Shown here piece after piece: positions 1 through 42,852 of a stretch of 42,852 nt of DNA. The stretch lies in the NCBI GenBank assembly GCA_009843915.1, contig VYCM01000148.1, positions 1 through 42,852 on the forward strand, in the 5' to 3' direction. Origin of the DNA: Acidimicrobiaceae bacterium. Lineage in GTDB: Bacteria; Actinomycetota; Acidimicrobiia; Acidimicrobiales; Aldehydirespiratoraceae. The first letter of the stretch is position 1; every line of letters starts with the position of its first letter. A model generated the notes under the pieces. That model had not been told where the DNA came from and did no database searches. It saw only the letters and a list, made by a program, of their open reading frames with translations. A program made the position numbers and the translations under genes.

Positions 1-55
1 CGACCTCGCGGATCTCGGCCTTGGCCTGCGCCAATAGTTCTCTGAAGCTCGCCAT
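1..55 (-). CDS. N-terminus of an unidentified protein (cut by window edge)
   Basis: The minus strand reads ATG at 55 and stays open to the window edge, giving an 18-residue start (MASFRELLAQAKAEIREV). The short amphipathic opening resembles the start of actinobacterial ThiF/MoeB-rhodanese type proteins, but this is a weak memory-based resemblance and no domain is visible. An AGGTAGGG stretch lies about 7 nt upstream of the ATG and could serve as ribosome binding site. It lies 28 nt downstream of the sirtuin gene in the same direction, so the two may be co-transcribed. Confidence 0.5.
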   Translation of the reverse strand, partial: MASFRELLAQAKAEIREV

Positions 56-83
56 GATGAAACCCTACCTGTCTTGTCAGGAT

Positions 84-866
84 TTAGCCACCCAGGGGAT
101 CCAGACCGCAAATCACTGGCAGCACTTCGCTGATGGATCCGCCCACCAGCACGTCGGCCAGCGCGTCGAACTCGGTGGGCTCGCCGTTCACGATGATCAC
201 ACCGGCGCCGGACTGCGCGGCCAGCGGGGCGGTCATGTTGATGGGCGACACGGCCAGCGTCGTGCCCACTGCCAGGAACAGGTCGCATTCCAGGGCAGCC
301 CGCTCGGCTCGGGCCAGGTCGACCGGGTTGAGACTCTGGCCGAACGACACCGTGGCCGCCTTCAGGAGCCAGCCGCAAAGAGGGCACTGCGGATCGGGCT
401 CCCCGGCCCTCACCCGCTCCAGCGCAACCTCTATGTCGTCGCGGTAGTCGCACGACAGGCACTGCACCTTGCGGGTCGTGCCGTGTATCTCGACCACCCG
501 TTCGGGATCGCTGCCGGCCCGCTGGTGGAGCTCGTCCACGTTCTGGGTGATCAGCAGATGGAGCTTGCCCCGCTGCTCCAGGTGCACCAGCGCTTCGTGG
601 CCCCGGTTCGGCTCGACGTCACCCCACAGGGCTCCCTCGGCTCGGCGAGCCCAGTTGCTCCGGCGCACCTCGGGATCCGACACGTAGACGTTGATGTTCG
701 AGGCCCGCTCGGCCGCCGGGTCCCGCGTCCACAGTCCCTTCGGACCCCGGAAGTCGGGCAGTCCGCTGTCGGTGGAGATGCCGGCCCCGGTGAGGACAGT
801 GACGCGATCGGCGGCATCGACCATTCGGCGGGCCGCGGCAACCGCAGCCGCAGCATCCGCTAGCAC
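84..866 (-). CDS. cobB: Sir2-family NAD-dependent protein deacylase
   Basis: This 260-residue protein removes acyl groups from protein lysines using NAD+, probably in the cytoplasm. The sirtuin signature is complete: GAGIS at residues 27-31, DFRG at 38-41 (NAD binding), TQNVDELH at 107-114, catalytic His128 followed by Gly, and two zinc-binding pairs (C136-x2-C139 and C161-x2-C164). GTT-LAVSP near residue 200 completes the Rossmann fold. Length is normal for a single-domain bacterial sirtuin. The start is GTG at 866; no strong ribosome binding site precedes it, so a slightly different start is possible. The substrate class cannot be read from sequence alone. It is divergent from the gene at 1047, and the shared spacer holds a hairpin and a promoter. 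Confidence 0.93.
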   Translation of the reverse strand: MLADAAAAVAAARRMVDAADRVTVLTGAGISTDSGLPDFRGPKGLWTRDPAAERASNINVYVSDPEVRRSNWARRAEGALWGDVEPNRGHEALVHLEQRGKLHLLITQNVDELHQRAGSDPERVVEIHGTTRKVQCLSCDYRDDIEVALERVRAGEPDPQCPLCGWLLKAATVSFGQSLNPVDLARAERAALECDLFLAVGTTLAVSPINMTAPLAAQSGAGVIIVNGEPTEFDALADVLVGGSISEVLPVICGLDPLGG

Positions 867-891
867 ACCGTCAGGGTAGCGGAGCCGGCAC

Positions 892-932
892 AGCCATCTG
901 TTTCGCCTGCTAAATCAGCAGAAAAGATGGCT
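892..932. other. Imperfect stem-loop in the cobB 5' region
   Basis: AGCCATCT (892-899) pairs with AGATGGCT (925-932), TTT (901-903) with AAA (922-924), and CTGCT (907-911) with AGCAG (917-921), around an AAATC loop. That makes 16 base pairs with small bulges on one side. It lies 26 nt upstream of the cobB start and 13 nt upstream of the -35 box of the divergent gene. It could be an operator, a leader structure of cobB mRNA or a divergent insulator; sequence alone does not decide. Confidence 0.45.
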
Positions 933-944
933 TAAGATTTCTGT

Positions 945-973
945 TTGACAAGCATTGGCCGTCAACATATGTT
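945..973 (+). promoter_or_regulatory. Sigma70-type promoter for the 1047 gene
   Basis: A consensus TTGACA (945-950) is separated by exactly 17 bp from TATGTT (968-973), in a locally AT-rich stretch of otherwise very GC-rich DNA. The predicted transcript would begin near 980, giving an untranslated leader of about 67 nt. GGAG at 1036-1039 then lies 7 nt before the ATG at 1047. The -10 overlaps the palindrome AACATATGTT (964-973), which could be an operator. Confidence 0.65.
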
Positions 974-1046
974 CAAACATTGACACTTCCCCCGGACATC
1001 TTGCAACTAAGGCGCCCGCGAGCGCCCGCTTTCTTGGAGAAACATC

Positions 1047-1673
1047 ATGACTTCGTCCATCAACCTCCCGCATGCGGTCATCGAATCAGAGGTGATCACG
1101 CTGATTCCATGGATCGACCACCGCGTCGACGCCTCCGGTCACGACCCGAGATCCACCTACGTCGAACAGTTCTGGCTCGGAACGCTGGGCCCTTCCACCA
1201 CGTGGTTCCTGCGCCATTGCGCCAACCTGCTCGACGCCGCCGAAAGCACGGCCGTCAATCTGCGCGAAACAGCCGGCACCCTGGGTATCGGACACGAAGG
1301 CGGCTCTCGCAGCGCCATGTCCAAGACGGTTGCTCGAGCCTGCCGGTTCCGAGCGGCCCGATCCGTGGGGTCAGCAACCCTGGCCGTCCGCCTTCGACTG
1401 CCGCAACTCAGCTACCGCCAGGTGCAGCGCCTGCCCGAACCGATGCAGCGACTCCATGAGGAGTTCCTTGCGGTCAACTTGAGTCGCGACGAGGTGTGCC
1501 GGCAGCAGTCGCGGGCCCGGCGGCTGGCCGTGTGCCTGATCGAGTGCGGTGACAGCTACGAACAGACGGAGAGACTGCTGGCTCGGATGAACTACCATCC
1601 CGCCATCGTTGCCGAGGCGGTCCGCTGGGCATGGAACCTCCATCACGGACGGTCTTCCCCCGAGGCAGCCTGA
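1047..1673 (+). CDS. Uncharacterised actinobacterial protein
   Basis: This 208-residue soluble protein has no recognised catalytic motif. Visible features are an FWLGTLGPSTTWFLR segment near residue 45, a possible helix-turn-helix-like stretch around residues 75-100 (ETAGTLGIG), and a basic C-terminal half with several Cys residues and amphipathic helices (residues 145-200). The F-W-L-x-x-LGP pattern recalls a family of uncharacterised actinobacterial proteins, but I cannot name it. The start is ATG 1047 with GGAG 7 nt upstream. It stands alone between divergent cobB and the kinase gene and has its own strong promoter, which suggests notable expression. A DNA-binding role is possible but not shown. 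Confidence 0.7.
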   Translation: MTSSINLPHAVIESEVITLIPWIDHRVDASGHDPRSTYVEQFWLGTLGPSTTWFLRHCANLLDAAESTAVNLRETAGTLGIGHEGGSRSAMSKTVARACRFRAARSVGSATLAVRLRLPQLSYRQVQRLPEPMQRLHEEFLAVNLSRDEVCRQQSRARRLAVCLIECGDSYEQTERLLARMNYHPAIVAEAVRWAWNLHHGRSSPEAA

Positions 1674-1721
1674 CTTCAGCTCTTACCGTGATGTAGCGTC
1701 GAAACCGGTCAGGGGGTGCAT

Positions 1722-2768
1722 ATGGAGCCCGGAATACCCACCGGTATCGACGACATCGACGACGAATGGCTGTCGCAGGCCATGGGTTCGCCGGTGCGGA
1801 TCACCGGTATCGACGACATCGGGACCGGGGTCGGGATGATCGGCGCCATCTACCGGGCCACGCTCGAGGGCGACGGGCCCGACACCGTGGTCTTCAAGAT
1901 GCCCGGCCTCGACGAGACGGCCCGCTTCACGGCCCAGATCCTGCGCCTCAACATCCGCGAGGTCGGCTTCTACCGCGAGCTGGCCGCCGAGAGTCCCATC
2001 CGGGTTCCCCACTGCCACTTCGGCGCCGTCGATCCCGAAACCCACGAGTTCGTGCTGGTGCTGGAGGACGTGGGCTCGTACCGGGCCGTCAGCCAGGTCG
2101 GGGGCATGGGCCGGGCCGACGCCGAGCAGGCCGTGGACGAGCTGGCCGCCTGGCACGCCCACTGGTGGGGCAAGGCCGACCCGATCGTGGAGCGGGGCAC
2201 CGCGATGGCCATCCACGATCCCATCTACCCGATGCTGCTGCCGCCGGTGTTCTCCGACGGCTGGGCCAAGGTCCGGGGGGCGATGAGCGTCCCCCGGGTC
2301 GTCGAGACGGTCGCCGACGGCTGGGTGGAGGCCCTGCCCGAGATGCTGGGGTCGCTGGCGACGACGCCGAGCACCCTGGTCCACGGCGACTACCGGGCCG
2401 ACAACATGTTCTTCGACGAGGAGGGCCGGGTCGTGCTGCTCGACTTCCAGGTCATCGGCCAGTCCATGCCGGTCGGCGACCTGGCCTATTTCGTCACCGG
2501 GAGCCTCTCCCCCGCCACCGCCTCGGAGATCGAGCCGGGGCTGTACGAACGCTGGCTGAGCGCCCTCGCATCGGAGGGGGCACCCGAGTCGGAGCTCGAC
2601 GGGATGTGGGACATCTACCGGGGCGCGGTGCTGTTCTGTGTCTGCTACCCGATGATCGCCGGCGCGGGCATGGACCTCACCGACGAGCGCCAGCGGGGAC
2701 TGCTGGAGGCCACCTTCGAGCGCTTCGAGCGGGCTGCCGACGAGCTGAGCCTGACCGACCTGCTCTGA
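1722..2768 (+). CDS. APH/choline-kinase-fold phosphotransferase
   Basis: A 348-residue member of the aminoglycoside phosphotransferase/ecdysteroid-kinase-like superfamily, which phosphorylates small hydroxylated molecules with ATP. The Brenner motif LVHGDYRADN (about residues 221-230) carries the catalytic Asp and metal-binding Asn, and LLDFQ about 15 residues later gives the second metal ligand. VVFKMPG near residue 58 holds the ATP-binding Lys. ATG 1722 is preferred over an overlapping GTG at 1716 because AGGGGG (1711-1716) is then correctly spaced. In actinobacteria such proteins are common next to acyl-CoA metabolism genes, and antibiotic resistance is not implied. The substrate is unknown. 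Confidence 0.85.
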   Translation: MEPGIPTGIDDIDDEWLSQAMGSPVRITGIDDIGTGVGMIGAIYRATLEGDGPDTVVFKMPGLDETARFTAQILRLNIREVGFYRELAAESPIRVPHCHFGAVDPETHEFVLVLEDVGSYRAVSQVGGMGRADAEQAVDELAAWHAHWWGKADPIVERGTAMAIHDPIYPMLLPPVFSDGWAKVRGAMSVPRVVETVADGWVEALPEMLGSLATTPSTLVHGDYRADNMFFDEEGRVVLLDFQVIGQSMPVGDLAYFVTGSLSPATASEIEPGLYERWLSALASEGAPESELDGMWDIYRGAVLFCVCYPMIAGAGMDLTDERQRGLLEATFERFERAADELSLTDLL

Positions 2769-2848
2769 ATCCCACTCTTGTTCGCTGCGCTCACGGGCCG
2801 CTCGGGCCACGGCCTCGCAAGCTCGGCCTCTGAGTCCCGCCCTCTGGC

Positions 2849-4315
2849 TCAGTTGCTCGAGGTGTACGACAAAGCCAGCTCGACCAGGGTGCGCACGCCG
2901 AAGCCGGTGCCGCCCTTGGAGATCTCGCCGTCGTCCGACTCGGCCCGGGCCGGACCGGCGATGTCGAGGTGGGCCCAACAGATGCCGTCCGCCACGAACT
3001 GCTGGAGGATCAGCCCCGCGGTCAGCGCACCGCCGTGGGTGCCGCCGATGTTCTTCATGTCGGCCACGTTCGACTCGAACTGCTTGGCGTAGTCGGCAGG
3101 CAGCGGCAGCGGCCAGACCCGCTCCCCGGCGCGGTCCGCAGCGGCGCGGATCTCATCGATCAGCGGCTCGTCGTTACCCATCAGCCCGGCGATAGACGGT
3201 CCCAGAGCCACCATGCAGGCACCGGTCAGGGTGGCCAGGTCGACGACGGCGTCGGGCTCGTCCTCGCAGGCCAGCGACAGAGCGTCGGCCAGGATCAGCC
3301 GGCCCTCGGCATCGGTGTTGAGCACCTCGATGGTCTTGCCGTTGCGGATGGTGAGAACGTCGCCGGGCCGGGTGGCGTCGCCGCCGAGCATGTTGTCGGT
3401 CATGGGCAGGTACCCCTTGACCCTTACCGGTGCGCCCACCGCGGGGAGCACCGACATGGCCCCGATGATGGCGGCGGCCCCGCACATGTCCATCTTCATG
3501 GCCATCATTCCCTGGGCGGTCTTGATGGACAGGCCCCCGGCGTCGAACGTGATCCCCTTGCCCACGAAGGCGAGCGTCGCCACCGGGTCGCCCTCGGGTT
3601 CGTAGGTCAACTCCACGTAGCGCGGCGGATTGGTGCTGCCCCGGTTGACGCCGAGCAGGCCGCCCAGCCGCTGCTTCTTGATCTCGGCCTCGTTCCAGAC
3701 CCTCGACTTCAGCCCGGCCTTGCGGGCAACGGCCGCCGCCTTGCGGGCGAAGGCCGGGGCAGTGAGCGAGCCGCCGGGCTCGTTGGACAGGTCGCGGGCC
3801 ACGCACACCCCCGCGGCGATGGTGGAGCCCCGCGCCAGGGCGTCCTTGGCGGCGGCCGAGGCGCTTCCCACGACGTCGACGCGGGCCAGCTTGGGGGTGC
3901 CGTCGCCGCCGTCGGAGCCGTCGGCGGACGACTTGTAGACGGTGTAGCGGTAGCCACCCAGGATCACGCCCTCGGCGAGCGCCTGACGGGCTGCGGCGTC
4001 ATCCAGACCGGAAGCGGCTGGAAGGCGCACCGCCGCCCGTGCGTGGCGTGAGCATGAGCGAGCCAGCGCTGCGCCGGCTCGCCGGATGGTGGCCGCGGTG
4101 ACTTCGGCAGCCGCGCCCACACCGACCAGCCCGGCGAAGCCGCCGCCGGCCGGCTGCAGATGGACCTGCTCCGCCTTGCCCCTGAACCCTGTGGTGTCCA
4201 AGACCGCCGCGTCGAAACCGTCTATGCCAGCTTCGACATCCTCGGCGGTGACAAGTGAAACACTGGCGGTGGCCGCCTTGGGCACGGAGCGAACTGCATG
4301 GACTGTGATCGGCAT
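2849..4315 (-). CDS. pepA: Leucyl aminopeptidase, M17 family
   Basis: A 488-residue cytosolic aminopeptidase that removes N-terminal residues from peptides in a two-metal active site. The C-terminal catalytic domain has VGKGITFDAGGL (metal ligands Lys253 and Asp258), the catalytic Lys265 region, and the family hallmark NTDAEGRL at 333-340 with metal-binding Asp335 and Glu337. Length and N-terminal regulatory domain are typical of PepA. The start is ATG 4315. It converges with the kinase gene at its 3' end; the 80-nt gap (2769-2848) has GC-rich short inverted repeats such as GGCCacGGCC but no clear terminator. It lies just downstream of the LigD polymerase gene on the same strand. Confidence 0.95.
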   Translation of the reverse strand: MPITVHAVRSVPKAATASVSLVTAEDVEAGIDGFDAAVLDTTGFRGKAEQVHLQPAGGGFAGLVGVGAAAEVTAATIRRAGAALARSCSRHARAAVRLPAASGLDDAAARQALAEGVILGGYRYTVYKSSADGSDGGDGTPKLARVDVVGSASAAAKDALARGSTIAAGVCVARDLSNEPGGSLTAPAFARKAAAVARKAGLKSRVWNEAEIKKQRLGGLLGVNRGSTNPPRYVELTYEPEGDPVATLAFVGKGITFDAGGLSIKTAQGMMAMKMDMCGAAAIIGAMSVLPAVGAPVRVKGYLPMTDNMLGGDATRPGDVLTIRNGKTIEVLNTDAEGRLILADALSLACEDEPDAVVDLATLTGACMVALGPSIAGLMGNDEPLIDEIRAAADRAGERVWPLPLPADYAKQFESNVADMKNIGGTHGGALTAGLILQQFVADGICWAHLDIAGPARAESDDGEISKGGTGFGVRTLVELALSYTSSN

Positions 4316-4340
4316 CCGGTCAGACTAATGGGCTGCCCGA

Positions 4341-5252
4341 CTAGCCCGATGCTGGTGCCGGGAGGTCCTGCTCGACGGCGAGCGTCGACGCGAACAGGTC
4401 CCCGAGTTGTTCAACCCGGTCGAGGACTTCGGAGGCGGTGAACGTCAACGGCTCACCGTCGGCGCCGTCCGACACCTCGTCCCAGGTGATAGGCGCCGAC
4501 ACGGTGGGACGATCCAGGCCCCTCAGCGAGTAGGGGGCGATGGTGGTCTTGAAGCGGGCGTTCTGGCTCCAGTCGATGAACACCTTCTTTGGCCGCAGGC
4601 TGCGCTTCATGACGGACACCACCAGCGTCGGCAGGCGCTTCTCGAGCAGTTGGGCCACGGCCAGGGCGAAGCCGGCCGCGTGATCGTGGGAGTGGGGCCG
4701 GTTGAGGGGCACGTAGAGCTGCATCCCCTTGCTGCCCGAAGTCTTCGGCCATCCGGACAGGCCGACCGACTCCAGAACCTCGCAGACATGCAGGGCCACC
4801 TGGCAGCACTCGACGATCGTGGCCGGCTTGCCGGGGTCGAGGTCGAACACGACCATGGTGGGCGAGTCGAGGTCGCCGCAGCGGGCCATCGGCGCGTGGA
4901 TCTCCAGCGCGGCCAGGTTGGCCGACCAGGCCAGAGCGGCCACGGAGTCGAGGCGGCAATATTCGATCGGCCCGCCCCTGTCGCCCGGACCACGGCACGT
5001 GGGAACCCAGTCGGGACGGTGCTTGGGGCAGCGCTTCTCGAAGAACGATTCGGCGGTCACTCCGTCGGGCCAGCGCCGCAGGGTCACGCCCCGGTCGCCG
5101 ACGTGGGGAAGCATCACCGGCGCGACCCGCACGTAGTAGTCGATCACCTGCGCCTTGGTGAAGCCGGTCAGCGGGTACATGACCTTGTCGAGGTTGCTGA
5201 CCGACAGCCGGCGCCCATCGATGGTCACGGGCACGCGCTCGGGTGCGCTCAC
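4341..5252 (-). CDS. LigD-type NHEJ polymerase domain protein
   Basis: A 303-residue stand-alone member of the LigD polymerase (archaeo-eukaryotic primase-like) family, which fills and extends ends during non-homologous end joining. The DLDP metal-binding motif (VFDLDPG), the SGSKGMQLYVPL segment and the HDHAAGFA helix are all present. The nuclease and ATP-dependent ligase domains of full LigD are absent. The frame runs open further upstream into ku, but that extension is low-complexity Arg/Pro and overlaps ku in another frame. GTG 5252, with GGGCGGA a few nt upstream and VSAPERVPVTIDGRRLSVSNLDKV as homologous start, is the better choice. The gene follows ku by 37 nt, forming a two-gene NHEJ operon. 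Confidence 0.9.
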   Translation of the reverse strand: MSAPERVPVTIDGRRLSVSNLDKVMYPLTGFTKAQVIDYYVRVAPVMLPHVGDRGVTLRRWPDGVTAESFFEKRCPKHRPDWVPTCRGPGDRGGPIEYCRLDSVAALAWSANLAALEIHAPMARCGDLDSPTMVVFDLDPGKPATIVECCQVALHVCEVLESVGLSGWPKTSGSKGMQLYVPLNRPHSHDHAAGFALAVAQLLEKRLPTLVVSVMKRSLRPKKVFIDWSQNARFKTTIAPYSLRGLDRPTVSAPITWDEVSDGADGEPLTFTASEVLDRVEQLGDLFASTLAVEQDLPAPASG

Positions 5253-5289
5253 TGATCCGCCCGAACTGCGACCCGCCCCGCTCGACCTC

Positions 5290-6165
5290 TCAGGCCGACT
5301 TGCGGATCTTCCTCGCCGGTTCCTCGGGCTTCGCCTCCGGCTCCGCGGCGGCCTCGCCCCCGGTGGGGTGACGCTTGCGGGCCTCCTTGGCCGCGGCGAC
5401 CGAGGCCTCCAGCGCGGCCATGAGATCGACAACGGTGTCGGACGTCGGCGCGGCCGGTGCCACCGTGGCCGTGGTGTCGCCGGAGGCCTTGCGCTCGATC
5501 AACCCCAGCACCGCCTCCCGGTAGGAGTCGGTGTAGCGGTCGGGCTCGAATTCGGCCTCGAGGGCGGCGATGAGCTGGCGCGCCATGGCCGTCTCCCGCT
5601 CGTCCACGTCAATGCCGTCCAGCCCTTCGAAGCCGTCGATGTCGTCCGGCGCCACCAGCTCGTCGGCGTACACCATGGTCGACAGCATCAGCCGCCCGTC
5701 GACGGGACGGACGGCGGCCAGGTACTGCTTCGAGCGCATCACGAAGTGGCAGACGGCCACCTTGTCGGCCTCGTCCATGGCCTCGGCCAGCAGCTTGTAG
5801 GGCTTGGCCGCGGCCTCGTCGGGAACCAGGTGGTAGGCGCTGTCGTAGAAGACGGGATCGATGTCGGCTAGGTCGATGAAGGCGTCGATGTCGATGGTGC
5901 GGGCCGCGACCGGGGCCAGCTCCTCCAGCTCGCGGTCGGTGACGGTGACATAGTCGCCCGACGCCAGCTCGTAGCCCTTGATGATCCGCTCGGGCGGCAA
6001 CTCGGTGTCGTCGGCCGACGACACCTTCTTGTAGCGCACGCGGGCGCCGGTCTCGGCGTCGAGCTGGTTGAAGCGCACGTTCTTGCGGCTCACCGCGCTG
6101 AAGAGCTGCACGGGAATCGTGACCAGTCCGAAGCTGATCGATCCCTTCCAGATCACTCTCGGCAC
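5290..6165 (-). CDS. ku: Ku, DNA end-binding protein
   Basis: A 291-residue bacterial Ku homodimer subunit that threads onto broken DNA ends and recruits LigD. The start MPRVIWKGSISFGLVTIPVQL is the classical bacterial Ku opening. The beta-barrel core runs to about residue 210 (HLVPDE, YLAAVRPVDGRLMLSTMVYADE are recognisable). A C-terminal tail of about 60 residues is Ala/Glu/Lys rich and probably disordered, as in other actinobacterial Ku proteins, where the basic tail aids DNA and LigD binding. GTG 6165 has a strong AGGAGG 6 nt upstream. It forms an operon with the downstream polymerase gene. Confidence 0.96.
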   Translation of the reverse strand: MPRVIWKGSISFGLVTIPVQLFSAVSRKNVRFNQLDAETGARVRYKKVSSADDTELPPERIIKGYELASGDYVTVTDRELEELAPVAARTIDIDAFIDLADIDPVFYDSAYHLVPDEAAAKPYKLLAEAMDEADKVAVCHFVMRSKQYLAAVRPVDGRLMLSTMVYADELVAPDDIDGFEGLDGIDVDERETAMARQLIAALEAEFEPDRYTDSYREAVLGLIERKASGDTTATVAPAAPTSDTVVDLMAALEASVAAAKEARKRHPTGGEAAAEPEAKPEEPARKIRKSA

Positions 6166-6242
6166 TGTTGGCCTCCTCGCATCGGCCCGGGCCCGGCGTA
6201 GCCGGAACCCGGCGCGCAGGCCTCCGCACCGCCTAGTTGAGT

Positions 6243-7097
6243 TTAGGGCGCGAGCAGGATGCGGGCCACCAGGTCCTGACCGAAGGCGGTGACGATGGCC
6301 AGGTAAACCAGGCCGGTGGCGGCCATCACCGCCGAGTACTGGCGCTCACGCAGCGCGGCTCTCGCTACCGCCACCAGCAGCAGTGTCGTGGCGGTGGAGG
6401 CCACCCAGAACCAGCCCAGCAGGCCGTTGTAGCCGTCGTCGATGGTGCCGTTGAGCACCGACACCATGCCCGTGGGCCACAGCATCACGATCGTCTCGGG
6501 CACCCAGAGCACCGCCGCGGCCCGGATCATCTGCAGCAGCGGCCCGCGGGCCAGGCCGGGTTGGACCAGGTACCAGTGGCCCAGCAGCATCGCGCTCAGC
6601 ACCGCCCCGCAGAACAGGGCGCCGACGAGGGTGCGAGCTACCGCCAGCCCGAGCGAGCCCCCGGCCGCGATCGCGCCGAGGAGGGTCGCCAGCAGCCCCA
6701 CCGTGGCCGCCGCCAGATCCAACACAGGAGGGAACTCGGGCGCATCGGGATCGAAGCGGGCCTCGGCTCGGTCGATACCGGTCATCTCCGCCACCCGGGC
6801 CGACCGGCGGGCCACCTGGACCCGCTGACCGGCCACCCCCGCCGACCGGCGCGCCACCGAGACCGCTCCGGCGACCAGCCCGACGCAGACGAAGACCATC
6901 GTGGCCGCCTCGCGGCTCCAGGTCGGCTCGGCCAGTAGCGCGGTGACCAGAGAACCGGCGGCCAGCGCCAGGAACACCCCACGCATCAGCCATCCGTAGC
7001 CGAGCCCGACCTCGCGGCGGCGGGTGGTCACCCACAGGAAGAACCACCCGCCCGCGGCCCAGCCGACCAGCAGCGTGGCGGCGTCGAGTTCGACCAT
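6243..7097 (-). CDS. Multi-pass membrane protein of unknown function
   Basis: A 284-residue integral membrane protein with about seven to eight hydrophobic segments (near residues 5-25, 38-56, 65-85, 128-150, 155-175, 190-205, 225-245 and 255-280). A soluble Arg-rich and acidic loop lies at roughly 84-125. No transporter or enzyme signature was recognised; the loop spacing does not match a known channel or transporter that I can name. It starts 18 nt after the stop of the M24 peptidase gene on the same strand, so the two probably share a transcript. Confidence 0.75.
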   Translation of the reverse strand: MVELDAATLLVGWAAGGWFFLWVTTRRREVGLGYGWLMRGVFLALAAGSLVTALLAEPTWSREAATMVFVCVGLVAGAVSVARRSAGVAGQRVQVARRSARVAEMTGIDRAEARFDPDAPEFPPVLDLAAATVGLLATLLGAIAAGGSLGLAVARTLVGALFCGAVLSAMLLGHWYLVQPGLARGPLLQMIRAAAVLWVPETIVMLWPTGMVSVLNGTIDDGYNGLLGWFWVASTATTLLLVAVARAALRERQYSAVMAATGLVYLAIVTAFGQDLVARILLAP

Positions 7098-7115
7098 GGC
7101 GGCGAGGCAGGCCGC

Positions 7116-8219
7116 TCAGGCGACGACGGCCAAGTTGTGGTCGGCGCGGTTGAGGGGGTCCGGACCGGTCGGCGAGGCGGCCACGATGTCCTCGAGGCGG
7201 GCCCCCCACCGACCGGGCACGTAGATCCCCGGCTCCACCGAGAAGGCGTTGCCGGCCACCAGCGGCTCATCGTTGCCCTCCACGATGTACGGGTCCTCAT
7301 GGGCCTCGGTCCCGATCCCGTGGCCGGTGCGGTGCACGAAGTACTCGCCGTAACCGGCCGCGGCGATGATCGACCGTGCCGCCCGGTCCACATCCTGGGC
7401 GGGCGTGCCCACGGCAGCGGCAGCCACGCCGGCAGCCTGCGCTTCGAAGAGGACTTCGTACAGTTCGTTGAACTCGCGTGGCGGCGCACCGGTGTACACG
7501 CAGCGGGTGATGTCGGAGCAGTACCCCACGCCGTCGTCGCCCACGATCGTGCCGCCGAAGTCGCACAGCACGACCTCATCGGTGCCGATCACCCGGCCGC
7601 CGGGCTCGTGATGGGGGCTGGCCGCGTTGGCGCCGGCGGCCACGATGGCGAAGTTCACCCGGTCATGGCCCTCGGCCACGATCTGGCGGCCCAACTCGGT
7701 CGAGACCTCGGCCTCGGTCCGTCCCACCAGCCCGATCTCGCCCCGCTGGAGCCGGCCCGCGATCCTGTCCACCGCGGCTCCAGCGGCCCGCAGACGCTCG
7801 ATCTCATCGGCCGTCTTCACTGAGCGGATCGGGGCGGTGACATCCGAGCCACGCCTCCAGACCGCGTCCGGCATGACCGTCATCAACTCCACCAAGAACC
7901 GGGACCACATGTGGTCCCCGACCGCGGCCACCGTCGCGGCTCCGGCCAGGCCGACCACGATGTCCACCGGGTCCTCGGTCTCGTCCCAGGGCCGCATCCC
8001 GAAGACATCGGGACGCTCGGCCACCCGGGGAGCCTCCATGCGGGGCACGACCAGGGTGGCCTCGCCGTCGCGGGGCACCACCAGCATGGTGAGACGCTCC
8101 AGCGGCATGGCCTCATAGCCGCAGAAGTACGGCAGGTCGGCCCCCACCGACAGCAGCAGCACGTCCACGCCCTGCTCAGCCATCAGTTCCCGTGCCCTGT
8201 TCAGCCGGTCGGTGAACAT
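7116..8219 (-). CDS. M24 family metallopeptidase (Xaa-Pro aminopeptidase-like)
   Basis: A 367-residue pita-bread peptidase that cleaves N-terminal residues preceding proline, using two metal ions. An N-terminal creatinase-like domain (residues 1-125) precedes the catalytic domain. Metal ligands are visible as Asp220 (LCDFGG), Asp236 (SDITR), His300 (TGHGIG), Glu329 (VEPGIY) and Glu343 (RLEDI). The spacing between the first two Asp residues is several residues longer than usual because of a GDDG insertion. The start is ATG 8219. It is 9 nt downstream of the lipoate gene and may belong to the same minus-strand transcript. Confidence 0.92.
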   Translation of the reverse strand: MFTDRLNRARELMAEQGVDVLLLSVGADLPYFCGYEAMPLERLTMLVVPRDGEATLVVPRMEAPRVAERPDVFGMRPWDETEDPVDIVVGLAGAATVAAVGDHMWSRFLVELMTVMPDAVWRRGSDVTAPIRSVKTADEIERLRAAGAAVDRIAGRLQRGEIGLVGRTEAEVSTELGRQIVAEGHDRVNFAIVAAGANAASPHHEPGGRVIGTDEVVLCDFGGTIVGDDGVGYCSDITRCVYTGAPPREFNELYEVLFEAQAAGVAAAAVGTPAQDVDRAARSIIAAAGYGEYFVHRTGHGIGTEAHEDPYIVEGNDEPLVAGNAFSVEPGIYVPGRWGARLEDIVAASPTGPDPLNRADHNLAVVA

Positions 8220-8228
8220 GGGCGCAGC

Positions 8229-9977
8229 CTAGGTTCGTGCCGGGGCGGCCTCCACGGCGGCGTCGGCAGCCTGGCGGGCGTGGTAGCTGGAACGGGTCAG
8301 GGGCGAGGCCTCTACATGGCTGATGCCCATCGACTCGCCGATCTCCTTCCATCGCTCGAACGCCTCCGGCGGCCACCAGCGATCAACCGGAAGATGGCGT
8401 GCGCTGGGACGCAGGTACTGGCCGATGGTCACGATGTCGGTTCCGGCTGCGTGCAGGTCGGCCAGGGTCTGCACGACCTCGCCGTGGGTCTCGCCCATGC
8501 CCGCGATGATTGACGACTTTGTGGTCAGTCCCTCCGCCTTTGCCCTGGCCAACACCGCCAGGCTGCGGGCATAGCCGGCCGACGGTCGCACGGCCCGCTG
8601 CAGCCGGGCAACGGTCTCGATGTTGTGATTGAGCACGTCGGGACGAGCATCGAACACCGTCTGGAGGGCATCCGCGTCGCCTCCCAGATCACTGATCAGG
8701 GTCTCGACCCGGGCATGCGGTAGCCGACCGCGGACGGCAGCGACTGTGGCTGCCACCGCCTCGGCTCCGCCGTCATCGAGGTCGTCGCGGGCCACCATGG
8801 TCACCACCACGTGGTCGAGGCCCATGCGGACGGCAGCCTCGGCCACCCGGTCGGGCTCGGCGTGGTCCACACCCTCAGGCCGGCGGGTGTCAACCAGGCA
8901 GAAGCCGCAGGCCCGGGTGCAGCGCTCGCCGAGGATCATGAAGGTCGCCGTGCCGTCGTTCCAGCACTCCGAGATGTTGGGGCAGCCGGCCTCCTCGCAG
9001 ACGGTCACCAGGTCGAGGCCGCGCAGCGTGGAGCGGACCTCGTGGAACGTCGGCCCGGTGCTGAGCGGGACCCTCATCCATTCCGGTTTGCGTGACCGCA
9101 GCGGCACCGGCTCGTGGCTCTCGCCGTCCAGCCGGGCAGCCTCCAGCCGGCCCAGCAGGCGCAGCGATACTCCCTCAGCCGCGGCTCCGGCCGCGGGGCT
9201 GCCGTCGGGCGGCGCACCGGCATCCGCCGAGCCGTCGGCGGTTTCCCGGGTGAACTGGGCCATGTCGGCCGGAGCCACCCGGTGGGCGACATCGGCCCGG
9301 TCGATGCGGCCGTGCGCGCCCCATGTCCCAGCCGCCCGTTGCGCCACGAGGTCCACGACCTGTTGCATCGACACGTCGATGCCCTCAGCCGACAGCGATG
9401 TCACTCCCAGACCGGTGATCCCGCAGGGCACGATTCGAGCGAACCACTCCAGGTCGGGATCGACGTTGAGCGCGAAGCCGTGCATGGAGCGGGCCCGCGA
9501 CAGCCTCACGCCGATGGCGGCGATCTTCCGGGGCCGCAGCCCCTCGGGGTCAATCCACACCCCGGTGTGACGGTCGAGACGCCCTGCCTCCAGCCCCAGG
9601 TCGGCGAGCACGTCGATCAACAGCTGCTCCACGCCGCCCACGTAGGCGGCGGTGTCCGCCATCCCGCCGCCGCGCCGGCCGGGCACGGTGAGGATCGGAT
9701 AGCCGACCAGCTGGCCGGGCCCGTGGTATGTCACCTCGCCGCCCCGGTCGGTCTCCACCACCGAGCCGCCCAGCGCTTCGACGTCGACCAGCAGGTGCTC
9801 GCGCCGGCCCCGGCGGCCCAGGGTCACCACATGGGGATGCTCGAGCATGAGCAGGTGGTCGTCGGCGGAGTGGCCGTGGAGGCGGCGCTGGAGTGCCAGG
9901 GCGTCCTGGTAGGCCACACGGCCGAGCCAGCGGATCCGCAGTACGGGCCGGTCAGCGGCCAGCAGCGAGGAGCTCAG
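8229..9977 (-). CDS. Fused octanoyltransferase-lipoyl synthase (LipB-LipA)
   Basis: One continuous frame encodes both steps of lipoate assembly. Numbered from the CTG at 9977 (582 residues), residues 10-225 are LipB: RGGEVTYHGPGQLVGYP at 78-94, Lys151 (PRKIAAIG) and catalytic Cys185 (VPCGITGLG). Residues about 235-292 form an Ala/Gly/Pro-rich linker. The rest is LipA with its auxiliary cluster cysteines Cys327, Cys332 and Cys338 (CEEAGCPNISEC), the radical-SAM CxxxCxxC at 353, 357 and 360 (CTRACGFC) and the C-terminal RSSYHA. The only ATG/GTG/TTG start in this part is GTG 9917, which would remove the conserved RIRWLGRVAYQ strand. CTG 9977 overlaps the E2 stop as CTGA and has GGGAGG about 10 nt upstream. 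The product would octanoylate and then sulfur-modify the adjacent E2. Confidence 0.9.
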   Translation of the reverse strand: MSSSLLAADRPVLRIRWLGRVAYQDALALQRRLHGHSADDHLLMLEHPHVVTLGRRGRREHLLVDVEALGGSVVETDRGGEVTYHGPGQLVGYPILTVPGRRGGGMADTAAYVGGVEQLLIDVLADLGLEAGRLDRHTGVWIDPEGLRPRKIAAIGVRLSRARSMHGFALNVDPDLEWFARIVPCGITGLGVTSLSAEGIDVSMQQVVDLVAQRAAGTWGAHGRIDRADVAHRVAPADMAQFTRETADGSADAGAPPDGSPAAGAAAEGVSLRLLGRLEAARLDGESHEPVPLRSRKPEWMRVPLSTGPTFHEVRSTLRGLDLVTVCEEAGCPNISECWNDGTATFMILGERCTRACGFCLVDTRRPEGVDHAEPDRVAEAAVRMGLDHVVVTMVARDDLDDGGAEAVAATVAAVRGRLPHARVETLISDLGGDADALQTVFDARPDVLNHNIETVARLQRAVRPSAGYARSLAVLARAKAEGLTTKSSIIAGMGETHGEVVQTLADLHAAGTDIVTIGQYLRPSARHLPVDRWWPPEAFERWKEIGESMGISHVEASPLTRSSYHARQAADAAVEAAPART

Positions 9978-11410
9978 CGGATCTCAGCCTCCCAGTCGCG
10001 GGTCTCGATGATCTCCTTGGTCCGGTGGAGGAACGCAGCCGCGTAGGCGCCGTCGAACGCTCGGTGGTCCCAGGCCATGGCCAGCACGCCCATCGAGTGG
10101 ATGGCGATGGACTCGTTGCCGTAGTTGTCGGTCACCACCACCGGCTTGCGGGACACGCCGTCGGTGCTCAGGATGGCCACCTGGGGCTGGTTGATGATCG
10201 GGAACTGCATCATCGTGCCGTACTGGCCGGCGTTGGTTAGGGTGAACGTGCCCCCGGCCAGGTCGTCGGGTCCGAGCTTGCGGCTGCGTGCCCGGTTGGC
10301 CAGATCCACGATGTCGCGGGCGATCTGGCGGAGGCGCTTGCCTTCGGCCCCGTGGATCACCGGCGCCAGCAGCCCTTGGAAGTCGATGTCCACTGCGACG
10401 GCCAGGTTGACGCCGGCGTGGACCACCAGTTCGTCCCCTCCGAAGCTGGCATTGAGATGCGGGTAGTCGCGCAGGGCGTCGACCACGGCCCTGGCGATGA
10501 ACGGCAGGTAGGTGAGGCTGAAGCCCTCCTCCGCCTTCCACGCCTGCTTGGCGGCCCGGCGGACCTTCTCGATGCCCTCGTAGTCGACCTCTATGGCGGT
10601 GAGGACGTGGGGCGACGTCTGCTTGGACATCACCATGTGCTCGGCGGTGCGCCGCCGGATGTTGTTGAGGGGCACCACGCTGTCGCCGCTGCGGACCACG
10701 ACTGCGGGCACCGCCGATCGTCTGGCCCGGCGTGAAGGCTTGCGCTCCTCAGGCGCGGCAGCCGGAGGCGGGGGCTCAGCCTCGGCAGCAGCCGGAGCCT
10801 CGGCCGAGGCGCGGGCCCGTATGGCCTGCTCGACGTCGGCGCGGGTGATGCGACCGCCGAGGCCGGTGCCGGTCAGGGTGGACGGATCGAGGTTGTTCTC
10901 GCTGATCAGGCGGCGCACGACCGGCGACAGCACGATCCCCGCCGCCCGGAACGCCCCAGCGGACTTCGGCTCCTCCGGCTCGGATGGCGGCTCAACCGCT
11001 TCGGACGGCGGTTCGGGGGCGGCCGGCGGCTCGGGGGCGGCCGGCGGCTCGACCACCTCCTGCACCGGCTCAGCGGCCGGCGGCTCGACCACCTCCTGCA
11101 CCGGCTCAGCGGCTGGCGGCTCGACCACCTCCTGCACCGGCTCAGCGGCCGGCGGCTCGGCGGGCGGGGCATCTCCCGAATCGCCGACGCGGGCCAGGAC
11201 CTGCCCGACCTCCACAAGGTCGCCCTCATTGGCGAGTATCTCGGCCAGCACCCCCGCCACCGGGGACGGCACCTCGGTGTCGACCTTGTCGGTGGACACC
11301 TCGAAGAGCGCCTCGTCGAGGGCGACCTCATCACCGACCTGTTTGAACCATCGGGTGATGGTCCCCTCAGTGACCGTCTCTCCCAGCTGGGGCATCATGA
11401 CGTCGGCCAT
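9974..11410 (-). CDS. Dihydrolipoamide acyltransferase, E2 component
   Basis: A 478-residue E2 core of a 2-oxoacid dehydrogenase complex; with AceE and Lpd close by it most likely serves pyruvate dehydrogenase, though actinobacterial E2 can be shared with the 2-oxoglutarate complex. Domain order: one lipoyl domain (residues 2-77, lipoyl Lys42 in STDKVDTEV), a Pro/Ala/Glu-rich repeat linker (78-150), a peripheral-subunit-binding domain (about 155-195), a second Ala/Pro linker, and the acyltransferase domain (245-478) with catalytic DHRAFDG at 448-454. It follows lpd by 9 nt and its stop overlaps the likely start of the LipB-LipA gene, giving an lpd-E2-lipBA operon in which the enzyme and its lipoylation machinery are coupled. 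Confidence 0.93.
   Translation of the reverse strand: MADVMMPQLGETVTEGTITRWFKQVGDEVALDEALFEVSTDKVDTEVPSPVAGVLAEILANEGDLVEVGQVLARVGDSGDAPPAEPPAAEPVQEVVEPPAAEPVQEVVEPPAAEPVQEVVEPPAAPEPPAAPEPPSEAVEPPSEPEEPKSAGAFRAAGIVLSPVVRRLISENNLDPSTLTGTGLGGRITRADVEQAIRARASAEAPAAAEAEPPPPAAAPEERKPSRRARRSAVPAVVVRSGDSVVPLNNIRRRTAEHMVMSKQTSPHVLTAIEVDYEGIEKVRRAAKQAWKAEEGFSLTYLPFIARAVVDALRDYPHLNASFGGDELVVHAGVNLAVAVDIDFQGLLAPVIHGAEGKRLRQIARDIVDLANRARSRKLGPDDLAGGTFTLTNAGQYGTMMQFPIINQPQVAILSTDGVSRKPVVVTDNYGNESIAIHSMGVLAMAWDHRAFDGAYAAAFLHRTKEIIETRDWEAEIR
11046..11153 (-). repeat. Three 36-bp tandem repeats in the E2 linker
   Basis: Three consecutive, nearly identical 36-bp units (11046-11081, 11082-11117, 11118-11153; one C/T difference seen near 11114) encode a 12-residue Pro/Ala/Glu/Val unit repeated in the flexible linker after the lipoyl domain. 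Shorter 18-bp repeats encoding Ala-Pro-Glu-Pro-Pro units follow on the minus strand (around 11010-11045). Near-identity at DNA level suggests recent slippage or unequal exchange, so copy number may vary between strains and could be mis-assembled. Confidence 0.85.
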
Positions 11411-11419
11411 CAGCAGTCC

Positions 11420-12829
11420 TTACCCGTGGAGCGAGCGGCCCGTCAGCGACAGGATCGTCTCGCCGAACAGCTCGCTCATGGTCGGATGAGGTTGTATCAG
11501 ACGGGCGACATCGTCGACCGTCGCCTCCCAGTTCACCGCGAAGTAGGCCTGGCCCAACTGCTCGGTCACCCATGGCCCGGCCATGTGAACCCCGAGGATG
11601 CGGCCGCCGGTGCCGTCGGCCTTCCTCTGGGCGACCACCTTCACCATGCCCTCGGTCTCGCCCAGGATCTGGGCCCGGCCGTTGGCCATGAAGCGGTGCA
11701 TCGAGGTCACCACGTCGAATCCGGCGTCGATCGCGCTCTGCTCGGTGTGCCCGGCGAAGGCCACCTCGGGGTGGCAGTAGATGCACCAGGGCGTGCCGTG
11801 GTAGTCGAGAGGGTCGGGGTCTTCGCCCAGGATGTCGCAGATGGCGAGCATGCCCTCGGCGAAGGCGGTGTGGGCCAGCTGCGGGCTGTCGACCACGTCG
11901 CCCACGGCCCACACGCCCTCGGCGGTCGTGCGACAGCGGCCGTCGACCACCACGAAGCCGCGGTCGTCCAACTCCACGCCGGCCGCGTCGAGTTCCAAGC
12001 CTTCCGTGCGGGGCCGGCGGCCCACGGCCACCACGACCATCTCGACGTCGACCTGCTTGCCCTCCCCGAAGGAGACCACGGTGCCGGATCGGTCCGGGCG
12101 AGGCTCATGACCGTGCACCGTCACGCCGGTGTGCACCTCGATTCCCCGCTTGCGGAACGACCGTCTCACTACCTTGGCCACCTCGACGTCGCAGCCGGTC
12201 AGGATGTTGGGAAGGGCCTCCAGAACGGTGACCTCGGTTCCCAGGTCGCCCATCATCGAAGCGAATTCGCAGCCGATTGCGCCGCCGCCGATGACCGCGG
12301 CCGAGGAGGGCAGCCGGCCGATCGAGAACAGCTCGTCGGAGGTCACCACCAGCTCGCCGTCGACGTCGAAGCCGCCGATGGTCCGCGGCGTCGAACCCGA
12401 GGCCAGGATGATCGAGCCTCCGGACAGCGTGCGCTCGGAGCCGTCGGCCCCGGCCGCCAGCACTGTGCTGGACGGGCCGAGGGAGCCGATGCCCTCGTAG
12501 ATGGTCACCTTGCGCTGTCCCAGCACCGACGACAGCCCGGCCATCATCTTGTCGATGACCTGCTGCTTGCGGTCCAGCACGGCCGACCAGTCGAGGCTGG
12601 GCTCGACGCCGCCCACCCCGAACTCGGCCGCCCTGGCCACCGTGCGGTACACCGAGGCCGCCTCCAGGAGCTCCTTGGCCGGGATGCAGCCGACGTGCAG
12701 GCAGGTGCCGCCCACCTTGCTCTTCTCGACCACCGCGACGTCGAGGCCCGCGCTGGCGCCGTACAGGGCCGCGGCATAGCCGCCCGGCCCGCCGCCGATG
12801 ACGATCACGTCATGTGCTGCGTCGCTCAC
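11420..12829 (-). CDS. lpdA: Dihydrolipoyl dehydrogenase, E3 component
   Basis: A 469-residue FAD-dependent disulfide oxidoreductase that reoxidises the dihydrolipoyl arm of E2 with NAD+. The FAD-binding GGGPGGYAAA (residues 12-21), the redox-active pair Cys43/Cys48 in GGTCLHVGCIPAK, the NAD-binding GGGAIGCEFASM and the C-terminal His-Pro segment (IQPHPTMSE) of the active-site base are all present. Length is standard. It is the first gene of a minus-strand operon, followed 9 nt later by E2. Confidence 0.96.
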   Translation of the reverse strand: MSDAAHDVIVIGGGPGGYAAALYGASAGLDVAVVEKSKVGGTCLHVGCIPAKELLEAASVYRTVARAAEFGVGGVEPSLDWSAVLDRKQQVIDKMMAGLSSVLGQRKVTIYEGIGSLGPSSTVLAAGADGSERTLSGGSIILASGSTPRTIGGFDVDGELVVTSDELFSIGRLPSSAAVIGGGAIGCEFASMMGDLGTEVTVLEALPNILTGCDVEVAKVVRRSFRKRGIEVHTGVTVHGHEPRPDRSGTVVSFGEGKQVDVEMVVVAVGRRPRTEGLELDAAGVELDDRGFVVVDGRCRTTAEGVWAVGDVVDSPQLAHTAFAEGMLAICDILGEDPDPLDYHGTPWCIYCHPEVAFAGHTEQSAIDAGFDVVTSMHRFMANGRAQILGETEGMVKVVAQRKADGTGGRILGVHMAGPWVTEQLGQAYFAVNWEATVDDVARLIQPHPTMSELFGETILSLTGRSLHG

Positions 12830-12874
12830 AAGGCCTCCCGGATGATGGCGCGACCCTACCGGTTCCTACCGGCT

Positions 12875-12976
12875 TCAGAACCAGCCGAATCTGCCCGATA
12901 GGACCTGGAGGGTGAAGGCCACCAGGATGGCGAGACCGCACAGCAGCGCGGCGAGAATCAGCCTGCGGGTGCTCAC
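12875..12976 (-). CDS. 33-residue single-span membrane microprotein
   Basis: GTG at 12976 overlaps the TGA stop of the LapA-like gene as GTGA, and the frame runs 33 codons to a stop at 12875. The peptide starts with two Arg residues, has one hydrophobic helix (residues 6-25, ILAALLCGLAILVAFTLQVL) and ends in Phe-Gly-Trp-Phe. This topology and the translational coupling suggest a real membrane microprotein that may partner the LapA-like protein. The frame is open further upstream but only as Arg/Pro/Gly-rich out-of-frame translation of the LapA-like gene. Confidence 0.5.
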   Translation of the reverse strand: MSTRRLILAALLCGLAILVAFTLQVLSGRFGWF

Positions 12977-13302
12977 TTCGAGCGGCGGCGCCGCCGGCGC
13001 CGCCGGCGGCCGACCACCCAGCCGAGGATCTCGGTCAACACCGCTCCGGCTACGGCGGCCACGATGATCACCGCCCAAAGCGGGCCGTTCACCTCGACGA
13101 ACCACCAGGTGACCGGCACATCGCGGTCGTTCTGGACAACGAAGACGATCAGGGCCGCCGCAACCAGCAGGGCGAGGACCACCCCGGGCCGGATCGACCA
13201 CTTCCGTGCCGCAGGCGTGGTGCTGCGGCTACCGGTGTCGGAGGCGCCGGCCTGTCCGGCGTCGAAGGCTCCGGGGTCCGGGGGTGTCAGGTCTTCATCC
13301 AC
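12973..13302 (-). CDS. LapA-domain (DUF1049-like) membrane protein
   Basis: A 109-residue protein with a disordered acidic N-terminus (1-35), two transmembrane helices (about residues 40-58 and 75-96) and a C-terminal run of ten Arg residues after the second helix. VVQNDRDVPVTWWF between the helices is the usual LapA/DUF1049 connecting loop. The family is broadly conserved with poorly defined roles in the envelope. GTG 13302 is the start. It is divergent from the TIGR01777 gene with about 60 nt between them, and is coupled to the microprotein downstream. Confidence 0.8.
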   Translation of the reverse strand: MDEDLTPPDPGAFDAGQAGASDTGSRSTTPAARKWSIRPGVVLALLVAAALIVFVVQNDRDVPVTWWFVEVNGPLWAVIIVAAVAGAVLTEILGWVVGRRRRRRRRRSK

Positions 13303-13364
13303 ATCAGCCCTCGATCTCTCCGGCCGGGCCGCGGGGATGCTAGACCAACCGCAGTGATGCGACC

Positions 13365-14276
13365 ATGCGCGTAGCGGTGACGGGCTCCACCGGGCTCATC
13401 GGCCGGGCCCTGGTCGAACGTCTGACTTCCGATGGACACCAGACCGTGAGGGTGGTGAGGTCGGCCGGCGCGGCCGGTCAGCAGGGATCCACCGTGAACT
13501 GGGATCCCGGGGCCGACCAGATCGAGAGCGAAGCCTTGGAGGGCCTTGACGCGGTTGTGCATCTGGCCGGCGAGCCGATCGCAGCCCGGCGCTGGTCGTC
13601 CGCCCAGAAGCGACGCATCGCCGACAGCCGGACGCGGGGCACTGCCCTGCTGGCCAGCGCCCTGTCCCGTCTCGACGCACCTCCGGGCGTGCTCGTGTCG
13701 GCGTCGGCCATCGGCTACTACGGCGACCGGGGCGACGAGCGCCTCGACGAGTCGTCCAGCGGCGGGCGCGACTTCCTGGCCCAGGTGTGCCGAGACTGGG
13801 AGGCGGCCGCCGACCCGGCCCGCGACGCCGGCATCCGGGTCGCCCATCCCCGCACCGGCGTGGTGCTGAGCCGGTCGGGGGGTGCGCTGGCCGAGATGCT
13901 CCCCTTCTTCAGGCTGGGCCTCGGGGGCCGCATCGGAAGCGGCCACCAATGGATGAGCTGGATCACGCTGCACGACGAGGTCGAAGCACTGCTGTGGCTG
14001 CTGACCACGGATGTGGAGGGACCGGTGAACCTCACCGCGCCCGAGCCGGTTACCAACCGTGAACTCACCGCGGCTCTGGGACGGGCCCTGCGCCGCCCCA
14101 CGCTGCTACCCACACCCAAGCCAGCTCTGTGGGCCCGCCTGGGCCGCGAACTCACCGAGGCCCTGCTCTACAGCAGCGCCCGGGTGGAACCCGCCCTGCT
14201 GCTGCGCCGCGGGTTCCGGTTCACCCATCCCGACATCGCCACCGCTCTCGACGAGGTACTAGCCCGGCATCCCTAG
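13365..14276 (+). CDS. TIGR01777 family NAD(P)-binding epimerase-like protein
   Basis: A 303-residue atypical short-chain dehydrogenase/epimerase-fold protein of the YfcH type. The nucleotide-binding motif GSTGLIGRAL lies at residues 7-16, VVHLAGEPIAARRW near residue 65 is diagnostic of the family, and SASAIGYYGDRG near residue 113 contains the catalytic Ser/Tyr region. The C-terminal DUF1731-like part (PTLLPTPKPAL) is present. The physiological substrate is unknown. Its TAG stop lies within the palindromic CTAG that also supplies the TAG stop of the convergent RNase HI gene. Confidence 0.9.
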   Translation: MRVAVTGSTGLIGRALVERLTSDGHQTVRVVRSAGAAGQQGSTVNWDPGADQIESEALEGLDAVVHLAGEPIAARRWSSAQKRRIADSRTRGTALLASALSRLDAPPGVLVSASAIGYYGDRGDERLDESSSGGRDFLAQVCRDWEAAADPARDAGIRVAHPRTGVVLSRSGGALAEMLPFFRLGLGGRIGSGHQWMSWITLHDEVEALLWLLTTDVEGPVNLTAPEPVTNRELTAALGRALRRPTLLPTPKPALWARLGRELTEALLYSSARVEPALLLRRGFRFTHPDIATALDEVLARHP

Positions 14277-14800
14277 GGGCCGCGGCGGAACACCTGGTCG
14301 GTGGCCGCGCCGACCGCAAGTTGGTCCACGATCTCGTTCCACTCGTCGCCGGAGTGGCCCTTGACCCAGCGGAACGAGACCTCGCCGGCACGACGCAGGT
14401 AGAGATCGATCAGCGGCTTCCATAAGTCCTGGTTCTTCACCGGCTTCTTGTTGGAGTTGCGCCAGCCCCGTCGCTTCCAGCCCTCGTACCACCGGTCGCG
14501 GAAGCAGTGGACGACGTAGGTGGAATCCGACACCACCACGACCGGGCCGTCCAGCTCCCGCAGCGCCTCCAATACCGCCTGCAACTCCATTCGCTGGTTG
14601 GTGGTGTCGGGATCGGCGCCGCAGGCCCACTCCCCGCCCGGCACCGCCCAAGCCCAGCCCCCCGGCCCAGGGTTGCCCAGACATGCACCGTCGGTGTACA
14701 CGATCGTGGGCTCCGCGACGGTTCCGGCTGCGGGTTCGGCAGCAGAGTCGGCGGCGAGTCCGGGAAAGGGTTCGGCTACCACGCCCTGATGGTCGCGCAT
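14273..14800 (-). CDS. rnhA: Ribonuclease HI
   Basis: A 175-residue RNase H that cleaves RNA in RNA-DNA hybrids. The four acidic catalytic residues are recognisable in YTDGACLGNPG, MELQAVLEAL, SDSTYVV and the late NEIVDQLA, and the catalytic-loop His is in VKGHSGDEWN. ATG 14800 is the preferred start. The frame is open further upstream to 14932 but that would cover the aceE start. Even from 14800 the first 30 residues are an Ala/Glu-rich extension before the RNase H fold. Only 19 nt separate its start from that of divergent aceE, so the promoters must overlap the coding regions. Confidence 0.92.
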   Translation of the reverse strand: MRDHQGVVAEPFPGLAADSAAEPAAGTVAEPTIVYTDGACLGNPGPGGWAWAVPGGEWACGADPDTTNQRMELQAVLEALRELDGPVVVVSDSTYVVHCFRDRWYEGWKRRGWRNSNKKPVKNQDLWKPLIDLYLRRAGEVSFRWVKGHSGDEWNEIVDQLAVGAATDQVFRRGP

Positions 14801-14819
14801 CGGTGCTGCGAGGTCGCGA

Positions 14820-17582
14820 ATGCATCCTTTGCTGCCATCCTTAATGACAGTGGCCGACAACTTCCTGCGCCAACTTCCGGACATCGACCCAGCCGAGACC
14901 CAGGAGTGGATCGACTCGCTCGACGCCATCATCGCGGCCGGAGGCCGGGAGCGAGCCCGCTACATCGTGGCCAAGCTCCTGGAACGCTCCAACGAGCAGC
15001 GGGTGGGCGTGCCGCCGACCACGTCGACGCCCTACATCAACACCATCCCCGCCTCCGAGCAGCCCTTCTTCCCCGGAAACGAGCAGGTCGAGCGGCGCAT
15101 CCGCCGCTTCATCCGGTGGAACGCGGCGGCCATGGTCATCCGGGCCAACAAGACGGCCGACGGGATCGGCGGCCACCTGTCCACGTTCGCCTCGTCGGCC
15201 TCCCTGTACGAGGTGGGCTTCAACCACTTCTTCAAGGGCAAGGACGACGGCCTGGTCGGCGACCACATCTACTTCCAGGGCCACGCCGCTCCCGGCGTGT
15301 ACGCCCGGGCCTACCTGGAGGGCCGCTTGAGCGAGCGGGAGCTCGACAACTTCCGGATGGAGGTCGGCGGCAACGGCCTGTCGGGCTACCCCCACCCGCG
15401 GCTTATGCCCGACTTCTGGGAGTACCCGACGGTGTCGATGGGGCTGGGGCCGATCAACTCCATCTACCACGCCCGCTTCAACCGGTACATGCACCACCGA
15501 CGCATCGACGACACGTCCGGCAGCACGGTGTGGTGCTTCCTGGGCGACGGCGAGTGCGACGAGCCCGAGACCCTGGGGGCCATCGCGCTGGCCGGACGCA
15601 GCGACCTCGACAACCTGAAGTGGGTGGTCAACTGCAACCTCCAGCGCCTCGACGGCCCGGTGCGGGGCAACGGCAAGATCATCCAGGAGCTCGAGGGCGT
15701 GTTCCGGGGCGCGGGCTGGAACGTGATCAAGGTGATCTGGGGCACCCGGTGGGACGAGCTGCTGATGCGCGACACCGACGGGGCCCTGCTCAACAAGATG
15801 GCGACCACCGTCGACGGCGAGTACCAGCGCTACGCGGTGGAGACGGGCGCCTACATCCGGGAGCACTTCTTCGGCCCCGACCCCCGCCTGCGCAAGCTCG
15901 TCGAGCACCTCAGCGACGAGGACCTGCGGGTCCTGCCCCGGGGAGGCCACGACTACCAGAAGGTGTACGCCGCGTTCAAGGCCGCCACCGAAGTCAAGGG
16001 CCAGCCCACCGTCATCCTGGCCAAGACCATCAAGGGATGGACGCTGGGCGAGGGCTTCGAGGGCCGCAACGCCACCCACCAGATCAAGAAGATGACCGCA
16101 TCGCAGCTGATGGAACTGCGGACGCGGCTGCACATGGAGAACGAGATCGACGAAGCAGACCTCGCCGACGGGATCCCGCCCTACTACCGGCCGGCCCCCG
16201 ACTCGGAGGAGATGCGCTACATGATGGACCGCCGCCGCGCCCTCGACGGGGCAGTGCCGCGGCGGGTGGTGCGGGACCGCCGCCCCATCACGCTCCCCGC
16301 CGACGGACCCTTCATCGACATGCGCAAGGGCTCCGGCGGGCGCGAGGTCTCCACCACGATGGCATTCACAGCCCTGCTGCGCGATCTGATGCGGGACCAG
16401 CACTTCGGCCGGCGGGTAGTTCCCATCGTGCCCGACGAGGCCCGCACCTTCGGCATGGACTCGCTGTTCCGGGAGTTCCGCATCTACGCACCCCACGGCC
16501 AGCTCTACGAGCCCGTGGACCACGACCTGCTGCTGAGCTACAGCGAGTCGACCGACGGCCAGATCCTCGAGGAGGGCATCACCGAGTGCGGCTCGCTGGC
16601 CAGCTGGCTGGCCGCGGCCACCTCCTACGCCAACCTCGGCGTGCCCATGGTGCCCTTCTACGCCTTCTACTCCATGTTCGGCTTCCAGCGGGTGGGCGAC
16701 TCGATCTGGGCCGCAGCCGACGCCCGGGCCCGGGGGTTCCTCATCGGCGCCACCGCGGGGCGCACGACGCTGCTGGGCGAGGGGCTCCAGCACCAGGACG
16801 GCCACAGCCACGTACTGGCCTCGACGGTGCCCCCCTGCGAGTCCTACGACCCGGCCTTCGCCTACGAGTTGGGGGCCATCGTCGACGAGGGCCTGCACCG
16901 GATGTACCCGCCGGACGCCGCCGACGGCACCGACGTCTTCTACTACATCACCATCTACAACGAGAACTACGAGCAGCCGCCCCGTCCCGATCACGTGACC
17001 GACTCCGACATCACCGGCGGCCTGTACAAGTTCGACGACGGCCCGGGGAGCCGCCAACGCTCGGCCACCATCCTGTTCTCGGGAGCGTCGGTGGGAGCCG
17101 CGCTCGAGGCTCAGGCGCTGCTGGCCGAGCATCACGACACGTCGGCCGAGCTGTGGAGCGCAACCTCCTACCAGCGGCTGCGGCGCGAGGCCATCGACGT
17201 GGAGCGCCGCAACCGGCTGCATCCCACTGACGAGCCCGCCGTTCCGATGGTCACCCGGCAACTGTCCGATTCCGACGGCCCGATCGTGGCCGTGACCGAC
17301 TTCATGACCCTGGTCCCGGACCAGATCGCCCGCTTCACTCCGAGGCCGCTGCACGTGCTGGGCACCGACGGGTTCGGCCGCTCCGACACCCGCGAGGCGC
17401 TGCGGCGATTCTTCGAGGTGGACGGGGTCCACATCGTGCTGGCCGTGCTGTCGGCCTTGATGGAATCGGGCGAGGCGTCGGCGGACGAGGTCGCGGACGC
17501 CATTGACCGGTACGGCATCGACGTCGACCGCGACGACCCCGGCCATCCCGACACCGGCGCACGGCTATCCTCAAACGGGTGA
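14820..17582 (+). CDS. aceE: Pyruvate dehydrogenase E1, homodimeric type
   Basis: A 920-residue thiamine diphosphate enzyme that decarboxylates pyruvate and acetylates the lipoyl arm of E2. The long single-chain E1 architecture, the TPP/Mg motif GDGECDEPE...NCNLQ (about residues 241-280), FFPGNEQVERRIRR and the C-terminal transketolase domain are typical AceE features. ATG 14820 has GAGG 7 nt upstream; an in-frame ATG at 14844 (MTVADNFLRQLP) has no such site, so the longer form is kept with modest certainty. It heads a plus-strand group: its TGA overlaps the GTG start of the HhH-GPD gene, which in turn overlaps the first selenoprotein gene. Confidence 0.96.
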   Translation: MHPLLPSLMTVADNFLRQLPDIDPAETQEWIDSLDAIIAAGGRERARYIVAKLLERSNEQRVGVPPTTSTPYINTIPASEQPFFPGNEQVERRIRRFIRWNAAAMVIRANKTADGIGGHLSTFASSASLYEVGFNHFFKGKDDGLVGDHIYFQGHAAPGVYARAYLEGRLSERELDNFRMEVGGNGLSGYPHPRLMPDFWEYPTVSMGLGPINSIYHARFNRYMHHRRIDDTSGSTVWCFLGDGECDEPETLGAIALAGRSDLDNLKWVVNCNLQRLDGPVRGNGKIIQELEGVFRGAGWNVIKVIWGTRWDELLMRDTDGALLNKMATTVDGEYQRYAVETGAYIREHFFGPDPRLRKLVEHLSDEDLRVLPRGGHDYQKVYAAFKAATEVKGQPTVILAKTIKGWTLGEGFEGRNATHQIKKMTASQLMELRTRLHMENEIDEADLADGIPPYYRPAPDSEEMRYMMDRRRALDGAVPRRVVRDRRPITLPADGPFIDMRKGSGGREVSTTMAFTALLRDLMRDQHFGRRVVPIVPDEARTFGMDSLFREFRIYAPHGQLYEPVDHDLLLSYSESTDGQILEEGITECGSLASWLAAATSYANLGVPMVPFYAFYSMFGFQRVGDSIWAAADARARGFLIGATAGRTTLLGEGLQHQDGHSHVLASTVPPCESYDPAFAYELGAIVDEGLHRMYPPDAADGTDVFYYITIYNENYEQPPRPDHVTDSDITGGLYKFDDGPGSRQRSATILFSGASVGAALEAQALLAEHHDTSAELWSATSYQRLRREAIDVERRNRLHPTDEPAVPMVTRQLSDSDGPIVAVTDFMTLVPDQIARFTPRPLHVLGTDGFGRSDTREALRRFFEVDGVHIVLAVLSALMESGEASADEVADAIDRYGIDVDRDDPGHPDTGARLSSNG

Positions 17583-18169
17583 AGCAGGTCGGGACAGGCA
17601 CTCTGGCGGTCACGGGCGACGACGCTGCCGACCGCCTGCTCAACACCGATCCCCTGGCGTTGCTGCTGGGCATGCTGCTCGACCAGCAGATCCCCCTGGA
17701 GTGGGCCTTCATGGGGCCTTATCGCCTGGTCGAGCGGCTGGGTTCCGAACTGGACGCGGTGGACATCTCCGAGTTGGACCCGGACGACTTTGCCGCCCTG
17801 GTCAGGGCCAAGCCGGCGCTGCACCGGTTTCCGAGCTCAATGGCCAAACGGATGCAGGCCCTCTGCCGGCATGTTGCCGATCACTACGACGGCGACGCCG
17901 GGGCGGTCTGGAACGCTGCGGCGAACGGTGAGGACCTCTTCCGGCGGCTGCGGGACCTGCCCGGCTACGGGGACGAGAAGGCCCGGATCCTGACCGCTGT
18001 GCTCGCCAAGCGCTTCGGCGTCCGTCCCGACGGCTGGGAGGCGCAGGCCGGAGCCTTCGCCGACAGCGAGCCGCGATCGGTGGCCGACATCGACAGCCCG
18101 GAAGCGCTACAGCGGGTGCGGGCCTGGAAGAAAGAGCAGAAGGCTCGCGGCAAGAGGAAGGACGAATGA
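17579..18169 (+). CDS. HhH-GPD base-excision-repair-like protein (TIGR03252 type)
   Basis: A 196-residue protein of an uncharacterised actinobacterial branch of the helix-hairpin-helix DNA glycosylase superfamily. LLGMLLDQQIPLEWAF (residues 29-44) matches the N-terminal helices, and LPGYGDEKARIL near residue 131 is the helix-hairpin-helix DNA-binding turn. No iron-sulfur cysteines are visible. A glycosylase activity is inferred from fold only; the C-terminus is Lys-rich. GTG 17579 overlaps the aceE stop (GTGA) and its own stop overlaps the next start (ATGA), so it is translationally coupled on both sides. Confidence 0.85.
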   Translation: MKQVGTGTLAVTGDDAADRLLNTDPLALLLGMLLDQQIPLEWAFMGPYRLVERLGSELDAVDISELDPDDFAALVRAKPALHRFPSSMAKRMQALCRHVADHYDGDAGAVWNAAANGEDLFRRLRDLPGYGDEKARILTAVLAKRFGVRPDGWEAQAGAFADSEPRSVADIDSPEALQRVRAWKKEQKARGKRKDE

Positions 18170-18717
18170 GAGTCCGACTCCTGACGTGCGCGGTGATCGT
18201 CGCCCTCGCGGCGGCAGCCTGCGGGTCCGACGACGCCACGACCATCAACGAGCCGGCTTCCACTGGGACCGACGTCGCGGCTTCCGATGCCCCTGCCAGC
18301 CCGTCCGGAGATGTGCCCGACCTCGACATGGTCAGCGTGTACACGGGCGAGACCGTCAACCTCCAATCCCTGGTGAGCGGCGAGACGCCGCTGCTGCTCT
18401 GGTTCTGGGCGCCCCATTGACCCACCTGCCGGAGAGAGGCTCCGGCCCTTGAGCAGTTCGCTCAAGACAACGCCGGCAAGGTGACGGTCGTGGGGATAGG
18501 CGCCCAGGACGACTTCGCTTACGCCGAACGATTCGTGTCCCAGACCGGGACCACCTTCACCATGCTGTGGAGCGACTCCAATGAGAGCTGGCGCCACTTC
18601 GAAGTTCGTAGGAACTCAAGCGTGCGACTACTGGACAGCGGCGGCAACCTGGCCGACGACAGCCCCGGCAGCTTCGACGCAGCGAGGCTCAGCGACGAGC
18701 TTGCTGCCCTAACCTGA
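18166..18717 (+). CDS. Thioredoxin-like selenolipoprotein 1 (in-frame TGA = Sec85)
   Basis: Read through the TGA at 18418-18420, this frame encodes 183 residues. A lipoprotein signal (hydrophobic 5-18, lipidated Cys19) and a Ser/Asp/Pro linker precede a TlpA/redoxin-like domain. The sequence LLLWFWAPH-U-PTCRREAP places the TGA at the first cysteine of the thioredoxin CxxC, with Cys88 as resolving residue; typical homologues read FWATWCxPCRAEAP. After the TGA come the expected beta strand (KVTVVGIGAQ), a Trp-containing strand and a C-terminal helix. A hairpin 8 nt after the TGA resembles a bacterial SECIS. The final stop is another TGA without such a hairpin. If TGA is read as stop, an 84-residue product lacking its redox centre results. 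It overlaps the preceding gene as ATGA. Confidence 0.82.
18428..18446 (+). promoter_or_regulatory. Candidate bacterial SECIS element 1
   Basis: GCCGGAG (18428-18434) and CTCCGGC (18440-18446) form a perfect 7-bp stem closing the loop AGAGG. The G at loop position 2 is 16 nt after the TGA. Known bacterial SECIS elements sit immediately downstream of the UGA, inside the coding region, with a G among the first two apical loop nucleotides at roughly 16-37 nt; this matches. The same bases encode Cys-Arg-Arg-Glu-Ala-Pro. Confidence 0.7.
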
Positions 18718-19908
18718 GTGATGAATATGCCGTACGCCGTCCGGATTCTTGCGGTGTTCCTGGCCGTCGCTCTGCCTGCCGCCGCCTGCGGTAGTGAGGA
18801 TGAGCCGGACGCCAGCCCCCGGAACACGGGCGCCAGCGCCGAGGATCAGGCCGCTCTCGAGCGGGCTCAAGCCGAAGCCGAAGCAGCCGCGGCGGAAGCC
18901 GCCGCAGCCGAAGCGGCCCAGGCCGCGGCCCAAGCCGAAGCCGAAGCAGCCGCCCAGGCCGCGGCGGAGGCCGAAGCCGCTGCTGAGGCTGAAGCAGCCG
19001 CGGAAGCCGCGGCTCAAGCGGAGGCCGAAGCCGCGGCCGCCAAAGCGGCTGAGGCCGAACTCGCGCTGGCGGCTGCTGAAGCGGAGCCTGAAGGAACCGT
19101 GGACCCCGAGGTGGTCGACGAACTCGAGCAGCAGTTGGCGCAGGCCCAGGCCGAAGCCGAGGCAGCCGCCGCCGAAGCTGCCGCGAAGGCAGCCGCCGCC
19201 GAAGCCGCCGAGTTGGCAGCCGCCGCCGAAGCCGAAGCCGCCGCGGAGGCCGCAATCGCCGAGGCGGAAGCCCGAGCCATAGCCGCCGAAGCCGAGGCCC
19301 TGGCCGCAGCCGCGGAAGCCGAGGCCGAAGCAGCGGCCCAAGCCGCAGCCGCTGAGGCCGCAGCCCAAGCCGCAGCCGAGACCACGACGACAGCCGCGCC
19401 CACAACCACCGCCGCGCCCACAACCACCGCAGCACCAACGACAACCGGCGCGGCGACCACCACCGCCGCGCCCACAACCACCGAAGCACCGGTCATCGAG
19501 ACCGACGTGCCGGCTCAGGACATGATCGATGTGCGCACGGGAGCGACCGTCAACCTCCGCGACTTCGTGGACGGCTCGACACCCCTGCTGCTCTGGTTCT
19601 GGGCCCCGCATTGACCGACCTGCCGGCGAGAGGCCTCGCCGGTCGGGCAGTTCGCCCGAGACAACGAAGGCAAAGTCATCGTCATCGGTGTGGGCGGCTC
19701 GGACACCCTTGCCCAGGCCAAGAGCTTCGCAACCACCTATGGCGGTCCGGCCAACATGCTTTGGGGCGAGTCCTTCGAGGCGTGGAGGCACTACAACACC
19801 GGCAACCCCACCTTGATTCTCCTCGACGGCGCCGGCGTGCAACAGATCGAGAAGATCAGCGGGTTCAACGCGAGCCGCCTCCAGGACGCACTGGACAGCC
19901 TCACCTAG
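18718..19908 (+). CDS. Thioredoxin-like selenolipoprotein 2 with coiled-coil stalk (in-frame TGA = Sec299)
   Basis: Read through the TGA at 19612-19614, this frame encodes 396 residues. A lipoprotein signal ends at Cys24. Residues about 40-220 are an extreme Ala/Glu-rich helical stretch, interrupted near 122-140 by a short Pro/Gly/Asp/Val segment (EGTVDPEVVDELEQQL). Residues 222-258 are a Thr/Ala/Pro linker of the exported-protein type. A thioredoxin-like domain then contains LLLWFWAPH-U-PTCRREASP with Cys302 resolving. Post-TGA sequence continues as a good fold (KVIVIGVGGS, NPTLILLDGAG) to TAG at 19906-19908. The start is GTG 18718, ATG 18721 or ATG 18727; GTG directly abuts the previous stop. 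The paralogue next door has the same TGA at the same place, arguing against a sequencing error or decay. Confidence 0.8.
19623..19642 (+). promoter_or_regulatory. Candidate bacterial SECIS element 2
   Basis: CCGGCGAG (19623-19630) and CTCGCCGG (19635-19642) form a perfect 8-bp stem with loop AGGC; the loop G is 18 nt after the TGA. CCGA (19615-19618) and TCGG (19643-19646) can add a lower stem across a small bulge. Compared with element 1, the A-U pair (18433-18441) is replaced by a C-G pair (19627-19638) while GAGAGGC around the loop is retained, a covariation that supports selection on the structure. Confidence 0.7.
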
Positions 19909-19911
19909 ATA

Positions 19912-19950
19912 ATTCACTCGCCGTTCACCGGTATTCACCCCGGGTTTACG
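19912..19950 (+). promoter_or_regulatory. PHO-box-like direct repeats upstream of pstS
   Basis: Four repeats resembling GTTCACC lie in tandem: ATTCACT (19912-19918), GTTCACC (19923-19929), ATTCACC (19933-19939) and GTTTACG (19944-19950), at 11, 10 and 11 nt spacing. Actinobacterial PhoP binds 11-nt direct repeats of this type. The array starts 3 nt after the selenoprotein 2 stop and lies about 100 nt upstream of pstS. A TAGCTT at 19983-19988 could be the -10. It predicts phosphate-starvation control of the pst operon. Confidence 0.75.
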
Positions 19951-19995
19951 GTGGCCGAAGCCTTCTGAAACCTTGCCTCGCGTAGCTTGCCTGCG

Positions 19996-20014
19996 GCCCG
20001 CAACCGGTGCGGGC
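19996..20014 (+). other. Hairpin in the pstS leader
   Basis: GCCCGCA (19996-20002) and TGCGGGC (20008-20014) form a perfect 7-bp stem with loop ACCGG between the PHO-box array and pstS. There is no following T-run, so it is not a classical terminator, although it could end readthrough from the upstream operon or shape the pstS leader. Confidence 0.5.
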
Positions 20015-20048
20015 TTGCCATGCCATTTCCCACGGAAGGGACATCTAA

Positions 20049-21029
20049 GTGCGCAACTCAAGGCGCCGGCTCCTCTGGCTGCCGGCGATTCTCGTGAGCC
20101 TGGCGCTAGTGGCCGCAGCATGCGGCGGGGACGGCGAGGACGCGGGTGAAGCCACGCCGGGCACGGTGAACATCTCGGGCTCGTCGACCGTGGAGCCGAT
20201 CTCAATCCGGGTGGCAGAGCTGTTCGAGGACGTGGCGCCGGGCATTTCCGTCACCGTGGACGGTCCCGGCACCGGTGACGGCTTCAAGCTGTTCTGCGAG
20301 GGAGAGACCGACATCTCCGACGCGTCCCGCCAGATCAAGGACCAAGAGAAGGAAACCTGCCTCGCCAACGGGATCGACAACATCATCGAGCTCAAGGTGG
20401 GCGTGGACGGCATCGCGGTGATGACCAGCGAAGACAACGACGCCGTCGAGTGCCTGACCTTCGACCAACTGTTCGACCTCATCGGCCCCAACGGCGAGGG
20501 CACCACCAGCTGGGCCGAGGCCTCACCCGGGCTACCCGACGCTCCGCTGGACATATTCGGGCCGGGCGAGGAATCCGGAACCTTCGACTCCTTCATCGAG
20601 ATCGTCCTTGAGGACCTCGCGGAGGTAGCCGGAGTCGAGGCCACCACCCGCACCGACTACATCCCCTCCGGCGATGACAACGTCATCCTTCAGGGCATCC
20701 AGTCCAGCGACACCAGCCTGGGCTGGGTCGGCTTCGCTTTCGCCATCAACGCCACCGGCGCGAAGTTGCTCGAGGTCGACGGCGGGAACGGCTGCGTCAG
20801 CCCCACAGGCGAGACCATCGCCTCCAACGAGTACCCCATCAGCCGAGACCTGTGGATCTACGTCAACGCGGACAAGGCCGCCGCCAACGACGCCATCGTC
20901 GCCTACCTGGACTTCTACGTCTCAGAGGCGCTGTCGACCGCAGTCGGCGACGTCGGCTACGTACCCCTGACCGAAGCGGCCCGCGCCGAGACCGCCGAGC
21001 GCTGGCACAGCCGCACAACCATCGGTTGA
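20049..21029 (+). CDS. pstS: Phosphate ABC transporter substrate-binding lipoprotein
   Basis: A 326-residue periplasmic-type phosphate receptor. A basic N-terminus, hydrophobic helix and lipobox VAAACGG (lipidated Cys25) give membrane anchoring. SGSSTVEPI (residues 40-48) and FGPGEESGTFDSF near residue 176 are the classical phosphate-binding segments. GTG 20049 has GGAAGGG about 8 nt upstream. It heads the pst operon directly after the PHO-box array. It is followed by pstC after 53 nt. Confidence 0.95.
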   Translation: MRNSRRRLLWLPAILVSLALVAAACGGDGEDAGEATPGTVNISGSSTVEPISIRVAELFEDVAPGISVTVDGPGTGDGFKLFCEGETDISDASRQIKDQEKETCLANGIDNIIELKVGVDGIAVMTSEDNDAVECLTFDQLFDLIGPNGEGTTSWAEASPGLPDAPLDIFGPGEESGTFDSFIEIVLEDLAEVAGVEATTRTDYIPSGDDNVILQGIQSSDTSLGWVGFAFAINATGAKLLEVDGGNGCVSPTGETIASNEYPISRDLWIYVNADKAAANDAIVAYLDFYVSEALSTAVGDVGYVPLTEAARAETAERWHSRTTIG

Positions 21030-21082
21030 CGGCCGGTGCCGAGCGCTCCGACTCCCACCAGTCAGCGGAGTAGCTGCTCGCC

Positions 21083-22234
21083 GTGACCGACGCGAGCGTC
21101 GCCCAGCCCATGGCGCTGACGGCTGACAGTCTGCAGATCGCGCCTACCCGCCGACGCCGCGAGGTGATCGTCCGGTACTGCCTCCTGATGGCCGCGCTGG
21201 GGACGGTGGTGGTGAGCGCCCTCATCGTGTGGAGCCTGGTCTCCGAGGCCTGGACGTTCATCACCGGTGTGGCCTGGGCGGACACTTGGGGACAGCTGGG
21301 CTGGTTCCCGAGGAGGGGGCTCTACGACATCCCCACCATCGTCATCGCCTCCATCATCGTCACGGCAATCGCCATGCTGGTCGCCGGGCCGCTGGGTCTC
21401 GGCGCGGCGGTGTACCTGTCGGAGTACGCCAACCGCAGGGTCCGAGCCTGGCTCAAGCCCGCGCTGGAGATCCTGGCCGGGATCCCGTCGGTGGTCCTGG
21501 GCTTCTTCGCTCTCACCTGGATCGCCCCCAATCTGGTGGGACGCATCGGCAAGAACACATTCCTGGTGATCGGCGTGGTGATCCTGGCCGGGTACGCGGT
21601 GATCGCGGCCGGCGTCGCCCGCAACCGGATCAAGCACTACCGCGGGAGCGGTGCCGAGCCTTCGTCGCTGATCGTGGCGATCGGGGCCATCGCCGTGCTC
21701 ATCGCCATCTTCGCGCTGGTGGGGGCCTGGCTGCTGAACGTATGGATCGAGTTCGCCCCCGCCCGGGCCGGTTCATTGGCCGCAGCCGGCATCGGGGTGG
21801 GCGTGCTCACGATCCCTCTCGTCGCCTCCATCTCCGAGGACGCCATGGCCGCGGTGCCCGACTCGTTGCGACAGGCCTCCGCCGGCCTCGGCGCGCGCCG
21901 GATGACCACTGCCACGACAGTGGTACTGCCCGCGGCGATCTCCGGCATCGTGGCCGCCTTCATCGTGGCTGTCTCACGGGCCATCGGCGAGACGATGGTG
22001 GTCTTCCTGGCCGGAGGGGCAGCCGACGCGGCCCGGTTCACGGACTCACCGTTCGAGGGCAGCCTGACCATGACGGCGGCCATGGCGTCACTGGCATCGG
22101 GCACCGACAGCGTGGTGGGCGAGGGACTCACATTCCAGAGCCTGTACTTCGTGGGACTGATGCTGTTCGCCATCACGCTCGGCCTGAACGTCGTCGCGGC
22201 CCGGTTCGTGGCCCGAGTGCGCGAGGCGTACTAG
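21083..22234 (+). CDS. pstC: Phosphate ABC transporter permease PstC
   Basis: A 383-residue inner-membrane permease subunit. After a cytoplasmic N-terminus of about 30 residues there are six to seven hydrophobic helices. The cytoplasmic EAA-type loop contacting PstB reads DSLRQASAGLGARRMTT (near residues 259-275), and SRAIGETMVV follows. An extra hydrophobic pair with a basic loop (RNRIKHYRG) splits the permease core near residues 165-230, longer than the most compact PstC proteins. The start is GTG 21083. Confidence 0.93.
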   Translation: MTDASVAQPMALTADSLQIAPTRRRREVIVRYCLLMAALGTVVVSALIVWSLVSEAWTFITGVAWADTWGQLGWFPRRGLYDIPTIVIASIIVTAIAMLVAGPLGLGAAVYLSEYANRRVRAWLKPALEILAGIPSVVLGFFALTWIAPNLVGRIGKNTFLVIGVVILAGYAVIAAGVARNRIKHYRGSGAEPSSLIVAIGAIAVLIAIFALVGAWLLNVWIEFAPARAGSLAAAGIGVGVLTIPLVASISEDAMAAVPDSLRQASAGLGARRMTTATTVVLPAAISGIVAAFIVAVSRAIGETMVVFLAGGAADAARFTDSPFEGSLTMTAAMASLASGTDSVVGEGLTFQSLYFVGLMLFAITLGLNVVAARFVARVREAY

Positions 22235-22250
22235 AGACGGTGACACGACG

Positions 22251-23213
22251 ATGATGAGCCGCCTCTCCGATGACAGGTCCCGAGCCGCCATCGCCGCTTC
22301 GATCGAGAAGCGCCGCGTCGACACCCGCGGCCTGCTGTTCCGCACGCTGCTGCAAGCCTGCCTGCTCCTGACCCTGGCGCTGCTGGCGGTACTGATCATC
22401 AGTGTCGTCACCAACAGCACCGACCAGCTAGGCACCCGGCTGGGCGACTTTCTCAGCGGCACCCTGCGCTCGCAGTCCGGCGACGACCGCCTCGGCGTCC
22501 ACCAGGGAATCTACGGATCGCTGTGGATCGCGGTGATCGTGGCGGTGCTCGCCTTCCCCGTCGGCATCGGTGCGGCCGTCTACCTCGAGGAGTACGCGCC
22601 TCGGAACCGGTTCACAGAATTCGTAGAGGTCAACATCCGCAACCTGGCCGGCGTACCGTCGGTGGTGTACGGACTGCTCGGCCTCGCCCTGCTCGTCAAG
22701 GGGAACCTGTTCGGCCTCGACCGGCTCACCGGCGGCTCCTCCACCTTGTCGGCCGGAATCACCCTGGCCATACTGGCCCTGCCCATCGTGGTGATCACCG
22801 CCGGCGAAGCCGTGCGGGCCGTGCCCGTTGAACTGCGGGAAGGCGCCTACGGCGTGGGCGCGACCAAATGGGAGATGATCCGCACGCAAGTGCTTCCCTA
22901 CGCAGCCCCCGGCATCCTCACCGGCACGCTGCTGTCGATGGCCCGGGCCGTGGGAGAGGCCGCGCCGCTGATACTGGTAGGCGCGATCTCGGGGCGGCTC
23001 GGCAGCGACCCCGGGCTGCTCGACCTGAGCGCGCTGACCGACCAGTTCACCGCGCTCCCGATCGTGATCACAACCTGGACCGTGCAGTCGGGCCGCGATG
23101 TCGGCTTTACCGCGGCCGCAGCAAGTGCCATTGTCGTACTGCTCGTGTTCGTGCTGCTGATGAACTCCGCAGCCATCGGACTACGGAACCGATTCGAGAA
23201 GAAGCGAGGCTGA
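22251..23213 (+). CDS. pstA: Phosphate ABC transporter permease PstA
   Basis: A 320-residue permease partner of PstC. Six predicted transmembrane helices, with the EAA-type loop [17 protein letters not shown] near residue 193 and [14 protein letters not shown] after it. A soluble segment between helix 1 and 2 ([10 protein letters not shown]...GVHQGIYGS) is as in other PstA proteins. ATG 22251 is 16 nt after pstC. Confidence 0.93.
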
Positions 23214-23220
23214 TCGAACG

Positions 23221-24123
23221 ATGTCGGACGGCACCGAGACCGCCATCGAGCATTCGGCCATCGAACGCCCGGCCGTCGAGCGTTCAGCCACCGGCGACAA
23301 CGACGCCAGCCCGGCCGAGACCATGCCGTCGCTGGCGACGGAACGCGACATGGTGTTCCGCTCGCGGGATGTCAACGTGTACTACGGCAGCTTCCGTGCG
23401 GTGCGCGATGTCTCCTTCGATGTCTACAAGAACGAGATCATGGCCCTCATCGGGCCCTCGGGCTGCGGCAAGACGAGCGTGCTGAGGTGCTACAACCGCA
23501 TGAACGACCTCATCAGAGACGCCCGAGTCACCGGCACCATCACCTACCGCGGGGTGGACCTCTACGACGAGAGGGTCGACGCGGTCGAGGTACGGCGCCG
23601 CATCGGCATGGTATTCCAGAAGCCCAACCCCTTCCCCAAGTCGATCTACGACAACGTTGCCTATGGTCCGCGAGTCGCCGGCCAGAAGAAAGGCCTCGAC
23701 GACATAGTCGAGAGCTCGCTGCGAAAAGCGGCCCTGTGGGAGGAGGTGAGCGACCGCCTCAACGACTCCGCGCTCGGGCTGTCGGGGGGCCAGCAGCAGA
23801 GGCTGTGCATCGCCAGAGCCATCGCCGTCGACCCTGACGTGCTGCTGATGGACGAGCCGTGCTCGGCGCTCGACCCCATCGCCACCGCCCGTATCGAGGA
23901 CTTGATGCAGGAGATCAAGCAGGACTACACCATCATGATCGTTACCCACAACATGCAGCAGGCAGCGAGGGTGAGCGATACAACCGCCTTCTTCACCTCC
24001 GACGTCCACTCCGAGCGCGACACTCGCACCGGCATCCTGGTGGAGGTGGACACCACCCAGAAGATCTTCTCCAACCCCTCCGACGAGCGGACGGAGAACT
24101 ACGTAACCGGCCGGTTCGGCTAG
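23221..24123 (+). CDS. pstB: Phosphate ABC transporter ATPase PstB
   Basis: A 300-residue ATPase energising PstC/PstA. Walker [10 protein letters not shown] near residue 80, signature [15 protein letters not shown] near residue 188, Walker [14 protein letters not shown] near residue 210, and the switch His in IVTHNMQQA. Before the ABC domain there is a non-conserved Glu/Ala/Ser-rich extension of about 40 residues. An internal ATG at residue 35 (MPSLATERD) could be the real start, but ATG 23221 lies only 7 nt after pstA. Confidence 0.95.
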
Positions 24124-24141
24124 AGGGCAGAGGCCACGATC

Positions 24142-24903
24142 ATGACCGAACAGACTCGCAAGGGCTTCCACGCCGAGATCGACGAGATCAGCGACCTGAT
24201 CGTCCAGCTCGCCGCCCGGGCCGGCGACGCGGTGGCCAGGGCCACCGACGCCCTGCTGAAGTACGACCTGGTCGAGGCCCAGCAGATCATCGACGACGAC
24301 GACTACATCGACGTGGCCGCCATCGAGGTCGAGGAGAAGTGCCAGAGCCTGCTGGCGTTGCAACAGCCCATGGCCGGCGACCTCCGCCAGATTCTGGCCG
24401 CCATGTGGATCACCGGCGAGCTCGAGCGGACCGGCGGCCTGGCCTGCAACATCTGCAAGGGGGCCCGCCGCATGTTCCGCACCGAGCTGCCCCCCAGGCT
24501 GCGGGGCCTCATCGCGGAGATGAACGAGGAGGCCATCCGCCTGATCCGGCTGTCGGTGGACTCCTACTCCGAGCGCGACGCCGCTCTGGCCAGTGCGCTT
24601 CACGACATCGACGACCGGCTCGACAGCCTGCACCGCACCTTCGTCAAGACGCTGCTGGAGTCGAGCCGCACCCACGACCTCGATGTCCAGCCGTCGATGC
24701 AGTTGGCCCTGATCGCCCGCTACTACGAACGGATCGGCGACCACGCTGTGAACATCAGCGACCGGGTCCGCTACATGGTTTCCGGGGTCATGCCATGGCG
24801 GGCCGGGCTGGCCCGCCACCGAGCCAGAGACGAGCCGAGAACGCATGAACTGGCGGCCGAGTCGGCGGAGACGTCCTCCAACAGCGACGACAAGGCCGAC
24901 TAG
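24142..24903 (+). CDS. phoU: Phosphate signalling regulator PhoU
   Basis: A 253-residue two-repeat helical PhoU protein that links the Pst transporter to the phosphate sensor kinase. Each repeat begins with the family metal-binding type helix: DDDDYIDVAAIEVEEKCQSL in the first and HDIDDRLDSLHRTFVKTLL in the second. ERIGDHAVNISDRVRYMV near residue 202 is the typical C-terminal motif. It has a disordered acidic C-tail. It lies between pstB and the kinase, spaced by 18 and 12 nt, as expected for one operon. Confidence 0.95.
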   Translation: MTEQTRKGFHAEIDEISDLIVQLAARAGDAVARATDALLKYDLVEAQQIIDDDDYIDVAAIEVEEKCQSLLALQQPMAGDLRQILAAMWITGELERTGGLACNICKGARRMFRTELPPRLRGLIAEMNEEAIRLIRLSVDSYSERDAALASALHDIDDRLDSLHRTFVKTLLESSRTHDLDVQPSMQLALIARYYERIGDHAVNISDRVRYMVSGVMPWRAGLARHRARDEPRTHELAAESAETSSNSDDKAD

Positions 24904-24915
24904 AATCGAATACCG

Positions 24916-26145
24916 ATGACCTCGCTCATCATCGGAGTGCTCCTGGTGGTGGGCGGCGCAATGGTGGGCATCGCCATCGAGCGAGTCCGCCTCCGCCGGT
25001 GGCTCAGGGGGGTCGGAACATCGCCACGCGGCCGGGACCCGGCGAGCCACACAGGCCCCGGACGCCGATGGTCGGTCCGCCACGCCGTCGAAGACGTCCA
25101 CCGGCGCGCCGGTGTCGCCGAGACGGCGAGACTGTCGGCCGAGACGGCGGAGCAGCGCATCTCCTCAAGCCTCGACGTGCTGCAGTCAGGGCTGGTCGTG
25201 TGCGACCGCTCCGGACAGGTAGTCGCCCGCAACTCGGCCGCGACCAAGCTGCTGCAGGCCCGCCACGGCGAGGCTCTTGTGGCCGGCGTGATCAAGGACC
25301 TGCTCGAGAGGGCGCGCACCGGCGAGCGGGTGACGGCCAACGTCGACCTGCACGCCGAGCCCCGCCGGAGCTACGAGGTGGAAGCCGGTCCGGTCGAGCG
25401 CGACGGCGAGATGCTCGGCGCGGTGGCGTTGGTGCGCGACACCACCGAGCATCACCGCATCGAGTCGGTGAGGAGGGATTTCGTGGCCAACGTCAGCCAC
25501 GAGCTGAAGACTCCCATCGGTGCTCTCAGCCTGCTGGCCGATTCGCTGGCTGCGGACTCCGACCCCGAGGTGGCCAGCCATCTCGCGGGCCGGATGCAGA
25601 TCGAGATCCAGCGAGTGGCCAACACTATCGACGACCTGCTGACCCTGGCCACGCTGGAGGACGAGAGCGGCCGCTCCGACGCGCAGGTCGACGTCGGAGC
25701 GGTTGTAGCCGCGGCCGTCGACCGGATCTCCGAGACGGCCGACCAGAACGACATCAAGGTGATCCTCTCGAACCGGACCTCCGCCGCTGCGATACGAGGG
25801 TCGCGGCTGCATCTCGAGTCAGCGGTGTTCAACCTGCTCGACAACGCGGTCAAGTTCAGCGAGTCCGGCGGTCAGGTCGATGTGGTTGTCGAAGCCGACC
25901 AGGAGGCCCTGACCGTGTCGGTCACGGACGAGGGGATCGGCATCCCGGCGATGGAGCAGACCCGTATCTTCGAGCGCTTCTACCGGGTCGACCGGGCCCG
26001 GAGCCGCAGCACGGGTGGTACCGGGCTGGGGCTGTCGATCGTGCGTCATGTGGCCCTGAACCACGGCGGCGACGTGAGCGTGACCTCGCGGGAGGGCTTC
26101 GGAGCGAAGTTCACCGTCACCCTGCCGCTCGACAACGGCAACTGA
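24916..26145 (+). CDS. SenX3/PhoR-type sensor histidine kinase
   Basis: A 409-residue membrane kinase with one N-terminal transmembrane helix (residues 3-22), a basic juxtamembrane stretch, a PAS-like domain (about 75-180), an H-box with phospho-accepting His195 (NVSHELKTP), the N-box NLLDNAVKFS, G1 box DEGIGIP and G2 box GGTGLGLSIV. Its place after phoU suggests phosphate sensing, as with SenX3/PhoR. The usual partner response regulator gene (regX3/phoP) is not downstream: the next gene is on the opposite strand. Confidence 0.92.
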   Translation: MTSLIIGVLLVVGGAMVGIAIERVRLRRWLRGVGTSPRGRDPASHTGPGRRWSVRHAVEDVHRRAGVAETARLSAETAEQRISSSLDVLQSGLVVCDRSGQVVARNSAATKLLQARHGEALVAGVIKDLLERARTGERVTANVDLHAEPRRSYEVEAGPVERDGEMLGAVALVRDTTEHHRIESVRRDFVANVSHELKTPIGALSLLADSLAADSDPEVASHLAGRMQIEIQRVANTIDDLLTLATLEDESGRSDAQVDVGAVVAAAVDRISETADQNDIKVILSNRTSAAAIRGSRLHLESAVFNLLDNAVKFSESGGQVDVVVEADQEALTVSVTDEGIGIPAMEQTRIFERFYRVDRARSRSTGGTGLGLSIVRHVALNHGGDVSVTSREGFGAKFTVTLPLDNGN

Positions 26146-26188
26146 CCACCAGCCGGTAGAACCAACACCCCGCCGTCCCAACCGGCGC

Positions 26189-26236
26189 GAATTGGCAGCA
26201 AAACGCATCCCATAGGGTGCAAAACGCTGCCAATTC
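26189..26236. repeat. 48-bp inverted-repeat element, copy 1
   Basis: GAATTGGCAGC (26189-26199) and its exact reverse complement GCTGCCAATTC (26226-26236) flank a 26-bp interior with its own CCC/GGG inverted core. A second element of the same length with identical arms is at 34518-34565. This copy lies between two convergent genes, 43 nt after the kinase stop and 11 nt beyond the hydrolase stop, where a bidirectional terminator would fit; there is no T-run. Confidence 0.85.
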
Positions 26237-26247
26237 CCCGCTCGCCG

Positions 26248-27042
26248 CTAGAGGTTCGCGTTCCGGTCGCCGGCGCCGGCCGCAGAGGCCAGCAGCGACT
26301 GGCGCTGGCGCTCGAGCCAGCCGAGAAGCACCGCGACGGCCCGGGGGTCGTGGCGCAGGTGGTGCCCGGCGCCGCTGATGATCCGCAAGTCGGAACCGGA
26401 ATGGGCATCGGCGAGGACGCGGGCATCGAACACCGGGACCGTCTCATCGTCGCTGCCGTGGAGCACCAGCAGCGACCGGCCGCCGAGCGACTCGGCTGCC
26501 TCGACGGCTCGGACGGCCTTGATCTCGGCAGCCCACCGATCGAATCGCTGGGGGAACTCCGGATCGCGCACCACGCCCACCTCACGGGCCCAGACCAGCA
26601 GCTTGCGGGGGTTGCGGGCCCAGTCCTCGAAATCGGCCGGCGCGGCCACTGCGGCCACGCCCCGCACCCGCTGGTCGCGGCTGGCCACCACCACCGCCAG
26701 CGCGCCCCCGGTTCCGAAGCCGATCAACCAGACGCCAGCGCACGGCACCTCCGACGTCAGGAAGTCGACCGCTCCGGCCAGGTCGCGCCGCCAGCCGTCC
26801 AGCGAGAAATCGCCCGCGGAACCGGCCACTCCCCTCGACGCGTAGGTGAGGGCGGCGAAGCCGGTCTCGGCCGCGATCAGGTCGGCTAGGGCGGGCATGG
26901 TCATGGTGGAGTTGATCCCGCCCCCCGCCTCGGTGGGGAAACCGTGGACGATGACCACCGCCGGCTGCACCGACGGCGCCCGGGCGGGCCGGGCGAGATG
27001 GGCCGTCAACTCGTTCGAGTCGACGGTGAACCGGCTGTCCAT
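26248..27042 (-). CDS. Alpha/beta hydrolase lacking the nucleophile serine
   Basis: A 264-residue alpha/beta-hydrolase-fold protein. VVIVHGFPTEAGGG near residue 30 gives the oxyanion-hole strand, VLHGSDDETVP supplies the acid Asp region and SGAGHHLRHDP the catalytic His. The nucleophilic elbow, normally G-x-S-x-G, reads GFGTGG with Gly110 in place of Ser, so classical esterase chemistry is not expected. ATG 27042 is chosen; an upstream GTG at 27051 overlaps the stop of a 29-codon frame as GTGA and is an alternative. The upstream 330 bp is a structured leader. The substrate is unknown. Confidence 0.82.
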   Translation of the reverse strand: MDSRFTVDSNELTAHLARPARAPSVQPAVVIVHGFPTEAGGGINSTMTMPALADLIAAETGFAALTYASRGVAGSAGDFSLDGWRRDLAGAVDFLTSEVPCAGVWLIGFGTGGALAVVVASRDQRVRGVAAVAAPADFEDWARNPRKLLVWAREVGVVRDPEFPQRFDRWAAEIKAVRAVEAAESLGGRSLLVLHGSDDETVPVFDARVLADAHSGSDLRIISGAGHHLRHDPRAVAVLLGWLERQRQSLLASAAGAGDRNANL

Positions 27043-27051
27043 CGGGCTCAC

Positions 27052-27383
27052 CGTATCGGCGTGGACGGACGCGCAGTGGGGCGGGTCCGAGGACCCGCCC
27101 CACTAGTCGTTTCTGCCGGAAATCCCGGTCGAGCCATGTGGTACCGCGGCTACAAGTAGCCGCTCATGCCGCGCCGGATGTGACAAGGTCCGGCGACTCG
27201 GTTCCGGGGGTGGAGCTGGCGGGGATTCGCCAGTCGGTCCAGCTTGCCGTAGCTAGCGGCCAGCCACCTCCAAGGTCACAAAGCATAAAGCACTCAGTTG
27301 GACCACCTCCTTTCCTTGGTGGCACCAGTCAACCACAATCCAACCCCCAATCCAAGCATCGGGGCCGGCAAGACTCTCAGCGG
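27052..27383 (-). other. Structured non-genic leader region
   Basis: No confident gene was found in these 332 bp. On the minus strand, pointing to the hydrolase, it contains GGACCACCTCCTTT complement at 27300-27313 (a near-perfect Shine-Dalgarno match of about 14 bases) and a stem CCACC/GGTGG (27303-27307 with 27318-27322) that holds part of that site. It also contains the hairpins CTGGCG/CGCCAG (27216-27221 with 27228-27233) and GCGGCTAC/GTAGCCGC (27146-27153 with 27156-27163). Tiny frames follow in series: 14 codons (27253-27297), 40 codons (27164-27286) and 29 codons (27048-27137). This layout resembles a translated regulatory leader, but its function is not established. Confidence 0.4.
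27253..27297 (-). CDS. Possible 14-residue leader peptide behind a very strong SD
   Basis: AAAGGAGGTGGTCC on the minus strand (27313-27300) is followed 8 nt after its AGGAGG core by a CTG, opening 14 codons (Leu-Ser-Ala-Leu-Cys-Phe-Val-Thr-Leu-Glu-Val-Ala-Gly-Arg) to TAG at 27253. An ATG at 27286 opens an overlapping 40-codon frame but is 19 nt from the site. Translation is inferred solely from the strength and spacing of the ribosome binding site. Confidence 0.25.
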   Translation of the reverse strand: MSALCFVTLEVAGR

Positions 27384-27830
27384 TCAGGCCGGAGGCTCGC
27401 CTGCGCTGACTGCGCCGATCTCGGCCAGATAGGCGAGTTGGGCCTCGAGGATGCACACCACGTCCACCGGATCGGGCCCGCCCTCCTCCAGTGATCGGGC
27501 CACCACCGCGTCGCAGGCCGCGCCGGTGTCGGCCACGGCCATGTCGCCGACGGCCACCGCTGGGTCGCCGAGTTCCTGGCCGTGGGAGGTGGCCAGACCC
27601 ACCGCCGCGAACCAGTCGAGGTGCCAGCTCAGCACCGTCCTCACATCGTCGTAGCTGATCCTGGCGGTCACCTCGTCGGGCAGGCGGTCGGCCACGTACT
27701 CGACCGCCTCGGCCAGCCGGTACACCGACGGTGCGGTCTCCTGCTCCAGGCGTCCGACCGCGATCCCCACCGACACGAAGGCGATCACCACCACGGCAGC
27801 CAAGCCGACCGCAGCGATCAGCCAGATCAC
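27384..27830 (-). CDS. Small membrane-anchored protein of unknown function
   Basis: A 148-residue protein with one N-terminal transmembrane helix (about residues 2-24) and a mostly acidic, helical remainder outside or inside the membrane. Recognisable elements are YRLAEAVEYVADRLPDEV near residue 41 and two Cys residues (about 103 and 124). No family was recognised. It starts 18 nt after the acyl-CoA dehydrogenase stop on the same strand and is likely co-transcribed with it. Confidence 0.7.
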   Translation of the reverse strand: MIWLIAAVGLAAVVVIAFVSVGIAVGRLEQETAPSVYRLAEAVEYVADRLPDEVTARISYDDVRTVLSWHLDWFAAVGLATSHGQELGDPAVAVGDMAVADTGAACDAVVARSLEEGGPDPVDVVCILEAQLAYLAEIGAVSAGEPPA

Positions 27831-27848
27831 GGCGCGGGGTGCACCGCT

Positions 27849-28964
27849 CTAGAGGCCGATGCGCTGGGCAAGCAGCTCCCGGTGGTAGGTGGGATCGCCG
27901 AAGAGGAGCTCCGAGCTCTTGGCCCGCTTGAAGTAAAGGTGCGCCGGGTGCTCCCAGGTGAAGCCGATCCCTCCGTGGATCTGGATGTTCTCGGCCGCCG
28001 CGTGGAAATAGGCCTCCGAGCAGTAGCTCTTGGCCAGCGACGCAACCTGGGGCAGCTCGTCGTTCATCTCTGCCGCGCACCAGCCCGCGTAGTAGGCCGC
28101 GGACTTGGCCGACTCGACCTCCAGGAGCATGTCGGCACACTTGTGCTTGATCGCCTGGAACGAGCCGATGGGTCGGCCGAACTGCACTCGGACCTTGGCG
28201 TACTCCACCGACATGTCCAAACAGCGCTGCGCGCCGCCCACCTGCTCGGCCGCCAGAGCCACCGCAGCCAGGTCGAGCACGGTCTCCAGCACCGGCCAGC
28301 CCTGCCCCTCGGCACCGACGAGGGTGGCCTCCACCCCCTCGAAGGTGAGCTTGGCCTGCTTGCGGGTCTGGTCCATGGTCGACAGCGGCGTGCGGGTGAG
28401 ACCGGGCGCGTCGGGATCGACGGTGAACAGCGAGACGCCGCCGGCGGTGCGGGCCGCCACGATCACCAGGTTGGCGGTATGGCCGTCGAGGACGTACATC
28501 TTGACGCCGTCGAGCCTCCACGAACCGTTGTCCGGCGAGGCCGCCATGGTGATCCCGGGCTCGTCCCAGCGGCCGTTCTGCTCGGTGAAGGCCAGCGTGG
28601 CCCTGGTCTCGCCGGATGCGATGCCTCCGAGGTGGGCCTGCTTGGCCGCTTCGTCGCCGGAGTGCATCAGTGTGTTGGCCGCCAGCACAGCGGAGGAGAA
28701 GTACGGCGCGCAGAGCAATGCCCGGCCCATCTCCTCGAGCACGACCACCTGCTCGACGCAGGTGAAGCCCTGGCCGCCGTAGGCCTCGGGGATCGTCAGG
28801 GCGGGGAGGCCCATCTGATCGGACATCTGGGCCCAGACATCGGGGTCGAAGCCGCGCTCGGTGTCCATCTGGTCGCGTACCGCGGACTCGGGCGACTTCT
28901 CCTCGAGGAAGCTGCGGACGAATTCTCGGAGTTGCTCCTGCTCGTCGGTGAATGCGAAGTTCAC
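27849..28964 (-). CDS. Acyl-CoA dehydrogenase
   Basis: A 371-residue FAD-dependent enzyme of the acyl-CoA dehydrogenase family, oxidising an acyl-CoA to the enoyl-CoA. N-terminal helices (MNFAFTDEQEQLREFVRSFL), LAFTEQNGRWDEPGI in the middle domain, QFGRPIGSFQAIKHK near residue 257 and IQIHGGIGFTWEHP near residue 330 are typical family segments. The precise acyl substrate (branched-chain, fatty acid or sterol side chain) cannot be told. It is divergent from sufC with 113 nt between starts. Confidence 0.92.
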   Translation of the reverse strand: MNFAFTDEQEQLREFVRSFLEEKSPESAVRDQMDTERGFDPDVWAQMSDQMGLPALTIPEAYGGQGFTCVEQVVVLEEMGRALLCAPYFSSAVLAANTLMHSGDEAAKQAHLGGIASGETRATLAFTEQNGRWDEPGITMAASPDNGSWRLDGVKMYVLDGHTANLVIVAARTAGGVSLFTVDPDAPGLTRTPLSTMDQTRKQAKLTFEGVEATLVGAEGQGWPVLETVLDLAAVALAAEQVGGAQRCLDMSVEYAKVRVQFGRPIGSFQAIKHKCADMLLEVESAKSAAYYAGWCAAEMNDELPQVASLAKSYCSEAYFHAAAENIQIHGGIGFTWEHPAHLYFKRAKSSELLFGDPTYHRELLAQRIGL

Positions 28965-29077
28965 GTGGGGACTCTCCTGCGCGTCGTGTGCGGGCCAAGC
29001 GGCGTGCTCGCCAAGCTATCGGGGCAGATCCTGCCTTGAACGGGGGCAGCACTCACCGCGGGCCGTAGGATCTGAGA

Positions 29078-29832
<755 letters not shown>

Positions 29833-29836
<4 letters not shown>

Positions 29837-31077
29837 GCGCCGGCGGCGATCGGCTGGGGCCGCAGACGAAGGCGCATTTTCCGCTGCTCGGGCGACAGGT
29901 CCACGGCCGGCCCATCGTCTACCTGGACTCGGCCGCCTCGTCGCAGAAGCCCCGCAGCGTGCTGGACGCCATGAACAGCTACTACGAGACCATCAACGCC
30001 AACGTCCACCGGGGCGCTTACGAGATCGCGGCCCAGGCCACCGAGGCCATGGAGGCGGCCCGAGCGGGGGTCGCGCGGTTCGTGAACGCACCGTCGGCCG
30101 ACGAGATCGTGTTCACCAAGAACGTCACCGAGGCCATCAACCTCGTGGCCCGTTCCTGGGGCGGGGCCAACCTCGGTCCGGGTGACGCCGTGGTGATCAC
30201 CGAGATGGAGCACCACGCCAACATCGTCCCCTGGCACATCATGGCGGCCGAGAAGGGCTTCGAGCTGCGCTGGATCGGCGTCGGAGCCGACGGCCGGCTC
30301 GACCTCAGCAACCTGGAACGGCTCCTCGACGGGGCCAAGCTGCTGGGCGTGACCGCCATGAGCAACGTGCTCGGAACGCTCAACCCGATCCGCCGGCTGG
30401 CCGACACGGCCCACGACGCCGGAGCGCTGGTGCTGGTGGACGCGGCCCAGTACGTGCCCCACCTGCCGACCGACGTGCAGGCGCTGGGGGCCGACTTCCT
30501 GGGCTTCACCGGCCACAAGATGTGCGGACCCACCGGCATCGGGGTGCTGTGGGCCCGAGCCGAGCTGCTGGAGGCGATGCCGCCGTTCCTCGGTGGCGGC
30601 GAGATGATCCTGGATGTGCGCAAGGACGGCTTCCTGCCCAACCACATACCGCACAAGTTCGAGGCCGGAACCCCGCCCATCGCGGAGATCGTCGGGCTCG
30701 GCGCGGCCGTCGAGTACCTCGAGGGCCTGGGCATGGACCGGGTGCGCGAGCACGAGGTCAGCCTCACCGCCTACGCGCTGCGCACCCTCGAGGAGCGCTA
30801 CGGCTCCGAGCTCGCGGTGCACGGGCCGTCCGAACCGGCCTGCCGGGGCGGCGTGCTGTCGATGAGCTTCCAGGACATCCACCCGCACGACCTCTCGCAG
30901 GTGCTCGACGACCGCGGCGTGTGCGTGCGGGCCGGCCACCACTGCGCCAAGCCGCTGATGCGGCATCTCGGGGTGGCGGCCACCACCCGGGCGTCGCTCT
31001 ACGTGTACAACGACACCTCCGATGTGGACGCCCTAGCCGATGCGCTCGATGTCGCCGGCGAGTTCTTCGCCCGGTAG
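29833..31077 (+). CDS. sufS: SufS cysteine desulfurase
   Basis: A 414-residue PLP enzyme (group II, class V aminotransferase fold) that takes sulfur from cysteine for Fe-S assembly. YLDSAASSQKP near residue 31, HHANIVPW near residue 134, PLP Lys229 in FTGHKMCGPTG and persulfide-bearing Cys371 in VRAGHHCAKP are recognisable. It is translationally coupled to sufC and followed 12 nt later by its sulfur acceptor sufU. If TGA selenoproteins are made nearby, such desulfurases could also supply selenium, but nothing here shows that. Confidence 0.96.
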
Positions 31078-31089
31078 CGGGAGGGCGCC

Positions 31090-31578
31090 ATGGCCGGGCT
31101 GGAGGACCTGTACCGCGAGATCATCCTCGACCACTACCGCAACCCCCGCAACCGCGGCGAACTGGAGGTGCCACCGGCCGTCCAGGCCGTGGGCTTCAAC
31201 CCGCTGTGCGGCGACGAGGTGGTCGTCTACGTGGACGTGCAGGACGGCGTGATCACCGACGTGTCCACCGGCGGCCAAGGATGCTCGATCAGCCAGTCGT
31301 CGGCGTCGATGATGTCCACCGCCATCAAGGGCCGCAGCGTGGCGGAGGTGCGGCGGCTCGTGCGGGCCTTCAAGCACATGATGTCCATCCACGGCACCGG
31401 CATCGGCGGCACCGGCGATGACTTGGACGACGACGGAGACAGCGGCAACGGCGCCGGCGACGTCAAGCTCGGCGACCTGGAGGCCCTGCGGGGCGTGGTC
31501 AAGTTCCCGGTGCGCATCAAGTGCGCCACCCTGTCGTGGAACACGCTGGTGCAGGCCCTCGACGAGACCTTCGCCTGA
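31090..31578 (+). CDS. sufU: SufU sulfur-transfer protein
   Basis: A 162-residue SufU/IscU-like zinc protein that accepts sulfur from SufS. The ligands Cys40 and Asp42 (NPLCGDEV), Cys65 (GQGCSIS) and Cys145 (IKCATLSW) are all present. Between residues 102 and 127 lies an acidic Gly/Asp-rich insertion (GTGDDLDDDGDSGNGAGD) that looks longer and more charged than in ordinary SufU. It ends the plus-strand suf group. Confidence 0.93.
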   Translation: MAGLEDLYREIILDHYRNPRNRGELEVPPAVQAVGFNPLCGDEVVVYVDVQDGVITDVSTGGQGCSISQSSASMMSTAIKGRSVAEVRRLVRAFKHMMSIHGTGIGGTGDDLDDDGDSGNGAGDVKLGDLEALRGVVKFPVRIKCATLSWNTLVQALDETFA

Positions 31579-31598
31579 CCGTCGAACGGCCTCCCGAG

Positions 31599-34496
31599 CT
31601 AGTCGCGAGCCAAGAGGTTCTTAATCGCGTCGCCGTGGGCGGCGAGCTTGGCGGGACCGATGCCGGGAACGGCCAGCAAGCCCTCGTCGGTTGCGGGTCG
31701 CCGGCGGGCCAGCTCGCGCAGGGTGGCATCGGAGAAGACCACGTAGGCCGGCACGCCGTCGGCTCTGCTGCGCTCCAGCCGCCACTGCCTTAGGCGCTCG
31801 AAGGCGGCTGCGGCGTCGGGCTCGAGCGCCTCGTCGATGGGCGGGGGCTTAGATGGCCGACCCGGTGCCTTCCGACCCCCGGTCGGCACGGGCGCAGCAG
31901 CCTCTGCCGGTGCCGGACGCCGAGGACGGGAACGATCTCCTGCGGGCAAGCCCGCAGGCTCCAACTTGGAGCGCCAGGACATCTCGTTGATGAAGGGGGA
32001 CTTAGGGCCGTCGGCGACGACCAGCACAGACTCCGAGCCGCGGGTGATGGCGACGTGGAAGACGCGGCGCTCCTCCTCGAGATCGCCGGCCAGGCGGTGC
32101 GGCATCAGGCCCTCGGTGGCCGACAGCACGATCACGTGGGGCCACTCCAGGCCCTTCACCCGGTGCACGGTGGCAAGGCGCACGCCCGGACCCCATCTCG
32201 GAGGGCCGAGACGGGCATCCACCTCGTTGCTGTGACGCCCATCGGTCAACCGGCGACGCAGCCAGTCCTCGAACGCGGCCGGATCGGCGCAATGGGCTGC
32301 TACCGACATCAAAGCCCGAAGGTCATCACCGTGGGCGGAGCGGTCCACCGTGCGGCGCGACGCGTCCAGCCGCTCGTCGAGGCTGGCCGCCAGGTCAGTG
32401 CCGTGCTGGATCGCCTCCAGCAGCCGCAGGGTGTCGGCGCCGTCGCGGGCCATCCCGCCGACGCGCTCAATGTCGCCCGCGAAGTCCGATACCCGCCCCG
32501 CAGTCCGCTCATCGCTGATGCGTCCGGCCAGGCGCCTCAGCGCGCCCACGTTGTGCTGCTCAGCGATCCACTCGACCACCCGTGGCGAGATGCTTCGGGG
32601 CGGGCGGCGGGCGGCGGTGGCCAGCGCGTCGGCGGGCAGCCGAGCAGCGCCGGTGGTCGCCAGACGGAGCCATGCCAGCGCCGCGGCCACCCCGGTGCGC
32701 TCCAAGAACCAGGGGCCGACCGGGGTCATGCAGTCGATCCCCGCCTCCGACAGCAGTATCTGGGGGGCCAACAGGGTGCTGTTGACCCTGGCCAGCACGG
32801 CGATGTCCCTGGCGTCGGCGCCTGCCGCCATCAGCGTCCGGACCCGCTCAACCACCGCCAGGCCGCCGTCACCGGCCGCCTCGACCGCCAAGGACCGGCC
32901 CGCGGCCCCGTCAGGCTCGGACTCGCCGGCCTCCGACCCGGCCCCGTCAGGCTTATCAATGTCCAGCGGGGCCGCTTCAGGGACGCGGGCCGGGCGAGCC
33001 GAGATCTCCTTGGCGATGCGGTGCCGCTTGTGCGACAGCAGGTTGGACGCGGCCTCGACCACGGCCGGCGGGCAGCGGTAGTTGACTCCGAGCAGGTGGC
33101 GGACCGCGCCCGGGAAGAAGCGCTCGTACTCGATCAGCCAACGGGGCGATGCGCCCGAGTAGCCGTAGATGGTCTGGTCGTCGTCACCCACGCCGAACAC
33201 GTCGGCTCTCGGGCCGGCCAGCAGGCGGATCATCAGCAGGTGGGCCGGGGTGAGGTCCTGGAACTCGTCCACCAGCAGCACGCCGCACACCCGGCGGGCC
33301 GCGGCCCGGGCGGCCGGATCGGTGAGCAGCACGTCAATGGCCCGGATGATCTGGTGGTCGAAGTCGACCACGTCCCGCTCATCGAGGGCCTCGGCGTAGG
33401 CCGGCGCCAACTCGGCGAAGCCGTCAACGTCAGGTGCGTAGTCCCGCTCGACCTCGGCCGGGTCTCGCAGCCCGAGCCGGGACGCGCTGAGCGCCTCCAC
33501 CCACGGAGCCAGCGGGTCGGTCATGGCCCGCCTGCGCTTGCGGGGAGTTCGCTCCCCCACCAGGACGTGCAGCAGGTCCCGAACCTCCCGCTCACCTATG
33601 ACCTCCACCCGGTCGTGGCCCGTGGGCCGGGCGAATCGTCCGGCGCCGTTGCACACCGCCAGCGCCAGGCTGTTGAGGGTCCGCACCTCCAGGCCGGGTA
33701 GGTCGGCGGTGCGCTCCTGCATCTCGGCCCGGGCCCGCACGTTGTAGGCAACCAGGCACACCGAGGCCGGCGCCACGCCGAGGTCGCGCACCAACCAGCG
33801 GACCCGCTCGGTAAGCACTCGGGTCTTGCCCGATCCAGCCGGGGCCACGATGCAGGCCCCTCCCCCGAGATGGCCCACGGCCCGCCGCTGGTCGGATGCC
33901 AGGTCGGCGGTGGGCTCACAGCTCCGCAGCCCGCCTACGGCACCGGCGGCGAGGTTGGCCGCCGGGATCAGCGCCGCGCCGTCCAACTCCGAGGCACCGA
34001 ACGAGTCCAGGGGACCGCCGTCGCACCAGGCGGGATCTCCCGCGGTCGACACGATGTCGCCCCGCTCCCCCGGCGCCCCGGCTCGTGCGCCGAGCGCCAG
34101 AGCCTGCTCACAGGGGCCGAACCGCACCCGGCCCTGTTCGCGTGCGTCCACCGAGTTGGCGGTCAGCAGGTGATGCCAGACCTCGTCGGTCAGTGTGAAG
34201 CCCGACCCCAACTCCCACCACGGCCGGGTCAGCACGGGCTCGGTGCCCGGCAGCGGGCCGTCCACCTCGATCACCAACCGTTCACGACCCTGCCACGCTG
34301 ATCGCAGCCGTCGACCCGTGGACGCGTCCGGCGACTCGGTCTCTGCCCGCACGCGGGGGCAGGCCTCCCACGGCGCAGGCGCGGGCTGGCCGGGCAGCAC
34401 CAGAACGCTGCGTCCCAGGCAGTCGGGTCCTGCGGCCCGCTCGGCGTCGTAGCCCGAGGCCGCTTCGGTCCCACGGCTGCCACCCGGCCCGGTCAC
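31599..34496 (-). CDS. UvrD/Rep-family DNA helicase with HRDC domain (UvrD2-like)
   Basis: A 965-residue superfamily 1 helicase. Walker A APAGSGKT is at 218-225, Walker B LLVDEFQD around 407-414, then GDDDQTIYG, motif V/VI-type TVHRVKGLEW and VFHVAITR. The C-terminal ~75 residues form an HRDC domain (LRELARRRPATDEGLLAVPGIG). The domain layout matches actinobacterial UvrD2, but the N-terminal extension of about 210 residues before the Q-motif (ASDQRRAV near 200) is unusually long. It contains LVIEVDGPLPG and VWHHLLTANSVDA and is unassigned. The start is uncertain within that extension. It follows the DHPS-like gene on the same strand, with the 48-bp repeat between them. Confidence 0.92.
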   Translation of the reverse strand: MTGPGGSRGTEAASGYDAERAAGPDCLGRSVLVLPGQPAPAPWEACPRVRAETESPDASTGRRLRSAWQGRERLVIEVDGPLPGTEPVLTRPWWELGSGFTLTDEVWHHLLTANSVDAREQGRVRFGPCEQALALGARAGAPGERGDIVSTAGDPAWCDGGPLDSFGASELDGAALIPAANLAAGAVGGLRSCEPTADLASDQRRAVGHLGGGACIVAPAGSGKTRVLTERVRWLVRDLGVAPASVCLVAYNVRARAEMQERTADLPGLEVRTLNSLALAVCNGAGRFARPTGHDRVEVIGEREVRDLLHVLVGERTPRKRRRAMTDPLAPWVEALSASRLGLRDPAEVERDYAPDVDGFAELAPAYAEALDERDVVDFDHQIIRAIDVLLTDPAARAAARRVCGVLLVDEFQDLTPAHLLMIRLLAGPRADVFGVGDDDQTIYGYSGASPRWLIEYERFFPGAVRHLLGVNYRCPPAVVEAASNLLSHKRHRIAKEISARPARVPEAAPLDIDKPDGAGSEAGESEPDGAAGRSLAVEAAGDGGLAVVERVRTLMAAGADARDIAVLARVNSTLLAPQILLSEAGIDCMTPVGPWFLERTGVAAALAWLRLATTGAARLPADALATAARRPPRSISPRVVEWIAEQHNVGALRRLAGRISDERTAGRVSDFAGDIERVGGMARDGADTLRLLEAIQHGTDLAASLDERLDASRRTVDRSAHGDDLRALMSVAAHCADPAAFEDWLRRRLTDGRHSNEVDARLGPPRWGPGVRLATVHRVKGLEWPHVIVLSATEGLMPHRLAGDLEEERRVFHVAITRGSESVLVVADGPKSPFINEMSWRSKLEPAGLPAGDRSRPRRPAPAEAAAPVPTGGRKAPGRPSKPPPIDEALEPDAAAAFERLRQWRLERSRADGVPAYVVFSDATLRELARRRPATDEGLLAVPGIGPAKLAAHGDAIKNLLARD

Positions 34497-34517
34497 GCTC
34501 CCCCACCCTCATTCCGC

Positions 34518-34565
34518 GAATTGGCAGCGCAGAACGCCCAAACGGGAACCCACCGCTGCCAATTC
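34518..34565. repeat. 48-bp inverted-repeat element, copy 2
   Basis: GAATTGGCAGC (34518-34528, one further G pairs) and GCTGCCAATTC (34555-34565) flank a 26-bp interior that differs from copy 1 at most positions but keeps a CCC/GGG core. Total length is 48 bp as in copy 1, and the flanks share CGC on the left and CC on the right. It lies 7 nt beyond the stop of the DHPS-like gene and 21 nt before the helicase start. Confidence 0.85.
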
Positions 34566-34572
34566 CCGGCCA

Positions 34573-35346
34573 TCACGATTGAGCGACGGTACCCAGGCGG
34601 CGCATAGCCGCCAGCACCCGGTCGGGGCGGTGGCAGCGGCCGTAGTCGAAGCCCGCCCGGATGCAGATCTCCAGTAGTTCGTCGTGCTGATCCGTCTGCT
34701 TCCACGGCAAGGGCAGGTACATCGGCAGCCCGAAGGCTCGCAACGCGTCGAGGTTCTCGTAGACCCGCTTCTGGTACTGGTAGCGGTCGGACCACTCCCA
34801 GTCGGGCGGACCGAAGCCGGTCCCCGGGTCGAGGATCAGCCGGCTGCGCTCGATGCCTGCGCCCGCCCAGCGCTGTAGCGACCGGTCGAACCACTCGCAG
34901 ATCACCTCGACCGGATCGCCGGTCACCGGCCGGGATGCCTTGGGGTCGGCGCCCCAGACGAACGGCGCCACCACCGGCACCTCCCTCAGGGCGGCGAGCC
35001 CCACCATTTCCGGATTCTGGAGCCCGTCGGCCGCATTGATCATCGTCGCGCCGCAGTCAAGAGCCCGTCTCATGATCTCCGGCTGCCACGAGTCCACGGA
35101 GAGCAGCGCCCCGCGTGCCTCGCACAGCTGGGCCAGCGCCTGGACCTTGCCTTCGAGGCGTCGCCATTCGACCTCGACGTCGACCCGATCGGCGAACTGC
35201 GTGGAGCCCGCGCCGCCCAGGTCAATGCCCACGCAGCCCTGATCGAGCAGCTGGACGGCCCGGGCCACCGCGCCCTCCACCGTCGTGGCCACCGAGAAGT
35301 CGGCCAACGAATCCGGCGAAGCATTGACGACGCCGTGCAGCCTCAT
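34573..35346 (-). CDS. Divergent dihydropteroate-synthase-fold protein
   Basis: A 257-residue TIM-barrel protein of the pterin-binding superfamily. VVNASPDSLADFS replaces the canonical N-x-TPDSFSDGG loop, DLGGAGSTQFA corresponds to the D-x-GG-x-ST motif, and LLSVDSWQPEIMRRAL plus INAADGL to the SIDT/IND segment. The usual C-terminal RVHDV is absent; the protein instead ends YGRCHRPDRVLAAMRRL. A classical folate role is therefore doubtful. ATG 35346 is preferred, although the frame is open upstream to 35403. It is divergent from the DUF2510 gene and near the pterin dehydratase gene. Confidence 0.75.
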   Translation of the reverse strand: MRLHGVVNASPDSLADFSVATTVEGAVARAVQLLDQGCVGIDLGGAGSTQFADRVDVEVEWRRLEGKVQALAQLCEARGALLSVDSWQPEIMRRALDCGATMINAADGLQNPEMVGLAALREVPVVAPFVWGADPKASRPVTGDPVEVICEWFDRSLQRWAGAGIERSRLILDPGTGFGPPDWEWSDRYQYQKRVYENLDALRAFGLPMYLPLPWKQTDQHDELLEICIRAGFDYGRCHRPDRVLAAMRRLGTVAQS

Positions 35347-35438
35347 TGCCGGTGCGTGATCCGCCACGCCCGGCAGTGTCGCACGACGCCGGTGCCATCC
35401 CACCCGGGTTCTCAGGCGGCTGCGTTAGAGTCGCCCGC

Positions 35439-36437
35439 GTGAGCGACCTGCCGCCGGCCGACTGGTACACCGACCCCGAGGACGAGTCGAAGTACCGCTA
35501 CTGGGACGGGTCGACGTGGACCGAGCACCGGGCCCCCCGCCACAGCCAGCCGGAAGGCGAGACGGAGTCGGGCCCGGGCCAATTGCGCCGGGCGGGGCGG
35601 CTGTTGGCCGACACGTTCTCGATGACACGGCGGCGGTGGCGGGGTTGCGCGGCGGCGGCCCTCATCTACCTGGCTGCGCAAGCGGCCATGGTGGTGCTGC
35701 TGCTCATTGCCGGCAACGACATCTTGATGGGCGAGCTGGGTGAGATCTGGGACAGAGTCAGCGACCCCAACTTCGATCCGGAGGCGCCCGAGCAGACGGC
35801 CTACTTCGAATCGCTGGAGGTGGATCTCTCACCCGTGAACTTCGTGCCGATCGTCCTGGGCATCGTTGCCTTATGGGTTGCGAGCAACGTGCTGCAGGCG
35901 GCTGTGACACGCGTCGCGCTGAACGACCTGCGAGGCCGGACTCTGACAGGGTCGGACGCGCTCAGACACGCTGTGGGCCGGGTCCCACGGCTGATGGGCC
36001 TCGATCTCCAGGTGGCCGCGATCTTCCTGATCGCGGTGGTTGCCGTGATCGTCGGGGGGGTCTTGACGCCTGTGCTGCTGATACCGCTGATCCCCGCCTT
36101 CATCGTAGGCGCCGTCTATTTCACGGTGGTGATGTCGCTGGCTTTCGCATACGCCTCGGTCGGGCCGGCCACGCCATCACTCGCCTATGGTGCCCGCCTC
36201 GTGCGGGGACGGTTCTGGGGGACGCTGGGTCGGATGCTGCTCGTCTTCGTGGTGCTGACGGCTATCACCCTGGCGGTCGGACTGGTGTTCACCCTGGCCG
36301 GGTCCTCAGCGCTGACGTTCCAGTTGGTGTCGCAACTGGTGCAGACGGTCGTCGGAACGGCCATCACGGTCGTGGGCATGATCGCCGTAGCGATCATCTA
36401 CCACGACCTGGGAGGCGAGTCGGACGAGGGCGCCTAG
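35439..36437 (+). CDS. DUF2510 membrane protein
   Basis: A 332-residue protein with an N-terminal DUF2510 module (residues 4-32: [20 protein letters not shown] with the WDG-x-x-WT pattern) followed by five or six transmembrane helices starting near residue 70. The membrane part recalls glycerophosphoryl-diester-like or DUF7544-type membrane proteins, but no function is assigned. GTG 35439 is chosen because DUF2510 begins there. Its TAG stop shares a CTAG with that of the convergent pterin dehydratase gene. Confidence 0.8.
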
Positions 36438-36721
36438 CCGGCCGCGTCGACGCGCTCGATGAAGTCGCGGTCGCGGGCCGAAAGGCCGCCCACATCGTGG
36501 CTGGTGATGGCCAGCTCCACCTTGTTGTAGACGTTGGACCACTCGGGGTGATGGAAGAGCCGCTCGGCGATCAGCGCCACATGGGCCATGAACGCGAACG
36601 CGGCCCGGAAGTCGGCGAACTGATACGAGCGGCGCATCACGTTGCCGTCGCGGCGCCACTCGGGATGAGCGGCCAGCAACTCCTCGATCTCGGCCTCGGT
36701 CAGCAGATCCTTGTTGCTCAT
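36434..36721 (-). CDS. Pterin-4a-carbinolamine dehydratase
   Basis: A 95-residue enzyme of the PCD/DCoH family that dehydrates 4a-hydroxytetrahydropterin. The signature [21 protein letters not shown] (residues about 60-80) with conserved His-His and Pro-Glu-Trp is complete, and the length is standard. ATG 36721. It lies 45 nt downstream of the second sufC gene on the same strand. Confidence 0.93.
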
Positions 36722-36766
36722 GGGCCTCGATGATATTGGGCGTCGATCGGAGCCGGGTGTCGACGT

Positions 36767-37570
36767 CTATGTCAGCAGGTCGGCGAACGGGTCTCCGAAG
36801 GGGTCGGTGAAGGGGGTGGTTCCCGCGTCCGAGTCCGGCTGCGGGACGGCCCCTGTCCACCGTTCATAGCCCTCGGCCTCCAGCTCGTCGGCCAACTCGG
36901 GACCACCCGACTGCTGGATGCGGCCTCCCGCGAACACGTGCACGGTGTCAGGCCGCAGGTGGTCGAACACGCGGCTCGAGTGGGTGATGGCCAGCACCCC
37001 GAGGCCGTCATGGGTGGTGGCATCCTCGATCCTGGCGCCAACGAAACGCAGCGCGTCAATGTCGAGGCCCGAGTCGAGTTCGTCGATGACCGCGAACGCG
37101 GGGCCGAGGACGCCGAGTTGAAGTGCCTCGTTGCGCTTGCGCTCACCGCCCGACAGGTCGACATTCACGGGGCGCTCCAGAAACTTCTCTTCGAAGCCGA
37201 TGCGGGCGGCCTCCTCGCTCATCCGCTCAGCCACCGCAGCCCCCTCGGGGGTGCACACCGACTCGGTGAGCATGTCGAGCAGTGAGACGCCCGGAACCTC
37301 GGTGGGATACTGCATGGCCAGGAACAGGCCCGCCTCGGCCCGCCGCCACGCCGGCATTCCCAGCAGTTCCGTGCCGTCGAGGCGGACCGAGCCGCCGAGC
37401 ACGTCATAGCCGCCCCGACCGGCGACCACGTGGGCCAGGGTCGACTTGCCCGACCCGTTCGGTCCCATCACCGCATGCACCTCGCCCGCGGCTACCTCCA
37501 GATCGACGCCAGTCAGGATCTCGCGGCCCGCCACCGACGCCCGCAGGCCCTCGATCACAAGGGTGCTCAC
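36767..37570 (-). CDS. sufC: SUF Fe-S assembly ATPase SufC (copy 2)
   Basis: A 267-residue ABC ATPase, paralogous to the sufC at 29078. Walker A GPNGSGKST near residue 36, signature DLSGGERKRNE near residue 147, Walker B FAVIDELDSGLD (Leu in place of the usual Thr), switch His AITHSSRV. It has a Pro/Asp/Phe-rich C-terminal tail of about 25 residues not seen in copy 1. GTG 37570 overlaps the ferredoxin stop as GTGA; the upstream open frame is the ferredoxin gene in another phase. It is the last gene of the sufB-X-sufD-Rieske-sufC operon and the likely partner of that SufB/SufD. Confidence 0.93.
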   Translation of the reverse strand: MSTLVIEGLRASVAGREILTGVDLEVAAGEVHAVMGPNGSGKSTLAHVVAGRGGYDVLGGSVRLDGTELLGMPAWRRAEAGLFLAMQYPTEVPGVSLLDMLTESVCTPEGAAVAERMSEEAARIGFEEKFLERPVNVDLSGGERKRNEALQLGVLGPAFAVIDELDSGLDIDALRFVGARIEDATTHDGLGVLAITHSSRVFDHLRPDTVHVFAGGRIQQSGGPELADELEAEGYERWTGAVPQPDSDAGTTPFTDPFGDPFADLLT

Positions 37571-37905
37571 GAAACGTCCCGGCCCGAGCCCGCATCGAGC
37601 TTCAACACCACCATTCCGTCCACCACCGACACCTCGTAGGTGGGCACGGCCCGGGTGGCCGGCAGCGACAATGGCTCCCCGGTCTCCAGATCGAACATGG
37701 CCCCGTGGGCCACGCACTCGATGGCGCAGTCGTCGGGCTCCACCCAGCCCTCCGACAGCGAGACTTCGGCGTGGGAGCAGGTGTCGCCGATGGCGTACAC
37801 GTCGTCGCCGATGCGAACCACCGCGATCTCGCGGCCCTCCACCTCGACACGCCGCGCCGAGTCGGGCTCGATCTCGTCCAGGGGGAACAGCTCGTGGGTC
37901 GTCAT
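37567..37905 (-). CDS. Rieske-type [2Fe-2S] ferredoxin
   Basis: A 112-residue soluble Rieske ferredoxin. Cluster ligands are visible as C-x-H in DTCSHAEVSLSEG and C-x2-H in ECVAHGAMFDLETG. In many actinobacterial suf operons a Rieske or dioxygenase-ferredoxin-like protein sits between sufD and sufC, where it may donate electrons to Fe-S assembly. The start is ATG 37905, 42 nt after sufD. Confidence 0.93.
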   Translation of the reverse strand: MTTHELFPLDEIEPDSARRVEVEGREIAVVRIGDDVYAIGDTCSHAEVSLSEGWVEPDDCAIECVAHGAMFDLETGEPLSLPATRAVPTYEVSVVDGMVVLKLDAGSGRDVS

Positions 37906-37947
37906 CGTGGAGTCTCCGATCTCGAACAGTCTGCCTGAGCGGTCACG

Positions 37948-39228
37948 TCACGCCGCGGCCTTCAACATCTGGTTGAGCTTCAGGGCCAGCGCCTCGCGGG
38001 CCGCGTCCTCGACGGACGGGACCGGCAGACCGTCGATCACCTCGTCGAAGAACCCGGACACGATCAGGCGCTCGGCCACCGGTGTCGGGACACCCCGGCT
38101 CTCCAGGTAGAAGACCTGGTCGGGATCCACCGGACCGACCGCCGAGGCATGGCTGCAGCGGACGTCGTTGTTCTCGATCTCCAGGTTGGGCACCGACTCG
38201 GCCCAGGCGTCCTCGCTGAGCTTCAGGTTGCGGTTGGTCTGGAAGGCGTTGGTGCCCCGGGCGTTGGGTCGCACCCGGATCAGCCCGGTGTACACGCTGC
38301 GGGCGGAGTCGCCCACCGCGCCCTTGTAGAGCAGGTTGGACGTGGTGTCGGGCGCGGCGTGGTCCTGATAGGTGCGGAAGTCGAGGATCTGGTCGCCTGA
38401 TCCGAAGTACGCCGACAGCAGGTCGCCGCTGGCGCCCCGGCCCACCAGGCGGGTGTCGGTCCGGGTGCGGGCGTAGCCACCGCCCAGCGCTACCGACGCA
38501 GCGACGAGGGCTGCGTCTCGCTCCACCCGCGCCGTGTGGGCCGCGATCTGCCAGGCCCGGTGGTCGTGCTGCTGCAGGTTCACGTAGCCGAGCCGGGCGG
38601 CCTGGCCTACATCGAGCTCGACCACCGGAACGACCAGCGCCGAACCGGCGGAGCGCTGCATGTCGAGCACCTTGGCCGACCCGTTGGACCCGACCCGCAC
38701 TACCAGTCGAGGGAAGGTGGCCGCTCCGACCCCTCCCGCGTAGTGGCGCACCGCGATCACGCCTTCGACGGTCACTCCCGCGGGGACGTCCACCAGGATC
38801 GGGCACCCGGCGAAGGCGTCGTTCAGCACGGTGAAGTAGTCGCTGGCCTCGTCGGCCACCGAGCCCAGCACCTCGGCGCCATCGGATGCATCGACCAGCG
38901 GTCCCACCTGGACGCCCTGCTTCGACAACTCGTCCAGCCCCCTCGAGGCGACGATGCGACCGTCGGCGACGTCGAGGACCGCGGCAACCGCGCCGTTGGC
39001 GGCAGAGTCAACCCCCGCCCACGTCCCGTCCGGCGGGAAGGATGCGTCCGCGCCTGCCAACTGGTAGGCGGCCAGGTCGAAATCAGCGATCGCGCTATAG
39101 CGCCACTCCTCCGCAGCGGCGGTGGGAGGGTCGGCGGCCGCGAAGCGCTCGGCCGCCACGGCTCGGCGCTCCGCCAGCCAGCCGGGGCCCGGCAGGCTGC
39201 GGGCCGCGTCAGTAGTGAAGGGATTCAC
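37948..39228 (-). CDS. sufD: SUF scaffold subunit SufD
   Basis: A 426-residue beta-helix protein that pairs with SufB and SufC. YFGSGDQILDFRTYQDHAAPDT (residues about 268-289) and the C-terminal VYTGLIRVRPNARGTNAFQTNRNL region and FYLESRGVPTPVAERLIVSGF are typical SufD/SufB core segments. The N-terminal 150 residues are Ala-rich and variable, as in other SufD. GTG 39228, 6 nt after the stop of the Cys-rich gene. Confidence 0.93.
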   Translation of the reverse strand: MNPFTTDAARSLPGPGWLAERRAVAAERFAAADPPTAAAEEWRYSAIADFDLAAYQLAGADASFPPDGTWAGVDSAANGAVAAVLDVADGRIVASRGLDELSKQGVQVGPLVDASDGAEVLGSVADEASDYFTVLNDAFAGCPILVDVPAGVTVEGVIAVRHYAGGVGAATFPRLVVRVGSNGSAKVLDMQRSAGSALVVPVVELDVGQAARLGYVNLQQHDHRAWQIAAHTARVERDAALVAASVALGGGYARTRTDTRLVGRGASGDLLSAYFGSGDQILDFRTYQDHAAPDTTSNLLYKGAVGDSARSVYTGLIRVRPNARGTNAFQTNRNLKLSEDAWAESVPNLEIENNDVRCSHASAVGPVDPDQVFYLESRGVPTPVAERLIVSGFFDEVIDGLPVPSVEDAAREALALKLNQMLKAAA

Positions 39229-39234
39229 TCGTAA

Positions 39235-39672
39235 TCAGCCGCCGTCGCGGTACCGCCTGCGGAAGCGCTCCCCCAGCCCGCCCCCACCGGAGGAGGATCC
39301 GCGGCCGCCCTTGCCCTTCTTACCCTTTGCCTTCGGGCCCCGAGCGCGCCGACGCTTGCGGCGCTCGGCCTCCACCTCGGCGATCACGTCGGGAGCGGCC
39401 GCATTGACGATGTCCTCGGCCGCGTCGAGCAGCGCCCCGATGCTCTCGTCGCTGCCCAGGCTCTCAGGCTCGGGCGGGGTCTCGGGTGTGACCAGGGAGC
39501 CGTAGCTCCAGTTGACGTCGGCCATGCGGCGGGTGTACTTCGGGCAGTCGTCGGGACAGCGCCACGGCGCCTCGGGCGCCAGGTCCAGATCGCACTTGCG
39601 CACGGTGTCGCCGTTGGGGTAGGTGCGCGACTCGAAGTACTTGCAGTCCTGGCGCATCGGCATGACTGACAT
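39235..39672 (-). CDS. Four-cysteine protein between sufB and sufD
   Basis: A 145-residue protein (ATG 39672). The N-terminal third has four cysteines in the order Cys10, Cys27, Cys39, Cys43 (QDCKYFESR, VRKCDLD, WRCPDDCPKY), which could bind zinc or an Fe-S cluster. An acidic middle follows, then a Lys/Arg/Gly-rich tail with RKRRRARGPKAKGKKGKGGRG. No named family was recognised. It sits between sufB (48 nt) and sufD (6 nt), so a role in cluster assembly or delivery is a reasonable inference. The frame is open up to 39765, but that part overlaps sufB. Confidence 0.75.
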   Translation of the reverse strand: MSVMPMRQDCKYFESRTYPNGDTVRKCDLDLAPEAPWRCPDDCPKYTRRMADVNWSYGSLVTPETPPEPESLGSDESIGALLDAAEDIVNAAAPDVIAEVEAERRKRRRARGPKAKGKKGKGGRGSSSGGGGLGERFRRRYRDGG

Positions 39673-39719
39673 TGTGGCAGGCGGCCGGGCTTTCGCGTCG
39701 CCAACCCAGCGCGGATCCG

Positions 39720-41123
<1,404 letters not shown>

Positions 41124-41179
41124 GGAGTCTCCCGGCGGTCCGGTGCTTGGGATTACACCCTATCGCGACGCCCAGGCGG

Positions 41180-41698
41180 TCAGTCGATTCGGCGGAGTTC
41201 GGCGCGGTAGTGGTGGCCGCGCTGGGCGTAGACCTCGGCGTTGCGCTCGTTGTGGTCGGGATCGACTGCGTCCTCACGGATGCGAGCGGGAGTTCCCAGC
41301 GCCATGGCCTGGGGTGGGACGACGGTTCCACCGGTCACGGTGGCGTTGGCGCCCACCAGAGCGTTGGGGCCTATGCGGGCGTCGTGCATCACCACCGACC
41401 CGACGCCTATCAGGGACCCGTCCAGCACCGTGCATCCTTCGAGATGGGCCTGATGGCCGATGGTGACGCCATCGCCGACGATGGTGGGATGACTCGGGGT
41501 GCAGTGGATCACCGCACCGTCCTGCACGTTGCTGCGGGCGCCGATTCGGATCAGGCCGTCGTCGCCGCGCAGCACCGCGTAGGGCCACACAGAAGCCTCC
41601 GGACCGAGCTCGACATTCCCGATCACCACCGCCAGCGGATGCACGTAGGCGGTGGGATCGATGCGGGGCTCGAGGTCGCCGAGCGCGTAGATCGCCAT
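41180..41698 (-). CDS. Gamma-carbonic-anhydrase-like hexapeptide protein
   Basis: A 172-residue left-handed beta-helix protein of the gamma-CA/YrdA/PaaY family. Hexapeptide repeats (IGARSN, VGDGVT, IGPNAL, VGANAT) and the metal His residues in AVIHCTP and TIGHQAHLEG are present. These proteins are often trimeric, and carbonic anhydrase activity cannot be assumed. The ATG follows directly after the TAG of the flavin reductase gene on the same strand. Confidence 0.92.
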   Translation of the reverse strand: MAIYALGDLEPRIDPTAYVHPLAVVIGNVELGPEASVWPYAVLRGDDGLIRIGARSNVQDGAVIHCTPSHPTIVGDGVTIGHQAHLEGCTVLDGSLIGVGSVVMHDARIGPNALVGANATVTGGTVVPPQAMALGTPARIREDAVDPDHNERNAEVYAQRGHHYRAELRRID

Positions 41699-42211
41699 CT
41701 AGAGCCCCGCCACCCGGCCGTAGCCGCCCTTGAGGAACACCAGCGGCCCGGACGCCGACTCGCTCGCGCCGTCGGCGGTGCCGAGGGCTACGACCCGGCC
41801 CACCACGATGTCATGGTCGCCAGCGGTATGGACAGTCTCGACGCGGCAGTCGATCCAGGCCAGGCATCCCTCGATCACCGGGGCGCCGGTGGCCTCGACC
41901 CGAGTGGTCACCTCCCTGAACTTGTCACCGGCCCTGCTGGCAAACGTGCTGGACAGGTCGGCTTGATCGTCAGCCAGCACGTTCACACAGAAGCTGCCGA
42001 CAGCGCGCATCCGGGCCCACGAGTCGGAATCATGACCCGGACAGAACGACACCAGCGGCGGATCCAGCGAGACGCTGGTGAACGATCCGATGGTCAGTCC
42101 CTCCGGACCGCCGGGGCAGGTCGCGGTCACCACCGTCACGCCCGTCGGGTAGTGGCCGAGCACCCGGCGGAACTCGCGGCCGTCGGAGAGATGGTTGCCG
42201 CCGCTCGTCAT
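41699..42211 (-). CDS. Flavin reductase domain protein
   Basis: A 170-residue FMN-binding split-barrel protein of the HpaC-like flavin reductase family, which supplies reduced flavin to a monooxygenase or acts as an oxidoreductase alone. YPTGVTVVTA near residue 21 and SFTSVSLDPPLVSFCPG near residue 43 are diagnostic, and GDHDIVVGRVVALG lies near the end. ATG 42211 is chosen; the open frame upstream to 42382 overlaps the divergent gene. Its oxygenase partner is not in the window. Confidence 0.9.
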   Translation of the reverse strand: MTSGGNHLSDGREFRRVLGHYPTGVTVVTATCPGGPEGLTIGSFTSVSLDPPLVSFCPGHDSDSWARMRAVGSFCVNVLADDQADLSSTFASRAGDKFREVTTRVEATGAPVIEGCLAWIDCRVETVHTAGDHDIVVGRVVALGTADGASESASGPLVFLKGGYGRVAGL

Positions 42212-42245
42212 CGCATCCGGAGGGTAACAGTGGCACAATCGCTTG

Positions 42246-42852
42246 ATGAGCTTCGGAGGCCCCCCGGCACCGCCGCTGCCTGAAGGGCTGGTGGCCGTGG
42301 TCAAGCGCGACTGCCCAACCTGCGAGCTAGTGGCTCCCGTGCTGGGCGACCTCCACGAGCGGGCCGGCCTGACCGTGGTCACCCAGGACGACCCGCACTT
42401 CCCGGCCGACGCCGACTGGGTGCACCACGACGCTGATCTGGCCCTGTCCTGGCATCACGACATCGAGACCGTGCCCACGCTGCTGCAGGTGAGCGAGGGC
42501 GTCGGCGAGCAGCGCACCGTCGGCTGGTCCCGCTCGGAATGGGAGCGGCTCGCGGGCGTGGACGGCCTGGGCGACGGGCTTCCGGACTGGCGGCCCGGCT
42601 GCGGATCGCTCAGCGTGGACCCCGCCCATGCCGGCGATCTGGCGGTGCGGTTCTCCGGTTCGAGCCTGCAGAGCCGCCGGGTCGAGCTGGCCTCCCTGGA
42701 GGACGAATGGGAGGCGATATGGGACCGGGGCTGGTCCGACGGCCTGCCGGTGGTTCCGCCGACCGAGACCAGGGTGCTCCGCATGCTCGAGGGCTCGACC
42801 CGCGACCCGTCCGAGGTGGTGGCGGTGGTGCCGCCCAGCCTGGTCGAGTGCA
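42246..42852 (+). CDS. Thioredoxin-like CPTC protein with DGLPVVPPT domain (3' end missing)
   Basis: The first 202 codons of a gene running off the right edge. The N-terminus (LVAVVKRDCPTCELVAPVLGDL, residues 15-36) is a thioredoxin-like half domain with Cys-Pro-Thr-Cys. After a linker a second region begins near residue 158 with EWEAIWDRGWSDGLPVVPPT. A DGLPVVPPT segment of this kind is, from memory, found in a little-studied actinobacterial/proteobacterial protein family; the identity is tentative. The first Cys is TGC, not TGA. ATG 42246 is divergent from the flavin reductase gene, with 34 nt between them. Confidence 0.65.
   Translation, partial: MSFGGPPAPPLPEGLVAVVKRDCPTCELVAPVLGDLHERAGLTVVTQDDPHFPADADWVHHDADLALSWHHDIETVPTLLQVSEGVGEQRTVGWSRSEWERLAGVDGLGDGLPDWRPGCGSLSVDPAHAGDLAVRFSGSSLQSRRVELASLEDEWEAIWDRGWSDGLPVVPPTETRVLRMLEGSTRDPSEVVAVVPPSLVEC

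Follow-up and report, generated by a model that had tools for sequence, protein, structure and literature searches.

Two tandem genes with in-frame TGA codons

The window, by which we mean the whole stretch of 42,852 nucleotides from an uncultured actinobacterium that was analyzed, contains two adjacent genes on the forward strand, each with an in-frame TGA inside one and the same motif, just as the original prediction had described. The pair and its immediate surroundings are laid out as follows.

14820..17582, + strand: pyruvate dehydrogenase E1 gene (aceE-like; assigned by Pfam), linked to the pair by position only
17579..18169, + strand: gene of the HhH-GPD DNA repair family (Pfam), overlapping the start of gene 1
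18166..18717, + strand: Sec gene 1, with signal peptide, lipobox and redoxin/thioredoxin-like domain; stop TGA at 18715-18717
18418..18420, + strand: UGA of gene 1, codon 85, at the first position of UxxC (from Sec/Cys pairing and selA co-occurrence)
18428..18446, + strand: upstream hairpin of gene 1 (computed fold), a weaker, register-variable signal of uncertain role
18449..18465, + strand: probable SECIS hairpin of gene 1, with a 6-bp core stem and loop AGUUC at 18455-18459
18718..19908, + strand: Sec gene 2, a lipoprotein with a long stalk and the same domain; stop TAG at 19906-19908
19612..19614, + strand: UGA of gene 2 (U296), read as Sec from Sec/Cys pairing in homologues
19622..19643, + strand: upstream hairpin of gene 2, loop AGGC (computed fold, fits the bSECIS model), of uncertain role
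19643..19659, + strand: probable SECIS hairpin of gene 2, stem UCGGGC/GCCCGA, loop AGUUC at 19649-19653
20049..21029, + strand: substrate-binding protein gene (PBP_like_2 by Pfam; PstS-like by its place)

Gene 1 starts at ATG 18166, overlapping the last 4 nt of the preceding HhH-GPD ORF, and its active-site motif around the TGA reads WFWAPH-U-PTCRREA, with 98 residues between the in-frame and the terminal TGA. Gene 2 follows directly after the stop of gene 1, with candidate starts at GTG 18718, ATG 18721 and ATG 18727; its TGA lies within an identical motif and is followed by 97 residues and then TAG. The lipoboxes reported earlier were recovered by motif search and reading by eye, and in both genes they read AAACG and follow a signal peptide. 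The lipid-bearing Cys of gene 1 is C19, from which 66 residues lead to U85, and the corresponding distance in gene 2 is 275 residues. The stalk of gene 2, which is 234 residues long, contains 119 Ala and 43 Glu and has a Thr/Pro-rich linker at its end. Judging from these sequence features, both products are predicted to be lipid-anchored, extracytoplasmic redoxin/TlpA-type selenoproteins, and we hold it to be very probable that Sec is decoded here in an exported protein of thioredoxin fold.

Beyond the substrate-binding gene, Pfam identified two permeases, an ABC ATPase, PhoU and a histidine kinase. The original prediction also placed the pair in an operon beginning with aceE, and we found that this neighborhood is conserved within the genus and in genome G018, but it says little about function: parE-like and parC-like genes flank the site in 5 of 20 regions from relatives, and other regions share neither arrangement. 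We rejected gene neighborhood as a guide to function.

Very probable selenocysteine decoding of the in-frame TGA codons

Homologues with either Cys or TGA at the active-site codon were recovered. There were 113 domain matches before duplicate removal, 111 of which carried a U or C motif, while the other two were one gene present in two collections whose active site was not readable. Across the 87 distinct homologous sites, TGA occupied the codon in 72 cases and Cys in the other 15, which places the TGA at the first cysteine of CxxC, as had been claimed (the protein alignment, A6, covers 69 of 86 domains). Because the codon is divided between TGA and Cys in this way, a chance in-frame TGA is excluded on the sequence evidence. 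The family further amounts to a natural experiment, since it offers Cys and Sec forms, members with and without a hairpin, and lineages with and without the machinery.

If the TGAs were instead ordinary stops, the genes would be pseudogenes or would encode short peptides. TGA does terminate 7 of the 14 ORFs checked in the window, as that explanation would have it, yet 94 to 111 residues lie downstream of the TGA in 71 of the 72 sites (the exception is a decayed copy, L065), Cys stands at the equivalent codon in 15 sites, and the hairpin described below is conserved beyond synonymous expectation. Moreover, TGA homologues occurred, among the matches listed, only in selA-positive relatives: of the 80 genomes matching selA, 57 had one, compared with 0 of the 20 that gave no such match (p = 1.8e-9), and the remaining 23 of the 80 had none among the matches listed. 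For this count, TGA homologues were taken from the best 150 matches listed, and a genome was scored as selA positive on any match with E <= 0.001, fragments included. We therefore regard termination at these codons as vanishingly improbable.

The genome encodes a tRNA-Sec with anticodon UCA (66.9 bits), a selA gene that runs off its contig end (342.7 bits) and a selD gene (362.6 bits) whose product carries its own Sec in the motif HGAGUACKI. The search for the machinery that the original prediction had called for was therefore successful for these three components, whereas no selB turned up in this genome, which is 88% complete; from reading the ORFs, the best match is EF-Tu, the next is IF-2 and another is EF-G. 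Across 100 genomes (this one and its relatives), selB scored above the cut-off in 75. Of the other 15 genomes in the genus, 14 have it, and 13 of these carry it on the selA contig within 2 kb of selA. The tRNA-Sec matches over the Rfam cut-off in 79 of the 100 genomes include some tRNA-Ser, one of them shown by ARAGORN, and were not used as evidence. Two genomes without selA had a strong tRNA-Sec match, G068 (confirmed by ARAGORN) and G099.

It could also be supposed that TGA encodes another amino acid, either by genome-wide reassignment or through a Cys-inserting suppressor tRNA, and the Cys found at this site in homologues would agree with that. Against it, of the 71 TGA genes that are intact (the decayed L065 left out), 45 also have UGA as their final stop, bearing out the earlier argument that normal TGA stops contradict a reassigned code, and a hairpin, tRNA-Sec, selA and a Sec-containing SelD are all present; we consider this explanation highly improbable. 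The homologues, the co-occurrence with selA, the hairpin and the machinery strongly support Sec, and from these genomic data we judge Sec decoding of both UGAs to be nearly certain.

These genes would give the Sec machinery of a little-studied actinobacterial group a concrete use, in exported redox proteins that widely retain the residue. According to a sponge microbiome study, most symbiont bins have SelA and SelB together, and most of the related references lack them (PMC5649159). If the assemblies analyzed here derive from sponge symbionts, as the style of their isolate names may suggest, the tandem Sec genes may partly explain that co-occurrence.

Our searches also turned up a second paralogue type, with the motif FWAPWU and 14 TGA sites. 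No relative was found in the viral contigs searched, and the plasmid search gave one partial match. A search of the phylum added six further TGA matches: the AGUU hairpin is present in three and absent from two that are more distant, and the sixth was unreadable.

A conserved hairpin downstream of the UGA

In both genes a hairpin with an AGUUC loop lies at +29 to +45, with 34 nt between the UGA and the loop; in the computed fold of gene 1 it extends to 7 bp (18448-18466). The AGUU loop recurs in 58 close TGA sites (the decayed L065 included), where the fifth base is C in 48, U in 7, G in 2 and A in 1. Stem positions were paired in 98.8% of cells over 57 distinct TGA rows, with 26 double-change cells, and none of 500 shuffles was as high, whereas the same stem was paired in 37.8% of cells in the 15 Cys homologues. 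The inner four pairs form in 58/58 close TGA sites versus 0/15 Cys homologues. The double changes are limited to two of the six stem pairs, and 484 of 500 shuffles reach that number. Fold energy of the region from +28 to +54, compared with synonymous recodings, gave a mean z of -2.5 across the 58 close TGA sites, and of +0.1 across the 13 close Cys sites.

We compared these hairpins with the published bSECIS model, which, as its figure legend gives it, specifies a loop of 3 to 9 nt with a G in its first two positions, a stem of 4 to 16 bp, 16 to 37 nt between UGA and loop, and an MFE <= -7.5 kcal/mol (PMC13188914, Fig. 2). The AGUUC hairpins of the window fall within all of these limits, with a 5-nt loop carrying G at position 2, a stem of 6 to 7 bp, the 34-nt spacing, and MFEs of -10.3 and -10.9 kcal/mol. 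Among the 58 close TGA sites, 52 had some hairpin that fitted the model, and in 51 the AGUU hairpin did so by itself; a fit was seen at 1 of the 13 close Cys sites and at 53 of the 522 positions used as controls. Six of the 58 fell short of the published energy limit, and so did 8 of the 14 sites belonging to the second paralogue type. A whole-genome pattern search for the hairpin returned 21 matches, and only those in the two window genes had a TGA at the right distance. From these alignments and folds, we conclude that the covarying AGUU(C/U) hairpin is the probable recoding signal, a candidate SECIS, of both genes, and it could aid the discovery of other selenoproteins that annotation has split in two.

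The upstream hairpin may be part of the recoding signal. As the main SECIS, we rejected the hairpin at +8 to +26, since its register differs between branches and only 63.5% of its cells were paired in a group of 43; in the group of 14 around gene 2 the figure was 82.1%. However, this hairpin too is compatible with the bSECIS model, and its score in gene 2 exceeds that of the AGUUC hairpin, so either one is a candidate for the hairpin that SelB reads.

The SECIS of E. coli formate dehydrogenase has the loop GGUC. Like it, the hairpins described here lie in the coding region downstream of the UGA; unlike it, they have an AGUU(C/U) loop and the 34-nt spacing. Sites of the second paralogue type had the AGUU hairpin in 0 of 14 cases and a GGUC loop in the best hairpin in 13 of 14, and their energy signal against synonymous recodings was weaker (best window z -1.1).

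Fold, relatives and proposed redox role

Beyond the TGA, both frames complete the thioredoxin-like fold that had been predicted, with Pfam matches over the gathering cut-off to Redoxin in gene 1 (49.5 bits) and AhpC-TSA in gene 2 (33.5 bits). Of the curated NCBIfam families, which include selenoprotein families, neither the 17 listed for gene 1 nor the 7 for gene 2 gave a match at cut-off. A model of the gene 1 domain, with a pLDDT of 95.7, had as its best fold match DsbF of Mycobacterium tuberculosis (3IOS; TM-score 0.81, phmmer 1.7e-14), and MPT53/DsbE of the same species (1LU4) gave a TM-score of 0.76 and a phmmer value of 1.6e-12. These two were also the best matches by sequence; both are exported and share the W-F-W-x-P-x-CxxC site, with Cys where the window genes have Sec. 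ResA and CcmG have the fold in common with the gene 1 domain model (TM about 0.8) but differ in their 15-26% identity and in having no Sec. By sequence and model, then, the proteins are predicted to be Sec forms of exported DsbE/DsbF-like (TlpA/ResA-type) oxidoreductases, nearest to the actinobacterial DsbE/DsbF (MPT53).

A cis-Pro opposite the active site is a hallmark of the thioredoxin fold. At this place gene 2 has Asn-Pro and gene 1 has Asn-Ser; in the alignment DsbF and MPT53/DsbE have Pro where gene 1 has this Ser, whose position we take to be the cis-Pro place. Among 57 close TGA rows, about 31 have Asn-Ser and about 14 Asn-Pro, counts that are approximate since the script mislabelled some rows, such as that of gene 2 of L026.

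The original prediction regarded selenium on such proteins as an unusual redox system. The exported tandem form does appear to be new, but selenoproteins with a UxxC redoxin or Prx-like domain form an established class: the part of Table 1 of PMC13188914 that we consulted has a Redoxin family selenoprotein (PF08534), a Prx-like thiol:disulfide oxidoreductase (PF00578) and a thiol-disulfide isomerase-like protein (cd02966), all UxxC selenoproteins. Its redoxin and Prx-like entries share their Pfam domains and the Sec position with the window genes, and the descriptions consulted are without actinobacteria, lipid anchors, stalks or an AGUU hairpin, which sets them apart by description, although close kinship is possible. 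Relative to that portion of the source, what is new is the lipid-anchored tandem pair, the long stalk, the Ser at the cis-Pro place of gene 1 and the SECIS sequence, and not the kind of protein itself.

We consider thiol-disulfide exchange to be the likely activity. The selenolate of UxxC would attack substrates outside the membrane, at their disulfides or at sulfenic or peroxide groups, and would be resolved by the Cys of the motif. The gene 1 protein, on its short tether, would act near the membrane, and the gene 2 protein, on its long and probably helical stalk, would reach further out. A CcdA-type membrane carrier may supply the electrons, and if so the net role would be reduction, repair or isomerization of exported proteins and not bulk disulfide formation; for this reductive direction we see about even chances. 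A CcdA-like gene was present in 13/13 genus genomes searched, although it is not specific, because relatives without selA have it too.

The closest solved structures, DsbF and MPT53, would suggest instead that the proteins promote oxidative folding by disulfide formation. VKOR is a usual oxidase partner in actinobacteria, and it was found in 0/13 of the genus genomes searched, all of which have the CcdA-like carrier; Sec, too, favors reductive or exchange chemistry. We therefore think oxidative folding rather unlikely. Slightly less likely still is that the proteins are thiol peroxidases using peroxide at the cell surface, as the Pfam Redoxin and AhpC-TSA matches and the Ser for Pro seen in gene 1 and in a large part of its branch might suggest: the site is UPTC (UxxC with a resolving Cys) and not the TxxC peroxidatic motif of peroxiredoxins, and DsbF and ResA lead the fold matches, among which chains of peroxidase type (Bcp1, yeast thiol peroxidase) appear from rank 32 onward.

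More speculatively than our preferred reading of thiol-disulfide exchange, extracytoplasmic, CcdA-driven thiol exchange based on selenium, on short and long lipid tethers, might in this lineage have replaced a VKOR-linked disulfide system, with novel chemistry in the gene 1 branch, where Ser stands at the cis-Pro place next to a selenolate, a scenario that we regard as quite improbable. Candidate chemistries for that branch are metal or cluster binding and direct oxidant reduction, none of them known for thioredoxin-fold proteins. The genome also has a Cys-containing (CPPC) TlpA/ResA-like gene, which adjoins a ccdA-like gene.

Two adjoining UGA genes and their homologues

The original prediction was that each of two adjoining genes has an in-frame TGA where a CxxC-type motif would have its first Cys, and reading the window confirmed this arrangement. 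Taking U as the selenocysteine (Sec) that the TGA would encode, the two genes are as follows:

18166-18717, forward strand: gene 1, with U at codon 85 and 98 residues after U
Start at 18718, 18721 or 18727, end at 19908, forward strand: gene 2, with U as residue 296 counted from the ATG at 18727 and 97 residues after U

Both proteins begin with a hydrophobic signal followed by the predicted lipobox, which by motif reading is AAACG in each. The long stalk expected of one copy is present in gene 2, where it comprises 234 residues (119 Ala and 43 Glu), including two segments, of 85 and 97 residues, that lack both Pro and Gly, with a Thr/Pro linker behind; because of this stalk, the distance from the lipid-bearing Cys to U is 275 residues in gene 2 versus 66 in gene 1. 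A completed thioredoxin-like fold was also borne out, both by the similarity of a gene 1 domain model to DsbF and by Pfam models over their gathering scores for gene 1 (Redoxin at 49.5 bits, AhpC-TSA, and two thioredoxin models) and gene 2 (AhpC-TSA at 33.5 bits). Among the NCBIfam models listed for either protein, none reached its cut-off.

An initial collection search yielded 20 loci, of which 13 bear titles of Acidimicrobiaceae or Acidimicrobiia assemblies, and all 100 relatives searched contained a homologue at E <= 0.001. We gathered 113 domain matches from 90 loci and the window and found U or C exactly at the active-site position, followed by xxC, in 111; the other two belong to one gene with an unreadable active site. 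Deduplication left 87 distinct sites, 72 with TGA and 15 with Cys, so that homologues of both expected kinds exist at this codon. The TGA sites divide into 58 close sites (type A) and 14 of a second type, and 94-111 residues follow the TGA in 71 of the 72. The exception, L065 in genome G039, is a selenoprotein pseudogene that has decayed and contains an extra TGA and a TAG. The alternative named at the outset, a reassigned TGA, does not hold here, as UGA also terminates 45 of the 71 intact TGA genes.

Two reviews (PMC13188914, PMC9312934) list selenoproteins of the UxxC redoxin and Prx-like kinds. Among the papers found on selenoproteins or selenocysteine in Acidimicrobi, no title or abstract opening pointed to these genes; one of these papers, PMC5649159, mentions that SelA and SelB occur in sponge symbionts. 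We regard the window genes as variation within the already known UxxC redoxin and Prx-like selenoproteins.

A candidate recoding signal after the UGA

We compared the folding of the 27 nt from +28 to +54 after the UGA with that of synonymous recodings. The 58 close TGA sites gave a mean z of -2.5, with 84% at p <= 0.05, and the same stretch in the 13 close Cys sites gave z +0.1. The underlying structure is a hairpin with a 6-bp stem and a loop that begins 34 nt after the UGA and reads AGUU plus a fifth base (C in 48 sites, U in 7, G in 2, A in 1). Its inner four pairs form in 58/58 close TGA sites and all six in 54/58. Across 57 distinct rows, 98.8% of cells were paired, with 26 double-change cells, counts equalled by none of 500 shuffles, and slid versions reached at most 48.2%. 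The double changes are confined to two of the six stem pairs, a number of pairs that 484 of the 500 shuffles reach; stem variants change in step (GAGC/GCUC, GGGC/GCCC, GCGC/GCGC; UUG/CAA, UCG/CGA). Among the 15 Cys homologues, 37.8% of cells were paired, as by chance, and the inner four pairs formed in none. A CAG codon for Gln stands at the loop in 58/58 close TGA sites versus 2/15 Cys homologues, which points to selection acting on the RNA. In the window, the two AGUU hairpins have folding energies of -10.3 and -10.9 kcal/mol.

Under the bacterial SECIS model as worded in the Fig. 2 legend of PMC13188914, a fitting hairpin was present at 52/58 close TGA sites, 1/13 close Cys sites and 53/522 control positions in the same genes, and the AGUU hairpin by itself passed in 51/58 close TGA sites. 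Upstream of the AGUU hairpin, but still behind the UGA, lies a second hairpin:

18428-18446: upstream hairpin of gene 1
19622-19643: upstream hairpin of gene 2

At the close TGA sites this upstream hairpin is stronger than expected from synonymous recodings, in a variable register. Since in some genes, gene 2 included, it also fits the model of that legend (there with loop AGGC at +17) and outscores the AGUU hairpin, we consider the AGUU hairpin only a candidate SECIS, the more conserved of the two.

The 14 second-type paralogues (FWAPWU; L153-L158, L160-L166 and L168), all from other genera, have their own hairpin with 94% of cells paired, and 6/14 lie within the energy limit of the legend's model. 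As their loop is a different one, GGUC, there seem to be two SECIS classes in one protein family. In 396 genomes searched across the phylum, six further TGA matches turned up; the AGUU hairpin was found in three, one of these from another class, and was absent from two more distant ones, the sixth being unreadable.

Selenocysteine machinery

At 87.8% completeness (3.24 Mb in 151 contigs), the genome of the window contains tRNA-Sec with anticodon UCA (66.9 bits), selA (342.7 bits, extending to base 3 of its contig) and selD (362.6 bits), the last of which is itself a selenoprotein gene:

L023:4226-5140 (contig C54 of this genome), forward strand: selD, with its own in-frame TGA in HGAGUACKI

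The selD TGA is an independent Sec site. Of the machinery that the original prediction proposed to look for, only selB was not found: no match exceeded the cut-off in this 87.8%-complete genome, the best ones reading as EF-Tu and IF-2, and a further one as EF-G. In the genus, however, selB lies behind or near selA, which here runs up to a contig end: 14 of the 15 other genomes carry a selB above the threshold, and 13 of these have it within 2 kb of selA on one contig.

Among 100 genomes, 80 had a selA match, and for 57 of these a TGA homologue was among the matches listed; none was listed for the 20 genomes without selA (p = 1.8e-9). Genomes G068 (L125) and G099 have strong tRNA-Sec matches (67.6 and 65.8 bits) without a selA match, that of G068 confirmed by ARAGORN. 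G019, of the same family, lacks selA as well as any selB over the cut-off, and its tRNA-Sec match reaches only 48.5 bits, a strength given elsewhere by tRNA-Ser. Its orthologue has TGT at the Sec codon and, because a tree built on 86 domains nests it inside a Sec branch (support 99/90), Sec was probably replaced by Cys in this lineage.

History and possible role of the pair

On this tree the Sec/Cys label requires eight changes, at least five of them on well-supported branches. The genus's gene 1 branch (12 rows, 100/97) and gene 2 branch (14 rows, 100/100) are separate, and sequences of other genera stand nearer gene 1 than gene 2. The duplication likely predates the genus, although this is not firm because the joining fork has support of 94/76. 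Genome G018, of a neighbouring genus, has another TGA gene pair (L057 and L133), identical around the active site, which we read as a separate, more recent duplication.

The confident gene 1 domain model (pLDDT 95.7) most closely matched DsbF (3IOS, TM 0.81), MPT53 (1LU4, 0.76) and then ResA, a ranking with which sequence searches agree. DsbF and MPT53 have a Pro, which we take to be the cis-Pro of the thioredoxin fold, where gene 1 and much of the wider branch have Ser. In a protein alignment (A6, 69 of the 86 domains), the domain's conserved Trp is followed by Asn-Ser in gene 1, and gene 2 keeps Pro. Ser for Pro also occurs in the Cys orthologue L035.

VKOR was found in 0/13 genomes of the genus searched and a CcdA-like (DsbD_TM) gene in 13/13. 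Among the 21 genomes searched, VKOR occurred in three (G052, G055, G058), which are three of the five without selA versus 0/16 of the others; a link between its lack and Sec redox proteins is possible. The CcdA-like gene is not specific, since DsbD_TM exceeded the cut-off in 20/21. In the genome of the window, this gene has the following position:

L240:1547-3324 (contig C62 of this genome), reverse strand: CcdA-like gene, immediately preceded by a CPPC TlpA-like gene

This gene may supply electrons to extracytoplasmic redox proteins. Given this neighbourhood and the distribution of VKOR and CcdA-like genes in the genus, a reductive or exchange role for genes 1 and 2 is plausible.
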